NCBI GenBank assembly: GCA_020050835.1 | Contig: JAGVKB010000072.1 | Coordinates: forward strand, 1 to 56,800 | Origin: Candidatus Obscuribacterales bacterium | Lineage (GTDB): Bacteria > Cyanobacteriota > Vampirovibrionia > Obscuribacterales > Obscuribacteraceae | DNA length: 56,800 nt | Reading direction: 5' to 3' | Shown here: in pieces, positions 1-56,800 of the stretch | Position numbering within the stretch: the first letter of the stretch is position 1 | How the letters are laid out: every line of letters starts with the position of its first letter | The notes under the pieces: model-generated | The model's input: the letters and a program-made list of their open reading frames with translations, nothing else | What the model was told of the DNA's origin: nothing | Databases searched by the model: none | Position numbers and translations under genes: made by a program

Positions 1-182
1 AATCAAAATTTGCCTGTACGTTAACCAAAACAAATCGCTTGGAATGCCCATTTCGCGCCAGTCCTCGCTTGACATACTATATGTATGAATAAATCGGGAA
101 AAAAAACAGATCGGGAGCTGGTAGTGCGATTGTGCCTGAAGCTGAGAGCTCCCGGACAATCTTCCATCCAGTCCCGATCTCG

Positions 183-656
183 CTAAGTCAGTTGAGCAGA
201 GCCATCCTCGTCGCTTCGCTTCCGGTTGAGCTCCCGCTCTATCGCTTCGATCGCCGCCCGTGCCGCCGCCTGTGTGGTCTTTTGATCGGGCTTTTGCTGT
301 TGCTGAGCCGCCTTGGCAGCCTCTCGCCGCTTGAGCACCAGGGCGCACCGTTGTCCGGCTCCGACGAAACGGTCAACGAAGGCGCGCCCGCTGACATAAA
401 AGCTGACGATTCGAAAAACGGCCGGCAGAACAGCCCAGACTAGTGCCCAGCAGAGCATCGGTCCACCCAGCAAGCGGGCCAGACAAAAACCGAGCATAGC
501 AGCCAGGCCAGCGCAGGCCGCCACTTGTACATAGTAGGACTGGTCTGCTTTCGTCCCGGTTTTCGAATTGCAAGCGATTTCAACCGTCATCGCCAGAAAG
601 CCGGCTACGAACGAGACCAGCGCGCAAACGATCAGAAATGCGAAAATTGCCAGCAT
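183..656 (-). CDS. hypothetical small membrane protein
   Basis: Product of 157 aa, not recognised. Three or four hydrophobic segments fill residues 1-95: one at the N-terminus, a pair around residues 45-80 and one near 85. A charged tail rich in Ala, Gln and Lys follows (about 105-157) and is probably a cytoplasmic coiled or disordered region. The start is supported by GGGAGG a few bases upstream of the ATG. It is the last of a group of small minus-strand genes downstream of the ClC channel gene; co-transcription is possible but unproven. No function can be assigned. Confidence 0.7.
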   Translation of the reverse strand: MLAIFAFLIVCALVSFVAGFLAMTVEIACNSKTGTKADQSYYVQVAACAGLAAMLGFCLARLLGGPMLCWALVWAVLPAVFRIVSFYVSGRAFVDRFVGAGQRCALVLKRREAAKAAQQQQKPDQKTTQAAARAAIEAIERELNRKRSDEDGSAQLT

Positions 657-681
657 GTCACATACCTCCCTCTCTTTCCGC

Positions 682-873
682 TTAGCCGATCAAGCGAACG
701 CGCGGAGCGCGGCCGCGCCGCATCTGCTTGTGACCTTTCGGACCGACCTGAATCGCTTGATCGGCCGGCTTCGATTCGGTATTGCCGGCGGTGTCGGATT
801 GCCGCTCCACCCATTGAATCGTGACCGAGCCCTTGTCGGCTCGCTTACTCAGGCGAGTTTTTTTCTTAGCCAT
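682..873 (-). CDS. small basic hypothetical protein
   Basis: Product of 63 aa, strongly basic, with Lys/Arg clusters at both ends (MAKKKTRLSKR at the N-terminus; an Arg-rich stretch near the C-terminus). An AGGATAGG sequence lies about 10 bases upstream of the ATG. It sits 25 bases upstream of the neighbouring membrane protein gene on the same strand. The composition suggests nucleic acid or acidic surface binding, but this is inference from charge only. A short ORF of this size could be spurious. Confidence 0.45.
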   Translation of the reverse strand: MAKKKTRLSKRADKGSVTIQWVERQSDTAGNTESKPADQAIQVGPKGHKQMRRGRAPRVRLIG

Positions 874-996
874 TGACTTGTACCTATCCTTTTCTATTTG
901 GTTCGATCGGATCTATCGTCGCTGAGCGACGCTGGACAGCTGTCTACCAGCCTGCAGTCGCTCTAGTTGGTCGGATTGGTCGAGGTGAGTGCTTGT

Positions 997-1239
997 TCAG
1001 TCGGTCGAGCCGCTGCTCGCTGCAATCGCACCGCCCAAAAGCGCTCCGCACAAAGCGAGCTGACCCAAAAGGGACACGTGAAACATCGTTCCCCAAAGAA
1101 CTATCGATGCCGCCGAAAAAAACATCAAGACCAGGACCGGTCTCTCGTTCTCCGGCACCCGCGTGAACCAGCCGAGCAACCCTCCCCACAGCAGACAGAG
1201 CAAATAAACCAGGAATGCCGGGTTAACTGCGTAGAACAT
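997..1239 (-). CDS. small two- or three-TM membrane protein
   Basis: Product of 80 aa starting MFYAVNPAFL. The ATG at 1239 is chosen over one 14 codons upstream because GAAGGGAAG lies just before it. Three hydrophobic stretches (about 8-24, 35-50, 55-72) are separated by a short polar loop containing VPENERP. The product is not recognised. It is followed on the same strand by two other small genes. Confidence 0.6.
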   Translation of the reverse strand: MFYAVNPAFLVYLLCLLWGGLLGWFTRVPENERPVLVLMFFSAASIVLWGTMFHVSLLGQLALCGALLGGAIAASSGSTD

Positions 1240-1736
1240 ACTAGCTTCCCTTCTCAACCATTCAGCCATCTCACTTCTCATGGTCGCTTCACGCGCTCAG
1301 CGGAACAGCCGAAGCTGCTTGACTGAGGATACGCAGAGCAATACGCCGGTCGCTTGTAAGGCTTGGTTGGTACCTGCACGAAAAGATTGAGCTAAACGGA
1401 GACTTCACCCTAACGGTCGAAAGAACCTGCAATCAAATGAATTCAAACCGAACCGAGACGACTCCGCCAGCCCGGGCGCTTATGCCGACGAGCAAGAGCG
1501 CCCGGAATTCAGGTCTTAAGGTCCGATTTTCCGGCAACGTCGCACTTAGCGGAAAAAAGTTTCGCAAGCACGCAATTTCGGCACTGCCATCGCGACCAGC
1601 TCGTAGCGAGTCTCGCGCTAGGCGAACGAGTGGGCAGTACACTTGCAGCAAGTGCAACTGCCGGTTGCAAGCGCTCCGCGCCAACAATCCGGGTAGAACC
1701 GCCGGCAATTCGAGCTGTCAGTTAGTCCGCGAAAGG
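1240..1736. other. gene-free stretch, 497 bases
   Basis: No convincing coding sequence on either strand. A plus-strand reading frame from 1437 overlaps the 3' end of the ClC channel gene and lacks a ribosome binding site. No strong terminator hairpin was found beyond short stems such as GCAAC/GTTGC near 1665. Confidence 0.4.
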
Positions 1737-3452
1737 TTACTCTGGCTTGCTCAAAACAGCCGAGATCGAGTGCAATACATCACTACGAGTGACGATTCCC
1801 AACAGCTGATCTCCGTCGACTACCGGATATAACCCAACTTGATCCCAATCGAGCTTTCCGACCAGGAATGCCACACTATCGTCAACTCTAACCGAGGCTG
1901 GATCGGCGGTCATTATCTCAGTAATCGCCATACCGGGCGGGACTCCTCTGCCGGCGCTGGCAATCAAATCTTCCTGCGTCACAATGCCCGCCAGCCGCCC
2001 AGCCACCACCACCGGGAAGGTGCGATGTCGGCAAGCGTTGAATTGCTCGACAGCCTGCGCAACCGTCGTATCGCCGGAAAAACTTACGACATCTCTCTGC
2101 ATAATGCTGCCAACTGTAACCTCGGCAAGCGCAATCGCCGCCGGGGAATCCTTCTTGATTTCGATCCCACTGAATTTCAACAGGAGATCGTAGACCGATC
2201 CGCTCGAGATGCTCTCTGCCACCACCGTCGATATCACACATCCAACCATTAACGGCAGCACAATATTGAAATTGTGTGTCATCTCGAAGACAATCACGAT
2301 CGCCGTCATCGGCACTCGACAGACCGCGCTGAAAAATGTGCCCATGCCAACCAGCGCATAGGTCCCCGGCAAACCGCCACCAACCAACGGATGCTCCCAG
2401 CAGCCAACCAGATATCCCAAAGAGGCGCCGAGCGCCACCGCTGGACCGAATAATCCCCCCGGCGCGCCCGAGCCGTAATCGATCAGGATTAGAAAAATCT
2501 GCGCGCAAAAGGCGATAGCGGCGATCTGCCAGGTTGCTTCACTGGTCACAATCATCTGCCTAAGAGCAGAATTCTCTCCAAAGAAACTCGGCAAGAGCGT
2601 GGCAACCAACCCGGTAATCAAGCCGGCCAAAGCGACACGCCAGCGCAGCGGCAACTTTAAGACATGAATATTGAAGTGCATGGTGGCAATTAAGAGCTTG
2701 TTAAACAACGCTCCCAGCACTCCGGACAACACCCCGAGCACGACATAGAAAGGAATGTCCACCAGCGAAAAGCTGCCGGTCTTGGGTAGATCGCCAAAGC
2801 GGATATCCAATGAATGGACGCCGAGCAGCCGCGAGACGACAGCCGCGACAAAGCACGAAACGATCGCCGTTCCGACCGTGAGCGCGGAGAGATCTTGCAT
2901 CAACTCCTCGAGCACGAAGAGAAAGCCTGCAATCGGAGCGTTAAAAGCCGCTGACAATCCGGCCCCGGCCCCGGCCGCTGTTAGTTGCCGGCGCCTTTCC
3001 GGCGAACCGGTAACACGCCGGCTGAGCACGGACGCCAGCGAAGCACCGACCTGCACGGTCGGTCCTTCCCGTCCGAGCGGCATTCCGGAGCCAAGCGCGA
3101 TAATGCCGCCAACCAGCTTGACGACGGCCACTCTTAGATCGAGTTTGATCGCAATCCGCGCCAGCAAGGCCTTCACTTGCGGAATGCCGCTTCCGGATGC
3201 CTCAGGCGCAACCCGCTCCACCAGCCATCCGGCGATCAACCCCCCGATGCAACCGATTGACGGCAAGACCAGATAAGGCGGATAGAGGGCGGCTTGCTGC
3301 CAGCGCCAGGCAGTCAACAAGTGCACACCTTCTTTCAACAGATAGGCAGAAAAACCTGCCACCAGACCGATCACGCAAGCCTCGACGAGCGCCACATTTC
3401 TTGGTCTGAGCGCTCTCAGAGTCGCTCGAATGAACTGGAGGCCAGTCCGCAT
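1737..3452 (-). CDS. ClC-family chloride channel/transporter with CBS pair
   Basis: Integral membrane chloride channel or Cl-/H+ exchanger of the ClC family, 571 aa. The ClC signature regions are present: GSGIPQ (about residues 88-93) and GREGPTVQ (about 127-134), whose Glu corresponds to the gating glutamate. About ten hydrophobic helices follow up to residue 415. The last 130 residues form two CBS domains, which in this family bind adenine nucleotides and regulate gating. An in-frame TTG at 3467 is an alternative start, but AAGGGA abuts it too closely, so the ATG at 3452 is preferred. Substrate is inferred from the family. Confidence 0.93.
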   Translation of the reverse strand: MRTGLQFIRATLRALRPRNVALVEACVIGLVAGFSAYLLKEGVHLLTAWRWQQAALYPPYLVLPSIGCIGGLIAGWLVERVAPEASGSGIPQVKALLARIAIKLDLRVAVVKLVGGIIALGSGMPLGREGPTVQVGASLASVLSRRVTGSPERRRQLTAAGAGAGLSAAFNAPIAGFLFVLEELMQDLSALTVGTAIVSCFVAAVVSRLLGVHSLDIRFGDLPKTGSFSLVDIPFYVVLGVLSGVLGALFNKLLIATMHFNIHVLKLPLRWRVALAGLITGLVATLLPSFFGENSALRQMIVTSEATWQIAAIAFCAQIFLILIDYGSGAPGGLFGPAVALGASLGYLVGCWEHPLVGGGLPGTYALVGMGTFFSAVCRVPMTAIVIVFEMTHNFNIVLPLMVGCVISTVVAESISSGSVYDLLLKFSGIEIKKDSPAAIALAEVTVGSIMQRDVVSFSGDTTVAQAVEQFNACRHRTFPVVVAGRLAGIVTQEDLIASAGRGVPPGMAITEIMTADPASVRVDDSVAFLVGKLDWDQVGLYPVVDGDQLLGIVTRSDVLHSISAVLSKPE

Positions 3453-4092
3453 ATCTCGCTCGATCAATCCCTTACTAATTTGAATTCTATTCGTCCGAAT
3501 TATTATCTGTTATTCGCATCCAAAAGATATACCTTCGGCACACATTCCGCTTGGCTAACATCTCTTTTATAGCGCTTCGACGTATCTGCAGCCAGATTGA
3601 AGCCGAGATATTTGCACCATATTCAATACACCCAATTCGTATGCGCCATCACCGGCGATGACATATACACCAAAATTCAGTTGAAACCCGGCAATCGCTG
3701 CCGGGTTGAGCCTTGGAGCGCTCTTATCTAAATTTATCAGACTGCTTGGAAACGACGCTATATCTAGGTTAAGGGGCACCACTCCCAGTGAATTTAACCA
3801 AAGCCTGAACGCCAGCAATGATACGGCTTTTCAACAATCTACAGGTTTCGAACCAGAATTTACATGTTGCATCTGAGACCCTACCGGTAGTATCGTACTG
3901 CCAGCTAAAAATTTGATTCGGTTCGTCGCATCTCCAACCTATATAGACCTGGATACAACTCAGGTTTGTCTGGCTTCATGCCACGTTTTTGTTTGGGTTT
4001 ACGCGCGGGCTGGCTATTGCCCAGATTGAACTATCTCGACCAAACGTTCGTCTCATTTATAGGACTCGCCCCCGGCAGAGAAAGGAAGCTCT
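3453..4092. other. gene-free stretch before the ribonucleotide reductase
   Basis: AT-richer intergenic region of 640 bases between divergently transcribed genes, so it should hold promoters for both. No reading frame with a ribosome binding site is convincing. A TATATA motif near 3942 could be a -10 element, but its -35 partner is weak. No cobalamin riboswitch core was recognised. Confidence 0.4.
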
Positions 4093-7000
4093 ATGCAGAC
4101 ACTCCCGAAGGAACCATCTCAAGACAAGGAAAAGGCAGGCAATCAGATGGGTGCAGCGATGCGTGGTGCGGCAGGAAGTGACGAGCCGACCGGCACCAGG
4201 ACGGCTGAGACACGCACTGACAGCCAGTCGATTGCAGGCGATTTGCAAACGGATTTTACCGAGCATTATTGGGAATCCACCCAGGAAACTTTGGTCGGAT
4301 TATATGGCAAGCGCGACCCGAAGACCGGTCAACCAGTTGAGCGCATCAACGACATCATTCACCGGGTCGCACAGGCGGTGGCGATCGCTGAATTGAAGTA
4401 TGTTCTGAGCCCGGAAGAGATCTTGGCGTGCAGCCTGGAGCAGGCGATTGCCCATCCAAGAGTCGCTCAGTGGAAGAAGACTTTCGCTGACAACATCGGC
4501 AATCAACGCTTCTGGGCCAACACCCCTGCCAATATCAACGCCGATCCCCTAGTATCACTTAAGGTCCTTCAATATTGGGCGAACGGCACGCTGGCCAAAT
4601 TGAAAGAAGAGGATATCTGGCTCAAGTCAGAACCGCTTCGACTGGCCTTCATCAATCAGAACACAGAAGCGCTGTCCGCATACGAAATTGAAATGGGACG
4701 GCTGGCCTCCGACTTGCGCGGACGAGGCTGCCTGGCCGCCTGCGGTGTAGCCTACGTAGTAGACAGCCTGGAAGGGATTCAGGAAGCCGCGAAAATTGAG
4801 GCGCTCGCCGCCAAAGCGGCGATGGGCATGGGACTCAACACATCCACGCTCAGACCCTGGTCATCGGTCATCTCAAACGGAGCAGCAGCCTCCGGACCAG
4901 ATCGCTTTTACGAAAAGACGATCGCCAAAGCGGTTGAAGCGGTGGCGCAAGGCGGCCGGCGCGGCGGCGCGCTGATCGAATTGCGCAATTCAGATCACCC
5001 GGACATCTTGTTCTTCATAGACAAGAAGAAGTTGATTCCACCACCGAAGCTTTCTGGCGTCTACAGAGAAGTCCAAGCCGAAATGCGCCAACAATCAGGC
5101 GAAAGCGCGATGGCTTACAAAAAGCGCTTGATCGCTGAATCCGAGCGGCGCTATGGCGAGCTTCATTCACAATATGTAGAACGCCAGAATTATCTCAAGA
5201 ACACCAACGTCACCGTACTGGCCATGCCGGGATTCATGGAGGCAGTCAAAGAGAAGCGATTCTATCCGGCGAGCTTTGCCAAGAAAGTTTGGGACGGCTC
5301 CGTCTACGATCCTCGCAAACCGGTGGTGGACGAGAAAACCGGCATGACTACAGTCAACAAGCTGACCAAAGAGAACATATACCAAGAGTACTCGGTCGAG
5401 ATCGCCAGACACCCGGAGGTGCTCGAGGCTGCCCGCAAGCTCAACAACGCCATTGTCGAGATGACGGACAAGTATGTGCGAGTACGCGGGCATTTCTACG
5501 CGCCGGAAGTCTTCGGTCGGATAGTGGAAGGCATGAAAACATCGGGAGAGCCCGGCATCGCATTCTACGAGACGATTAACGCCGGCAACGCTAATCCCCA
5601 TGCCTACGACTTGAACACCTGCAATCCCTGCGGCGAGCAATTTCTACCAGCCGGGCCCGGGCACGACGGCCGCACCTACATGGGCAATTGCAATCTCTCT
5701 TCCGTGCATGCCGCCCATCGCGACTTCTGGAATCCGGACGGCAGCTTCAATATGTCAGCGATGAAATCAGTCACCAAAGTGCAGCAACGCTTCATGGACA
5801 ATGTCACCGACGTCAGCTGGTATCCGATCCCAGCCCAGAACATGACGGCTCGGTTGGAACGCCGCAACGGCGGCGGCTTCGCCGGCATCGCCGAGTTTCT
5901 CTCGCGCCTGGAGCTGGAATTCGGTGAAGCAGCGTCGCACGCTGCTGTCGAAGAGCTCTATCGCGAATACACACGTGCATCGGTCGAAGCGTCGATCGAG
6001 CTGGCGAAAGAACGCGGGGTCTATCCGCTCTGGGAGGGCAGCCGCTTTCAGAAGAAGGGCTTGCGGGTGCGCAATAGTTGTATGACCAACAACGCTCCGA
6101 CCGGCACCCTGGCGCAGGCGATGCAGACCAGTTGGGGAGTCGATCCGCATAACGGCATCGTCTTTTCGCGCAAGGTGCGTTCGCGTTTCGTCGACTTCGT
6201 TGCGCCCGGCTTCCGCGAATTGATGCAGAAGCACCACGCCTGGCCGGACACAGAAGCCGGTCAAACTGCTCTCATGCAGAAGATTCGGGCCAATCACAAG
6301 TCTTGCCGCGGTCTAGCCGAAGTACCGGCAGCGGTGCAAAAGGCTTTCCCGGTAAGAGTGGAGCTTGAACCGGAGGTCTACATTCGGCATCTGGCAGCTG
6401 TCCACAAAGGCGCAGACGACTACCCGGAAGCTTTCAACTCCGTCTCGAACACTTGCTCGATTCCGCTCGATATGAGCGAGCAGGCGGTTCACGACTCAGC
6501 CATCCTGGCCTGGGAGCTGGGCGTCAAAGACATCACCTTCTATCCAGACGGCAGCCGCTTGAGCCAACCGGTGGAAAAGATCGCTCGCGAAGACTACGCC
6601 GGCGAAGTCGACTTGCTGACTTTGGTCGGCCACCAGGAGCGCCGCAACATCAATATAGACGAAACGAGCGGTCAGACCTACAAAGTCCGAGTCGGCTCAC
6701 CAAGCGGCGGATCGACGCTGCATGTCAGCCTCAATCACGAGTCGGCTCGGCCCGGCGAATTGATTGAAGTCTATGCTCGCATGGGTAAACCAGGCGCGAT
6801 CGAGTCTGGCTTGTTTGAAGCGGTCGGGCGGTTGGCTTCTGCTTTCTTGCAATACGCAGCTGAATTCGGAGAAGACGAGCGAGCGAAAGCTGAGCGATCG
6901 ATCGTGCGCCAACTAGTCAACATTCAATCTGGCTATCCGGCCTTCTTCAAGTTCAGCGATCACGAAAAGCCGCTCGTAATTCAATCACCTTGCGACGGAC

Positions 7001-7239
7001 TGGCAAAAGCGATCCAACAGTATCGCCGCACCTTTGAAGGACAACCAACCAGCAACGGCGATGCAGCCGGCTCGACGAGCTTCACTGCCGCCAAGGTCGA
7101 AGCCGCCGGACAGCAGGCGCCGTTCGACAACGGTTGGTCCGAGTCAATCTCGGCCTGCGGCAAATGCGGCAGCTCGGAATGGCTGAAGATAGATGGTTGC
7201 CTGGTTTGCCAGGGCTGTAGCTACTCCAAGTGCGGCTAG
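4093..7239 (+). CDS. nrdJ: adenosylcobalamin-dependent (class II) ribonucleotide reductase
   Basis: Reduces ribonucleotides to deoxyribonucleotides using a radical generated from adenosylcobalamin, 1048 aa, cytosolic. The active-site loop NPCGEQ (residues 511-516) gives Asn511, radical Cys513 and Glu515. A TSCPD-type domain with GGSTLHVSLNHE lies at about 870-960. The C-terminus has CGKCG, CLVC and further Cys residues near the end, as in the redox/zinc tail of this family. The start has AAAGGAAG upstream. A strong terminator follows. The gene stands alone without nrdR or cobalamin genes. It allows DNA synthesis with or without oxygen. Confidence 0.95.
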   Translation: MQTLPKEPSQDKEKAGNQMGAAMRGAAGSDEPTGTRTAETRTDSQSIAGDLQTDFTEHYWESTQETLVGLYGKRDPKTGQPVERINDIIHRVAQAVAIAELKYVLSPEEILACSLEQAIAHPRVAQWKKTFADNIGNQRFWANTPANINADPLVSLKVLQYWANGTLAKLKEEDIWLKSEPLRLAFINQNTEALSAYEIEMGRLASDLRGRGCLAACGVAYVVDSLEGIQEAAKIEALAAKAAMGMGLNTSTLRPWSSVISNGAAASGPDRFYEKTIAKAVEAVAQGGRRGGALIELRNSDHPDILFFIDKKKLIPPPKLSGVYREVQAEMRQQSGESAMAYKKRLIAESERRYGELHSQYVERQNYLKNTNVTVLAMPGFMEAVKEKRFYPASFAKKVWDGSVYDPRKPVVDEKTGMTTVNKLTKENIYQEYSVEIARHPEVLEAARKLNNAIVEMTDKYVRVRGHFYAPEVFGRIVEGMKTSGEPGIAFYETINAGNANPHAYDLNTCNPCGEQFLPAGPGHDGRTYMGNCNLSSVHAAHRDFWNPDGSFNMSAMKSVTKVQQRFMDNVTDVSWYPIPAQNMTARLERRNGGGFAGIAEFLSRLELEFGEAASHAAVEELYREYTRASVEASIELAKERGVYPLWEGSRFQKKGLRVRNSCMTNNAPTGTLAQAMQTSWGVDPHNGIVFSRKVRSRFVDFVAPGFRELMQKHHAWPDTEAGQTALMQKIRANHKSCRGLAEVPAAVQKAFPVRVELEPEVYIRHLAAVHKGADDYPEAFNSVSNTCSIPLDMSEQAVHDSAILAWELGVKDITFYPDGSRLSQPVEKIAREDYAGEVDLLTLVGHQERRNINIDETSGQTYKVRVGSPSGGSTLHVSLNHESARPGELIEVYARMGKPGAIESGLFEAVGRLASAFLQYAAEFGEDERAKAERSIVRQLVNIQSGYPAFFKFSDHEKPLVIQSPCDGLAKAIQQYRRTFEGQPTSNGDAAGSTSFTAAKVEAAGQQAPFDNGWSESISACGKCGSSEWLKIDGCLVCQGCSYSKCG

Positions 7240-7240
7240 A

Positions 7241-7300
7241 ACGCGCAAAAGAGAGAAGGGGAGAGAGGAGAGCAATCTCCTCTCTCTTTTTGCGCGCGTT
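7241..7300 (+). terminator. intrinsic terminator after the ribonucleotide reductase gene
   Basis: GAGAGAGGAG (7261-7270) pairs perfectly with CTCCTCTCTC (7277-7286) across a 6-base loop and is followed by five T residues. Flanking ACGCGCAAAA (7241-7250) can pair with TTTTGCGCG further out. It lies directly after the stop codon. Confidence 0.88.
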
Positions 7301-7363
7301 AGCAGGTGACCGGCAAAAACCGCCGCCCATCGAGCCGGCTGGTCACTTTAGCCAATGCCATGT

Positions 7364-8035
7364 CTAATGCTTGTTGAGCAGACTAAACCGTTCATGCGGT
7401 TTCAGAACGCCCGTCACATTAGTGGTAGTCTTGCCAGAGCCTGAACTGCTGCCACTTCCGCTCGATTGCGCCTTCGGATAGGAGAGCACTTGCGCCGGAG
7501 CCGTACCGGTAGACTGATTGTGGCTGGGCTGCGAAGCTGGTCTCGGTAGAGCGCTCGGCTGAGGTCCGCTGGCAGTCTGACTCAGCTGTCCATGCACGCC
7601 GACACTCTGCCCGCCAGGAAGCGCCGGCTGTGGGTTTTTAAGTGCATGCATATTCGATTCGAAGCCAGGCTTGGCAAGAATCCTGCCCTCGGATCCCTGC
7701 GGTTTCAAGATGACATAGCCCGGTCGCCCGGTGTACGGACTGCCGTCTGCTCCTTCAACTGAGACGCCACCGCCGCCTTGCTGCTTATGAGTCGGCAGCG
7801 GGATCACGTAAGACGGTCCGGGCTCTTCGTCACCGGTGAAATCCTTCACGATCGGTGTCGTGTTGATTATTTGAATCTCTGGTCTGTACTGACTTTGTGC
7901 TGGTTTCTGGAGCTGCCCGGGCTTGTACGTGTAGAACCCACCCTGCGACGTCTGCGCGTTTTGACTATATGCCGACACCGACATCGCTTGGCTCACGATA
8001 GCTGTCGCTATCGCTAAGAACAATCGCCTTTCCAT
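7364..8035 (-). CDS. secreted hypothetical protein
   Basis: Product of 223 aa with a clear signal peptide (MERRLFLAIATAIVSQAMSV, likely cleavage after SAYS or close by). The mature part is rich in Pro, Gln, Gly and Ser, with little predicted fold and a low-complexity Ser/Gly stretch near residues 190-205. GAGAGG lies upstream of the ATG. No family recognised; it may be an envelope-associated disordered protein. It converges with the ribonucleotide reductase gene and lies downstream of the S41 protease gene on the same strand. Confidence 0.65.
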   Translation of the reverse strand: MERRLFLAIATAIVSQAMSVSAYSQNAQTSQGGFYTYKPGQLQKPAQSQYRPEIQIINTTPIVKDFTGDEEPGPSYVIPLPTHKQQGGGGVSVEGADGSPYTGRPGYVILKPQGSEGRILAKPGFESNMHALKNPQPALPGGQSVGVHGQLSQTASGPQPSALPRPASQPSHNQSTGTAPAQVLSYPKAQSSGSGSSSGSGKTTTNVTGVLKPHERFSLLNKH

Positions 8036-8157
8036 GCAAAAATCCTCTCACCAGGATTAACCCGATCTATTTTGATATTACCTCAAATAGACAATTCAAA
8101 CTCAGTCCAGACCGAGACGCTTGCCGGGTAAGCAATTCCGCGAAACCGACCGAAAAG

Positions 8158-9609
8158 TCAGAGCTGGTCTCTCAGCATTTTCACCGCGTGCCACAGCTGA
8201 AAATCGGACGTGCCACCAATTACGACACCATCGCCGGTGGCGATCAACTCGTCCGGTTCTATGCCATTAGAGATTGAGATCGCCCCGTCACCCGGCCAGA
8301 TGCCGGACGGCGTTGTAAAACGCAGAGCGGTCACACTTACCTTGACGCAGGGCGGTATGCCGATCACATCTTGCCCAACCCCCTTTCCAAATGTCCTTTC
8401 ACCGACGATTTTCGCTCGTCCCAAATCTTTCAGCGCCCCGGCGAACAGCTCGGCGCCGCTCATTGAGCAGCCGTCCACCAGCACAATCAACGGCTTGCCT
8501 CGCCCCCGCTCAGGCAGCCTCCTGAGCGGCTCGCTTTGACCGACAGGTACAAATTCGCTGCCTTCCTCTCTTTTTTCAATCACTATCTGAGTGGGACCAA
8601 GCTGAAATCGCATCTTTTCCAACTCACCCGCTCGCCCGCGCCGCTCGAAGCAGGCCAGAGTCCCTTGCCCGAGGAAAGCAGAAAGCAGAATCAAAGAGCT
8701 GCGAAGATCACCGCCCCGATTGCCCCGCAGGTCTACAATCATCGCCCGATTGCCAGCGAGTCGCTCGACAGCCGCTCGCAAACTGGCATTGGAGACTTTC
8801 TCGAACGACTCGACCCGCAGACAACTAACGCCGCCTTCCAGATGGCTCAATCTCAAAGGCGGAACCCTTGGGCTTTTAACTGAAAGTCTTGCTTGCATTT
8901 CAGAGCCGTCCCGGAGCAAAACGAAGTCAGTATCCTCATGCTCGGACAAAGAGTTTAACCGCCCAAGCGAAAGTCCAGCGGCCGCTTTGCCAGCAACCGA
9001 GACAACGATGTCACCCGGTCTGAATCCAGATTTAAAGGCAGCGCTGTCCTGAATTACCACCATTACTCTCGGGCGCTCTAGCTCGTCTTGCTCTGGCAGT
9101 AAATTACCATCAGCATCGAGGACCAATAGACCGCCTACCGTTTTCTTGAGACCGAAAGACAGACCATAGTCATTCAAGCTCCTCGCCATCCCTGCAAAGC
9201 TGACCGGAGAAGGAGAGATCAAGCAAGTATAGAAGTCTTCAAGCGAAGCGAGCAGGTCCTGACTCTGTTGATATAAATCATCAATCGTTAGCAGGCCAGA
9301 CAGATCGTTCCACCGGTCCAGGTCAGGCAGTTTGCCTGGCTCCAGGATGTTTTCCGCAACTGCTTCCCGCAACCTTTCAAATAGCCTCGGCGGCGCAAAG
9401 ATGCTTCGTCTAGCCAGCAAAAGCAATAGCAGCACCAGCGCAGAGAGGGCAGCCAGCAGCGGCAGCAAGAAAGGCGGAATGAAAGTAGTGCTGGAAGCTG
9501 GCTGAATAGAGACGATAATCAGTAGGATGCTTACGATTCCAACAGACAGAATCAGCCTGTCTAGCGGCGACCAAACATACTGGCAATAAAGAGTCCGTCT
9601 CGCCTTCAA
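8158..9609 (-). CDS. membrane-anchored S41 family C-terminal processing peptidase with PDZ domain
   Basis: Serine endopeptidase of family S41 (CtpA/Prc type), 483 aa. Two hydrophobic helices (about residues 18-66) precede a PDZ domain (about 145-235) and the peptidase domain. Catalytic Ser384 in SMSGAE and Lys409 in TFGKG are 25 residues apart, the same spacing as Ser430/Lys455 of E. coli Prc. The DLRGNRGGD motif is present. The start is a TTG with GGAGG about five bases upstream. Instead of a cleaved signal peptide it has a double membrane anchor, so the catalytic domain may face either side. Substrate unknown. Confidence 0.88.
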   Translation of the reverse strand: MKARRTLYCQYVWSPLDRLILSVGIVSILLIIVSIQPASSTTFIPPFLLPLLAALSALVLLLLLLARRSIFAPPRLFERLREAVAENILEPGKLPDLDRWNDLSGLLTIDDLYQQSQDLLASLEDFYTCLISPSPVSFAGMARSLNDYGLSFGLKKTVGGLLVLDADGNLLPEQDELERPRVMVVIQDSAAFKSGFRPGDIVVSVAGKAAAGLSLGRLNSLSEHEDTDFVLLRDGSEMQARLSVKSPRVPPLRLSHLEGGVSCLRVESFEKVSNASLRAAVERLAGNRAMIVDLRGNRGGDLRSSLILLSAFLGQGTLACFERRGRAGELEKMRFQLGPTQIVIEKREEGSEFVPVGQSEPLRRLPERGRGKPLIVLVDGCSMSGAELFAGALKDLGRAKIVGERTFGKGVGQDVIGIPPCVKVSVTALRFTTPSGIWPGDGAISISNGIEPDELIATGDGVVIGGTSDFQLWHAVKMLRDQL

Positions 9610-9981
9610 GGTCGCCTCCGCCGTTCAAGCCATATCCGTTTACGGACATACCACCAGCCGACTAATGACATTCTAGTGCACTGCCGGTAGTATCATCTTT
9701 GCCGTGGCACCGCAAACCGCTGCGAATTGCCCGTTTCGCAAAATTCTCAAGGCGGTAATTCCGGCAACTTCGACTAATTATCCGGCAGCGTTAGCTGCAG
9801 TCAAAATCACCGCGGCAACGTCCGGTCCGCTCACTGACTGGAGCCGTGCTTTGCCAGCCGGACGGTAACTTGCTGCCAGACTGTCGCCTCTTATCATCAG
9901 CCTGCGAGCGCTTAGAACGGCCAAAAATCGGGTAAGCTTTCTTTGACTTCCCGGTGAGTCTCGTCGTCAAGCGCCAGGTAT

Positions 9982-10923
9982 ATGGACACCAGCAAGCCGT
10001 ATAAGGATTACTACTATATTCTTGGCGTCCCGCAGGAGGCGACTCCGCAGGAGATTCAGGATGCCTACCACGACCTTTACGAGAAGTACGGGCCGCATGT
10101 CAGTGTGAGCGGCCAAGACCCCGAAATGCTCCTGAAAACCTTCCGGGACATCAGTGAAGCCTATGAAATGTTGATGGATCCTGAAAAGCGCAAGGATTAC
10201 GACAAGAATTGCGCTCCTCATCTGCAGAAGGGAGATCTACGAGCGCTCTGGACCAAATTTTCCGGAGTACAGCAGGCCAGCGGGCAGAATCGAGACGACA
10301 AGAAGCCACGAGCGATCGACACGGAGCTGGATCTGGAGGTGACCCTCAGAGAAGCTGTCAAGGGAAGCAAGAAGCAAGTTTCGTTCGACGAGCCCAAACC
10401 ATGCGAAAGCTGCAACGGATTGAAGCCGGTGCAGCGAATGCAATGCCCGAACTGCCGGGGATTAGGCTATGCAACTTCGGAGCGAACTGAAGAAGTCGAA
10501 CTGCCAGCCGGCATGTTCGATCGGATGGTAATCAGAAAAACAGAGATAGGCAAGTTCGATATGCCTGCCGGCAAACGCGGCGATCTCGTGCTCAGAGTCA
10601 AGATCAAACAACATCCGTTTCTCAGCGTCCTCGGCCGGGATATAACCTGCACAGTGCCGATCACCATTTACGAAGCGGTGCTGGGAGCAGAAGTGGAAGT
10701 ACCGACCGCAACCGGCAAAGTAATCATGAAGGTACAACCACGCACGCAATCAGGCCGAGTCTACCGGCTGAAAGGTCTGGGATTGGCGGGCGCCGACCAG
10801 CTGGTCACCGTCGAAGTTGTGACACCACAGCAGCTCAGCGACGAAGAGGTCGGAATGTACCGCCGGTTAAAGGACTCCTGCAAGGATCCCAATCCCAGAG
10901 AGTCGCTCTACACCAAGCTATAG
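9982..10923 (+). CDS. DnaJ-like protein with J-domain lacking HPD
   Basis: DnaJ/Hsp40-like, 313 aa. An N-terminal J-domain (about residues 8-75) has the usual helices and the C-terminal YEMLMDPEKRKDYD signature, but the loop that should read HPD reads GPH (residues 37-39). A reduced zinc motif follows: CESC (141-144) and CPNC (155-158), two CxxCxG-type repeats instead of four. The rest matches the two beta-sandwich substrate-binding domains of DnaJ. HPD is required to stimulate DnaK ATPase, so this may be a holdase or a J-like protein without canonical Hsp70 coupling (inference). An AGG lies just upstream of the ATG. Confidence 0.85.
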   Translation: MDTSKPYKDYYYILGVPQEATPQEIQDAYHDLYEKYGPHVSVSGQDPEMLLKTFRDISEAYEMLMDPEKRKDYDKNCAPHLQKGDLRALWTKFSGVQQASGQNRDDKKPRAIDTELDLEVTLREAVKGSKKQVSFDEPKPCESCNGLKPVQRMQCPNCRGLGYATSERTEEVELPAGMFDRMVIRKTEIGKFDMPAGKRGDLVLRVKIKQHPFLSVLGRDITCTVPITIYEAVLGAEVEVPTATGKVIMKVQPRTQSGRVYRLKGLGLAGADQLVTVEVVTPQQLSDEEVGMYRRLKDSCKDPNPRESLYTKL

Positions 10924-11625
10924 CTTGCCAACGCTGCTTCGATCAGAGCCTGTTTAGCGGCAGAGATGCATACAAGCTCGAGCTTGTCAACAAGAACACC
11001 GAAAGCACCAGTTCACGCAAAGCTCGAACGGTTAAGGAGTCCAGCCCTTGACTAGCGCCAAGATCACCTTGTTTACATTCCTTTACCAAGCTGCGCTATC
11101 TATCAAGACTCCCGAAAGACGGCTTTCTTGATGCTTTCTAATCTGGCACTTTTGAGCTTTCCTACCCCAAAATTGCCTTAAGTATTCGCGCTTTGCGGGT
11201 CCCCCCCCTGCAGTCAGCTGCCTCGAATCCTGCTGCACCACTGAAAACGTCATCCGATGACATGTACGACATATCGAAAAGGACTAATTGCTTACGCCAG
11301 TCATCTTCATCTAACTTAAAGGCCTCATTACACTTCCTTCGTTCGTCAGGTTTCTAAGTCTCAGCAAGATTCCATTTCCCCAGCAGTCTTCGCCCCCACC
11401 CACACCTTACCGGCGGGTGTTGGTGAGATTTAGCGAAATGTGGCAACCTGCAGGATTGTGGTTGCCCAGTTGCACGACTGCCTCCCTTGCTTCCGACTCC
11501 CTACGCTACCGTGGCCAGCTCTTCGAGCTATCCAGCGGTGAAGCGTTCCTGCATCCACACACCCCTTTTACGGGGTGCTTGAATTCGATGTCTCTGACAA
11601 CGGAGGCATCAAGGAGTCAACTCAA
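10924..11625. other. long leader/gene-free stretch upstream of the phosphoesterase cassette
   Basis: About 700 bases without a convincing gene. It contains a perfect 16-base palindrome ACAAGCTCGAGCTTGT (10972-10987), a run of C (about 11201-11208) and, just before the first cassette gene, a CACCCC/GGGGTG hairpin (11560-11577). The base composition is more pyrimidine-rich than flanking coding DNA. A structured RNA cannot be excluded, but no known family was recognised. Confidence 0.4.
11560..11577 (+). promoter_or_regulatory. leader hairpin upstream of the phosphoesterase gene
   Basis: CACCCC (11560-11565) pairs with GGGGTG (11572-11577) over a TTTTAC loop, 49 bases upstream of the phosphoesterase start. 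It may be a leader structure of the cassette transcript. Role inferred from position only. Confidence 0.35.
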
Positions 11626-12699
11626 ATGAGCACTCGCAAGAGTACTGAAAAGCGGACTCGCAAGAGTCCCGAGAAGAGCTCCGGAAAGAGCGCTCGCAAG
11701 AGCACGAAAACCATCCGCAGTTCTTCCGTTGATGACGCCGCCAAGAAGATCGCCAAAGTGCGGAATCTCGATCTCGAGTCCGTCAAGCAAGCGATCATCG
11801 ACGCGATACGCATCGCCAATCTGGACGGGAGCTACAAGTTCCTGACGTTCGCCGGAATCTTGCCGGTGAGCCTCCCGGATGGCACGAAAATCATCATTCT
11901 CCCGGACATCCATGTTCCGGCTCACAATAAGAAACTGCTCTGGGCAGTCCTGGAGTTCCTCAAGGACTTCCAGCCGCACATCGTGATTTTGATCGGCGAC
12001 GTCGCGGACGTCTTCGCTCTCTCTCGCTGGCCAGCACCGCCTCGCGTGGTGAAGAACATGCAGAAGGAGCTGGACCAGACGCGCCGCCTGGTCGACAAGA
12101 TTATCGAGGTTTCGGGTTGCGTCCACCTGTTCTACATCATGGTCAACCATGAAGACCGAGCCTACCGGTACCTCACGGATCCGGCGTCCGGTCTGGCGAA
12201 CATCGTGGACTTCAACACCCGCGAACCGATCCTCTCCTTCCACGGACTGATGGGGTACAAGCCGGGCGACCCGGTCACCTTCATCTACGACCTCCAGGAG
12301 AAGGGCGGCTACGGCGGTGGCATCCTGGTAAACGATGACCTCGAGTTCCATCACGGCTACATCGTCCGTCCGAACCCCGGCGCCAGCCCCCGGGCCGACG
12401 CAGACCGGACCGGCAAGAGCACCGCTCACGGTCACACCCACCGCGCTGGCATGTCAGCTCGCGAGACGGCTGTCGGCATGGTTCGAGCGTTCGAGCTCGG
12501 ACACCTGGTCGACCCCGAGCACCCGTATATGGGTTACGCCAATCTGCTCAACAACTGGCACCCGGCTGTCGGCGCCGGCCAGATTGTCGGTGGCAAGGTG
12601 CACCTCAAGGTGCTGCCGATCAAGCAGGTTACTACGAACGGCCAGACTCGCTACAAGTTCACCTTCGGCAAGAAGGTGTACACGCAGTCTGATCGCTAA
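11626..12699 (+). CDS. calcineurin-like metallophosphoesterase with basic histone-like N-tail
   Basis: Product of 357 aa. Residues 1-34 are a Lys/Arg/Ser tail built of repeated (T/A)RKS units (MSTRKST, TRKSP, ARKST), like histone H1 tails. The metallophosphoesterase fold follows with all usual metal ligands: D94-x-H96, G124-D125, N174-H175, H242/H243 and GHTH (269-272). It should hydrolyse phosphomono- or diesters with a two-metal centre; the substrate is unknown. The basic tail suggests nucleic acid association (inference). The ATG is chosen because AAGGAG lies about nine bases upstream. It heads a three-gene cassette and has a diverged paralogue two genes downstream. Confidence 0.85.
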   Translation: MSTRKSTEKRTRKSPEKSSGKSARKSTKTIRSSSVDDAAKKIAKVRNLDLESVKQAIIDAIRIANLDGSYKFLTFAGILPVSLPDGTKIIILPDIHVPAHNKKLLWAVLEFLKDFQPHIVILIGDVADVFALSRWPAPPRVVKNMQKELDQTRRLVDKIIEVSGCVHLFYIMVNHEDRAYRYLTDPASGLANIVDFNTREPILSFHGLMGYKPGDPVTFIYDLQEKGGYGGGILVNDDLEFHHGYIVRPNPGASPRADADRTGKSTAHGHTHRAGMSARETAVGMVRAFELGHLVDPEHPYMGYANLLNNWHPAVGAGQIVGGKVHLKVLPIKQVTTNGQTRYKFTFGKKVYTQSDR

Positions 12700-12708
12700 T
12701 CACAACCA

Positions 12709-12751
12709 AAGCGGTGCTGGGGCGGCTTCAGAAGAGCCGTCCCAGCCGCTT
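12709..12751 (+). promoter_or_regulatory. intercistronic hairpin between the phosphoesterase and HAD genes
   Basis: AAGCGGTGCTGGGGCGGCT (12709-12727) pairs with AGCCGTCCCAG (12735-12745) plus CCGCTT (12746-12751), with one small bulge and one G-U pair, over a 7-base loop. No U-tract follows, and the next ribosome binding site lies about 20 bases downstream. It could be a weak attenuator or an mRNA-stabilising element. Confidence 0.6.
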
Positions 12752-12783
12752 GCCAATTCCGAATTTTCGGAAGGAGCACAATG

Positions 12784-13548
12784 ATGAGCACTCGCAAGAG
12801 TAATGCCAGTTCCAACCTGCAGGGCGCGAACTGGCCTCCTGAAAGCGTGCTGGACCCAGGGTTGCACCACAAGTGGTCTCGCGAAGTCATCTTCGACTTC
12901 CACGAGGTCTGCGTGAAGTGGCTCAAGCGGTTCTGCAACTTCTACAACCAGCTGCATGGGACGAACCTCCAGCCGGATGACTTCGATTTCTACAACATGC
13001 AGTTCAAGCCGAGCCGGGACCCTGCCAAGCAGGTCCTGCCGGAGCTGTTCGACAAGACGTTCGTCGTGTTCGCGCGGGCGTCCACCGGTGGCTACGGCGA
13101 CCTCGAACCGCACGATGGGATCAAGGAAGCGATGGAGCAGATCCAGGCCGCCGGCATCAAAATCCGGATCTGGTCCTGGACTCCGGCTGCTGCCGACATC
13201 AAGCCTGACGGCGCTGGGGCCTACAACACCGGCATCGCCCAGGACGTAACGAAGCGCCTGATCCGCCGGCTCCAACTGCCGGTCGACGTAGATCGGGACG
13301 TTGACTTCATGCCGCCGTCGCGCAAGAAGTGGGAGATGGCCGAAGAGCACATCCCGCTGATCGTCGAGGACAACAAGACGACCGCGTCCGACGTGGCCGA
13401 TGCTGCTCACGCCGTGCTTCTCGTCCCCGAGAAGTACAACGAGGGCTTCCAGTGCCGCAACGTCTTGCGGCTTTCCAACCGCAGCGAGCTCGCCGCCACC
13501 GTCATCGACTTCTACCGGAAGCTCGAAGAAGCCGGCGTGCTGCTGTAA
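12784..13548 (+). CDS. HAD-like phosphatase (nucleotidase-like) with altered motif I
   Basis: About 254 aa, HAD superfamily by motif order (numbered from an ATG at 12781): motif I FDFHE with Asp39, motif II WSWT (131-134), Lys182/183 as motif III candidate, and motif IV VEDN (195-198). It resembles 5'(3')-nucleotidase-type HADs. Motif I has His41 where DxD phosphatases carry the second Asp (the general acid), so catalysis may be altered. The first six codons after the second ATG repeat those of the upstream phosphoesterase (MSTRKS). GGAAGGAG lies just upstream; ATG 12781 or 12784 are both possible. Middle gene of the cassette. Confidence 0.7.
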   Translation: MSTRKSNASSNLQGANWPPESVLDPGLHHKWSREVIFDFHEVCVKWLKRFCNFYNQLHGTNLQPDDFDFYNMQFKPSRDPAKQVLPELFDKTFVVFARASTGGYGDLEPHDGIKEAMEQIQAAGIKIRIWSWTPAAADIKPDGAGAYNTGIAQDVTKRLIRRLQLPVDVDRDVDFMPPSRKKWEMAEEHIPLIVEDNKTTASDVADAAHAVLLVPEKYNEGFQCRNVLRLSNRSELAATVIDFYRKLEEAGVLL

Positions 13549-13560
13549 ACGCTTGAACCG

Positions 13561-13611
13561 GCACAATGTCCGGCGCCCGACCAGCTAAACGGTCGGGCGT
13601 CCGGCTTGTGC
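13561..13611 (+). promoter_or_regulatory. intercistronic hairpin between the HAD and pseudo-phosphoesterase genes
   Basis: CGCCCGACC (13574-13582) pairs perfectly with GGTCGGGCG (13591-13599). The stem extends through CCGG/CCGG and GCACAA (13561-13566) with TTGTGC (13606-13611). No U-tract. It has the same placement relative to its upstream gene as the hairpin after the phosphoesterase gene. Confidence 0.65.
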
Positions 13612-13684
13612 TCGCGTCCGTGCGTAGCTGAAATGCTCACACCAATGCGCAGACAAAGCGTTAACAAATGGAGGTCATGAGACC

Positions 13685-14893
13685 ATGTCCAAGTCAACCA
13701 GTTACAAGAGCGTAGTCGTCAAAGAAGACCCGAAGACTTCGCTCGTGGAAGCGGGCATTCACCCGCTCACCCTCGCCAACGGAATGCGCGCGGTCGCCGT
13801 CGGCCACGCCTACTTTCCCAACCACGACCGCAACATCCACAAGATGTTCCTGCAGTACCTGCGGGACACCAAGCCGGCTGTCGTCTTGCTGCTCGGCAGC
13901 ATGATCGACGAAAACGCCTTCAAGGAGCTGACCGAGCAGGAAGACAATTACCTCCACGAGTATGAAGATGCTCCGGAGGTCATAACTGCCCGTCAGTCCG
14001 GTGGATTCGAAGCTCAAGTCTTGTCGCTCGGCAAGGCCTGCGGGGACTACATCAAGTCCTTCGCGGAAGCCAGCGGCGGCACCGTCATCTACATTCCGTC
14101 GGCCACGCACCTGAGCATGGGCAACGAAGTACGGCTGATCGAAGCGATTCAGCGGAAGAAGAAGGTTCTGGATGCCTGGTCCGCCAATCATCCGGACGCC
14201 TCCGAGCTACCGTCGGATCCGAGCGTGCCGCTGCCCAAGAAGCTCGCCCAGCTTCTGCAGATCGACAATCTGCCGAACATCACGGTGAAGCGCTTCGGCG
14301 CGGCCGTGAAGGTCAACAACAAGACGTTGTTCATGATTGGCGACTTCCGCCGCCGCCACGCCGGCGACGCAGCCAAGGTGGAATGGGAACAGCGCGCTCT
14401 CAACATCGTCCGCGGCTTCGACGGCAAAGTGGCCTCCGGCTGGATGACCACGGCGAAGCACACGATGCCCGGGCTCGTGCTCGAGTTTCACGAATTCCAC
14501 GAAGTCGGCTACTTCTGGGATCCAACCCGCATGGGTCACTTCCGGGATTACGATCGCCGCGCTCCCGGCTTCTGCTCGTTCGTCTCCGTCGACGGCGTGC
14601 TCTTCGGCTCGGCCATTCCGATCATTCGCGGCAATGACGGCCGCCGCTCCTTCATCGACGATGTCGATGACTGCGGTTTCAAGGTCTACACCGAAGACTT
14701 CCCGGGCGCTCTGCCGCATGGCGAAGAGATCACCCTGATGCCGCCTCAAGCGGCCGCTCCGGAGTCCACCCCGACTCCGGAGGCACCCGCGCCCACACCT
14801 GCGCCGAAGGTTGCTCGCAAACCGTCCGCCAAGAAACAGGCGACCGGCAAGCGTTCAAGCTCGGACAAGAAGCACGGTGGCAGGCGCTCCTGA
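13685..14893 (+). CDS. metallophosphoesterase paralogue without metal ligands (pseudoenzyme), basic C-tail
   Basis: Product of 402 aa, aligning with the phosphoesterase at 11626-12699 over most of its length. LPDIHVPAHN corresponds to VGHAYFPNHD, LIGDVADV to LLGSMIDE, and near the C-terminus both share a G-x3-DP-x2/x4-MG pattern. Metal ligands are replaced: D-x-H by H41-A-Y43, the Asp of GD by Ser72, the NH pair by SAT, GHTH by AKHT. Hydrolysis by the usual mechanism is therefore unlikely. The last 45 residues are a Pro/Ala linker followed by a Lys/Arg/Ser tail (ARKPSAKKQATGKR). GGAGG lies about 10 bases upstream of the start. A regulatory or binding role, perhaps as partner of the active paralogue, is inference. 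Confidence 0.75.
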   Translation: MSKSTSYKSVVVKEDPKTSLVEAGIHPLTLANGMRAVAVGHAYFPNHDRNIHKMFLQYLRDTKPAVVLLLGSMIDENAFKELTEQEDNYLHEYEDAPEVITARQSGGFEAQVLSLGKACGDYIKSFAEASGGTVIYIPSATHLSMGNEVRLIEAIQRKKKVLDAWSANHPDASELPSDPSVPLPKKLAQLLQIDNLPNITVKRFGAAVKVNNKTLFMIGDFRRRHAGDAAKVEWEQRALNIVRGFDGKVASGWMTTAKHTMPGLVLEFHEFHEVGYFWDPTRMGHFRDYDRRAPGFCSFVSVDGVLFGSAIPIIRGNDGRRSFIDDVDDCGFKVYTEDFPGALPHGEEITLMPPQAAAPESTPTPEAPAPTPAPKVARKPSAKKQATGKRSSSDKKHGGRRS

Positions 14894-14899
14894 AAGCCG

Positions 14900-14931
14900 G
14901 TGAGAGGCGGTGACCGCTTACCGTCTCTCAC
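14900..14931 (+). terminator. hairpin directly after the pseudo-phosphoesterase gene
   Basis: GTGAGAGGCGGT (14900-14911) pairs with ACCGTCTCTCAC (14920-14931) with one G-U pair over an 8-base loop, six bases after the stop codon. No U-tract. It resembles the intercistronic hairpins upstream in the same cassette. Confidence 0.55.
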
Positions 14932-15474
14932 TGTCGACCGGTAAGGGAGTTCCATCTGGAGCTCCTGATACCGGCGACGAGCATTGCGCTCGAGCTACAT
15001 ACGCTGCGGGCTGGGTCTCCGGAGGATTGCGCCGTCATTTACATGATCGCTCAATTCAAAGGAGATCCAGCCCGTTTTTTGTACTTTTTGGCACGTTAGC
15101 CAGGCACCAAATGTGGTTCGCTTCCCCGGCTAAGCTCTGAACGGGGAGATGGAGCCAACTTATGTGAAACGCAACCGATCTAGTGGTGTCAGGCCAGGAA
15201 GAAAGTCGAGAGGGCAATCCAGCATAAACAAGCTTGCCTTCTCGATCTTCTTTCGTTATAGCCACTTCTACTATAGAGCTTCACGGTTACAACGCGAAAC
15301 AGGCATGAATTGCTCCCCAGGCTTCAAGCGATTGACAGATCTCGGCAATCGATCTTTCCACCGGCCGACTTTCCCGGACAACTTGATTGAATGATAGACT
15401 GCGCGTACGTTAAGTCAGTCTGATGATCGGGAACAAGAATATGGCCAGTAAAAAAAGAGATGGAGGATCTCGTC
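14932..15474. other. gene-free stretch after the phosphoesterase cassette
   Basis: No convincing gene. It contains a further inverted repeat (CCGGTA at 14938-14943 with TACCGG near 14970) and a U-tract terminator at 15008-15088. The rest is presumably the promoter region of the next plus-strand gene. Confidence 0.4.
15008..15088 (+). terminator. likely intrinsic terminator of the cassette
   Basis: GGGCTGGGTCTCC (15008-15020) pairs with GGAGATCCAGCCC (15061-15073), 13 pairs with one G-U, followed immediately by GTTTTTTG and a second T-run. The 40-base loop is long for a simple terminator, so this could also be the end of a small RNA. Confidence 0.6.
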
Positions 15475-16116
15475 ATGTCCAGCAGTAAAGATCCAATCCG
15501 GCGCGACTGGTATTTCAAAGAGCCGGGACAGGACCAGGCGCTTGCCCGAGAGCTCGAGGATATAAAGCGCTCGCCAGTATCCTTCGACCGCAATAAGTGG
15601 ATCGATCAGGACAAGGGATTTCTGACAGACCCGAGCGCCGGTGAAGGTCCAAAGCATTTCGAGCTGGCCGAAAAGTTAGCTCAAGCGGAGCCGACACGGC
15701 AGAAAAAACTACCTCCCAGTTTGAAAAAGACACTTTACGATCCGGACAATCTCTCCCTCCTGCTCAACAAGCTTCCAGAAGACTTCGATGTACAACACAT
15801 CACCGGCTCGGAGATCGAAGCGCTGAAGGACAATGCTAAGAAACAGCAGAATCCCGAGGTTCGCCTGCGGCAGGCGGCCGCCAATGTGATCAGGAGCATG
15901 ACAACTACGATGTCAGGCATTTTTCATTCTGCCAAGAAGAACAGGCAATGCGAGCTCTACGGGCACATCCCTGAGCCCGCTGCCAGCTGGCGGGCCGGGC
16001 TCCCGAAATGCATAGACTGCGGAGTATTGATTGAAAGTAGAGCGCAGATCCGGACTCATAGCGCCACCGAGCAACAGCGTGACATCAAACCTTACGACAA
16101 CAAACTCGACTTGTAA
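15475..16116 (+). CDS. hypothetical protein with C-terminal Cys/His (putative zinc) module
   Basis: Product of 213 aa, charged and soluble. The C-terminal part (about residues 109-193) is related to the protein at 54205-54561. Both have ITxxE/D-I/L-x-AL/FK, then R-x-C-x2-YGH, SW and P-x-C-x-DCG. The candidate ligands are Cys159, His164, Cys179 and Cys182 (C-x4-H-x14-C-x2-C). The N-terminal 108 residues are not shared. GGAGG eight bases before the ATG at 15475 supports this start over one five codons upstream. Function unknown; a small zinc-binding domain for protein or nucleic acid contact is inferred. Confidence 0.7.
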   Translation: MSSSKDPIRRDWYFKEPGQDQALARELEDIKRSPVSFDRNKWIDQDKGFLTDPSAGEGPKHFELAEKLAQAEPTRQKKLPPSLKKTLYDPDNLSLLLNKLPEDFDVQHITGSEIEALKDNAKKQQNPEVRLRQAAANVIRSMTTTMSGIFHSAKKNRQCELYGHIPEPAASWRAGLPKCIDCGVLIESRAQIRTHSATEQQRDIKPYDNKLDL

Positions 16117-16371
16117 TCACAGCTATCAGTCTCTTGACCAGCAGGTCTAATCTCTCCGAAGAGCCTACGGATTCCCGCTGTTCTGAACGCACCGCCGCCC
16201 TTGACGGCGCCCGCCGCTCTTTTTAATACTATCATTTCTAATAGAACAATTCAAACAATCAATCCCTAGAAATGGCTGCCGGCCAGCACCGATTTCATTC
16301 GGCGCCAGCCGGCAACAGGCAGACAGAATCGACAAACGCGCTTAGTCAGCGCATTGCCGAGCGCAGCCGTC

Positions 16372-17568
16372 TTAGTCATCGGAGTCCGATTGATTGTCCG
16401 GCTTCGGCTCGACCGGCTTCTCATCAGCAACGATTGTAGTGCCGGGAGCGCCGACCAGCTTTGCTGTTCCGAGAGAGCATCCCAGAACGGACAAGAGAGC
16501 CGCTGCAATTACCGCCGCACCTTGACCGGGATTCAAGAAGCCGGCCGAAAGTCCGATCGCCACTACCGCAGCCGGAAGCCCCATCTGCGCACTGGCGGTG
16601 AGCCCGGCGGCGCGAGGCAACCCGACAAGCTTTGCCACCATCAGGTGAACGGCGACTGTGGAGATGGCTATCAGCAGCATCAGCGTAAGATTCTGCATCG
16701 ACCCGAACATGTCGGCGACATTGATCCGGGCGCCCAGATGCACGAAGAAGAGCGGAACGAACAGCCCTTCGGCTATACCGATCAGCTGCTTGTAAAAACG
16801 CTTCGGCTGCCCGACCAGCGCAGCAACCGCTCCAGCCGCGAAGCCGGCCACCACGACACTGGTACCAAAGCTGGTGGCAAGCCAGGCCAGCCCGAACAGA
16901 ATCGCCAGCGACAAGCGAAGGTCAAGAGCCCAGCCACGCTGCTTTGAAAGCTCACGCAGCCGGTCCCCCTTCGTCGATGTACGAAAGAACTTCATCGCAA
17001 TCAGGCACCCGACCGCAACGGCGGTGATAATCACCGCGCCGAGCGCAATGCTGAATGTCCCGCCAGTAGCCATCACCAGCGGCAGGGCTACCATCGCTGT
17101 GATATCAGAGATGACTATCCAGGCGGTCGTAAGCACGACAGTTCGGCCGCCGAGCTTGCGCTCGAGCAAGATCGGCATGACGGTGCTGGTTGAGCTGCAA
17201 GCGCAGAGCAGCAGGAAGAGCCCTGGACTGGGAATCCTGGTCAGGTAGGCTAGCGCAAAGCCGACCGGCACCGAGATCGCAAACGACAGAGCCGTCGCGA
17301 GGGCACCGGTGCGAATCGCTGAGCGCAACTCGGGATCGCGCAGAGGTAGTTTGGCTCCAACCATGAACAGAAGCATGGCAAAGCCAACCATAGACAGGAA
17401 CAACAAAGTAGGGTCGCTCGGATCGATCCAATGCAAACCGCTATTGCCAATCACGATGCCGGCGATGATTTCACCAACCACCAGCGGGATTGAGAGCCGG
17501 CGGCTCCCTGACAGAAGCGGGCCGAATAGACCGGCGACAACAATCAGAAACAGGAGCTGAAAGCTCAT
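16372..17568 (-). CDS. cation:proton antiporter (CPA2/KefB-like)
   Basis: Product of 398 aa with 11-13 hydrophobic helices covering nearly the whole chain. The N-terminus (GPLLSGSRRLSIPLVVGEII, then AGIVIGNSGL) is the typical beginning of Na+/H+ or K+/H+ exchangers of the CPA2 group. There is no C-terminal TrkA-N/RCK domain, only a short acidic tail, so it is the membrane domain alone. AAAGGAG lies upstream of the ATG. The transported ion (Na+ or K+) cannot be told from the sequence. It stands alone, with long non-coding flanks. Confidence 0.88.
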   Translation of the reverse strand: MSFQLLFLIVVAGLFGPLLSGSRRLSIPLVVGEIIAGIVIGNSGLHWIDPSDPTLLFLSMVGFAMLLFMVGAKLPLRDPELRSAIRTGALATALSFAISVPVGFALAYLTRIPSPGLFLLLCACSSTSTVMPILLERKLGGRTVVLTTAWIVISDITAMVALPLVMATGGTFSIALGAVIITAVAVGCLIAMKFFRTSTKGDRLRELSKQRGWALDLRLSLAILFGLAWLATSFGTSVVVAGFAAGAVAALVGQPKRFYKQLIGIAEGLFVPLFFVHLGARINVADMFGSMQNLTLMLLIAISTVAVHLMVAKLVGLPRAAGLTASAQMGLPAAVVAIGLSAGFLNPGQGAAVIAAALLSVLGCSLGTAKLVGAPGTTIVADEKPVEPKPDNQSDSDD

Positions 17569-18291
17569 GAATCTTCTCCTTTCCGAAAATTTGTCCGGCG
17601 CAGCCCGACAGGGAAACAGCGCGGCGTAGAGATTGATGCGGCTAAATGTCAGCCGTCGATTCGATGCACATCCGCTCGAGCGGCTTCGGCTCTCCGTAAA
17701 TGTGCGCTCGGCAAGAGCCGTTTAACCCGAGCAGGGGAAGGACAACAAGCTACTCGCGCTCGTAAAAGCGGCTAAACTGATTCACTAACTAGTCAATGCG
17801 ACCTTTGTCCGAAAATGACTCCGGGAAGACTACTGGGTTAATAGAGATACACCTGCGACGCTAACAAAATACCTCTGCCTGGCAAATAGGAAGCGCACAA
17901 AGACTGGAATAATCTTTTGTAATTTAGCGGTCATATCTACCAGCTCGTCAAGAAAGAACCAGCCAGACAAGCGCCATTCTCAGCCGGAAAGATGAGCGGC
18001 AGGGTCGGCTCGTCGCACGTTTTTCTGCGCTTGCGCCTGGCATAAAAATGAACGAAGTCTCTCCGACCACTCCGATCACAGCTGGCGAGGCTGACTCAAT
18101 CACACCTGAATATCATGACCTCGGTCTCGAATCTAGACCCTATTTTCCGGACCGACAGTTGCATTTCAGCAACCGCACAAAGTGGCGCTCCCACGCAACC
18201 GCCGCAACGACAACTGTGCAATTCAACAGTAACAAATGCCGGCTCGCTTAATAACATCACAGTATCTTTGTTGAGATGGAGCATTCAGGAA
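17569..18291. other. gene-free stretch between divergent antiporter and protease genes
   Basis: About 720 bases, AT-richer than the flanking genes, without a well-supported gene. The reading frame of the downstream protease is open back to 18115, but no ribosome binding site supports a start there. Promoters for both flanking genes should lie here. Confidence 0.4.
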
Positions 18292-19590
18292 ATGTCGCGA
18301 TCTGAGAGTTGCTTTGAAAATTCGCCGTCGCCCGTTGACGGGCAATCGCAATTACCCGCAAGTCTGTCCGCCGAAATCGAGCCGCTGAAAAGAGAGGCTT
18401 TCAGTCAGGTACCGGTCTTTGAGGATGACGCTACTGCCGAGCTAGCCAGCTATAGGGCCTTGCCTCCATCCGATCCGACTAGAATCGTTTACGAAAAGGT
18501 TTCGCCGGCAGTCGTAAAGATTACCTGCCCGATAGACGACAAGCAAATCGCAGTCGGCAGCGGATTCTTCGCTGACAGTCAGGGCCGGATCGTAACCGCT
18601 CTGCATGTAGTCGACACTGCGGCCAAACCCGGTGATATCACCATTGATACCACAGACGGCCGGCAGTTCGAAGCCACAATCGAAAAAGTTGACTTCATTA
18701 ACGATTTAGCCATTCTCAAGCTAGAGAAGACACCAAGCGGCATCAAACACCTGGAGTTTGGCGATCTCAAGCATCACAAAGCTGGTGATGCCATCTACTT
18801 GCTGGGTCATCCGCATGGAATGGCTACAACTTTCGCCACCGCGGGCAGTTTCATCCGCTCTGCCAGCAGATTGAAAACCGAGATCCTCGGCTGCGTAAAC
18901 ACCAGCCGCGTCGAATGGAACGGCTATCCTCACAACGACTATCTGTTGTCGGCGGCACCCTCGCGGCCGGGCAATTCAGGCGGACCGCTGGTAGACTCAA
19001 ACGGCGCGGTTTTGGGTGTGTTAGACATGGACAACGGCGAAGATCAAACAAATCAATGCTTGAGCGTCCCGGCCAGACGAGTGCAAGACCTTTTGAAAAC
19101 TCAAGATTCAGCATACAAGGCGGGCAACGCCAATCTGCCGGCCCAATTCGGGAGCTCCTACCTTGACGCCTGGCACCATCGCCCTTTGCTGACCGCCGGT
19201 GAAAGCGCAGTGTTCAGCTACTTGGCCTATCAGATTCCCCGGCTCATGCCGACGCTCATTCCATTGGAATGTGGCGCAATCGGCGCGATTGCCGCAATCG
19301 GAGATACCCAGGCACTTTTCAAAGAGCGCACTCAAGCTCGCATAGGCTCACATGCGCTGGCCATTAGCTCGGACGCAGCCATGATCGCCGGCACCCTCGG
19401 AACGCTGGTTTGGCGTCGACCAACCGCGCTTACCTTGACGCTGACCGGACTCGGACTGGCCGGGCGGATTGCCGCCGCCGGTCTGCCTCCGTACCGGACT
19501 CTAGCTGAATCCGCACCGGCAGCCGAACCGGCCCGAAAGAAGTTCAACTATGATTTCGATCAAACTCTGGATAATGACATTTTCCGCTAG
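18292..19590 (+). CDS. trypsin-like serine protease (HtrA/S1C-type catalytic domain)
   Basis: Product of 432 aa. The chymotrypsin-fold domain spans about residues 60-265 with catalytic His105 (TALHVVD), Asp138 (NDLAIL) and Ser229 (GNSGGP). No PDZ domain follows. The C-terminal 140 residues contain Ala/Gly/Leu-rich hydrophobic stretches (about 305-400) that could be membrane helices, which is unusual for HtrA proteins. No signal peptide is evident. The ATG at 18292 is preferred (GGAG 10 and AGGA 2 bases upstream); the frame is open to 18115. A stress or quality-control protease is the likely role, by family only. Confidence 0.8.
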   Translation: MSRSESCFENSPSPVDGQSQLPASLSAEIEPLKREAFSQVPVFEDDATAELASYRALPPSDPTRIVYEKVSPAVVKITCPIDDKQIAVGSGFFADSQGRIVTALHVVDTAAKPGDITIDTTDGRQFEATIEKVDFINDLAILKLEKTPSGIKHLEFGDLKHHKAGDAIYLLGHPHGMATTFATAGSFIRSASRLKTEILGCVNTSRVEWNGYPHNDYLLSAAPSRPGNSGGPLVDSNGAVLGVLDMDNGEDQTNQCLSVPARRVQDLLKTQDSAYKAGNANLPAQFGSSYLDAWHHRPLLTAGESAVFSYLAYQIPRLMPTLIPLECGAIGAIAAIGDTQALFKERTQARIGSHALAISSDAAMIAGTLGTLVWRRPTALTLTLTGLGLAGRIAAAGLPPYRTLAESAPAAEPARKKFNYDFDQTLDNDIFR

Positions 19591-19694
19591 CTGCCGCTAT
19601 GAAGCTTCAATCCGGATTGCTCAACCAGGCAACGGGATCTCGCTATCACTATATACCTGCATAGAAAAATTTAAAGCGGAAGAAGGAGAGAAAA

Positions 19695-19734
19695 GGGAGC
19701 GGAGATGCAAGTTTTTGCAAACACCTCCGCTCCC
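19695..19734 (-). terminator. terminator hairpin between convergent genes
   Basis: GGGAGCGGAG (19695-19704) pairs perfectly with CTCCGCTCCC (19725-19734), with a nested TGCAA/TTGCA stem in the loop. On the minus strand the stem is followed by TTTTCTCT, so it serves the malic enzyme gene best. It may also stop the plus-strand protease transcript. Confidence 0.75.
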
Positions 19735-19773
19735 TCAGAACCTTGAACGCTATCCGCTGCGCCGAACCTCTTT

Positions 19774-21387
19774 TTATGCGGTCGACTTCTTGGTACGGAC
19801 AGCCGTGCGCTTGCCGCTGGTCATCCTGGTTTCGGATTCACTCTTGCGGACGGTCTTGCGCCTGCCCTCAGCTCGAGCCTTTTTCGGCTTCTCGACAAAC
19901 TTCTTGGGATTGCGCCGAGCCAGTCCGCGCTTGACCGCGATGCGCACCACCGCAGCGGCGATTGCCGGCACGACCCGTTCGTCGAAAACGCTGGGAATAA
20001 TGTGCTCCTCACACAGCTCGGCAGGAGAGACGACGGCAGCCAGAGCGTGCGCAGCCGCCATCTTCATCTCTTCGGTGATCTCACTGGCGCGGCAGTCGAG
20101 CGCTCCCCGGAAGATGCCCGGAAAGACGAGCACGTTGTTGATGGCGTTGGGAAAGTCGGAGCGTCCGGTGGCGATCACACGAGCATACCTGGAGGCCCGC
20201 TTGGGATCGACCTCCGGCGTAGGATTGGCCAGCGCAAAGACGACCGGATCGCGCGCCATCACCCGCAAGTCCTTCGGCTGCAAGACATTGCCGACCGACA
20301 AGCCGAGGAACATATCGGCATCCTTGAGCGCTTCTTGCATGCTGCCCTGGAAAGAATGCTGATTGGAGTGTTCGGCCAACCACTGTTCCTTGGCGGTAAG
20401 GCCGGGGCGGCCGTTGTAGACCGGACCATCCTTATTGAAACCGATCAAATCCTTGACACCGAGCGCCAAAAGCATCTCGCAGCAAGCCATGCCGGCAGCA
20501 CCGACACCACTGGCGACGATCTTCATGTCTTTTAGCTTCTTGCCCACCACCCGGGCGGCATTGATGGTGCCAGCAGTGACAACCACGGCCGTCGCATGCT
20601 GATCGTCGTGGAAGACCGGGATATCGAGCTCCTTTCGCAGCCGATTCTCAATCTCGTAACAACGCGGCGAGGCGATGTCCTCAAGATTGATGCCACCGAA
20701 GGCTGGAGCGATAATCTTGACAGTTCGGATGATCTCCTCGGTGTCCTGAGTATCAAGCGGAATCGCCCAGGCATCGACATTGCCGAAGGTCTTGAAGAGC
20801 GCAGCCTTGCCCTCCATGACAGGCAACCCGGCTTTCGGACCGATGTCGCCGAGGGCCAAAATGCGAGAGCCATCCGTGATCACGGCCACGGTATTGCCCT
20901 TGCTGGTCAGCGAGTACGCTTTGTCTGGATCTTTGTGAATCGCCAGACAAACCCGGGCCACGCCTGGCGTGTAGACCATCGAGAGGTCTTCGGCATTGGC
21001 GATCGGGCGCTTGCACTTCACTTCAATCTTGCCGCCGAGATGCATGAGGAAAGTGCGATCCGAGACGTTGACCACTTCGACGCCCTTGAGCGCCTCGAGC
21101 TGCTTGATCAACTTGTCGCTCATCTCGGACGACTCGAAGTAAGCGGTGATGTCGCGAGTAATGTGGCCCTTAGTGAAGGCGATCGGATACATCGGTCCAA
21201 TTGTTCCGGCCTTGCCAATCAGCGCCATCACCCGGCCGAGCATGCCTTCCTGACGGGAAAGCCTGAGTCTGAGAATGAGACTGTTGCTGGCCCCGGGACG
21301 TCCGGTTTCACCGGCGGAAAGTTCATCGGCTAAGCGATTGGCAGAATCGCCGGCCGAAGCTTTGGGTTGCTTGGATGAGCCTATCAT
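19774..21387 (-). CDS. NAD(P)-dependent malic enzyme with N-terminal ACT-like domain and basic C-tail
   Basis: Oxidatively decarboxylates malate to pyruvate, 537 aa, cytosolic. An ACT-like regulatory domain (about residues 30-110) precedes the malic enzyme domain (SMVYTPGVA with catalytic Tyr, KGNTVAVITDGS, LEDI and DDQHAT metal site, SGVGAAG nucleotide-binding loop, FALANPTPE). The catalytic part ends near residue 490. The remaining 45-50 residues are a Lys/Arg/Ser/Thr tail (for example RKTVRKSESETR) not usual in this family. The start at 21387 has GAGG about 11 bases upstream. The ACT-ME arrangement is known in bacteria; the effector is unknown. Confidence 0.93.
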   Translation of the reverse strand: MIGSSKQPKASAGDSANRLADELSAGETGRPGASNSLILRLRLSRQEGMLGRVMALIGKAGTIGPMYPIAFTKGHITRDITAYFESSEMSDKLIKQLEALKGVEVVNVSDRTFLMHLGGKIEVKCKRPIANAEDLSMVYTPGVARVCLAIHKDPDKAYSLTSKGNTVAVITDGSRILALGDIGPKAGLPVMEGKAALFKTFGNVDAWAIPLDTQDTEEIIRTVKIIAPAFGGINLEDIASPRCYEIENRLRKELDIPVFHDDQHATAVVVTAGTINAARVVGKKLKDMKIVASGVGAAGMACCEMLLALGVKDLIGFNKDGPVYNGRPGLTAKEQWLAEHSNQHSFQGSMQEALKDADMFLGLSVGNVLQPKDLRVMARDPVVFALANPTPEVDPKRASRYARVIATGRSDFPNAINNVLVFPGIFRGALDCRASEITEEMKMAAAHALAAVVSPAELCEEHIIPSVFDERVVPAIAAAVVRIAVKRGLARRNPKKFVEKPKKARAEGRRKTVRKSESETRMTSGKRTAVRTKKSTA

Positions 21388-21432
21388 GATTTTAGTAACC
21401 TCACTTGCGCGATTGCGCATAATAGAGAGTCG

Positions 21433-21471
21433 GCGGCGGCCGGCAGAGCCTTACGCTTTGCCGGCTGCCGC
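21433..21471 (-). terminator. GC-rich hairpin upstream of the malic enzyme gene
   Basis: A 17-pair stem with a five-base loop and two G-U pairs, built around GCCGGCA (21439-21445) and TGCCGGC (21459-21465). It lies after the stop of the holin-like gene and before the malic enzyme gene. No U-tract follows on either strand. Confidence 0.5.
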
Positions 21472-21520
21472 TTTCCAATCTCCAGGCGGGCTGTCCGGTG
21501 GCAGCCTCGCTGTTCGCTGG

Positions 21521-21889
21521 TTACGCCAGCAAGAGATGAATGGCGTAAGACATCACGGTCATCACGAGCGCCGCCCAGACAGCGGACCCGTAACTCTCAA
21601 CATGCAGATGGCGCGGCATGAGCTTTCCGGCCAGCAGAAAGGCCAGCCCGTTTACCAACAAGCCGACCAATCCGAACAGGACGAAGTTGGCGACGATGAT
21701 ACCGCCGGCAGTGAGTACCGCAAAGAGGTACCAGAGCGCCGAGTTGACGAGCGCTTGCACGACCAGCACGATCAGCCCCCAGCCCAAGCCGCCCCGACGA
21801 ATGGCGACGGCACCACCAGTGGCAGCCGGCACGACGATCAAGAGGGCCAGGACCATGAGAACGATCCGGACGACGAAATGAAGAAGCAT
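21521..21889 (-). CDS. 4-TM phage-holin-family-IV-like membrane protein
   Basis: Product of 122 aa, four hydrophobic helices with short loops and an RRGG turn after helix 1. Size, helix number and the pattern of a glycine-rich second pair match the Phage_holin_4_2 family (mycobacterial 4-TMS holin superfamily IV), which is common on bacterial chromosomes outside prophages. AAAGGTAGG precedes the ATG. There are no phage genes nearby, so a housekeeping membrane role is more likely than lysis. It sits between the malic enzyme gene and a Clp-type ATPase gene. Confidence 0.75.
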   Translation of the reverse strand: MLLHFVVRIVLMVLALLIVVPAATGGAVAIRRGGLGWGLIVLVVQALVNSALWYLFAVLTAGGIIVANFVLFGLVGLLVNGLAFLLAGKLMPRHLHVESYGSAVWAALVMTVMSYAIHLLLA

Positions 21890-22002
21890 GGAATTCCTAC
21901 CTTTCTGTGCTTTGACGAGGGTGGGCTGGCAGGTTCACGAGCACCATCCAAACCAGCCCCGGCCTCTGTCCGTAAGCAGTCGACGGTTCGAGCTGCTCCT
22001 AC

Positions 22003-23604
22003 TTACGAGAAGATGCGATTGACGGCGAGATACTCTTCGTGCGTTTCGGGATTAATGGTGATCAGCATCACACCTTTGACGGTGAGACGCGCGGCGATCG
22101 TCGGATTGTCAAGGCGGTAGTCTTTCGCGACGCCTTCCTGCGCACGCAGCCTGTCGATTGCCTTGCGAACGGCTTGCTCCTTGATTGGCAAGCTGGTCGA
22201 CTGGTTGAGCGACTCTTGAAGCAGGCGCCAGTACCAGTAGCTATTGCTGATCTTTTGCCAGAACAGCTCATAGGCCTTGGACTCGAAGAGCGGAGCATGG
22301 ATCTCTTCCCACTTGGTGGCAGGATAGCCCATCTGCTGGACCAACTTCCTCAGCTCGACGCCGATTGAGATCGTCCCTTCGTTGTATGAACGCTGCGGCG
22401 CGGTTTGCACCAGCTTCTCGATGCAGAGCGCCTTGATTTTGACGAAAGCATCCAGCGCGGAGAGCGCCTCACCTTTGGCGGCTGGACGCTCTCCGACCAG
22501 CGGCTTGTCGAGGTCCACCAGCTCGCCGGGATTGGCCAGCCCGCGCATGAGCTTGAAGCAAAGCCTATCCTCACCATCCTCACGACTGACGATCACGAGG
22601 TCGCCACCGGCAATGGTGCCCTTGGCGAGCTCATTTCCCAGCAGATCGGCGCAGTAAGTCTCAAGCACGTTCTTGATCTCGGCTACTCCACCGTTGTCGG
22701 ACAGAGCGCGCTCCAGGACGAACTCACGCGCCGACTTTTGCACATCGAGCGAGAAGCGCTGCGGTCTGGGAAGCCTAGCCCGTATCCGCTCTTTGAGCAG
22801 CTTCACCTCCAGATCGACGACCTGCTCGAGCTGCTCGGCAGTGAGCGGAGCGAAGATGACCGTCTCATTGACACGCTTCAGAAACTCCGGCTTGAAGCGC
22901 AGCTTGAGCTCACCGGTGACGATCGCCCGGATGTCCATCTCGGTCACCGCCTGTTTCCCTTGCATACGGAAACCAAACGGCTTGTCCAGTCGCTCAACCT
23001 TGTCCATCGCCAGGTTGCTGGTCATGAAGAAGATGCAGTCGGTAAAGTCCGTCTCGGTGTTGTTGGCCAGCCGAATCTTGCCCTTATCGAAGATGCCGAG
23101 CAGGACATCCAGAAACTCGTCGCTGGCCTTTTCGATTTCGTCGAGCAGAACGATCGTAACCGGCACTTTGGAGCCCTTGCGAGAAGCGATCAAATTGACC
23201 CGCGCAAAAAGCGCGGAGGGATCCGGCTGTCCGGTCTTCTGGTCTTTCGGATCCTTGTATCCGACGTATGACGGCGGCGCCCCCAGCAGCTGTTGAATCT
23301 GGTGGCTCTGCTTGTAGCTTTCGCAGTCGATGAAGACGAGCGCCTCCGAGTCGCCGTGCATGGCAAGCGCAGCAGTTTCGGCCGTGAGCGTCTTACCGGT
23401 GCGCGATTTTCCGATTTGCAGCAGCTTGTAGATCGGCCCGCGGCCGTCCTTCAGCTGGTTGAGTGCCCGCCGAAAGGCTCTGGCAGCTGCCCGCTTACCC
23501 GAGACTTGTCCGACGATGCGAGATTCTAAAACGCGAAGAAATTCCTTTTCCTGATCGGTCGCTTGCCCTATGTCAAGGCGGACCGGAAGTTCAGCGTTTG
23601 GCAT
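22003..23604 (-). CDS. single-ring Clp-type AAA+ ATPase
   Basis: Product of 533 aa. One AAA+ domain resembling the second ATPase domain of ClpA/ClpB: Walker A GKSRTGKT (65-72), pore-loop-like GAPPSYVGY (108-116), Walker B VLLDE (152-156), sensor-1 MTSN (194-197), and a ClpB-D2-small-like part to about residue 345. The C-terminal 190 residues are not recognised. The usual N-terminal substrate domain, first ring, middle domain and ClpX zinc domain are absent, and no ClpP-binding loop was identified. It is probably a disaggregase or unfoldase of a minor family. GAGG lies eight bases before the ATG. Confidence 0.85.
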   Translation of the reverse strand: MPNAELPVRLDIGQATDQEKEFLRVLESRIVGQVSGKRAAARAFRRALNQLKDGRGPIYKLLQIGKSRTGKTLTAETAALAMHGDSEALVFIDCESYKQSHQIQQLLGAPPSYVGYKDPKDQKTGQPDPSALFARVNLIASRKGSKVPVTIVLLDEIEKASDEFLDVLLGIFDKGKIRLANNTETDFTDCIFFMTSNLAMDKVERLDKPFGFRMQGKQAVTEMDIRAIVTGELKLRFKPEFLKRVNETVIFAPLTAEQLEQVVDLEVKLLKERIRARLPRPQRFSLDVQKSAREFVLERALSDNGGVAEIKNVLETYCADLLGNELAKGTIAGGDLVIVSREDGEDRLCFKLMRGLANPGELVDLDKPLVGERPAAKGEALSALDAFVKIKALCIEKLVQTAPQRSYNEGTISIGVELRKLVQQMGYPATKWEEIHAPLFESKAYELFWQKISNSYWYWRLLQESLNQSTSLPIKEQAVRKAIDRLRAQEGVAKDYRLDNPTIAARLTVKGVMLITINPETHEEYLAVNRIFS

Positions 23605-23627
23605 TTAGACCTCACTCATTCAAAGTA

Positions 23628-23667
23628 AAAGCCCCCGCCCGGACACAGCGGTCCGGACAGGAGCTTT
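23628..23667 (-). terminator. intrinsic terminator after the amidase gene
   Basis: On the minus strand a 17-base arm ending in CCGGAC pairs with GTCCGGGCGGGGGCTTT over a six-base loop, with three G-U pairs, and is followed by TTTTACTTT. It lies between the amidase stop and the Clp-type ATPase start, so these two genes are probably separate transcripts. Confidence 0.85.
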
Positions 23668-23695
23668 GTTGGTAGTGTCGAGCGTCGCGTTCGCC

Positions 23696-24439
23696 CTAGC
23701 TGTGCGCTTGAGACTTCGGCGAAAAATACTTGATGATGCCCTTTTCCAGCGCCTCAGCGATTAGGTCCTGGTACTGACTCGTGGTCAACTTCTCCCGCTT
23801 TACCTTGTTGGAGATGTATCCCACTTCGACGAGCACCGCGGGGGCGTCGGTCAGCCTGCACACGTAGAGACTGCGCTGATGAACCCAGTTGGCTTTGGCT
23901 CCGAGCGTCGCCACCATCTCTTCGAACAGGCATTTGGCGAGCACCCTGCTCTGAGCGGTGTAATAGTACGTCTCGATGCCGTCAGCCTTAGAGTTGTTGC
24001 TGGCGTTGATGTGAATGCTGACGAAGATATTCGGTCTTTCGTGGTTGCTCAAATCAGTGCGCTCGTTGAGCTCTTTGTCTGAATCGTCGGCTCTGGTGAG
24101 CACCACTTTCGCTCCCTGCGCCTCCAGCAGCTTCTTCAGCTTCAAGGCGATCGCAAGCGTGAGCTGAGCCTCCTCAACCTCACCGCGCACAGCGCCAGGG
24201 TCGGTTCCCCCGTGTCCGGGGTCGAGCACAATCTTCTTGCCCTTGAGCGGCAGCACCGGCGCCGCCGCCGGCGGCTGCGTAGTATTACCGCCGGCGGTGG
24301 CACCACCGGGAGCCGCAGTCGGTTGGGCCGGCTCCTGACTCGAAGATTGCACGTCGTTGCAAGAGAAGGTAAACGTGAGGATGAGAAGTGCGGCCACCAG
24401 CAGGGTAAGGAAGGCCGTTGGGGTGGGTTTGCGTTTCAT
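23696..24439 (-). CDS. N-acetylmuramoyl-L-alanine amidase (Amidase_3, AmiC type)
   Basis: Cleaves the amide bond between N-acetylmuramic acid and the stem peptide of peptidoglycan; exported, 247 aa. An N-terminal hydrophobic segment ends in FSC, so it is a signal anchor or possibly a lipoprotein (weak lipobox). A Pro/Thr/Gly linker leads to the zinc-amidase domain: LDPGHGG (zinc His), an internal Glu in EVEEAQL, FVSIHINA (second His) and VLVEVGYISN (catalytic Glu). There is no AMIN or SH3 domain. ATG 24439 has GGGAGG upstream and is preferred over a longer frame. Confidence 0.92.
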   Translation of the reverse strand: MKRKPTPTAFLTLLVAALLILTFTFSCNDVQSSSQEPAQPTAAPGGATAGGNTTQPPAAAPVLPLKGKKIVLDPGHGGTDPGAVRGEVEEAQLTLAIALKLKKLLEAQGAKVVLTRADDSDKELNERTDLSNHERPNIFVSIHINASNNSKADGIETYYYTAQSRVLAKCLFEEMVATLGAKANWVHQRSLYVCRLTDAPAVLVEVGYISNKVKREKLTTSQYQDLIAEALEKGIIKYFSPKSQAHS

Positions 24440-24691
24440 AGGAGTAATACCTCCCAAACAGAGCCGGCACAAAAGGCTGCTGATACCCGGTTGCACCAGT
24501 CCGTGTTTCTATTGCTTTTTTTCAGTAGAGCCAAGGACAGCAAATGCCCCGCCGGAGTCGGCGGTCAATACTGTCTCAACTCGCTTGAGGCATCCGTAGT
24601 CGACAACAAGCCGATTTAAAAATCGGACGGTCGACGACCCGACTTGAATGGTTCGCTGCCAGGTCGAATCGACCACTGCCAGCAACAACTG

Positions 24692-24730
24692 AGCGGGAGC
24701 GGCTCTCGCACTGGGCAGGAGCCGCTCGCT
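24692..24730 (-). terminator. hairpin after the ZIP transporter gene
   Basis: AGCGGGAGCGGCTC (24692-24705) pairs with GAGCCGCTCGCT (24719-24730) with a small bulge. It lies 28 bases beyond the ZIP stop codon on the minus strand. No clear U-tract. Confidence 0.5.
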
Positions 24731-24758
24731 TGGTGCCGTGCTCAGGCGAGCAAAGCGG

Positions 24759-25517
24759 CTACTCGAAAAACTTGACCAGAAGCATCAAGCCGACTCCGAC
24801 CAACATCGTGACCAGTTGCAGAGCCGAACGCGAAGGTTTCAACTCTTGATGCAACTGCGGCACGAGGTCCGAGCAAGCGATGTAGATGAAGATACCGGCA
24901 GCAAACGGAGTCACGAGCGCCGGAAAGTCTCCGACACTACCACCGATCCACAGCGCAAGCAGGGTTCCGGTCACGCTGAAGAGAGCGGTCAGGCAGTTGA
25001 GCAAGATCGCTCTTTGCTTGCTGAAGCCGGCTTGAATGAACACTCCGAACTCACCCATCTCCTTGGGAATCTCGTGCAGGACAATCGCCACGGTGGTGGC
25101 AATGCCGGTTGGAACACTCAAGAGAAATGAGGAGCCGATTACCAGCCCATCGACGAAGTTGTCGAGGGAGCTGGCAAACAAGCTCATCCAGCCAACCGGA
25201 TGCACAGTCGCCTTGTGTTCGTCGTTTTCGTGCTGGTGCCCATGCCGCCAATGGAGGAATTTCTCGAGCACAAAGAATCCGAAGATTCCAGCCAGAACGC
25301 ACAGCGCGGTGCCGGTAGGCGAAGTCGTCCGCTCGAAAGCATCCGGCAAGAGGTGAATGAAGGCATCGCCAAGCATCGCACCGACAGCCAGGCTCACCAG
25401 AAATGAAGTAAACGTTTTGAGCTTCTGCCCGCTGAACGGAATGATAAGCACTCCGGTCAGCGAAACAAGACTCTCCAGAATCACGCTTGCCAACGCGAAA
25501 AGCCATAGATCAGGCAT
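24759..25517 (-). CDS. ZIP family metal transporter
   Basis: Imports or exports divalent metal (usually zinc) across the inner membrane, 252 aa, eight predicted helices. Signature residues of ZIP proteins are in helix 4 (SSLDNFVDGLVIG) and helix 5 (LHEIPKEMGEFG). A His/Glu-rich loop (WRHGHQHENDEHK) between helices 3 and 4 is the usual variable metal-binding loop. The ATG at 25517 has AAGG about nine bases upstream; a 15-codon extension is possible. It lies downstream of the vWA operon, separated from it by a hairpin. Confidence 0.92.
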   Translation of the reverse strand: MPDLWLFALASVILESLVSLTGVLIIPFSGQKLKTFTSFLVSLAVGAMLGDAFIHLLPDAFERTTSPTGTALCVLAGIFGFFVLEKFLHWRHGHQHENDEHKATVHPVGWMSLFASSLDNFVDGLVIGSSFLLSVPTGIATTVAIVLHEIPKEMGEFGVFIQAGFSKQRAILLNCLTALFSVTGTLLALWIGGSVGDFPALVTPFAAGIFIYIACSDLVPQLHQELKPSRSALQLVTMLVGVGLMLLVKFFE

Positions 25518-25620
25518 GGCTGTACCTTTTCCTTTCCAAGGAGGATGATTGAGCCGCGACACCGGAGCAGGAAGCTCAAGAGGGCTGCGCGGCGCAGATC
25601 GGGTGAGTATCCGGACATCC

Positions 25621-25667
25621 GACCGGCAGAACGAAGCGCGCTTGAAGGACGCCCCGCTCTGCCGGTC
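25621..25667 (-). terminator. hairpin after the vWA operon
   Basis: GACCGGCAGA (25621-25630) pairs perfectly with TCTGCCGGTC (25658-25667) with additional partial pairing inside. It lies between the last vWA-operon gene and the ZIP gene. No U-tract follows on the minus strand. Confidence 0.5.
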
Positions 25668-25726
25668 AGAGGTAAGAAATGAGCGCGGTGTAGCAGCTCA
25701 CTTTCACCTTCTCATTGCCGGTCCGG

Positions 25727-26695
25727 TCAAGCCTTACTGGAAGCCTGTACAGCTGCTGCTTCAGCAAGCTTTTTGGCCGGCAAGGTGATTTCGTCGAACA
25801 GGCGACGAATCTCCGCCTTTTCCGGTCCGGTCAAGGGATTGTCCTTGTAGATCACTCGGTCGCATAGCTTGTTGATGCCGAGGATCTGCTTGAGGTGTGG
25901 GTGATTGTCACCCAACTCCATCGGAATCTCCCAGGTTACCCTGGTCTCAATCCGGTACAGCCGGCGGAGGATGCGAGCGATCTCTTTGTAGTCCTCATCA
26001 CCGTCTTGCCGAGCCTGAATCCGCTGCCAGACCAGCTCAAAGTCCTGACGGGCAAGAGCCCGGCCAGTCAAGGGAGCGGCCGCTTCCTCGGCAGCCTCCT
26101 TGCGAATCTTCAACAGGTACAGCCCGCACAGCAGGCTGCCGGTCAGCCCGAGCACAAGCGCCAGCCCGGTCGTCCAGAAATGCCATCCGTGCTCGACGGC
26201 CATCGGACCATCCTGCCTCTGATTGCGGCCATCCCAGGTGCGTGACGTATAGAGCTCGACCCCTGGCAGGCTGATCAGCTTGGGATCAGGCTCACCTTTG
26301 ACCAGGTAAGACATGTTGGCTTTCATGGTCAGTTTGGGCTGAACGGCGAAGCTTTGTAGCATCAAGTCGATGCGCACATACTTGCTGCCGTCCTTGTTGT
26401 CCCGGCTGTAGACGGTCGGGCTGCCGGAGAACTCGAAATCGCCTTCGACAGCAAGACTGTTGAGGTCGATGTTGACGTCAGCCTTCTGCTTGATGAAGAG
26501 CGTGACTGGAATGCGGTCGGCCAGGCGCCAACCGAAGTCAGGCTCTACCTTTACGACAACTTGCGGCACGAAGTCCTTGGACTGAGGAAACTCGGGCCAG
26601 ATGGTGCGCTTGGACCAGAACATCGCGGTGAGCGCTGCGACGCTGACGATCAGCACGCAGATGGTCCAAGCGAAAGATTGGATCAACTTTTTCAT
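25727..26695 (-). CDS. MxaA/BatD-position membrane protein of the vWA operon
   Basis: Product of 322 aa. An N-terminal membrane helix (about 8-28), a periplasmic beta-rich region to about residue 170, a second helix (about 175-195) and a cytoplasmic domain of mixed helices follow. The layout and the segment VELYTSRTWDGRNQ resemble MxaA of methanol-oxidation clusters and occupy the place of BatD in Bat operons. It is the last gene of four and starts 28 bases after the preceding gene. It probably forms a membrane complex with the two vWA proteins (inference). GAGAGG lies upstream of the ATG. Confidence 0.65.
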   Translation of the reverse strand: MKKLIQSFAWTICVLIVSVAALTAMFWSKRTIWPEFPQSKDFVPQVVVKVEPDFGWRLADRIPVTLFIKQKADVNIDLNSLAVEGDFEFSGSPTVYSRDNKDGSKYVRIDLMLQSFAVQPKLTMKANMSYLVKGEPDPKLISLPGVELYTSRTWDGRNQRQDGPMAVEHGWHFWTTGLALVLGLTGSLLCGLYLLKIRKEAAEEAAAPLTGRALARQDFELVWQRIQARQDGDEDYKEIARILRRLYRIETRVTWEIPMELGDNHPHLKQILGINKLCDRVIYKDNPLTGPEKAEIRRLFDEITLPAKKLAEAAAVQASSKA

Positions 26696-26723
26696 GAAGC
26701 ACCTCTCAAAAGGGGGCCGAGCA

Positions 26724-27821
26724 TCAGCGCCGCCCCGGCTTGGACTTGTTCTTCCGGTCCTTCTCCGGTGCTCCAGGCACAGCCTCCATTGGGGAGACCA
26801 TCGCCAGCACGAGGAAGAGCACAGCCAGAAGCAAGGGAACGAAGAAAACTTCCTGCTCGCCCTTTTCGTACGTCACCTCCGTGCGTGACACCAGCGAGCC
26901 GATGTGGAAGTCAGAAGACTTGCGGACGCGGACATAACGGCCGCCGGTCTTGTTGGCGATCAGGCGCAGGACGTTTTCATCAATCGCCGTGTTGTTCACG
27001 ACTTCGCCGTCCTTCTCGTACCACTGCTTGCCATACAGCTCGCGCTGATCGAAAGGCGACAACTCCTTGACCGGAATGGCCGCGTTAACATCACTGCCAA
27101 GCCCAGCCACGATCACCTCAATGCCGCGTTTACGACACTCAGTCAAGGCTTCCGTCAAGGCTGTCGGCTCGTCATCGTTGCCGCCATCGGAGAACAGCAC
27201 GATGATTTTGCGGTGGCTCGGATCGGAATCCAGATCGAAGAGCTGAAAGGACAGGTGGAAGGCCTTAACCAGCGCGCTGCCTTCACCAGGCGCACTGCCG
27301 ATGGTGATCGCCCGCCGCAACTGCCAGTCCATCGCCGGCATGTCATCGGTCAAGAAGCCTTGCGGAAAAGATTCGCCAGAGTACGTGACCACTCCGAGCC
27401 GGTTGCCGTGCAGAGACGGCACCACGTCGTTGAGGATCAGATACTTGGCCATGTCGAGTCTCGTTCCTCCGCCGTAGTAGTAACCTTTGACGTTACCCTT
27501 GAAGTCGGGAACAGCCATGCTGCGGCTGACGTCGACCACTGCCATGACATCGATGGTTCCGCGCGGAAACTCGACTCGGCCCTGCTCGAAAGACGGGCGA
27601 GCGAGCGCCACCAGAATCGCGGAGAGAGCCAGCACTACGCAGAGCCCTTTCCACTGGTAGCGACCATCGGGCAGCGGTTGCGAGTATTTGGACCAGAGCT
27701 CCTTTTCACCGAACCAGGAAAGGAGCTGTTGCTTGCGCCGCCAGGCCCACCACACCGCCGCCGCCCCAAGAGGCGGAACGATGGCGAGCAGCCAAAGGAC
27801 GGCAGGATTCAGAAAGTGCAT
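26724..27821 (-). CDS. von Willebrand factor A domain membrane protein (BatB/MxaL-like)
   Basis: Product of 365 aa. Two N-terminal helices, a vWA domain in the middle and a C-terminal helix (about 325-345) give the standard Bat topology. The MIDAS metal site is intact: DVSRSM, a Thr in the GGTRLD region and FSDGG. The C-terminal tail is short and basic. Its start follows the upstream TPR protein gene by 15 bases, with AAAGGAG upstream. Bat/Mxa vWA proteins are linked to MoxR ATPases in assembly of periplasmic or membrane complexes; no moxR gene is visible in this window. Confidence 0.88.
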   Translation of the reverse strand: MHFLNPAVLWLLAIVPPLGAAAVWWAWRRKQQLLSWFGEKELWSKYSQPLPDGRYQWKGLCVVLALSAILVALARPSFEQGRVEFPRGTIDVMAVVDVSRSMAVPDFKGNVKGYYYGGGTRLDMAKYLILNDVVPSLHGNRLGVVTYSGESFPQGFLTDDMPAMDWQLRRAITIGSAPGEGSALVKAFHLSFQLFDLDSDPSHRKIIVLFSDGGNDDEPTALTEALTECRKRGIEVIVAGLGSDVNAAIPVKELSPFDQRELYGKQWYEKDGEVVNNTAIDENVLRLIANKTGGRYVRVRKSSDFHIGSLVSRTEVTYEKGEQEVFFVPLLLAVLFLVLAMVSPMEAVPGAPEKDRKNKSKPGRR

Positions 27822-27836
27822 GTGTTTGCTCCTTTG

Positions 27837-28610
27837 CTAGATGCCCTTCTTGACGCCCTTGCCGGCACCATTGCTCGGCTGCTGGTTGCCAGGCTGTTGA
27901 TTGCCAGGCTGTTGATTGCCAGGCTGTTGGTTGCCAGGCTGTTGGTTGCCAGGCTGTTGCTGATTGCCAGGCTGTTGTTGCGGATTGCCAGGCTGTTGTT
28001 GATTGCCAGGCTGTTGCTGATTGCCCGGCTGCTGCTGGTTACCCGGCTGTTGTTGCGGATTGCCAGGCTGTTGCTGCGGATTGCCCTGCTGTCCTTGCTG
28101 ATTGCCTTGCTGTCCGTTGCCGCCCTGGCCATTGCCACCACCGTTTTGAGGCGGCGGAGGGGTCAGCAGCCGCTCGAGGTTGTACTTCGCGTACATGCTG
28201 GTCGAATCGAGCCTGAGCGACTGAGCATAGGCCTCGACTGCTTGCGGAGTCTTCTGCAAGGCATCATAGCTGTTGCCCAGCATAAACTCGATCTTAGCCG
28301 CCAACTCCCGACGCGATGCCGAGATCTCACCGTTGGAATCGGTGCAGGCAGAGTAAGCCACCGTGAACAGCTGGCGGGCAGCATCGTAGTCGCCAGCCTG
28401 GTAAACCTTCAGTCCCTGATCGTACAGCACGACCGCTTTGTCAGCGCAGGGGCTGTTGTAAGCGCGCGCGAAGTCTCCTCGGTACATCGGAATGCTACAG
28501 GTCAGGAGCTGAAAGACTCCATACGCGAACAGCAGCAGCATGAGCACCAGGCCGATTGTGGCGAATTCGCCACGGTTTCTGGTAAAGAACGACGGCTTGT
28601 CTCGTTCCAT
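27837..28610 (-). CDS. TPR membrane protein with Gln/Pro/Asn/Gly repeat tail (BatC/MxaK-like)
   Basis: Product of 257 aa. One N-terminal helix (about 16-38), two to three TPR repeats (about 60-155, ending YNLERLL as in BatC), then about 100 residues of low-complexity repeats of the type NQQQPG. The repeat tail is unusual in length. A start at 28610 is supported by TAGGAG six bases upstream, whereas the longer frame overlaps the upstream vWA gene. It lies between the two vWA genes, as BatC does in Bat operons. It probably scaffolds the complex from the periplasmic side (inference). Confidence 0.82.
   Translation of the reverse strand: MERDKPSFFTRNRGEFATIGLVLMLLLFAYGVFQLLTCSIPMYRGDFARAYNSPCADKAVVLYDQGLKVYQAGDYDAARQLFTVAYSACTDSNGEISASRRELAAKIEFMLGNSYDALQKTPQAVEAYAQSLRLDSTSMYAKYNLERLLTPPPPQNGGGNGQGGNGQQGNQQGQQGNPQQQPGNPQQQPGNQQQPGNQQQPGNQQQPGNPQQQPGNQQQPGNQQPGNQQPGNQQPGNQQPGNQQPSNGAGKGVKKGI
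27870..28135 (-). repeat. in-gene tandem repeats encoding the QPGN tail
   Basis: Imperfect tandem copies of TTGCCAGGCTGTTG, in 15-21 base units with variable insertions, code for NQQPG/NQQQPG/NPQQQPG on the minus strand. The copies nearest the 3' end of the gene are almost identical, which suggests recent slippage or recombination and likely length variation between strains. Confidence 0.9.
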
Positions 28611-28743
28611 GGTAATTCTCCTAGCACAGGACCCGGCATACACATCAAGCTCGCTGGAGCAGAACGCCGTGAAAACAAGCTTGGGTTCAAACTTGCTTTG
28701 AGAGCGCTTGCAGTTCCCCGGCGAACTTAACGTGTAACTGGGT

Positions 28744-29799
28744 TTACTGGCTGACAATGAGGACTTCGGCCGCGAGCCCAAGTCCAATGAACACGACCGC
28801 CGCAATCACGAAGTAGAAAAAGATCTCTTGATACCGCACCAGCTTGGACTCAACCTCGACGAGCGAACGCTCCATGCGGTTGATGTTCTCAAAACAGGTC
28901 GTGAGATCTTTAGCGTCCTCCACGTGGAAAATCGCCCCTCCTACCATCTCCGTCAGACGGAAGATGTCGTAGGCGGAATTAGCCTTACCGAGAGCGTCAC
29001 CAACACCAACCACGTAAAGGTGGATGTGGTGCTTCTCAATCAGGCTGGACAGACGCTTGAGCGTGCTGTCCGAAAGGCTGTCTTGACCATCGGTGACCAG
29101 AATCAGCACCCTGGTGGTGGACTTGCCCATCTCCTGAAACTGCTCGACCGCCGCGTCGATCGGTCCCGGATTCAGCTCGCCGAAGTTGGTGCCGCCGCCC
29201 AGTCCCTGGTCGATGAACAGTCCGTTTCGCCAAATCTGCTTGAGATCATCAGTGAGCGGCCACAGCCAGTGCGGGCTGGTATCGAAAGCCAGAATTCCGA
29301 CTCGATCGCCAGACTGGGAGACATAGCGATCTTCGACGAAACGCAGAAGCGCCGCTTGCGCTCCGTCGATCAAACGGCGATCCCGCTTTGCGCTCGAGCT
29401 AGATCCGGTTTGGCTGTAGGGGTCATCGAGATTCTTCAGCTTCGGACGTGGCGGCAACTCCTTGTCCAGGTCGGGAATATTTACCTTGCGCTTGGGAATC
29501 TCACCCTTGAAGTCACTGTCCATCGAACCGGAGATGTCGACCGCCACTACGATGTCCCGAGTCCTGATCGTCTTGGTGGTGGTATGGTGCGGGATCTGTG
29601 GCTGCGCCAAACCGATCAGCAGAAGGACGTAGGCGATGCTGAAAAGCATAAGCGGCAGATGGTAGAGCAGACCGTTGCTGGAGACTCCACGTGTCAGGCT
29701 CAGGTCGGAGTAGCCGACGAAACCTTTGCGGCGCAGAAAGATCCAGGGCAGCGGCAGAAGAAGCAACAGAAGGAGCCAGAATGGATGTGCCAGTAACAT
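28744..29799 (-). CDS. von Willebrand factor A domain membrane protein (BatA/MxaC-like)
   Basis: Product of 351 aa. Two N-terminal helices (about 3-22 and 48-65), a vWA domain with an intact MIDAS motif (DISGSM, GGGTN, VTDGQDS) and a C-terminal helix (about 325-347). A 45-residue charged insertion follows the MIDAS strand. The ATG at 29799 has GGAGGG seven bases upstream. First gene of the four-gene operon; the usual upstream moxR and DUF58 genes are not in this region, where about 760 non-coding bases follow. Confidence 0.88.
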   Translation of the reverse strand: MLLAHPFWLLLLLLLPLPWIFLRRKGFVGYSDLSLTRGVSSNGLLYHLPLMLFSIAYVLLLIGLAQPQIPHHTTTKTIRTRDIVVAVDISGSMDSDFKGEIPKRKVNIPDLDKELPPRPKLKNLDDPYSQTGSSSSAKRDRRLIDGAQAALLRFVEDRYVSQSGDRVGILAFDTSPHWLWPLTDDLKQIWRNGLFIDQGLGGGTNFGELNPGPIDAAVEQFQEMGKSTTRVLILVTDGQDSLSDSTLKRLSSLIEKHHIHLYVVGVGDALGKANSAYDIFRLTEMVGGAIFHVEDAKDLTTCFENINRMERSLVEVESKLVRYQEIFFYFVIAAVVFIGLGLAAEVLIVSQ

Positions 29800-30290
29800 G
29801 GCCAAACCCTCCAGATAGCCTTTTCAGGCTGTGTTAGCCGTTGAGGCTAGTAATTGGAGAAAACTCGACAAGCCCCAGCCCGTCGAGAACGAGAGGTAAG
29901 CTGTGCTCCCCCGCCAATCTTGTTTGGACTGGAAAGAGGCACCGGTTATTGAGTTCAGGAGACTTTCTTTGAGTGAGCAGGCCTATTTCACAATGTTTTA
30001 AAGAGAACGTAACTAAACTACTGGCTTGCCCAGAGATAACTCAATTTAGAAGCCTGTTATTTAGATCAAGGCTTTGATCTTTAAGGGTAGTGAGGAAATG
30101 CCTGCCATCCCCAGTCTCGGTTCAGCTTGGCTTGGGCCTTGCCAGAGCCGGTGCACTGCTTCCGCCAGCTTCGCAACACCTTCACGATCGCCGCCCGACA
30201 ACCAACACTTAACAGCATCTCACTTTACCGTCGACACAAAATAGATATCGGACCCTCGCTAATCCCGCCCGAACAGGGCGCTCCTGGCTT

Positions 30291-30354
30291 TGACACAAAA
30301 CGTGTCACGTCTTGGCACAGCTCTATACGGTTCTCAGAAAGGTTACGTAACCTT
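30291..30354. promoter_or_regulatory. pair of palindromic candidate operator sites
   Basis: TGACAC/GTGTCA arms with a five-base spacer (30291-30307) and a perfect 16-base palindrome (30339-30354) lie 32 bases apart. A TTGACA overlaps the first. They look like binding sites for dimeric regulators upstream of the vWA operon, but no regulator gene is adjacent. Confidence 0.3.
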
Positions 30355-30457
30355 ATGCTGTGAGCCTTTCGTGCCAAGCAACGCAGACGAGGCTCAGTCG
30401 TTCATTTATACTATATGCCTGAGTATTTTCGCGGAAAATTTTTATAGGGTCAAGCGA

Positions 30458-30502
30458 GACCCAGGAAAGCTTTGATCTTTACCGATCAAAGCTCCCTGGG
30501 TC
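30458..30502 (-). terminator. long hairpin after the acetyltransferase gene
   Basis: GACCCAGG plus AGCTTTGATC pairs with GATCAAAGCT plus CCTGGGTC, about 18 pairs with a small internal loop. It lies 60 bases beyond the stop codon of the minus-strand GNAT gene. On that strand an AT-rich TATAAAAATTTT follows about 12 bases later. Confidence 0.6.
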
Positions 30503-30561
30503 CCAAGCGAACACAAAACCACAGAGCCTAACCTGCTGTGACACAGTTATCCCCCAGCCAC

Positions 30562-31386
30562 TCACTTCGCATCGCCGATCGAATCCTGTTTCGCATCTTG
30601 CGAATCAGGACCGCGATCGACTATTTGAGCGGGCTGAGCTCCACCGGTTGGCTGTGCGGAGGTGTCCGGCTGAGCGACGGTAGTACCACTGCCGGTTGCA
30701 CCAGCGGCGGCGGGCGGAAGCGGGCAGGTGCTGGGCGCCCCCCCGCTGGTGGCGCCGCTGAATTGAGCGAGGATGCTCTGCGCAAGCGGGTCGGTCACCG
30801 GCAGGTTGTATGCCTTCTCGTAGATCTCGGCGATCACCTTCGCAAGTACCGGATCGTCAATCACCTTGACGCCGAACTCGAACCACAGGAGCTCACCATG
30901 CCTGGGGCCAACGCCCGGAACCATGCTCGGCAAGAGGTACTTCTTGCAAAGCCGCTTGGCGCCTAGGCGCTGATAAAAGTCGAGCCGGCGCAGGCGCGCT
31001 TTCTGCGTTGCCGCATCCAAGCCCGATTCCTTGGTAGATTCGATCTCCAAGAAAAGCCCGATGTGGTTGGGAAACTGCGCCTTGAGAATCTCAATCAGGC
31101 GCCGCAAGTGCTTGGAGCCGAATCCGCCTGAGCGCTTGGTGGGATCGGTGGCAATGTAAGAGAGCAGCAAGAAATCTGAGTTGGCTGCCGGAAAGGTCAA
31201 TGAGAAGCACAGAAGCTCATTGCTCTTGTTGAGAGTTTTGTGCAACAGGATAGACCCCCGTTGGAGCATCTGTCGAATCTCGCCGACCGCCATGCGCTCG
31301 TCTACTGGAAACGAGCTCTCATACAGGTTTTTCCAATCATCTTCCTGACCTGTACTCGGCTGGCAGAGCTGGGTTGAATTGTCCAT
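30562..31386 (-). CDS. GNAT-family N-acetyltransferase with Ala/Pro-rich tail
   Basis: Product of 274 aa. A GNAT fold is suggested by the order of elements: SSFPVDERM near the N-terminus, strands around LLCFSLTF and FLLLSYIATDP, then the acetyl-CoA loop region GGFGSKHLRRLIE, and FYQRLGAKRL typical of strand/helix 5. The C-terminal 70 residues are Ala/Pro/Thr/Gln-rich and probably disordered. AGAGGG lies before the ATG at 31386. The acceptor substrate is unknown. It stands alone between long non-coding stretches. Confidence 0.75.
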   Translation of the reverse strand: MDNSTQLCQPSTGQEDDWKNLYESSFPVDERMAVGEIRQMLQRGSILLHKTLNKSNELLCFSLTFPAANSDFLLLSYIATDPTKRSGGFGSKHLRRLIEILKAQFPNHIGLFLEIESTKESGLDAATQKARLRRLDFYQRLGAKRLCKKYLLPSMVPGVGPRHGELLWFEFGVKVIDDPVLAKVIAEIYEKAYNLPVTDPLAQSILAQFSGATSGGAPSTCPLPPAAAGATGSGTTVAQPDTSAQPTGGAQPAQIVDRGPDSQDAKQDSIGDAK

Positions 31387-31850
31387 ACAATCCCTCTCCA
31401 GATTTGAGTCTGGAACACTTTTCGCAATGACGAGCACAAACTCCGTCCGGCTCGTCGATTTAAATGGCGCTCTGATGGCAATCGCCAGCAAACAAAAATA
31501 GCCTCTTACCAGCCAGTACAATTTGGCATGGTTGAGCTGCTATCGGTGGAACCGGCTATTACTTCAGGGAAATTAGCTCAAAGAAAGGCGACGAGCTTTA
31601 CTGGTTAACAGGCTTCACCTTAAGGCAAGGTTCTTTTGGATCTCAATTACAGCGTTTCTAAGACTGCTCGAAAAGGACGAACCTTTTGTCTATAAGCGGT
31701 TACGCACCAGTAGTCATCTAGCAGCCAAACATCCGCAATTTTCAGGCACCGCAGGCCAGGCCCAACGCCCGAGCGGCCCGCGGTCAGTCTCACCCCGGCA
31801 CGTTTTCAAGCACTCGATCCGATTTTCACTTAGCGAAGCTTCATCAGCAA
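31387..31850. other. gene-free stretch, about 460 bases
   Basis: No reading frame with a ribosome binding site. No strong hairpin or repeat was seen. It separates two minus-strand genes and should hold the promoter of the acetyltransferase gene. Confidence 0.35.
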
Positions 31851-32960
31851 CTAGCGCAAGACCTTCCAATAACTCGCGAAGTACGCTTTGACATCACGAA
31901 TTCGCTCGTCAATCAGATCCGGATTACGATCACCGGTAACCGGCTTAACTATTGGCTCTTCACTTGCATTTGAGCACTTGTTAAGGAGCCGCGGCTTAAC
32001 CAGCTTTCCAGAGTTGAGAACATCAATAGTAGCCACTACAGCCTCTGAGAGCGACTGCGTATTGTAGCCGCCCTCCAGAAAACCGACGACTTTGGCCTTG
32101 GTTAACAAACTCAACTCGAGCAGCTTTTCCGATAAAAGCGCATAACCGGGAGTGGATATCTGCTGCTGCCCAAGCGGATCGAACTGATGAGCGTCGTAGC
32201 CGGCGGACAGCATAATAAGATCGGGGCTGTATTCCAGACAGATCGGTTTGACCAGCTCGTCCCATGCCTTCAAATACCCTCTGTCTCCGGTGCCGGCCGG
32301 TAAGGGGATATTGAGGTTATAACCCTTCCCATCGCCCGCACCATCTTCGGTGTACCAACCGGAATCAGGCGGCCAAAAAGGGTATTGATGAAACGAAACG
32401 AAGAACACCGAGGGATCATCGTAGAACATCCATTGCGTGCCGTTGCCGTGATGCACGTCCCAGTCGATGATGAAAATGCGCTTCATACCAAGCTTTTGTT
32501 GAGCGTAGCGGGCAGCAACCGCGATATTGTTGAAGAGACAAAAACCCATCGGCTTGTCATACAAAGCGTGATGTCCAGGCGGTCGAACCGCCACGAATGA
32601 GCTGGAAACATCTTCAGCCTTGATCGAATCAAGAGCGACCAGTCCGGCTCCGGCAGCGAGTTTCGCCGTCTCGTAACTATCCGAGCTTATAAACGTATCG
32701 GCATCCAGCTGAATAATGCAGGCGCTTTTCAGCGCCTGCTCGCCATCCTGCTTCAGATGCTCTATATAACCTGGATTGTGCACACTGCAAAGCTCATCTT
32801 CCGTGGCTGAGCGCGGATGTACCTGCTTGACCTCATTGATCACTTGACTGCGGTGCAGCGCCTTGTCTATCGCCGCCAGTCGCTGGGGAGATTCAGGATG
32901 CAGCTCCGGGGTATGATGGTCTTGAAATTTGGTGTCGCGAACGAGAACGAGTTTGGACAT
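31851..32960 (-). CDS. histone deacetylase family protein (AcuC/acetylpolyamine amidohydrolase type)
   Basis: Zinc-dependent deacetylase of the arginase/deacetylase fold, 369 aa, cytosolic. Motifs: HPESPQRL near the N-terminus, RPPGHHA, the zinc site DWDVHHGNGTQ, FVSFHQYPFWP, and LSAGYDAHQFDPLG. Bacterial members remove acetyl groups from polyamines, acetyl-lysine proteins or small molecules. The start at 32960 (GGAG upstream) is chosen because the longer frame would overlap the divergent lipoprotein gene. A GNAT acetyltransferase gene lies next downstream; any functional pairing is speculative. Confidence 0.92.
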   Translation of the reverse strand: MSKLVLVRDTKFQDHHTPELHPESPQRLAAIDKALHRSQVINEVKQVHPRSATEDELCSVHNPGYIEHLKQDGEQALKSACIIQLDADTFISSDSYETAKLAAGAGLVALDSIKAEDVSSSFVAVRPPGHHALYDKPMGFCLFNNIAVAARYAQQKLGMKRIFIIDWDVHHGNGTQWMFYDDPSVFFVSFHQYPFWPPDSGWYTEDGAGDGKGYNLNIPLPAGTGDRGYLKAWDELVKPICLEYSPDLIMLSAGYDAHQFDPLGQQQISTPGYALLSEKLLELSLLTKAKVVGFLEGGYNTQSLSEAVVATIDVLNSGKLVKPRLLNKCSNASEEPIVKPVTGDRNPDLIDERIRDVKAYFASYWKVLR

Positions 32961-33147
32961 GTTAGTGCGCTCCGCGTGGCAACCGTAGCCGGATGCCGGC
33001 TCGACTGTAATCGAACTGCGCATCTTAGCTCTTTCCCCAGGCTCTGTCCAGCCGACACCCAGCTTCTCGCCGAAGCACCGGCGCCGATTACAAACTGTGG
33101 CTGCGCCTCTGCCGCTTACCTCCGGATGAATCAAGGAAAGAAATAGC

Positions 33148-34005
33148 ATGAATAAACCGCATAATTCACTGCGATTGTTTCGGCGCTTGCTCTGCCTTGC
33201 CGTCGGTGTATTCTTACTGGCAGCCTGCCCACCGCAGCGCTGCCAGGCCGGATCGACAGCGATGGATAACGTAGATCAAACAGTTGTGGCGCTTAGTAAG
33301 TTCACCCGCGTCGAAAGCGGTCAGGTCGGCGAAGGCGGTGAGAGTCGTGCTTACCGCCTCTACGAACAGCTAAGAGGACGAATCGCCCAACTGCCGATCC
33401 AGGATCTGATGTGGCTTACCGCTAACGGAACCGCAGCCAGCCGCGTTTATTCGGCATTCCTGACCAGAAGCAAGGACAGTAAGGCGGGGATTCATTCCGT
33501 GCTCGAGTTGCTGGACGACGACTCACCGGTTGAGTACCAGACCGGATGTGAAGTACTCTCCTCTTCCGTCAGCGAGATTGGCAGCGCCTATACAGCGACC
33601 GGCGCATTTCTGGACTTCCAGGACAAACCGGATTTAAAACCAATTTACCTGGAAGAACTCAGGCAAGCAGCACAATTTGCCGACCAGGTAGGCGGCGAAA
33701 GCGGCAGACAAGCCGAATTCCTCATCTTTCGGGCCGCTTTCAAGAACGCCCACTCGCTCAAAGTAAACGATCTCAAATCGTTGCAGAAGAACGCTACTGC
33801 AGCCGGACGTCTTTACGCCGCGATGCTGCTTGAATCATCAGGAAAGCTCAGCCGCGCGCAAGCGTTTGCACCATTGCTAAACGACAACGCTTCCGTTTTA
33901 TATGTGAGCGGCTGTAAGGCGGCATCCTACAGGGTCTCGGCCGTGGCCAGGCAGTTTAAGCAAACCGGCCGCTTCCACAACTTTGCTCTATCGTCGGTAC
34001 AGTAA
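33148..34005 (+). CDS. lipoprotein with two internal repeats
   Basis: Product of 285 aa. A signal peptide ends in a lipobox LLAAC (Cys27). The mature protein contains two related segments, about residues 87-157 and 209-279. They share the pattern (S/G)R(V/L)Y(S/A)A, LL-x-D, a GC pair (Cys134 and Cys256), VS-x(2-4)-A/R and TG-x-F-x2-F. The segment is not a family I recognise. GGAAAG lies upstream of the ATG. Divergent from the deacetylase gene, with 187 bases between starts. An envelope protein of unknown function. Confidence 0.75.
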   Translation: MNKPHNSLRLFRRLLCLAVGVFLLAACPPQRCQAGSTAMDNVDQTVVALSKFTRVESGQVGEGGESRAYRLYEQLRGRIAQLPIQDLMWLTANGTAASRVYSAFLTRSKDSKAGIHSVLELLDDDSPVEYQTGCEVLSSSVSEIGSAYTATGAFLDFQDKPDLKPIYLEELRQAAQFADQVGGESGRQAEFLIFRAAFKNAHSLKVNDLKSLQKNATAAGRLYAAMLLESSGKLSRAQAFAPLLNDNASVLYVSGCKAASYRVSAVARQFKQTGRFHNFALSSVQ

Positions 34006-34032
34006 GCGCAGTTGCAACCAGAAAGCGAACCG

Positions 34033-34069
34033 AGCACCTAGACTTTCACCTGGCAAAGGTCTAGGTGCT
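34033..34069 (+). terminator. hairpin after the lipoprotein gene
   Basis: AGCACCTAGACTTT pairs with AAAGGTCTAGGTGCT (14 pairs, one bulged G) over an eight-base loop, 27 bases after the stop. No U-tract follows. Confidence 0.55.
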
Positions 34070-34172
34070 GAACCTTCACAGTCTTCGCCCCGACAAACTT
34101 ACTAGCAGATCTACTAGAAGCCCAAAAGGGAAAATACGCCGAGCCGAACCCTGCGATAGCCGAGACAGTGCC

Positions 34173-34207
34173 GCAAAAGGGGTGATGCATAGCATGACCC
34201 CTTTTGC
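34173..34207. terminator. symmetric hairpin, possible bidirectional terminator
   Basis: GCAAAAGGGGT (34173-34183) pairs perfectly with ACCCCTTTTGC (34197-34207). An AAAA/TTTT segment within the arms gives short T-runs on both strands. It lies between convergent genes. Confidence 0.55.
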
Positions 34208-34259
34208 ACAAGTTGATTCGTCAGAAAGGGGACGGCACTAGCAGCTCTCCGCCTGGAAA

Positions 34260-34303
34260 GGCAGAGTCAGGCGGCACCATGCGCGATGCCACTCTGACTC
34301 TGC
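34260..34303 (-). terminator. hairpin after the Rieske oxygenase gene
   Basis: GCAGAGTCAG pairs perfectly with CTGACTCTGC over a 23-base loop with inner GCAT/ATGC complementarity. On the minus strand it lies about 35 bases after the oxygenase stop codon and is followed by CTTTCC. Confidence 0.5.
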
Positions 34304-34336
34304 TTTCGATGTTGCCGACCAAGCTTCGGACCCGCT

Positions 34337-35464
34337 TTACAGGGCGGTCTTCAGGCTGGCAGCCAGTAGCCGGTGAAACTGATAGCCAGCAGCCTCCCGG
34401 CGAACGCTAAATCGCCCGGTCTCGAACGAACTGCTGGCCAAACCCTTCTGCACTTCCTCGCAGATGCGAACGTCTTCATCTTGAATCTGGTCGGCGACAG
34501 CGATGCTCTGCTCGATGAAACGCCGGCTCTCCTCCCCTTCGGTGTGGCGGAAGAAGAAGTCGAAGATCACCTTGCAGCGCGACGGCCCCAGCGGATAGAC
34601 CAGGTTGAGATCCATCGTGTCCTGATAGATGTTCAGCATGAACGAGGGATAGAGCCACCAGTAGTACGCGCTGCCGCCGGAGCGCACGCTCGACAGGTCG
34701 CCCGGCTTGAGCGGGCTGATCTGCACGGCGCTTTGCGCGAAGACTTCGGTACGGTAACGCTTGTAGTCGATCACACCAGCCAGCGACGGATGAATGGTGT
34801 TGACGTGATAACCGCCATCGAGATAGTTGTCGACAAAGAGCTTCCAGTTGCACTCCAGGATGTACTCTTTGCGAGCGACAAACTTGAGTGCGCTCAAATC
34901 CAGACCATCGGACTGCTTCACCAGCGGACTCAGGAATTCGAGCAGCGGCTGGGGAGCGGCAGCCGACCGGGCGTGCACGAAGACGAACGGCCCCCAGGTG
35001 TCGACGGACCAGCTCGGCAGCGCAATCTCCTGCTTCTTGAAGTCGCAGACGCCGGCAAATTCGGGAACACCCTTGAGCTTGCCGGAAAGACCGTAGGTCC
35101 AGCCGTGATAGTGGCAGCGAAAACAGCTGGCCGAACCCTCCGCCTCCAGAGCGACCCGGGCGGCTCGGTGCCGGCAGACGTTGCTGAATGCATTCAGCCT
35201 GCCGTCGTTGTCACGCGCCACCACCACCGGTTCACCGCCGATCTCGGCCGTGATGTATCGGCCTGGCGCCGCCAGCTGATCGACCCTGCCCACGCATTGC
35301 CAACCGTTGGCAAAGATGGACTTGCACTCGGCGGCGTAGATCTCCGGGTCGAGATACCACAACTTCGGAATCGTCGAAGCCTTGTCGAGCGGTAGATCCG
35401 GATTGAAGAGAGCGAGCTTCTGAGCTAGCGTCTGAGCAGCTGGAACTGTCGGCAATGATTGCAT
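34337..35464 (-). CDS. Rieske non-heme iron oxygenase, choline/glycine-betaine monooxygenase-like
   Basis: Terminal oxygenase alpha subunit, 375 aa. The N-terminal Rieske [2Fe-2S] site is C97-x-H99 and C117-x2-H120 (CRHRA, CHYHGWTYG). The catalytic domain has iron ligands His220 and His225 in DNYLDGGYHVNTIHP, with a late Asp in QDEDVRICEEVQKGL as third ligand. That last motif is typical of the choline monooxygenase/GbcA group, which hydroxylate quaternary amines. No reductase or ferredoxin partner gene is next to it. The start at 35464 has AGGAAAGGG upstream. The substrate is inferred at group level only. Confidence 0.88.
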   Translation of the reverse strand: MQSLPTVPAAQTLAQKLALFNPDLPLDKASTIPKLWYLDPEIYAAECKSIFANGWQCVGRVDQLAAPGRYITAEIGGEPVVVARDNDGRLNAFSNVCRHRAARVALEAEGSASCFRCHYHGWTYGLSGKLKGVPEFAGVCDFKKQEIALPSWSVDTWGPFVFVHARSAAAPQPLLEFLSPLVKQSDGLDLSALKFVARKEYILECNWKLFVDNYLDGGYHVNTIHPSLAGVIDYKRYRTEVFAQSAVQISPLKPGDLSSVRSGGSAYYWWLYPSFMLNIYQDTMDLNLVYPLGPSRCKVIFDFFFRHTEGEESRRFIEQSIAVADQIQDEDVRICEEVQKGLASSSFETGRFSVRREAAGYQFHRLLAASLKTAL

Positions 35465-35859
35465 TTTTCGTCCCTTTCCTAGCGAGAGCTGAAGCGGCTC
35501 TCTTTTCTGTTGTCGGATTGTGCGGCGAATCGCCGGTGTAACAAGAAGCGAAGTCGAGACCGACTCGACTCGAATGGGCATAAACGCGGTCCCCCAGAGG
35601 CGGGCTTACTATTGACTTGCTCGCACGGCATGAGCGTCTACTGTACCGAAGCACCTGATCCATGATTTCGCCAGTTGCCGCACCGAAGCGAGAAGCCAGA
35701 GAACAGCTGTATCAGCTAAGTACATCTGTTCCCCCGTTCTGTTCAAACTTAGTGCAAAACAATCGCAATGCACCGAGCACGCGAGCTTGCCTCAGTGGTT
35801 GGCACCACTTGCAGTGCCAACCACTGAGGCTCAGAACCGAATCAATCTCCGGTTAGACC
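35465..35859. other. gene-free stretch with a perfect hairpin
   Basis: About 395 bases between two minus-strand genes. The only structure seen is the 17-pair hairpin at 35789-35830. The reading frame of the oxygenase is open upstream of its start, without a ribosome binding site. Confidence 0.4.
35789..35830. terminator. perfect 17-pair hairpin
   Basis: GCCTCAGTGGTTGGCAC (35789-35805) pairs without mismatch with GTGCCAACCACTGAGGC (35814-35830) over an eight-base loop. It lies 30 bases after the stop codon of the minus-strand gene at 35860. Neither strand has a U-tract after the stem. Confidence 0.6.
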
Positions 35860-36333
35860 TCAGCCTTGATCGCGATTTCTGAGCCAGCGATACTCCTCCT
35901 CTTCCTTCCGGCGCAGCGCTTCGGAATCGGCGTCGTCGGGCAGTCCGAAATGACGGCAGCGGAGTACGCGGGCCCGCGCCTTGCGCTTAACATCGAGCTG
36001 CTCGGCGGTCGGGTCGAAGGGCAAACCGAGTTCGACACATTCCAGAACGTGTCGAGCATATTCCGGATTTAACGCCACATCACCTTGCAAACGCTTCTTG
36101 AGCGCCTCGTCGGCCTGCGCCTTCTCTCTGGCCGCGCGCTCGGGCGCCAACCGCTTCCACTCTTTCCACTCGTGGTAAACCATTGACCCGCTGACTGCGA
36201 CAGCAACCAGGAGTGAGATGACCAGATTTGGCTGATCTTTCGGCCCGAAAAGACTGAGAACAGCCGAGGTAAGATAGGCGCTGCCGCCGAACCAGACGAA
36301 CCAGCGCCCAAACAGTCTTTCTTGATCGAACAT
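35860..36333 (-). CDS. hypothetical two-TM protein with charged C-terminal domain
   Basis: Product of 157 aa. Two hydrophobic segments (about 9-28 and 36-54) precede a long Lys/Arg/Glu-rich, probably helical cytoplasmic region (about 55-157) ending EEEEYRWLRNR. AAGGAG lies ten bases before the ATG at 36333, so the longer frame is rejected. No family recognised. It is flanked downstream by a perfect hairpin and upstream by another short hairpin. Confidence 0.65.
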   Translation of the reverse strand: MFDQERLFGRWFVWFGGSAYLTSAVLSLFGPKDQPNLVISLLVAVAVSGSMVYHEWKEWKRLAPERAAREKAQADEALKKRLQGDVALNPEYARHVLECVELGLPFDPTAEQLDVKRKARARVLRCRHFGLPDDADSEALRRKEEEEYRWLRNRDQG

Positions 36334-36369
36334 GCAAGGATCTCCTTGTCCAGAGTAAAAGGACTGCAA

Positions 36370-36403
36370 GCAAACAGCGTCGATCGATGCCGGCGCTGTT
36401 TGC
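36370..36403 (-). terminator. hairpin after the two-part hypothetical gene
   Basis: GCAAACAGCG (36370-36379) pairs perfectly with CGCTGTTTGC (36394-36403) over a 14-base loop. It lies 40 bases beyond the stop of the minus-strand gene at 36443, and on that strand TCCTTTTACT follows about 10 bases later. Confidence 0.55.
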
Positions 36404-36442
36404 GTATCGTCCGATTCGCGTGAAAGTCGATGCAAGCAAGCG

Positions 36443-37339
36443 TTAGCAACAGCGGTGCAAGAGCACAGGCGGGCTCTTCGGCGCCGGTTCCGGCCAGTCG
36501 GACAGCGGCTCGAAAACCAGCTTCATCTTGCCGATGATTGCAAGCGGGCGGAGGCGACCGACGAGCAGCACGATATGCTCGCCGGCTGGATTGTGACTGC
36601 AATCATCGTTGAGCCGGATGGCGAAGATTCGGTAGCCGAACGACCCGTGCGCGGTCTCCGCGCCCCCGTACGGATCGACTCTCAGTACGCGAAACTTTGC
36701 GTCCTTCCTGCTTTCGTCGCAGGCGTTGTCGGAGTGCTTGGTCACACCGACCTGCACCGGCTCGTGCTGGTATCCGGACGGAAATTTGAAGCCGTGCACA
36801 AAACTGTCGTCGCCTTTAAAAACGTCGTCGATCTCCGGAGTCTGCTTCATGAGTCTCTCCTTCTCAGGATTTGAACCTGTTTTTAGCATCGCTTCCGCCA
36901 TTACTTCGGCCCGCTTCAAGAAGAACTGGGCACGAGCCAGCGCTTGTACCGACAGTCCGAGCAACTCACCAGCGAGAGACAACAGCATTTCAGCAGCAAT
37001 CTCCTCTCGCCGGTCAAACAGCTCGGCTGACTGCGGATCTGCCGGCGGCAGGCGTTTGGCTTGGCAGCGAGCGGTCTGGAACAGTGCCTCACCCACTTCG
37101 TCGCTGCTAAGCCCGCTCGGTGTGCCCGGCGAAAGTCCGACTGCCGCCAGACCAGCCAGGGCCGTTGCCGAGACCTGTTCGGCCAACGCCGCAGCAAGCG
37201 AAAGCTGGGTAAGTGGCTCGAGCCCGATCCGCTCCTTGCCTGTGATAGCTGCTGCCGAAATTCGGCTGGCATCGCGAAGTATGTTGAGCAGCCGGCCAAC
37301 AAGGACAGCCGCTTGAGCTTTTTGTTGTTCGCAAGTCAT
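36443..37339 (-). CDS. hypothetical protein, possible fusion with internal start
   Basis: Product of 298 aa, soluble. Residues 1-163 are Ala/Leu-rich and helical. After a short Lys/Glu linker the second half starts MKQTPEIDD and is beta-rich with DPYGG and HGSFGYRIFAIRL. Exactly at this junction (ATG at 36850) the codons AAGGAGAGACTC form a near-ideal ribosome binding site, so a separate 135-aa product could also be made. The two halves look like independent domains. GGGAGAG precedes the start at 37339. No family recognised for either half. Confidence 0.65.
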   Translation of the reverse strand: MTCEQQKAQAAVLVGRLLNILRDASRISAAAITGKERIGLEPLTQLSLAAALAEQVSATALAGLAAVGLSPGTPSGLSSDEVGEALFQTARCQAKRLPPADPQSAELFDRREEIAAEMLLSLAGELLGLSVQALARAQFFLKRAEVMAEAMLKTGSNPEKERLMKQTPEIDDVFKGDDSFVHGFKFPSGYQHEPVQVGVTKHSDNACDESRKDAKFRVLRVDPYGGAETAHGSFGYRIFAIRLNDDCSHNPAGEHIVLLVGRLRPLAIIGKMKLVFEPLSDWPEPAPKSPPVLLHRCC

Positions 37340-37432
37340 GTTACTCTCCCTTACAGCTCTTTCCGCCTGGCACCACCGACGATACCAAGCCTGCACGCAG
37401 CGAAGCGACAGCAATCAGGCATTGGCAGTAGA

Positions 37433-37768
37433 TTAGCCATTGCCGGCCTCGCTTTTGAATTCGATGATGTTGCCGAACCGGTCGTACAAAACCTGGCAAC
37501 CATCGTGGTAAATTTCCAGACGCCTGCCATCGGGATATCTCTTCACCAGGCGCGGTGGAGAGATAATCTCCGGGTCGCAGTGATTGACCACTCGTCGCCT
37601 TCGGCGACGCTGGCGCTCAGCGACAGCATCAGCAATCGCCTCGTAGTCAGGAGCGTTAGCGCTAGTGCGCTGCCACTTTTTCTCGCGTCGCTGAAGATAG
37701 GCCGCCAGGAGCGCCAGAAGCCAGAGGACAGCCATCATCACAATGAGCATTACGATCACTTGCATCAT
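37433..37768 (-). CDS. hypothetical membrane-anchored protein
   Basis: Product of 111 aa. One N-terminal helix (MMQVIVMLIVMMAVLWLLAL and on), then a basic stretch of consecutive Arg (RQRRRRRR) and a small C-terminal domain with repeated short beta motifs (RYPDGRRLEIYHDG, VLYDRFGNII). GGGGAGG lies seven bases before the ATG. The longer frame overlaps the neighbouring small gene and is rejected. Function unknown. Confidence 0.6.
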   Translation of the reverse strand: MMQVIVMLIVMMAVLWLLALLAAYLQRREKKWQRTSANAPDYEAIADAVAERQRRRRRRVVNHCDPEIISPPRLVKRYPDGRRLEIYHDGCQVLYDRFGNIIEFKSEAGNG

Positions 37769-37814
37769 GTTCGAGCCTCCCCGCGCTGCTGCTTCCTCGC
37801 AGCCGAGCGCTTCG

Positions 37815-38030
37815 TTACTGATAGTTGATCGTCCAGAATTGAGCGTCGAGCCGAGTGGCACCGCAGCCGACCAGATGGTCGGCGAAACTCTTTCCACTCG
37901 AATCACCGCCAGCAGCGAACCAGGCAGCTTCCTCCTTCGCCATGTCCAGCAAGTCCGGAACGAGCAGAAACTCTTGTTTCTCAATCACGCCGGTCCACTG
38001 CTCCAGGCATTGCACCACCCAGATTTTCAT
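37815..38030 (-). CDS. small soluble hypothetical protein
   Basis: Product of 71 aa with a very strong ribosome binding site (GGAGGAGGT, six bases before the ATG). Begins MKIWVVQCLEQWTGV and has an FADHLVGCGA segment. The composition is ordinary and not low-complexity. Its stop lies 46 bases before the next minus-strand start, so it probably heads a small operon. Not recognised. Confidence 0.65.
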   Translation of the reverse strand: MKIWVVQCLEQWTGVIEKQEFLLVPDLLDMAKEEAAWFAAGGDSSGKSFADHLVGCGATRLDAQFWTINYQ

Positions 38031-38952
38031 CGTTTACCTCCTCCGGTTTAATTCGCCAGCCGACAGGGTCGTACGGCTGCGCTACAAAACCGTTTCCCTC
38101 TTTCCGCGAGCAAGCGGCACGGCTCCTCCGAGGGTTCAGCAGCAATCGCCATTCACATGAGCTTTCTTTGCTCACGAACAGCTGTCTAAGTAAATGCTGA
38201 CTGCGTCAGCGCGGAGATCTGAGTCGTGTCGATCCGTAAAATTGAGAAGAACTAAGCCTTTATGAGGCTATGACCTTCTGCCATAGACAGACAATTGGTA
38301 TGTTTAAATTTTAAGTAAAATCTCAATTAGAGATACCAATTTTTCAACTGAAACGATCGCAAACAAGTCTTCCAGCAGGATTGTTCCGATTGAAAGCCTG
38401 CTCCACCGCCGAAACAGCAGATAGCGAAGCCGCGCCATTCGTAGGCAGCCCGGTCCCGTCCGATTTGATCACTAGATAGCTTTTGGCACGCCTTCCGCAC
38501 GCAACTGGCATAACAGGCATTTAGTGAAGGTTTTAGCCGGTTTCCAAGAAAGCAGCAAAGCTGCCAAGTGGTGACAATTTTTCATTTGAGCCAGATCGTC
38601 AATCGCGCGTAGCTTTAAACTCTCTCTTCTCTTCAAGTCACCGGCCGTTTAACCCTTAAAGCACCAAGCTACATCTCAAACTTAGGTTACAGCTCGAACT
38701 CATGGTCGAGTTTAGTGGATGTTTTACTGCCCGGTAGGAGAGTTCCTCTTTCGACAAGCCATCTAGGTTGTCGTCAATTTCACCTGGTCAGCACTAGCGG
38801 CAGTACTACTGGCCTGACCGGGCGCTCGCTTACCGCTCTGTTTCTTTGCTGAGCGCAAACTTCCGTGCTTACCAAAACGCGAACGCCGCTGCGTGTTCGC
38901 CCTTTGCTCCCCGGTTGCTCGTAAGCCGGTAGAGCAGATTGGATGACCTCAT
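38031..38952. other. longest gene-free stretch, about 920 bases
   Basis: No convincing coding sequence on either strand. AT-rich between 38270 and 38360, where AATTGGTAT (38293-38301) and ATACCAATT (38333-38341) form an inverted repeat followed by TTTTC. It lies between divergent genes and so should hold at least two promoters. An unannotated RNA is possible but not supported by a recognised structure. Confidence 0.45.
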
Positions 38953-39954
38953 ATGAACCGTAACTTGAGCGGCTTCCTGCCGCCTTTCTTTCTGGTCGAG
39001 CTTGCTCGACGCAACCCGACCAACACCAGCTATCTGGAGACTCTGGTCCAAACGCAGAAGCTGTGGCTAAAAGGTGAACAAACCTTCCTGCCCTTCGGCA
39101 AGGGCAAGTCGGACCGTTTCAGCCATGACGCCGAAAACAAGGAGGACCTGCCTGGAAAGCTGGTCCGTGGCGAGAATGACCCGGCCGCGAAGGACGAGCT
39201 GATCAACCGCGCGCACCAGTTCGCCCAGGAGATCCGCGACTTCTACAAGACCCACTTCAACCGCAACGGTCCGGACGGCAACGGCGATAACATCGTCCAG
39301 ACCATGCACTACGGACTGAAGTACAACAACGCCTACTTCTCCGTCCAGATGGTCTATGGCGACGGCGACGGCGACATCTTCATGACCTTCATGATCCGCG
39401 ACGTCGCCGGTCACGAGATCGGGCACTGGTTCGTCTCCACCACCTGCAAGCTGGTGTACTGGAAGGAATCCGGTGCACTCAACGAGCACATGGCCGACGT
39501 GCTCGGCGTCTGCCTCAACCAGTGGGTGGCAAAGCAGACCGTCGAGCAGGCCGATTGGCTGGTCGGCGCCGGACTGTTCAACCCGAAGTTGACCGGCTGC
39601 CGCGCTCTGCGCGACATGGTCAACCCCGGCACCGCCTACAACCACCCGCGCCTCGGGAAGGATCCCCAACCCGCCCATATGCGCGACTTCGTCGACACCT
39701 GGAGCGACAACGGTGGAGTCCACTACAACAGTGGCATCCCCAACCGGGCCTTCGCTCTGTTCGCCAAGTCGCTCGGCGGATACGTCTGGGAAAAGGCCCT
39801 GCAGATCTGGTTCGGCACCGCTCTGCGCGCTTCCAGCAACTGCACGTTTCAGGAATGGGCTGACCTGACCGTCAAGGTGGCGCAAGCCAACTACCCCGAG
39901 ACGGTCGACAAGCTCAAGACCGCCTGGAGCACGGTCGGCATCACGGTCAAGTAA
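38953..39954 (+). CDS. protealysin-like M4 metallopeptidase
   Basis: Thermolysin-family zinc endopeptidase, 333 aa. There is no signal peptide. A short N-terminal propeptide with LPPFFLVELARR (residues 9-20) matches the PPxxL element of protealysin-type peptidases, in contrast to the long propeptide of thermolysin. Zinc site: H154-EIG-H158 and Glu178 in GALNEHMAD; the substrate-site His lies in VHYNSGIPNRAF. HEIGH instead of HELTH is a mild variation. It is probably intracellular. Protealysin-type genes often have an emfourin inhibitor gene beside them; none is seen here. No strong ribosome binding site precedes the ATG. Codon third positions are strongly C/G-biased. Confidence 0.92.
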   Translation: MNRNLSGFLPPFFLVELARRNPTNTSYLETLVQTQKLWLKGEQTFLPFGKGKSDRFSHDAENKEDLPGKLVRGENDPAAKDELINRAHQFAQEIRDFYKTHFNRNGPDGNGDNIVQTMHYGLKYNNAYFSVQMVYGDGDGDIFMTFMIRDVAGHEIGHWFVSTTCKLVYWKESGALNEHMADVLGVCLNQWVAKQTVEQADWLVGAGLFNPKLTGCRALRDMVNPGTAYNHPRLGKDPQPAHMRDFVDTWSDNGGVHYNSGIPNRAFALFAKSLGGYVWEKALQIWFGTALRASSNCTFQEWADLTVKVAQANYPETVDKLKTAWSTVGITVK

Positions 39955-39977
39955 TTGGCCCTGAGCCCTCTTTAGTG

Positions 39978-40020
39978 GCAAGCGGATGCGCAGTGGCGAA
40001 TGTCATCCGCATCCGCTTGC
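39978..40020 (+). terminator. hairpin after the M4 peptidase gene
   Basis: GCAAGCGGATGCG (39978-39990) pairs perfectly with CGCATCCGCTTGC (40008-40020), 23 bases after the stop. No U-tract follows. Confidence 0.6.
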
Positions 40021-40112
40021 CCGTCTGTTAATCGGAAATGTCAGCGCCAATGAAGAAACTGGACGAAGCTTCCAATCTAAAGCAGACGGTCAATTCAAAG
40101 AAAGGTTCTCGG

Positions 40113-40550
40113 ATGAAGGCATTTTTTGCTGCCATGCGGCGCCTGGCGGCCTGGGTGTGGGGAAAGACTCCGAGCTTGGAGAAAGCTCAAGCTCACACTG
40201 ATACGTGGTCAGGCCGACTCGGCTGGATCGCTATCATTCTGGCGCTTACGGCCGGCCTCGGGGTCTTCTGCCTGGTCATGTTGCTAGCGCTCCTGCCCTA
40301 CATCACTGTCACACACACCCTCTGGGCGGGTCTTGCCCTCGGCATTGCCGCCGGTTGTTTTGCGTACTTCCTTGCCAATAAGCCGGCTGAAATGGTTGGT
40401 ACCGCCAGTCGAGCACTCTGGTGGACTCGACTGCTCGTGCGCCTCGGTGAGCGCTTCTCGTCAAACTCAGGCGGCAACCCTAAGGAAAGTCCTGCAAAAG
40501 ACCGGGATAAGCCGGCGAATGATCGTCCCAAGCAGACTGAGACTGATTGA
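40113..40550 (+). CDS. hypothetical two-TM membrane protein
   Basis: Product of 145 aa. A basic N-terminus (MKAFFAAMRRLAAWVWGK), two long hydrophobic helices (about 37-62 and 68-86) and a charged, disordered C-tail rich in Asp, Lys and Pro. GAAAGG seven bases before the ATG at 40113 supports this start; the frame is open to 40038. Not recognised. It follows the peptidase gene on the same strand after a hairpin, so it may be transcribed separately. Confidence 0.6.
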   Translation: MKAFFAAMRRLAAWVWGKTPSLEKAQAHTDTWSGRLGWIAIILALTAGLGVFCLVMLLALLPYITVTHTLWAGLALGIAAGCFAYFLANKPAEMVGTASRALWWTRLLVRLGERFSSNSGGNPKESPAKDRDKPANDRPKQTETD

Positions 40551-40606
40551 CGCTCGTCACTGTCGTTGGGCTAGGCTTCCAGCCCGAGCCAGCATATGAA
40601 GTTTGA

Positions 40607-40652
40607 CCAGACGCCGATGAGCACTCGGCGTCTGGCCGACTCTTGAAATTTT
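40607..40652. terminator. terminator between convergent genes
   Basis: CCAGACGCCGA (40607-40617) pairs perfectly with TCGGCGTCTGG (40625-40635) over a seven-base loop. On the plus strand AAATTTTTG follows about 12 bases later; on the minus strand TCAAAC follows. It separates the 2-TM protein gene from rseP. Confidence 0.65.
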
Positions 40653-40825
40653 TGCAGCTTTCACTATATGTCATAATAATTCGAACCAAAATTAGATGTT
40701 GGACGGAAAGCGACTTCCCAAGTTGGCGGCAGCAAGAGACTGGCGGCAGAATGGCGGTGGGGCGCATGAAGCAACCCGCACCGCAACACTCTGCCTCAGC
40801 TCGAATCAACCGGTGTAGCGAGCGC

Positions 40826-41914
40826 TCACTTGCCGAAGTCGATCGGGTTGAAGATGTCGTTGAACAGACCAAACAACATCAGACCGATCAAGAGCACGAA
40901 GAACACGAACAGAACGGACTGCTGCACTTCGCGCCGCAACGGTTTGCCACGAATCGCCTCGATGGCGAAAAAGAGCAGGTAGCCGCCGTCCAGAAGCGGA
41001 ATCGGCAAGATGTTGAAGATCGCCAGGTTCATGGAAAGCAGCACGAGCATCAAGACGAAGCTGTACAAGCCGTCATTGTATGCCATGTTGCCAACCTGCA
41101 CGATCGCCACGAAGCCGTGGACATCAGTGGCACCGGCCGGCAGCTCCTTGGGCGCAGGGATGATGTGAAGCATCATGCCGAGACCCCTGAACATCTGCCA
41201 GGTCATGTCGCCGTTGAATTTCAGCGCCTCGAGGCCGGCTTCGCCGACGCCGACTTGCTTGTACCGCTTTTCGATGTGCGCACCGATGGCGATGCCGATC
41301 CGCCCATCTTGGTCAGGCGTGACAGTGACCGCAACCGTTTGCCCGCCTCGCGAAACGACGAATTCGGCAGGCGTACCCTTGTGAGCGGAGACCAGCTTGA
41401 TCAAGTCTTGCGGACTGCGAACCGGCTGCCCGTCGACACTGACTACGATATCACCCGACTGCAGCCCGGCATCGCGAGCGATCGTGTTGCTGCTGGACAA
41501 GCCCGCGATGTAAGCATCACGCGCCCGATGATCCGGCATGCCAACGAAGGCGAACAGGATGAAGCTGAGCACCAGCGCGGTCAACACGTTCATCACGACC
41601 CCGGCGACAGCCACCGCCGAGCGTTCCCAGATCTTGTATTGCTTGAAGCTGGAAGGATCTTGCCCACTCTCCTTCAGGTAGTCCTTGACGGTCGTTTCAT
41701 CGGCCATTTCGGGCAGCGCGACATAACCGCCCAGCAACCAGGGCGTGAGCCGGAATTCGGTGCCCCGCCAGCGGAAAAGCACGATGTAGGGGCTGCCGAA
41801 GCCGATCGAGAAGACTGGAGCCTGCATACCGCGCCACTGAGCGACCGCCCAGTGACCCAATTCATGCAAAACGATGAGCAGGGTGAGCCCTGCGACAATA
41901 GCGAGAAAGCCCAT
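40826..41914 (-). CDS. rseP: RIP metalloprotease RseP-like site-2 protease
   Basis: Intramembrane zinc protease of family M50, 362 aa. HELGH (residues 17-21) in the first helix is the zinc site; LPIPLLDGG in a late helix supplies the Asp ligand. A PDZ domain lies between (about 140-215, SGDIVVSVDG), as in RseP/MmpA. It cleaves membrane-anchored anti-sigma factors or signal-peptide remnants in other bacteria; the substrate here is unknown. AAGGAG lies upstream of the ATG. It is the last gene of a minus-strand run that begins upstream of ftsH, linking two membrane proteases. Confidence 0.93.
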   Translation of the reverse strand: MGFLAIVAGLTLLIVLHELGHWAVAQWRGMQAPVFSIGFGSPYIVLFRWRGTEFRLTPWLLGGYVALPEMADETTVKDYLKESGQDPSSFKQYKIWERSAVAVAGVVMNVLTALVLSFILFAFVGMPDHRARDAYIAGLSSSNTIARDAGLQSGDIVVSVDGQPVRSPQDLIKLVSAHKGTPAEFVVSRGGQTVAVTVTPDQDGRIGIAIGAHIEKRYKQVGVGEAGLEALKFNGDMTWQMFRGLGMMLHIIPAPKELPAGATDVHGFVAIVQVGNMAYNDGLYSFVLMLVLLSMNLAIFNILPIPLLDGGYLLFFAIEAIRGKPLRREVQQSVLFVFFVLLIGLMLFGLFNDIFNPIDFGK

Positions 41915-42047
41915 GTGATGGTCTCCTTACAAGTAACAGCGAGCGAAAAGCTCGGTTTGAACCCAGAGAGAGACCGGCAGCCGCGCGGCAGCCGGCGTCA
42001 AAGAGAGCGGAATGGAAATGTCGCCCGGCGGCAGCGAGCGCAGTCGC

Positions 42048-42476
42048 TCAGCAGCCACCAAATCCGGTGGGGCCGGCGCCGAATTCGAGCGGTTGTGGCG
42101 GTCGAGGCGCCGGCGCTGCGCCAGGCACGACCTCCATCAAGAAGCGGGCGTCCAGGTCGAGAGCATCGAAAGCGAAAGGCGGGACAGTCAGTTGGTAACT
42201 GCCGTCCAGCTCGCTGCGCTTCAGCCACTTGTCCGGCCAGTGCGCAGGCAGAACGACATGCAAAAGAGCGAATTCACCGGCAAAGCCGGTGCGACCAAAG
42301 GACTGGAGAGCCTGTTGCCGGCAGCTGAAGCCGGTCAAATCGCCGTCCAAGCCGGGGAAAGATTCACCCTGATGCGGCTCGCGAGCCGGCAGGCTACGCC
42401 AGGTCTTGGTTTTACACCTCACCGCCACGAGCGCCTGCCAGACCGGCATCGGCACGTAAACAGTAGTGCGCTCCAT
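42048..42476 (-). CDS. hypothetical protein upstream of rseP
   Basis: Product of 142 aa, soluble, starting MERTTVYVPMPVWQALVAVR. Rich in Trp/Pro, with a Pro/Ala/Gly-rich end (GAAPAPRPPQPLEF). CGGAGG lies seven bases upstream of the ATG at 42476, so the longer frame that overlaps the RapZ-domain gene is rejected. No family recognised. It lies between the RapZ-domain gene and rseP on the same strand. Confidence 0.6.
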   Translation of the reverse strand: MERTTVYVPMPVWQALVAVRCKTKTWRSLPAREPHQGESFPGLDGDLTGFSCRQQALQSFGRTGFAGEFALLHVVLPAHWPDKWLKRSELDGSYQLTVPPFAFDALDLDARFLMEVVPGAAPAPRPPQPLEFGAGPTGFGGC

Positions 42477-42556
42477 AACAGCCTCCGAAAAAGTGAGGAC
42501 GCCGCCGGCTGCACCGTACACAGATGCTGCCCTCGACGTCTTGCTAGACAGACGAG

Positions 42557-42964
42557 CTACTCGCGGCCGAGGTCTCGATGTTGAAGCTCGACCTGCGAGG
42601 AAAGGGAGAGCTCTTCCAGCACCGCACGAACCAGCTTCTGGCACTCGATCGCCATGCAAACAGAACGGTGCTTGCCACCGGTGCAGCCGAAGGCGATTAC
42701 CAGCGTTTCATGGTCGTGACCGTTTGCCAGAAAACCCGGAAGCATCTCTTTGAGCTGCTCTGAGAATCGGGAGAGGAAATGCCTGGCGTTTGACTGAGCC
42801 AGAATGAACTCAGCCACCGCCGGCTCTTCCCCGCTCAACGGTCTGAGCTGTTCGAGGTAGTACGGATTCTTGATGAAACGCATGTCGAACAACAGATTCG
42901 CTTGCGACGGCTTGCCGTACTTGAAACCGAACGAGGTGATCTTGATGTGTGCCAAAGCTGGCAT
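42557..42964 (-). CDS. stand-alone RapZ C-terminal domain protein
   Basis: Product of 135 aa corresponding to the C-terminal half of RapZ (YvcJ family): FGFKYGKP, FDMRFIKNPYY, LRPLSGEEPAV, and IAFGCTGGKHRSV near the end. In RapZ this half binds small RNA and amino-sugar ligands, while the N-terminal half is a P-loop ATPase, absent here. It may act as an RNA-binding adaptor or small-molecule sensor (inference). AAGGAGG lies just before the ATG. Its neighbours are unknown small genes and membrane proteases, not cell-wall sugar genes. Confidence 0.88.
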   Translation of the reverse strand: MPALAHIKITSFGFKYGKPSQANLLFDMRFIKNPYYLEQLRPLSGEEPAVAEFILAQSNARHFLSRFSEQLKEMLPGFLANGHDHETLVIAFGCTGGKHRSVCMAIECQKLVRAVLEELSLSSQVELQHRDLGRE

Positions 42965-43087
42965 GGGCCCCTCCTTGCGACCGGCATGAACTGCCGGTAC
43001 TCAACTTGCTGGTGTCTCCGCAATCGTGCAGAGCAGGTGGTGAAAGCGCGCTCGGCGCCGCCTTGCGGCGACGCACAAGCAGCCTGG

Positions 43088-43375
43088 TTACTTGTCTTTG
43101 AACTCGGACAGCGGAAGGGCCATGCCGGAGCGAATGGCCGATGGCACCTTCTGACGAGCAGCCGGCGTGATGCCGTTTTCCTGATCGAAGCGCTGCCTGA
43201 GCTTGTACAGATCGCGGTCGGGCGGTTCGGGGGCGAAGCAAAGCCCGCCCTCGTAGATGCAGATGATCGAGCCGTCCGAGAACGCCATCGCGCGCTCTTG
43301 GCACTGGGGGCAACCCACTTGCAAGTCGATCTTGCGCGGGTTGCCAAGGATTTCCAGAGCGTCAACTCGTTTCAT
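43088..43375 (-). CDS. small hypothetical protein with CxxC motif
   Basis: Product of 95 aa. GCPQC (about residues 21-25) followed 16 residues later by a further Cys (SIICIYEGG) and another soon after suggests a partial zinc ribbon. The C-terminal half is charged and helical. GGAAAA lies upstream of the ATG at 43375. Fourth small gene after ftsH on the same strand counting back from rseP. Not recognised. Confidence 0.6.
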   Translation of the reverse strand: MKRVDALEILGNPRKIDLQVGCPQCQERAMAFSDGSIICIYEGGLCFAPEPPDRDLYKLRQRFDQENGITPAARQKVPSAIRSGMALPLSEFKDK

Positions 43376-43452
43376 GAGTGGTTTTCCTTCCTCTCGTTTC
43401 GTCGGGGGAACAACCTGCAAAACCGGAGCTTAATGCCGGATTTCGCCAGTCG

Positions 43453-43839
43453 TTACGCCCCCATCGAGATATGGGGAGCAGACATCGTCGGGAGCAGGGC
43501 GCGCATCAGGCGATGTTCGCACTCGGGAAGCAGCAACCAGCTGCCGTCCGGGCTTACCCAAAACCAGTCAGAATAGATCCGCACCAGCGTATCTTCACTG
43601 TTTGGCTTGTCGCGCATCGACACGTCGAGCGCCCGCTTCACTCCCAACTTCTTGTTCACCAGGTAGAGGTCCACCCCTTCTCGGTCCTTCTCAGAGCCGG
43701 GAACGGTTTCCTCTACATCCCAGCCGGTGTTGGCTCGGGCAAGGATTTTCTTGAGAGCACGGTAGACAGCGTGTTGCGCTTTGATGCCACCTTTCCCTTC
43801 AAGCTCCTCCTTTGTCAGTCTTCGTCCGAAAGTTAACAT
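43453..43839 (-). CDS. hypothetical protein between ftsH and the RapZ-domain gene
   Basis: Product of 128 aa with an AAGGAT ribosome binding site before the ATG. A helical N-terminus (KAQHAVYRALKKIL) leads into strands with REGVDLYLVNK and RALDVSMRDKP. This alternation recalls PD-(D/E)xK nuclease folds, but the catalytic ExK is not clearly present, so I do not call it a nuclease. The last part is rich in Trp and Pro. First small gene after ftsH. Confidence 0.6.
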   Translation of the reverse strand: MLTFGRRLTKEELEGKGGIKAQHAVYRALKKILARANTGWDVEETVPGSEKDREGVDLYLVNKKLGVKRALDVSMRDKPNSEDTLVRIYSDWFWVSPDGSWLLLPECEHRLMRALLPTMSAPHISMGA

Positions 43840-43959
43840 GTGTAATCCTTATCTGACTGTTTAACGTGGTCTTTCGCACCAGCCGATTTCTGACCGTCGG
43901 CTCAAGAGGCTTCTGACCTCAAACGGCCGCAGCCCAGGCTCCAGCCTGCTGCGTTGAGC

Positions 43960-43995
43960 AACAGGAGCGGAGAGCTTGCGCTCTCCGCTCCTGTT
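43960..43995 (-). terminator. hairpin after the ftsH-like gene
   Basis: AACAGGAGCGGAGAG (43960-43974) pairs perfectly with CTCTCCGCTCCTGTT (43981-43995) over a six-base loop, about 45 bases beyond the ftsH stop. No U-tract on the minus strand. It may separate ftsH from the small genes downstream. Confidence 0.6.
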
Positions 43996-44038
43996 TGAGA
44001 TATCGATTGCGCTACCGCCGGTAGTGGCGTCCAGCCAC

Positions 44039-46294
44039 TTACTGCGCGGCCGGCAGGGACGGATCACCGTCCTTGCCGTTCTTTCCGTCGCCGTCATCGG
44101 CTTCGGGCTGCTGAGCAGCGGCAGGCTGATCGCCGCAATGAGTGCACGTTTCGTTGCCATCGGAGCACTCGATCTCCGTCTTGACCTTGTGGGGCACGAT
44201 GCTGTGCGCCTGAAGCAGGGACACCCACTCGTCGGACAGCAAAGTCTCCTTCGTCAGCAGCACCTGGTTGGCTGCGTTCATGAACTCGCGATGCTGACGG
44301 ATGAGCTGCTTGGCCTTGGTCAAGCAGCCGTTGACCAGGCAGCGCACCTCGCGGTCGATCGCATTGGCCAGCTCAGGCCCGCAGGCGCTGGGCGCAGCCA
44401 TAGCGCGACCGAGGAACGGATTGCTGCTGTCATCCGACACGAAGATCGGGCCGAGCTTGGACATGCCGAACTCGGTGACCATGCGATGAGCGATCGTCCA
44501 TGCCTGCTTGAAGTCGTTCTGAGCGCCGGTGTCCACCGTGCCCAGAAGCTCTTCTTGCGCGGCGCGGCCACCCATCGCCATCAGCATGCGGGCAAGCAGC
44601 TGCGTACGCGTGTAGCCGTAGCGATCACCAGCCGGCAGAGACTGGGTAACGCCGAGAGCGCCGCCACGGGGCATGATGGTGATCTTGGTGACCGGATCGC
44701 CACCTTCGATCAACGTCATGATCAGAGCGTGCCCGAGTTCGTGGACGGAGGTGTTCTCCATATCCTCGCGGGACATGCTCTTGGCGCGCGAAGTGCGAGC
44801 CACACCCATCTGAACTCGGTCGATGCCTTCGACGAAGTCCGGGCGGTGGATGACGATGTCGCCGATCGAGCGCATGACGAGCTCGATTGCGGCATTGTTG
44901 CGCTTGACCTCTTCGCTAATGGCGAAGACATCCTGCTCGCTCACCGTGCCGCGCTTGCGCAGCTCGGCGGTGACCAGACCGGCGATTGAGGCATCGGCCA
45001 GCAGCGCCGGCTGAACCGCCTTGGTCGCCCGAGCAAGAACGGCATCGGTAGTAGCTTTCAGCGCAGGCTCGCTGAACTTGCCGGAGCGGTTGAGCTCTGC
45101 GGACACCAGATCCTTGATGCGCCGAGCAGCCACGGTGGCCGACTCATTGCAGACGCCTTCGATTTCGGCGCCGGAGAAGCCGGGCGTGAGCCGAGCCAGC
45201 TCCTTAGCATCGACGTCGACCGCAGTCTTCTTGTCGCGCATGTGAATGCGGAAGATCGCTTCGCGACCGTTGACGTCGGCGTGATCCACCAGCACCTGAC
45301 GATCGAAGCGGCCTGGACGAATCAAGGCCGGGTCGAGGATGTCGGGGCGGTTGGTGGCAGCCATCAGGATCAGACCGCTGTTGGCCGTGAAGCCGTCCAT
45401 TTCAACCAGAAGCTGATTGAGCGTCTGCTCGCGTTCGTCATGACCACCGCCGATGCCGGCGCCGCGCTGGCGGCCGACAGCGTCAATCTCGTCGATGAAG
45501 ACAATGGCCGGACGCTTGGCACGAGCCTGATCGAACAGGTCGCGCACGCGCGCAGCACCGACACCGACGAACATCTCCACGAACTGCGAAGCGGAAATGG
45601 CGAAGAATGCCGCTCCCGATTCACCGGCAGTCGCTTTGGCCAGCAAAGTCTTGCCATTACCAGGAGGACCGACCAACAGCACGCCGCGCGGCGGGCGACC
45701 ACCGAGGTGAGCGAGCAAGCCGGGGTTACGCAGGTAGTCGACGACCTCCATCAGCTCTTGCTTGGCTTCGTCGCAGCCGGCAACGTCCTTGAACGTTTTG
45801 CGGTCAGCCGAAGGTTGCACCTGTTGAGCCTTGGAGTTCGCCAGCTGCTTCTGCACTCCTTGCTGGGCGTTTCGCATGAAGAACAGAATGATGCCGACGA
45901 TGAAGATGATCGGCAAGAGCTGGATGAGAATCGCCATGAAGTAGTCGAACCCGGACGGGCCCTTCTTCTCCGTTTCCTTCGCATCCATGGCTACTTTCTT
46001 GTCCGAAGCGTTCTTGATCAGAACTTGCTTGCCACCATCATCGGGAATCGCCACCTTCACGGGCGCCTTGCCCGCTCGTTCGACGATTACCTGGTTGCTT
46101 CCGTTGAGGAAGATGAGCTTCTGAATCTGGTCGGGGTGCTCGACCAGCATCTGGTTGAGATCGGAGAACGTCACGTGCTCCACGACTGGAGCCGGTTGCG
46201 GGCCGTTGACCAACAGGGCGCCGTTGAACAGACGCCCGAGTGCAAGCGCAACCACGACGATGACGATCATCCAGAGGATACTTCTCTTATCCAT
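44039..46294 (-). CDS. ftsH: FtsH-type ATP-dependent zinc metalloprotease with inserted segment
   Basis: Membrane-bound AAA+ protease, 751 aa. Two helices (about 7-27 and 119-140) flank a periplasmic domain. AAA module: Walker A GPPGNGKT (209-216), Walker B FIDEID (266-271), [23 protein letters not shown]. The protease zinc site is HELGH (518-522) rather than the usual HEAGH. Walker A to HExxH is about 309 residues against about 222 in E. coli FtsH; the extra ~87 residues lie near 393-483. The C-tail has CSDG and CTHC and is acidic. GAGAGG precedes the ATG. It degrades membrane and soluble proteins; the role of the insertion is unknown. Confidence 0.93.
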
Positions 46295-46591
46295 GATGGA
46301 CCTCTCGTTAGTAAGCCGAGCCCGTCTGAGCTCGGACCTCGGTGATAGGGGTGCAAAGGTGTTTATTGACCGGCTCGCCCCCCTGAAGAAGCCCGGCCGA
46401 GTCCAAAGAATCCGCGCTCAAGAACGGTGCGCCGCATCGGATGATGCCAAGCGCCCGCTCTGCTCAAGCGCCAGAAAGCCATAGTCCGTGGGCTCTGAGG
46501 AAGGAGAGTCGGGCTCCGGTTGAAAACCCGGCTGCGACTAACCTTTCGTGAGTCCGTTTCGTGAGTCCGGTGTTCGCTGACCGCGAGCAGC

Positions 46592-47155
46592 TTACGTCTG
46601 CTCGCCGAGCTGGCGAGGGTCACGGATGATGCCGAGCGCGATCATACGGTCGCGAGCTTGCTGCTCGCCGTCCTTCGAACCGTACTCTTGCGCGGCTTTC
46701 AGGCTCTCGAAGAGCGGCTTCTCGACGTCGCGACCGAGCTTGGACCAATCGGCGATCGTCTCCGGTTTGCCGCTAACGCGGTCGCCGTCGACAGTCAGGT
46801 AAGCCTGGCCGTTGATGGCATTGAGCGTGAAGCGGACGCTGCCGATTTGATCGTCGCCGTCCTCGAGATCGAGCTTCTCGGACTTGAGACCGATGAAGGC
46901 CAGGCGAATCTGCTTGCCGGCCTTGGCCCATTCGTCCAGCGAGCGGTTGTAGCCTTCGACATCCTTGCCGTCGGCGACGCGGTAAATGCGCGCGGTGACA
47001 GGCTGTTCGGGGCTGGTCGTGCGGGGAATCTCGTAACGGTATTCGCCGTTGCTGCGATTCTGTCCCGCGTTGAGCTCAAGCGCCTTGATCGTGGCACGCA
47101 GAGCGATGATGGCGAAGCCGGTCAGCTTGCCACTGGTTTTGTTCTGGCTGCTCAT
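46592..47155 (-). CDS. hypothetical protein upstream of ftsH
   Basis: Product of 187 aa, soluble, with an AAAGGACGG ribosome binding site. The N-terminal half contains YRYEIPRTTSPEQPVTARIY; the middle is beta-rich (LTVDGDRVSGKPETIADW); the C-terminus is helical (DGEQQARDRMIALGI). No family recognised. It is the first gene of the minus-strand run that continues with the ftsH variant; 297 bases containing a repeated GAGTCCGTTTCGTGAGTCCG-like element separate the two. Confidence 0.65.
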   Translation of the reverse strand: MSSQNKTSGKLTGFAIIALRATIKALELNAGQNRSNGEYRYEIPRTTSPEQPVTARIYRVADGKDVEGYNRSLDEWAKAGKQIRLAFIGLKSEKLDLEDGDDQIGSVRFTLNAINGQAYLTVDGDRVSGKPETIADWSKLGRDVEKPLFESLKAAQEYGSKDGEQQARDRMIALGIIRDPRQLGEQT

Positions 47156-47866
47156 AACTACCGTCCTTTCGGCAGCTCAATGCTGCACGTAGATGTTGCC
47201 GCGGTTCAGCTGGCACCGCCGGCAGTGGTAAGGTTGTTGCACTTGGCTATCGCCCCGCGGTACCGCCATCCCACAGTCGGATGCACGCGGACCTCTTAAG
47301 TAGCTGATTGACTGTTCTAGAGAGTGAACGGGGATGCAGCCACGCGGCCCCGAACTCTGCAGGCAAAGTCGCACGGAGAGATTATTCGCCTTCTTTCCCA
47401 AATTGATGGTCAACCCCTGTCTGCTTTTGCAAGCAAAATCTGAAAGGGAGAAGGAGTAGTCGATCAGGATTCCGGGGATTGGGCGTTAATCAGACCGAGA
47501 TGTGTTGAAGGGGCGTTTGTATAGAACATAGCTAAGATCAGATCATGCGGAAAACGAATTTTCCCTTAAGCCCCCATGACAAACCAAAGTGAGAAGACGC
47601 TCAGAAGCGTCCAATCACATCCGTTGACAACGCCAGATTTAGGGGCCGGACAAGCATGCACCAGGAGCAAAAAACACGATTCGCCGCTGATTGATTTTGG
47701 GGCAACTATGAGAACGAGAAAATCTATTGCCGGAACACTTCGAGTCAACACAACTTTGTTACGGGAAGCTAAAGACATATAGCGAAGTTAGCTGAAGTTC
47801 TCATTGACTGAGATATGATTCCATGCCAGGCAAGCAAAACCTCACAAAACGCCTCTTGGAGTCGAG
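47156..47866. other. gene-free stretch, about 710 bases
   Basis: Lies between divergent genes. A 68-codon plus-strand frame from 47576 lacks a ribosome binding site and is not called. No strong hairpin seen. Composition becomes AT-richer from 47430. Confidence 0.4.
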
Positions 47867-48667
47867 ATGCTAGAAGAAGTTTTCGGCACAAAAAAACCGG
47901 TGATCGGAGTGATTCATCTCCTGCCGCTACCCGGGTCGGCGCGCTGGGACGGACGAATGGAGCCGATCTTCCTGCGCGCCGAACAAGAAGCGGCGGCCCT
48001 GGCTACCGGTGGGGTGCACGGCATTATCATCGAAAACTTCTTTGATGCACCGTTTACCAGGGCCCGCGTCGATACTGCTACAGCCTGCGCGCTAACGCTA
48101 GCGGCCAGGCGTATCATGTCTATCTGCGATCTGCCGATTGGAGTAAATGTTCTGCGCAACGATGGTATGACGGCGTTGGCTGTCGCCGCGGCGATCGAAG
48201 CCCGCTTCGTGCGCGTTAACGTTTACACCGGTGCGATGCTGACCGATCAGGGCATAATCGAAGGCCAGGCTCATGAGCTTTTGCGCTATCGGCGCGAGCT
48301 ATCAGCTTCGAAGAGTATCAAAATTCTCGCAGACGTACTGGTGAAGCATGCCGATCCGCTTACTGCATCAAGCGATATTCGGCAGATCGCCAAAGACACC
48401 GTCCATCGCGGGCTGGCCGATGGCGTAATCGTAAGCGGCGTAGCAACCGGCGCCTGCCCCGACATGAAAGATCTCTGCGCAGTGCGGCAAGCCGTACCGG
48501 ACGCACCCATTTTTGTGGGCAGCGGAGCAACCAGAGAAAACATTGGCGAACTGCTTGCCATTGCAGATGGTATCATCGTCGCCAGCACGCTCAAGCGTCA
48601 GGGCATCCTGGAGAATCCGGTCGACGTCGAGCGTGTGCGCTCGTTGATGGCTGCAGCAAAGAGGTAA
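47867..48667 (+). CDS. BtpA family protein
   Basis: Product of 266 aa, TIM-barrel-like, of the BtpA/SgcQ family. The N-terminal signature VIGVIHLLPLPGSARW is diagnostic; GGVHGIIIENFFDAPF, ILADVLVKHADPL and a phosphate-binding-like FVGSGATREN follow. In cyanobacteria BtpA affects photosystem I accumulation, but relatives in non-photosynthetic bacteria and archaea have other, mostly unknown roles. No photosynthesis gene is visible here. TTGGAG lies five bases upstream of the ATG. Single plus-strand gene, convergent with the next. Confidence 0.9.
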   Translation: MLEEVFGTKKPVIGVIHLLPLPGSARWDGRMEPIFLRAEQEAAALATGGVHGIIIENFFDAPFTRARVDTATACALTLAARRIMSICDLPIGVNVLRNDGMTALAVAAAIEARFVRVNVYTGAMLTDQGIIEGQAHELLRYRRELSASKSIKILADVLVKHADPLTASSDIRQIAKDTVHRGLADGVIVSGVATGACPDMKDLCAVRQAVPDAPIFVGSGATRENIGELLAIADGIIVASTLKRQGILENPVDVERVRSLMAAAKR

Positions 48668-48709
48668 CACCGCTGCCTCGCCGGAGAGAGACCGCACGCA
48701 CCAGCGCGT

Positions 48710-50467
48710 TTAGAACTCGATTGAGCGCGGCGGAACGGAAGGTTTAGCGCCCGAGCTGGATCCACCCAGGAAACCTTTCCGGGCCATGGCAGCTCTCGTC
48801 CAGGGCGCGCGGGGAATCGCCTGGGGAGGATCAGTTGCTGCCGGCACCGGTTTTTCTTCCTCGGGTTTTGCCGCATCCTCGGCCGGTTTTGCATCTTCCT
48901 TGGCCACCTCCGGCTCTGGCCCAGCTTCAACCGCTGTAAACTGCTCGGCCGGCTTGCTTGGAGCGCTCCCACCAGCGTCCTTAGCCGAAGGTACCGCCGG
49001 TCTTTGCTTGAAAAGGTCGCTAGCCCGCCCTGAGCCCGGCGGCGGTGGCAGCGGCGTGGCTCGCGCCACCGTAAATGAAGGAGTTTTGACCGCCGAACCC
49101 AGCTTCGGCTCGACGGGCGGAGTAGGCTCCGCCCACGAAGGCAGGGCCTCGGCTGGTGCGCTCTGATCGCTGGCAGCTAACGGCGCCGCAGCGCCGGCGG
49201 TCGGCAGCGGCTCAGACCAATTATCTGCCGGAGCTAGCTGTTCAGGCGGTACAGCTGCGGGAATGCCGGTCGTGCCGGCCGGGGCATAGACCGGCGGTTT
49301 AGCCCCGGTGGTTGAAGAAGCGCTGGGAGCAATCAGTTTAGCTGGTCCACCGGAACTGACTTGAGCGCCCGAGCTCGAAGCCGAGTCCAAAGTCGATGCA
49401 GCTGGCGGTTGCGCCAAGGGCGGCGTCGAGACACCAGGTCTGGCCGGTAAGGCTGGACTCTTTGCCGAAAGCCGAGCAGAGGAAGCGATGCCGGGATTGG
49501 TCGAAGATGCTTGCTTGGGAATCGGGGCACCGGCACTGCCTTCCACCAGCTTCGCGGCAGCGTACGCGGGCCGCGCAGCTCGCGCCGGCGGCTCAGCTAA
49601 ACCCTGTCCGGCCGGAGTGGTTGTTGCGTCGTCCTTAGCCGTCTTGGCTTCACCCTTTTCGCCTTGAGCAGAATCTGTCTTAGGCTCAGGCGCCGGCGGT
49701 TGAGCCTCGCGCGCTCCAAAATCGGAGACAGGCTCGACTATCTGCGCACTCAACAAGTCATCTACCCCTGCGCCGAGATCGCTTATCACTCGTTCGAGGT
49801 CGGCATCAGCTTGATACATCCAGCACTTTATGCGGTCGACCCAGATCACCATGTCCACAATCGCCTGTGAAAGATTGGGGTTGTCCTGCTTCAAGCGCGA
49901 AACGACCCAGCCGGGAAGGTCGACATGATCGCCTTGCGCGACCGGCTCGGAAACAACGACCAGACCTTCGGACAAGATCTGAAAGACCGCTTTGACATAA
50001 GCGCGCCGCGAGAGATTGGCATCGGCCAGCGCCTGAGCAAGGGTTTTCCTGCCGTCCAGCCGCTCGAGCAGCGGAATGTCTTTGACAGCTTTTGCCAGCG
50101 CAGTCGGCTTGAGAATGGTCTGACCATTGATTCTAAGCTGGTCTAAATACTTCTTCTCTTCGAGATAAGCCACCCCTTCGCGCAAAATCCTTTCAATCGG
50201 CTCATCGGCCGGAAAGCTTCGCGGAACATCAGCCGGCTTGCTTTCCACGAAGGAGAAAGTGCCGGTCAGCCAGAGAAACAATTCTAGAAAGCCCTCTTTC
50301 CCGGAGCCGACATCGGACTCAACATGAACAACCCGGCCCGTTTCGACATAAATGGTCGCATTATTAGTTCCCTGTGACAGGGAGATCTCGCCAGTGAGCC
50401 CGCCGTTGCGAACGAGCTGAATCAAACTGGGAAGACTAATTTTCGACAGCTCGCCGGCTAACTGCAT
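48710..50467 (-). CDS. DUF4388 (PatA-N-like) domain protein with long Pro/Ala-rich tail
   Basis: Product of 585 aa. An N-terminal DUF4388 domain (about 1-110: MQLAGELSKISLPSLIQLVR, then GEISL, ATIYVETGRVVHVES) and a following helical region to about 250 are conserved-looking. The rest, about 330 residues, is Ala/Pro/Ser/Lys low complexity. DUF4388 domains occur in proteins linked to two-component and gliding or heterocyst regulation. The start has no strong ribosome binding site. Role in signalling inferred from the domain only. Confidence 0.8.
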   Translation of the reverse strand: MQLAGELSKISLPSLIQLVRNGGLTGEISLSQGTNNATIYVETGRVVHVESDVGSGKEGFLELFLWLTGTFSFVESKPADVPRSFPADEPIERILREGVAYLEEKKYLDQLRINGQTILKPTALAKAVKDIPLLERLDGRKTLAQALADANLSRRAYVKAVFQILSEGLVVVSEPVAQGDHVDLPGWVVSRLKQDNPNLSQAIVDMVIWVDRIKCWMYQADADLERVISDLGAGVDDLLSAQIVEPVSDFGAREAQPPAPEPKTDSAQGEKGEAKTAKDDATTTPAGQGLAEPPARAARPAYAAAKLVEGSAGAPIPKQASSTNPGIASSARLSAKSPALPARPGVSTPPLAQPPAASTLDSASSSGAQVSSGGPAKLIAPSASSTTGAKPPVYAPAGTTGIPAAVPPEQLAPADNWSEPLPTAGAAAPLAASDQSAPAEALPSWAEPTPPVEPKLGSAVKTPSFTVARATPLPPPPGSGRASDLFKQRPAVPSAKDAGGSAPSKPAEQFTAVEAGPEPEVAKEDAKPAEDAAKPEEEKPVPAATDPPQAIPRAPWTRAAMARKGFLGGSSSGAKPSVPPRSIEF

Positions 50468-51064
50468 GCGCTATCAGGTCCATGAGGTAATTCGCAGTGC
50501 TTCTAGTATAGCCAAGGGGAGACTGTTTGCGTTATCAAACATTATCGGCAACGCAAAACAACCGTTCACAAACGCGGCTCGAGTCCGGCCAATCGAACCG
50601 CTGGGGCATCCTCTCGCCCTTTGCTCGTCGCCGTCTATCGAGCCGGCGATCCCGACCTCACCGCTACGCAGACAGCATGCCGCCCCGGCGAGCCTTGCGC
50701 GAGCGATGCCAGCGCCGGACCGCCGGCTCATTAGGGGATTTACACCGGTCGCGGCGGTTGCGTCCGAGGAAATTCCGCACCGTCCGGTTTGAACTGCCCA
50801 TCAAGAACACTCTTGGAGCAACGGTTTGAGGCTCATACGGAAAACGCGCGATCGGCACTAATGGTCTGTCATTTTCTCTCACTTTTTATTGTCATTTCAG
50901 ACCATCTTTTGAGATTGTACTACGCATTATCGTATTGTCCGGTTTCAAAAAAAACGCTAGAAATCAAAATGGGGTCGGGCGGCTTGCTGCTACCTCCAGC
51001 AAGCCGCCCGACAGCCACAAATGTGTTTGCTCGCTCCCGTCCGGAAAGAGCCGAAATCACTGAC
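50468..51064. other. gene-free stretch with a terminator
   Basis: About 600 bases. Contains the strong hairpin at 50974-51012. No reading frame with a ribosome binding site. Confidence 0.4.
50974..51012 (-). terminator. terminator of the small zinc-ribbon gene
   Basis: GTCGGGCGGCTTGCTG (50974-50989) pairs perfectly with CAGCAAGCCGCCCGAC (50997-51012) over a seven-base loop. On the minus strand CCCATTTTGATTTC follows. It lies about 50 bases beyond the stop of the gene at 51065. Confidence 0.7.
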
Positions 51065-51286
51065 TTACGCGCGCGTGCGGTCCCGCTCCGGGCTGTCGCT
51101 CGACAGCAGTCCGACTCGAGTTGCGCTTACACCCTTGCGGGTAGCACAGCCGAGACAATAGCCTTCAAGTCGGGCAGCCAGAGGCTTGAAGCAGCTGCTG
51201 CAGCAACCACCGTCCGGATTGGAGACTACGCCGACCATGCACTTTTCGGTCTGCTGATTGAGTTCAACGTCGAACACTCCGTACAT
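51065..51286 (-). CDS. small zinc-ribbon-like protein
   Basis: Product of 73 aa with an excellent ribosome binding site (AAGGAG, seven bases before the ATG) and a downstream terminator. Four or five Cys in GGCCSSCFKP and YCLGC form a CxxC...CxxC ribbon. Basic C-terminus. It may bind zinc; the role is unknown. It overlaps longer, unsupported frames. Confidence 0.65.
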   Translation of the reverse strand: MYGVFDVELNQQTEKCMVGVVSNPDGGCCSSCFKPLAARLEGYCLGCATRKGVSATRVGLLSSDSPERDRTRA

Positions 51287-51967
51287 AGCTAACTCCTTTT
51301 TTCGTTGGGTGTTTTCTCCCTAAGAAGATCCCGAAAGATTCATCCAAGCAGTTCGTTGCTAGTGCGCTTAGCTGCCCTGACTGACTACAGGCGAGCACAA
51401 GATAAGCGTTCACCAGCACGACCAGTTTTTGAATTGAATTCACCAGCTCAGTCCAACTGTCCCCGGCATAGAAGCAGGAAACATTTTGATTGGATCGTCG
51501 GCGAATGCGCTCTGAACGGGTCGGAACTGACTTTCGGTAATGTGTAAGGGATAAAAACAGACGAGGAAAAACTAGGCGGTTGGCACCCGCTAGGGCAACA
51601 TCCAGCAGCAGTTCGCGCAATACTCTTGTTACAAACTGGCGCCACCATGGACGGTATGACAAGTACTCGAGCAGGGCGGTGCCGAACTTAGCAAAGGCGC
51701 TCCAATCCTCGACTCAGGGCAATTGAATCCGAATCGCGTTTACTGTATCGATCGCTAAGAAGGGCTAGCAGCGAGGGATTAATACATGGTTAAATCAAAC
51801 CGATATCAAGAGCAAACCTAGCGCAGACAGGCCAGGATTAGCTTTGTTCATCATTCGTTAACATGCAACCAGACAGCGCACATCGCAAAGATACATACTG
51901 CCCTCATTTGAGATATACTTGACTTTCCGTCACTTTTATAAGATCTCAGGAGGTCAGAGGCTCCACG
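51287..51967. other. gene-free stretch before the prolyl-tRNA synthetase gene
   Basis: About 680 bases between divergent genes. No supported gene; a 132-codon minus-strand frame at 51264-51662 overlaps the small zinc-ribbon gene and has no ribosome binding site. TTGAGATATACTTGAC near 51909-51924 may be part of a promoter. Confidence 0.35.
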
Positions 51968-53437
51968 ATGGAAGTCAAGGATAACGTGGACGCGCAAGCT
52001 GCCATGCAGGAAGAGGAAAAGGGTAAAGACGCCGAACGTGCGCGTTGGTATACAGATACCATCCTGCAGTCGGAATTGGCTGATTACTCGCCAGTAAAAG
52101 GCTGTATGGTGATTCGACCGTACGGTTACGCCCTCTGGGAGCAGATTCAAAAGGCGCTCGACCAGATGATCAAAGACACCGGGCATAGCAACGCCTATTT
52201 CCCGATGTTCATCCCTGAATCATTTATGACCAAGGAGAAGGAGCACGTCGAAGGCTTCGCTCCCGAGTGCGCAGTCGTCACACACGGCGGCGGCAAGAAG
52301 CTCGAGGAGCCGCTCATTGTCCGACCGACATCCGAGACAATCATCAATTACATGTTCGCCAAGTGGGTTCAATCCTGGCGAGATCTGCCGCTTTTGATCA
52401 ATCAGTGGGCTAACGTCGTGCGCTGGGAGATGAGAACACGTCTTTTCTTGCGCACCACCGAATTCCTCTGGCAGGAAGGTCACACCGCGCATGCCACCGA
52501 GCAGGAAGCCGAAGAAGAAGCGCAACGGATGCTCGGTGTATACAAGGATTTCGCCGAGAACTGGATGGCCCTGCCGGTACTGACCGGTGAAAAGACCGAA
52601 AATGAGCGCTTTGCCGGTGCTGTACGCACTTATTGTATAGAAGCGCTAATGCGCGATGCCAAAGCTCTTCAAGCCGGCACCTCGCATTTCCTCGGACAGA
52701 ACTTTGCAAAGGCCTTCGAGATCAAGTTCCAGAGCGCCGAAGGCGGATTGGAATTTGCCTGGCAGACAAGCTGGGGAGTTTCTACCCGCCTGGTCGGTGC
52801 AATTATCCTTGGACATGGCGACGAAAAAGGACTGATATTGCCACCCAAGCTCGCTCCGATTCAAGTTGTAATCGTGCCGATCTACAAGACCGATGAAGAC
52901 AAGGCGACTGTTTTCGAGCGCTGCCAACAGATTCACGATCTGCTCAAGCCGTCCGTGCGCGTTCACTTCGACAAGCGCGAACAGCACACGCCCGGCTGGA
53001 AGTTCAATCACTGGGAGCAAAAGGGTGTTCCGATTCGACTCAATGTCGGTCCGAAAGATGTAGCCGGCAATGTAGTGGAAGTGGCTCGCAGAGATACCGG
53101 CGAGAAGATTCGCGGCGTCGCCATGAGCGGGCTGGAAAATGAAGTTGCCGGCCTGTTGACCGCCGTCCAAAAGAACATCTTCGAGAGAGCGGTAGCCTTC
53201 AGAAAGGAAAACACCAGACAGCTGACCGAATACGGTGAGTTCAAATCGACGATGGAAGAGAAATACGGCTTCGTCGAAGCAAACTGGTGCGGGGCATCCT
53301 CCTGCGAAGCCTCGATCAAAGAAGAGACCAAGGCAACTATCCGAGTCATTCCATTTGACTGGCAGCCGCAAGATGGCAAATGCATTCGCTGCGGCGGCGC
53401 ATCTACAAAACGCGTCGTGTTTGCCAAGGCGTATTGA
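51968..53437 (+). CDS. proS: prolyl-tRNA synthetase, archaeal/eukaryote-like (type 3) form
   Basis: Charges tRNA-Pro with proline, 489 aa, cytosolic. Class II motifs: motif 2 around VVRWEMRTRLFLRTTEFLWQEGHTAHA, motif 3 WGVSTRLVGAIILGHGDEKG. The anticodon-binding domain starts near residue 295 (PIQVVIVPIYK). The C-terminal domain contains four Cys (WCGASSC, CIRCGG), the zinc-binding end typical of type 3 ProRS. The editing insertion of the bacterial type is absent. AGGAGG lies 15 bases and GAGG about nine bases before the ATG. Followed by a response regulator gene. Confidence 0.96.
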   Translation: MEVKDNVDAQAAMQEEEKGKDAERARWYTDTILQSELADYSPVKGCMVIRPYGYALWEQIQKALDQMIKDTGHSNAYFPMFIPESFMTKEKEHVEGFAPECAVVTHGGGKKLEEPLIVRPTSETIINYMFAKWVQSWRDLPLLINQWANVVRWEMRTRLFLRTTEFLWQEGHTAHATEQEAEEEAQRMLGVYKDFAENWMALPVLTGEKTENERFAGAVRTYCIEALMRDAKALQAGTSHFLGQNFAKAFEIKFQSAEGGLEFAWQTSWGVSTRLVGAIILGHGDEKGLILPPKLAPIQVVIVPIYKTDEDKATVFERCQQIHDLLKPSVRVHFDKREQHTPGWKFNHWEQKGVPIRLNVGPKDVAGNVVEVARRDTGEKIRGVAMSGLENEVAGLLTAVQKNIFERAVAFRKENTRQLTEYGEFKSTMEEKYGFVEANWCGASSCEASIKEETKATIRVIPFDWQPQDGKCIRCGGASTKRVVFAKAY

Positions 53438-53522
53438 GCATACTCGGAGTGAAGCAACGTTCAATTGCTGCTACGATCTTTGGGGGCTGAGTTAAGCCGA
53501 ACGATGAAAGGTGCTTCCAAAA

Positions 53523-54194
53523 ATGGCGAAAATTCTTGTCGTCGAAGATGATTTTGACCTTTGTAGCTCCTTGCAAGACTTGCTGGAGATGGACCATCAC
53601 AAGGTGGACACGGCAAATACAGGGGCAGAAGCGCTCCAGCAGTTGAAGTTTTCCGAGTATGACCTCTTACTTTTGGATTGGAATCTTCCAGACATGCAGG
53701 GTGTAGATATCTGCAAGCAGTTTCGTGCCAACGGCGGAGCCTGCCCGGTGCTCATGCTCACCGGCAAAGGCAATGTCACCGATAAGATTATTGGACTTGA
53801 CTCCGGCGCAGACGACTATCTGACCAAGCCGTTCCATCCCGACGAGCTCGCTTCCCGCATCAAAGCACTCTTACGTCGACCGGGAGCATTTCGCGGCAAC
53901 GAGTTGAAGGTGGGCGGGTTGGTCTTAGAGCCCGGAATCTTTCGAGCGACGATTGATGGGCAAGAGATGAAATTGCTGCCCAAGGAGTTCGCGCTACTGG
54001 AGTTCATGATGCGCCACCCCAATGAGGTTTTTAGCACTGAAGCGCTGATTGCTCGAGTCTGGGAAAGCGATTCCGAAGTTTCGCCGGAAGTTGTTCGCAC
54101 CTACATAAACAGGTTGAGGAACAAGATCGGCAAGAAGGACGAGGAGAGCATGCTGAAAACCGTCCACGGGCTGGGGTACAAGCTCCAGGCCTAG
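53523..54194 (+). CDS. OmpR/PhoB-family response regulator
   Basis: Product of 223 aa. Receiver domain (about 3-115): acidic pair EDD near residue 9, phospho-acceptor Asp in LLLDWNLPD (about 51), switch Thr in MLTGKG, Lys in LTKPF. A winged-helix DNA-binding domain follows (about 125-222, KLLPKEFALLEFMMRHP, VVRTYINRLRNKI, VHGLGYKL). No histidine kinase gene is next to it, so it is an orphan regulator. ATG 53523 is preferred; a GTG four codons upstream is possible. It lies 85 bases after proS. Confidence 0.93.
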   Translation: MAKILVVEDDFDLCSSLQDLLEMDHHKVDTANTGAEALQQLKFSEYDLLLLDWNLPDMQGVDICKQFRANGGACPVLMLTGKGNVTDKIIGLDSGADDYLTKPFHPDELASRIKALLRRPGAFRGNELKVGGLVLEPGIFRATIDGQEMKLLPKEFALLEFMMRHPNEVFSTEALIARVWESDSEVSPEVVRTYINRLRNKIGKKDEESMLKTVHGLGYKLQA

Positions 54195-54204
54195 GTTTGG
54201 ACTG

Positions 54205-54561
54205 TTAGCAAGTTCGCACGTACCACGACCGCAAGTCCTGATACGAGCGAATGGTGCTACCGCAATCGCGACACTGCGGAAAGAGCTCCTCCCAGCTATC
54301 GTGATTGATGGCATGTCCATACCGTTTGCACAGCCTGTTGCTTTGACAGACATGCATCATCGACCTGAAATCGCTGATAATTTCATTGACGCATCTTGAA
54401 ACGAGAACTCCAATCGGAACAGTTTTCTTTCGGTGCAAGACCAGATTCTTAAAGGCGGTCAAATCCTGTGCTGTGATGCGCTGCTTGCGCTCCTCATGGC
54501 GATTGCGAATGCCTGCTTTCCGCATCTCCGCACATTGTCTGACAAACGATTTCATGGACAT
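54205..54561 (-). CDS. small protein with C-terminal Cys/His module, paralogue of the protein at 15475-16116
   Basis: Product of 118 aa. Residues 28-112 align with the C-terminal part of the 213-aa protein: ITAQDLTAFK, then RLCKRYGH, SWEELFPQCRDCG and IRSYQDLR. Candidate ligands are Cys78, His83, Cys97 and Cys100 (C-x4-H-x13-C-x2-C). The N-terminus is short and basic. GGGG lies seven bases upstream of the ATG at 54561. Convergent with the response regulator gene, 10 bases apart. Function unknown. Confidence 0.7.
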   Translation of the reverse strand: MSMKSFVRQCAEMRKAGIRNRHEERKQRITAQDLTAFKNLVLHRKKTVPIGVLVSRCVNEIISDFRSMMHVCQSNRLCKRYGHAINHDSWEELFPQCRDCGSTIRSYQDLRSWYVRTC

Positions 54562-55235
54562 ACAATTACCCCAAGCGCACAACCAGCCTTTTGAATCCCG
54601 GTGAGGATTCTCTTGGGCGAAAGTATTCCAGAAAGTTGTAGAACAGACATTGAATATTCATGGCAAAACCATCGAATTTAGTGTTCACCGCAATCATCAT
54701 CGGCTGTGCTTTGCTCCAGCTGCGAGCACAACACAAGAATTAGCGCTAACTGCACCATAAGCTAAAGCAAGCGATCAGTGGGGATACTACGTTTGCGAGT
54801 TCCGACAAGCATCAGTCACAGCTCAGGAGCACAGGCTTCCCGGCCAGGAAGCCAGCAGACATTCGGCAGTGCGAATTCTGTCCATAGACGCGCTTCTTGC
54901 AAGCTTTTCCATATACCCTGCAAACTTGAAAGTTCTTGCTTTAACAAAGGATCTTTCATTACCTTGATCATAATTACTTTTCTTTTGAGATCGCCGAGAC
55001 CGCTGCAAGAGCTACCCACAAGCGTCAAACACCACGAGCAACCTGAAACTTCCCGACTTCGCTCGGAAAGTGATGCCACAGGCGTTTCGGAAGTCTCAAA
55101 CGAAAGCTAGTTATTGCGCCCCATTTCACCGGCTCGCTATGTAGCGCTCCGGTCCAAGAGCAAGACTGCACCAGCTTCTGTCACCACCGAAGCCAGTCTG
55201 GCTCTTTGTCGACGTTGCTCAGAAAGGAGCATGTC
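54562..55235. other. gene-free stretch before the secreted S41 protease gene
   Basis: About 670 bases between divergent genes; no supported reading frame and no clear hairpin. Promoters for both neighbours should lie here. Confidence 0.35.
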
Positions 55236-56621
55236 ATGACGAAGAAGATGCTGACCGCGATGTGCCTGTTGTTCTCCACCGGATTCCTCTTCGCCCAGGA
55301 CCATCAGCCTTCTCAACAGCCGCCGGCCCCGCCGCCCGCCGTCGAGAAGGAGAAGGCTCCCCAACCGCCCGAAAAGCTCGTCCCGCGCCTTCCGGACGTG
55401 CTGCCGCTGCCGGACTTCAAGTTCGAGCTACCCGAGCTGCCCCAACCGTCCGCCGAAGAGCTCAATCAGGAGTTCCTGGAGATCTGGCTGCACCTGGGGG
55501 TCCACTACTACAAGGACAGCAAGCTCAGCAAGTGGTCGGATCACCTCGACAAGCACAGGGGCAAGCTGAAAAAGCTGCCGGACCTGTATGCCGCCGTCGA
55601 CGAGATGGTGGCCAGCCTGGACGACCGCTGGACACGCTACATCCGGGCCGAAGATCTGATCAAGCAGCTGGACCGCGCGCACTCCAACCTGGTCGACCTG
55701 GGTCTGGCAGTGCTCGCCGGCAAGGACGGCTTACACCGGGTCGACGACCTCGTCTACGGTAGCGATGCTTACAAATCCGACCTGCGCCGGGGAGACGTCG
55801 TTGTCTCCGTCGGCGGCACCAAGTTGAAGGGACTGAGCAACGACAAGGTCGACGAACTGTTCTACGGCGCCGTCGGCACCGCGGTGGAGGTAGTCTTCAG
55901 CCATGACGGCAAGGAAGAGAAGGCGAACCTCACCTTCAAGAAACCGGTCAAACCGGTGGTCGAAGGAAGGCTGCTCGATGGCGGCGTCGCCTATCTGCGC
56001 CTGCCCAACGTGGCCAGCTTCGCGCTTTCGTTCGGGTTGCTCAGAGAGCTCGAGGCGGTCAAAAAGCAGACGAAGGATGGCGTCAAAGGCATCGTGCTGG
56101 ATCTGCGCGGCAATCCGGGCGGCGACTTTACGGTCTCCTACCAACTGGCGTCGCTGTTCCTGGAGAAGGGAGTTCTGGTCAACAGCTTCAAGCGTGAAGG
56201 AGTGATCAACAGCAACGAAACCAAGCAAGTCGTTCCGATGCCGTACAAGCTCACCGGCATGCTGTCCGGCGGGCAAGAGCTGCTGGAGCTGTTGCGATCG
56301 GCGCCGTTGGTGGTGCTCATCGACGAATGTAGCGCCAGCGGTGCCGAGGTCGTCGCCGGGGCGATCAAGGACAACAAGCGGGCCGTCCTGGTCGGTGAGA
56401 CCACCTGGGGCAAGGGCGTCGGCTATTCGCAGCGGGCCTTCAGCTTCGGCATGCTGCAGTGGACCAACCTGGAGTACAGCTCGCCGAACGGCTTCAAGCC
56501 CGACGGCAAGGGCATCGCTCCCGACAAGACCGTCGTTCGCCAGCGCGGCTCGACAACGGACGAGCAGCTGAAAGTCGCCTGCGCGGTGCTCAAGGAGGAG
56601 ATTCAGAAGCGCACGAAGTAA
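55236..56621 (+). CDS. secreted S41 family C-terminal processing peptidase
   Basis: Product of 461 aa. A signal peptide (MTKKMLTAMCLLFSTGFLFA) is followed by a Pro/Gln/Lys-rich linker (about 22-60), a PDZ domain (about 150-225) and the S41 domain. DLRGNPGGD is present, and catalytic Ser368 (SASGAE) and Lys393 (TWGKG) are 25 residues apart. It shares domain order with the membrane-anchored S41 protease at 8158-9609 but is exported. AAAGGAG lies seven bases before the ATG. A textbook terminator follows. Strong third-position C/G bias suggests high expression or a different origin. Confidence 0.93.
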   Translation: MTKKMLTAMCLLFSTGFLFAQDHQPSQQPPAPPPAVEKEKAPQPPEKLVPRLPDVLPLPDFKFELPELPQPSAEELNQEFLEIWLHLGVHYYKDSKLSKWSDHLDKHRGKLKKLPDLYAAVDEMVASLDDRWTRYIRAEDLIKQLDRAHSNLVDLGLAVLAGKDGLHRVDDLVYGSDAYKSDLRRGDVVVSVGGTKLKGLSNDKVDELFYGAVGTAVEVVFSHDGKEEKANLTFKKPVKPVVEGRLLDGGVAYLRLPNVASFALSFGLLRELEAVKKQTKDGVKGIVLDLRGNPGGDFTVSYQLASLFLEKGVLVNSFKREGVINSNETKQVVPMPYKLTGMLSGGQELLELLRSAPLVVLIDECSASGAEVVAGAIKDNKRAVLVGETTWGKGVGYSQRAFSFGMLQWTNLEYSSPNGFKPDGKGIAPDKTVVRQRGSTTDEQLKVACAVLKEEIQKRTK

Positions 56622-56640
56622 CCCTCATCTCCTCCGAGGG

Positions 56641-56671
56641 GGGGCACCGCTTTCGGTGCCCCTTCTTTTTT
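56641..56671 (+). terminator. intrinsic terminator of the secreted S41 protease gene
   Basis: GGGGCACCG (56641-56649) pairs perfectly with CGGTGCCCC (56654-56662) over a four-base loop, followed by TTCTTTTTT. Confidence 0.93.
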
Positions 56672-56800
56672 GAAATCTTTTCTATAGCCTCTAGTATAGA
56701 GTGTGTTCCCGGATTATTCATATTGGGTAGCAGTAGAGGCGGTGTTTTTTAACGAGGGAAGAGACGCTGAGCCGGTTTAATCTTTTTTGATCCAAGGCAA

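Follow-up and report, generated by a model that had tools for sequence, protein, structure and literature searches.

Three consecutive genes in a Candidatus Obscuribacterales genome encode a phosphoesterase (PE), a HAD-type phosphatase (HAD) and a diverged paralogue of the phosphoesterase (pseudo-PE), and this trio is inherited and exchanged together. The genes occupy 11626–14893 on the plus strand of the window (the whole stretch of 56,800 nucleotides that was analysed); the arrangement of phosphoesterase, HAD and diverged phosphoesterase copy given in an initial annotation was confirmed. The host family, the Obscuribacteraceae, consists of non-photosynthetic relatives of the cyanobacteria. 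Our favoured reading, which we put forward tentatively, is a lineage-restricted operon, exchanged as a unit, that may act on DNA or deoxynucleotides through PE, a pseudo-PE partner and HAD. The direct evidence consists of gene content, motifs kept or lost, folds, co-inheritance, locus swapping, codon bias and a folded leader. The features of the locus are:

4093–7239, plus strand: class II ribonucleotide reductase (RNR), divergent, adenosylcobalamin-type, an extra copy; a looser neighbour
9982–10923, plus strand: DnaJ/CbpA-like co-chaperone with a reduced zinc-finger region; its presence tracks the trio
11476–11625, plus strand: 5′ leader of PE, predicted to be strongly folded
11626–12699, plus strand: PE, calcineurin-like (binuclear metallo-) phosphoesterase, 357 aa, metal-ligand motifs all intact
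11626–11727, plus strand: N-terminal tail of PE, 34 residues, Arg/Lys/Ser, encoded by a short imperfect tandem repeat
12709–12751, plus strand: strong hairpin without a T run, in the PE–HAD gap
12784–13548, plus strand: HAD, phosphatase, 254 aa, 5′(3′)-deoxyribonucleotidase-like fold, nucleophile D38, His at +2 (DxH)
13560–13612, plus strand: strong hairpin without a T run, in the HAD–pseudo-PE gap
13685–14893, plus strand: pseudo-PE, diverged PE paralogue, 402 aa, calcineurin-like fold retained, catalytic ligands gone
14783–14890, plus strand: C-terminal tail of pseudo-PE, basic, predicted disordered
14898–14933, plus strand: 16-bp hairpin without a T run, directly 3′ of pseudo-PE

The phosphoesterase and its diverged paralogue

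PE retains every ligand of the binuclear metallophosphoesterases (D94, H96, D125, N174, H175, H243, H270 and H272), as expected of the complete calcineurin-type enzyme first described. The five motifs DxH, GDxxD, GNH(E/D), H and GHxH place it among the calcineurin-like metallophosphoesterases and are invariant across 20 orthologues, except for H96Q and D128E in one of them (L074). Against the Pfam Metallophos profile PE scores 20.7 bits, slightly under the cut-off of 21.5; by sequence it is a member of phrog_221 (E 4.8e-36 over 256 residues).

Pseudo-PE carries substitutions at five of these positions (D94 to H/N, D125 to S/H/G, N174 to T/S, H270 to F/V and H272 to G) and lacks the metal-binding motifs of calcineurin-like metallophosphoesterase catalysis. 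Its fold nevertheless matches LpxH and PP5 (Foldseek, E 9e-6, probability 1.00), and similarity to PE is detectable both by direct comparison (31% over 59 aa, E 2.7e-4) and with a pseudo-PE profile (E 8e-11). The protein is thus rightly called a diverged copy and a pseudoenzyme. It resembles pseudophosphatases and dead MPE domains, which keep the calcineurin-like fold and have lost the metal ligands, but differs from them in that it stands alone, in one operon with its active parent type. We suggest that it acts as a partner of PE.

Both tails reported earlier exist. That of PE (MSTRKSTEKRTRKSPEKSSGKSARKSTKTIRSSS), a 34-residue extension of the (T/A)RKS type, is N-terminal; it is absent from all orthologues and was found only in this genome. 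It is encoded by a short imperfect repeat of about 12/24 bases (family D1), which also holds the start common to PE and HAD. The first 19 bases of these two genes are indeed identical (ATGAGCACTCGCAAGAGTA); because the start is contained in the local repeat, the match is not independent evidence. The C-terminal tail of pseudo-PE is rich in Lys, Arg and Ser and is predicted to be disordered (pLDDT below 50). Most orthologous tails are basic, many of them Lys/Ala/Pro-rich, yet they are unrelated in sequence; the tail is acidic in two close orthologues (L055 and L056) and missing in a diverged clade. With one tail unique to this genome and the other variable in charge, the tails cannot carry a nucleic-acid argument. 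We therefore dropped them as the main evidence for nucleic-acid binding, the role that the initial annotation had read from their basic character.

The HAD phosphatase

The assignment of the second gene, which has an alternative ATG at 12781, to the HAD phosphatases was correct: the nucleophile D38, T/S131, K181 and D196 are all retained. The structures nearest to the HAD model are the human and mouse cdN and the Staphylococcus epidermidis deoxyribonucleotidase (3bwv, 2i7d and 2jao; TM by target 0.70–0.76). HAD thus shares its fold and HAD motifs I–IV with the 5′(3′)-deoxyribonucleotidases (NT5C/PF06941; human cdN, mdN), but it remains below the threshold of the curated NT5C profile (19.8 versus 24.8 bits) and lacks the DxD motif I of that family, which supplies the nucleophile and the acid/base Asp. 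Position 38 is Asp in 21/21 sequences; the +2 residue is His in 17 and Asp in the other four. Because His takes the place of the acid/base Asp in most orthologues, the activity of HAD, as judged from its sequence, is best regarded as unproven.

Distribution and co-inheritance

At 22 loci, spread over 20 genomes, the three genes lie side by side in constant order and on one strand. Since the same three genes recur elsewhere in this order, a chance grouping is excluded. PE has a patchy distribution (27/50 Obscuribacteraceae genomes), and about half of the sequenced members of the family carry the trio as one unit. Pseudo-PE was not found outside the Obscuribacteraceae in samples of the class and phylum; one sister-family contig carries PE together with the beginning of HAD.

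Protein distances among PE, HAD and pseudo-PE are correlated at 0.89–0.95, those between the trio and RNR or DnaJ only at 0.26–0.57, whereas RNR and DnaJ correlate with each other at 0.96. Judged by these distances, the trio has one common evolutionary history that is distinct from that of the flanking RNR and DnaJ-like genes, and we therefore conclude that it is exchanged as a whole at a single locus. For example, G017 is sister to the present genome by RNR and DnaJ, yet its trio is only 25–31% identical and is related to a second copy in G007. Contiguity and co-inheritance also support the earlier proposal that the three genes form a common, dedicated system.

Phage relatives and proposed function

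PE is homologous to the MPEs of cluster A mycobacteriophages, its best-studied relatives, and the positions that are catalytic in Gp48 of phage A10ZJ24 are conserved in it. This Gp48, a phrog_221 member, is a phosphodiesterase/DNase that degrades DNA and requires D10/D41/H175, while Bxb1 Gp47 from the same phage family reportedly has no phosphoesterase activity and serves as a recombination directionality factor (PMC12287305). The substrate of PE cannot be read from the family, because the identity is only 25–29% and the family includes Bxb1 Gp47. PE shares core and motifs with the cluster A phage enzymes, at 28–29% identity, but it has an additional N-terminal region of about 75–80 residues, a pseudo-paralogue and a HAD partner.

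We speculate that PE is catalytically active, a metal-dependent phosphodiesterase/monoesterase like those of cluster A phages, and would cut DNA, oligonucleotides or a nucleotide. Pseudo-PE, presumably in complex with PE, may bind the substrate or restrain and position the active enzyme. HAD would then dephosphorylate the (deoxy)nucleoside monophosphates that PE sets free, with deoxynucleotide supply possibly tied in through the adjoining class II RNR. If so, bacteria would have taken over a phage replication-region phosphoesterase that has since split into two paralogues, one active and one dead, served by a nucleotidase partner of their own. Such a system would lend itself well to asking how a nuclease-like enzyme is steered by a pseudoenzyme. 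An uncultured lineage also gains a defined, repeatedly exchanged set of enzymes whose parts have testable activities.

The initial annotation had suggested a nucleic acid end-processing or nucleotide system. The nucleic-acid or nucleotide theme stands, given phrog_221/Gp48, the proximity of HAD to deoxyribonucleotidases and the upstream RNR. End processing in particular found no support: in Pnkp-type end-healing, HAD or MPE phosphatases act at nucleic-acid ends, and the trio shares this general idea, but no kinase, ligase or RtcB-like gene was seen in the cassette.

The ribonucleotide reductase and deoxynucleotide pools

A class II RNR lies upstream of the trio, and RNR is present in 25/27 PE-bearing genomes versus 8/23 others (Fisher p 1.9e-5). 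Together with the deoxyribonucleotidase-like fold of HAD, this is consistent with a role in pool housekeeping, in which PE and HAD would hold the neighbouring RNR in check by removing phosphate from excess (d)NMPs, pseudo-PE would be a regulatory subunit and DNA would not be cleaved. The actinophages Trixie and RER2 fit as well, in that their PE relative lies a few genes from a class II RNR and thymidylate synthase. However, other RNRs occur in genomes that lack the locus, the trio and RNR differ in history and in G021, G004 and G063 are not linked, and the two additional copies in G007 (C531) and G054 (C137) have neither an RNR nor this DnaJ gene nearby. We consider this explanation unlikely. 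In the single sister-family locus PE again follows RNR. In several genomes RNR is unlinked to the trio or about 13 kb away, and RNR is near only 1/80 viral loci with the PE family, which rules out the linkage as a general phage rule; both observations also count against an operon for DNA or deoxynucleotides.

Defence and mobility

The patchy distribution, the exchange of all three genes at a constant locus (G017 versus this genome) and the phage-type nuclease family (PMC12287305) would suit a module for defence or conflict between elements, with a nuclease/nucleotidase that restricts phage DNA and is checked by pseudo-PE and the folded leader. We hold this to be rather improbable, as no component has a credible PADLOC match to a described defence family, the neighbours are housekeeping genes, and the strong codon adaptation suggests steady, abundant expression. 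Our estimate is similarly low for a mobile operon in which a phage-type, DNase-like PE, a controlling or targeting pseudo-PE and the His-variant HAD, produced abundantly from a transcript whose folded leader acts on translation, degrade DNA to nucleosides for defence or foreign-DNA digestion. Phages often carry relatives of PE, but HAD and pseudo-PE were not found there and the whole trio was not seen in viral contigs; we therefore rejected the view of the trio as phage cargo. A recombination directionality factor of the Bxb1 Gp47 type works with a cognate serine integrase; no integrase occurs among the annotated neighbours of the trio.

Codon bias and the leader of PE

In every locus the codon bias of the trio is extreme relative to its neighbours. 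The bias also exceeds that of ribosomal proteins, which suggests high, steady expression; such expression would be odd for a free DNase. Foreign base composition is an unlikely source of the high GC3: in all hosts examined, even at a locus of 41% GC (L065; 0.36–0.42 versus 0.25), the trio remains shifted upwards relative to RNR and DnaJ. Nor is the trio alone in this bias, as M4 and S41 peptidases and patatin have the same extreme GC3.

Abundance of this kind could also indicate cytosolic proteins that handle polyphosphate or another phosphoester, with the basic tail tethering pseudo-PE to a polyanion. AlgP is proposed to be held at polyphosphate granules by a histone H1-like tail (PMC9239181), the relatives include Ca. 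Obscuribacter phosphatis, and the Lys/Ala/Pro-rich tails would be compatible. Against this, which we regard as very doubtful, stand the orthologues with an acidic tail or none, and the phage and deoxyribonucleotidase relatives, which point elsewhere. That these are three ordinary metabolic genes, each of a common fold and adjacent by chance, has next to no likelihood, being contradicted by co-inheritance in a fixed order with matched trees.

The leader ahead of PE is strongly folded in most main-clade loci. In the window GACUCC (11495–11500) is predicted to pair with GGAGUC (11613–11618) and so to cover the Shine–Dalgarno sequence. Together, codon bias and folded leader suggest that the trio is important to the cell at some stage. 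Rfam covariance models matched neither the leader in the window nor those of 16 homologous loci, which argues against a known riboswitch or ncRNA. Notable as the leader is, strong folding is not confined to it: the upstream DNA of 24/129 genes in these genomes is strongly folded too. Covariation in the clade-specific core of the leader is too weak to prove its structure. Six genomes contain one copy each of this core, which is absent from viral contigs and lies upstream of PE in the five loci read.

A conserved three-gene cassette

The initial annotation read three consecutive plus-strand genes in the window, a complete 56.8-kb contig from a 7.0-Mb draft genome, and this observation is confirmed:

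11626-12699, +, calcineurin-type metallophosphoesterase (PE)
12784-13548, +, 5'(3')-deoxyribonucleotidase-like phosphatase (HAD)
13685-14893, +, diverged PE paralogue (pseudo-PE)

The 19-base coding start ascribed to both PE and HAD is exact and sits inside a short imperfect repeat that also encodes the N-terminal RKS tail of PE. Strong hairpins without T runs lie 3' of each gene. The same genes occur in named relatives (Candidatus Obscuribacterales, including Ca. Obscuribacter phosphatis); PE is present in 27 of 50 family genomes and pseudo-PE in about as many. Counted from 20 fetched regions and shorter loci, 22 loci in 20 genomes carry the contiguous trio on one strand and in one order; the gaps, where measured, span 26-116 bases (PE-HAD) and 2-152 bases (HAD-pseudo-PE). 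This conservation of order and strand, sought in related genomes, lends good support to the proposal that the three genes form a dedicated system. A class-wide search with a pseudo-PE profile (146 genomes) added one sister-family genome (G026) via its PE; the contig carries a class II ribonucleotide reductase gene (RNR), PE and, close to its end, a 25-residue match to the HAD search. Only the window's own genome was found in a phylum sample of 386 genomes, and limited literature searches found no paper on the trio operon. A 218-aa orphan ORF downstream of the trio (15460-16116), with CxxC-like pairs, matches no family and has no relative at other trio loci.

Structure and ancestry of the proteins

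PE scores just under the Pfam cut-off for Metallophos and strongly matches phrog_221, a family of phage metallophosphoesterases. Its metal ligands are invariant in 20 orthologues, except that L074, the most distant, has H96Q and D128E. The NT5C match of HAD is sub-threshold (Pfam), and its predicted structure (pLDDT 86) matches HAD hydrolases including Staphylococcus epidermidis deoxyribonucleotidase and human and mouse cdN. All 21 sequences keep the nucleophile, the motif III Lys and the motif IV Asp; at the +2 acid/base position 17 of them have His, and Asp stands in three diverged members (L070, L072, L074) and in G048 (L073).

Pseudo-PE matches no Pfam family. Its model (pLDDT 84) has a calcineurin-like fold, from which the metal ligands are lost, and its profile also matches phage metallophosphoesterases (E down to 1e-8) and PE itself. 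Directly N-terminal of the domain, PE and pseudo-PE have in common a segment (...AGI-PL-LPDGT-(I/V)V...) that is missing from the actinophage enzymes, which suggests that the pair arose by duplication inside the lineage. A 511-aa version occupies the pseudo-PE position in G021 (L071:10083-11618) and has a Cys/His-rich tail end (NNEHCHNCEE).

Basic tails had been taken as a sign of nucleic-acid function, and this argument is weak. Basic tails do persist in complete main-clade pseudo-PEs (net charge +3 to +10 over the last 20 residues), except that the charge is negative in L055 (-9) and L056 (-7); in the diverged clade the tail is absent. The tail is common yet dispensable. The RKS tail of PE is confined to this genome. 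The contig also carries a histone-deacetylase-family (AcuC-like) gene (31851-33149), probably unrelated to the basic tails.

Possible function

The best-studied PE relatives are enzymes of cluster A mycobacteriophages. A10ZJ24 Gp48 is a phosphodiesterase that digests DNA in vitro, is toxic to its host and requires its metal ligands (PMC12287305); Bxb1 Gp47 is inactive and a recombination directionality factor, as cited in PMC12287305. In phages Trixie and RER2 a few genes separate the PE relative from those for a class II RNR, thymidylate synthase and primase, although a nearby RNR is not the rule (1 of 80 viral loci). PE relatives are present in viral contigs, where pseudo-PE and HAD were not found. 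None of the three proteins matches a defence family described so far. In the most economical scheme, PE would cut DNA or a nucleotide, pseudo-PE would bind or restrain, and the deoxyribonucleotidase-like HAD would take off the last phosphate. We regard a nucleic-acid function of the trio as plausible, at somewhat less than an even chance.

Neighbouring genes and probable exchange of the trio

At most loci a divergent class II RNR is followed by a DnaJ/CbpA-like gene and then the trio. The DnaJ orthologue tracks the trio closely (both 23, trio only 2, DnaJ only 2, neither 12; Fisher p 2e-6), the RNR more loosely (both 25, trio only 2, RNR only 8, neither 15; p 2e-5), both p values being inflated by shared ancestry and incomplete assemblies. 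The locus RNR is an extra copy; other RNRs are present in genomes that lack the locus. It lies on a different contig from the trio in G021, G004 and G063 and ~13 kb away in G012, and two additional diverged trios (G007:C531, G054:C137) are located elsewhere without RNR or DnaJ neighbours. RNR without the trio was seen on G041:C56, G042:C450, G043:C173, G044:C68 and G015:C401; several of these contigs stop right after RNR, and there the absence may be an assembly effect. The window's DnaJ-like protein (9982-10923) has a partial zinc-finger region (weak DnaJ_CXXCXGXG match).

Tree distances correlate strongly among PE, HAD and pseudo-PE (Spearman 0.89-0.95) and between RNR and DnaJ (0.96), versus 0.26-0.57 between the two blocks; this contrast is partly due to the diverged trios, since the between-block values rise to 0.44-0.75 without G017, G021 and second copies. 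RNR (80%) and DnaJ (75%) place G017 closest to the window genome, but at the same site its PE and pseudo-PE are 31% and 26% identical to those of the window and cluster with G007's second copy. The simplest reading is that the trio was replaced as a whole at a fixed locus.

Codon use and the PE leader

Third-position GC (GC3) of the trio exceeds that of DnaJ and RNR at every comparable locus (mostly ~0.70-0.89 versus 0.45-0.70), also in a low-GC host (L065). The effective codon number of the trio is 33-38, versus 49-51 for ribosomal proteins (three genomes), and CAI against a ribosomal-protein reference reaches the 94th-95th percentile in the window genome. Codon use thus makes high expression likely, short of proof because CAI is middling in G006 and codon choices are partly unlike the ribosomal ones.

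A gap of ~400-1350 bases separates DnaJ and PE, on the same strand, at every locus; in the window (10924-11625) it is non-coding, with a folded leader at its 3' end. The 150 nt preceding PE are more strongly folded than shuffles (median z -3.4, 21 loci; controls, DnaJ -0.35 and RNR -0.65), except in the diverged clade. The background for 129 genes is a median z of -0.98, with 24 below -3, some trio genes among them. In the window genome the predicted fold covers the Shine-Dalgarno of PE. A 23-nt core is almost invariant within one clade, whose genomes contain no further copy of it, but covariation is weak and an Rfam search of the leader gave no match.

Within the window, codon bias peaks in an M4 (thermolysin-like) metallopeptidase (38953-39954; GC3 0.86) with no obvious signal peptide. 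In G055 (L246:10869-13952) an S41 peptidase gene lies between two patatin-like genes; at least the S41 and second patatin genes have the same extreme bias, neither with a clear signal peptide, and the three are possibly a co-expressed hydrolase set.
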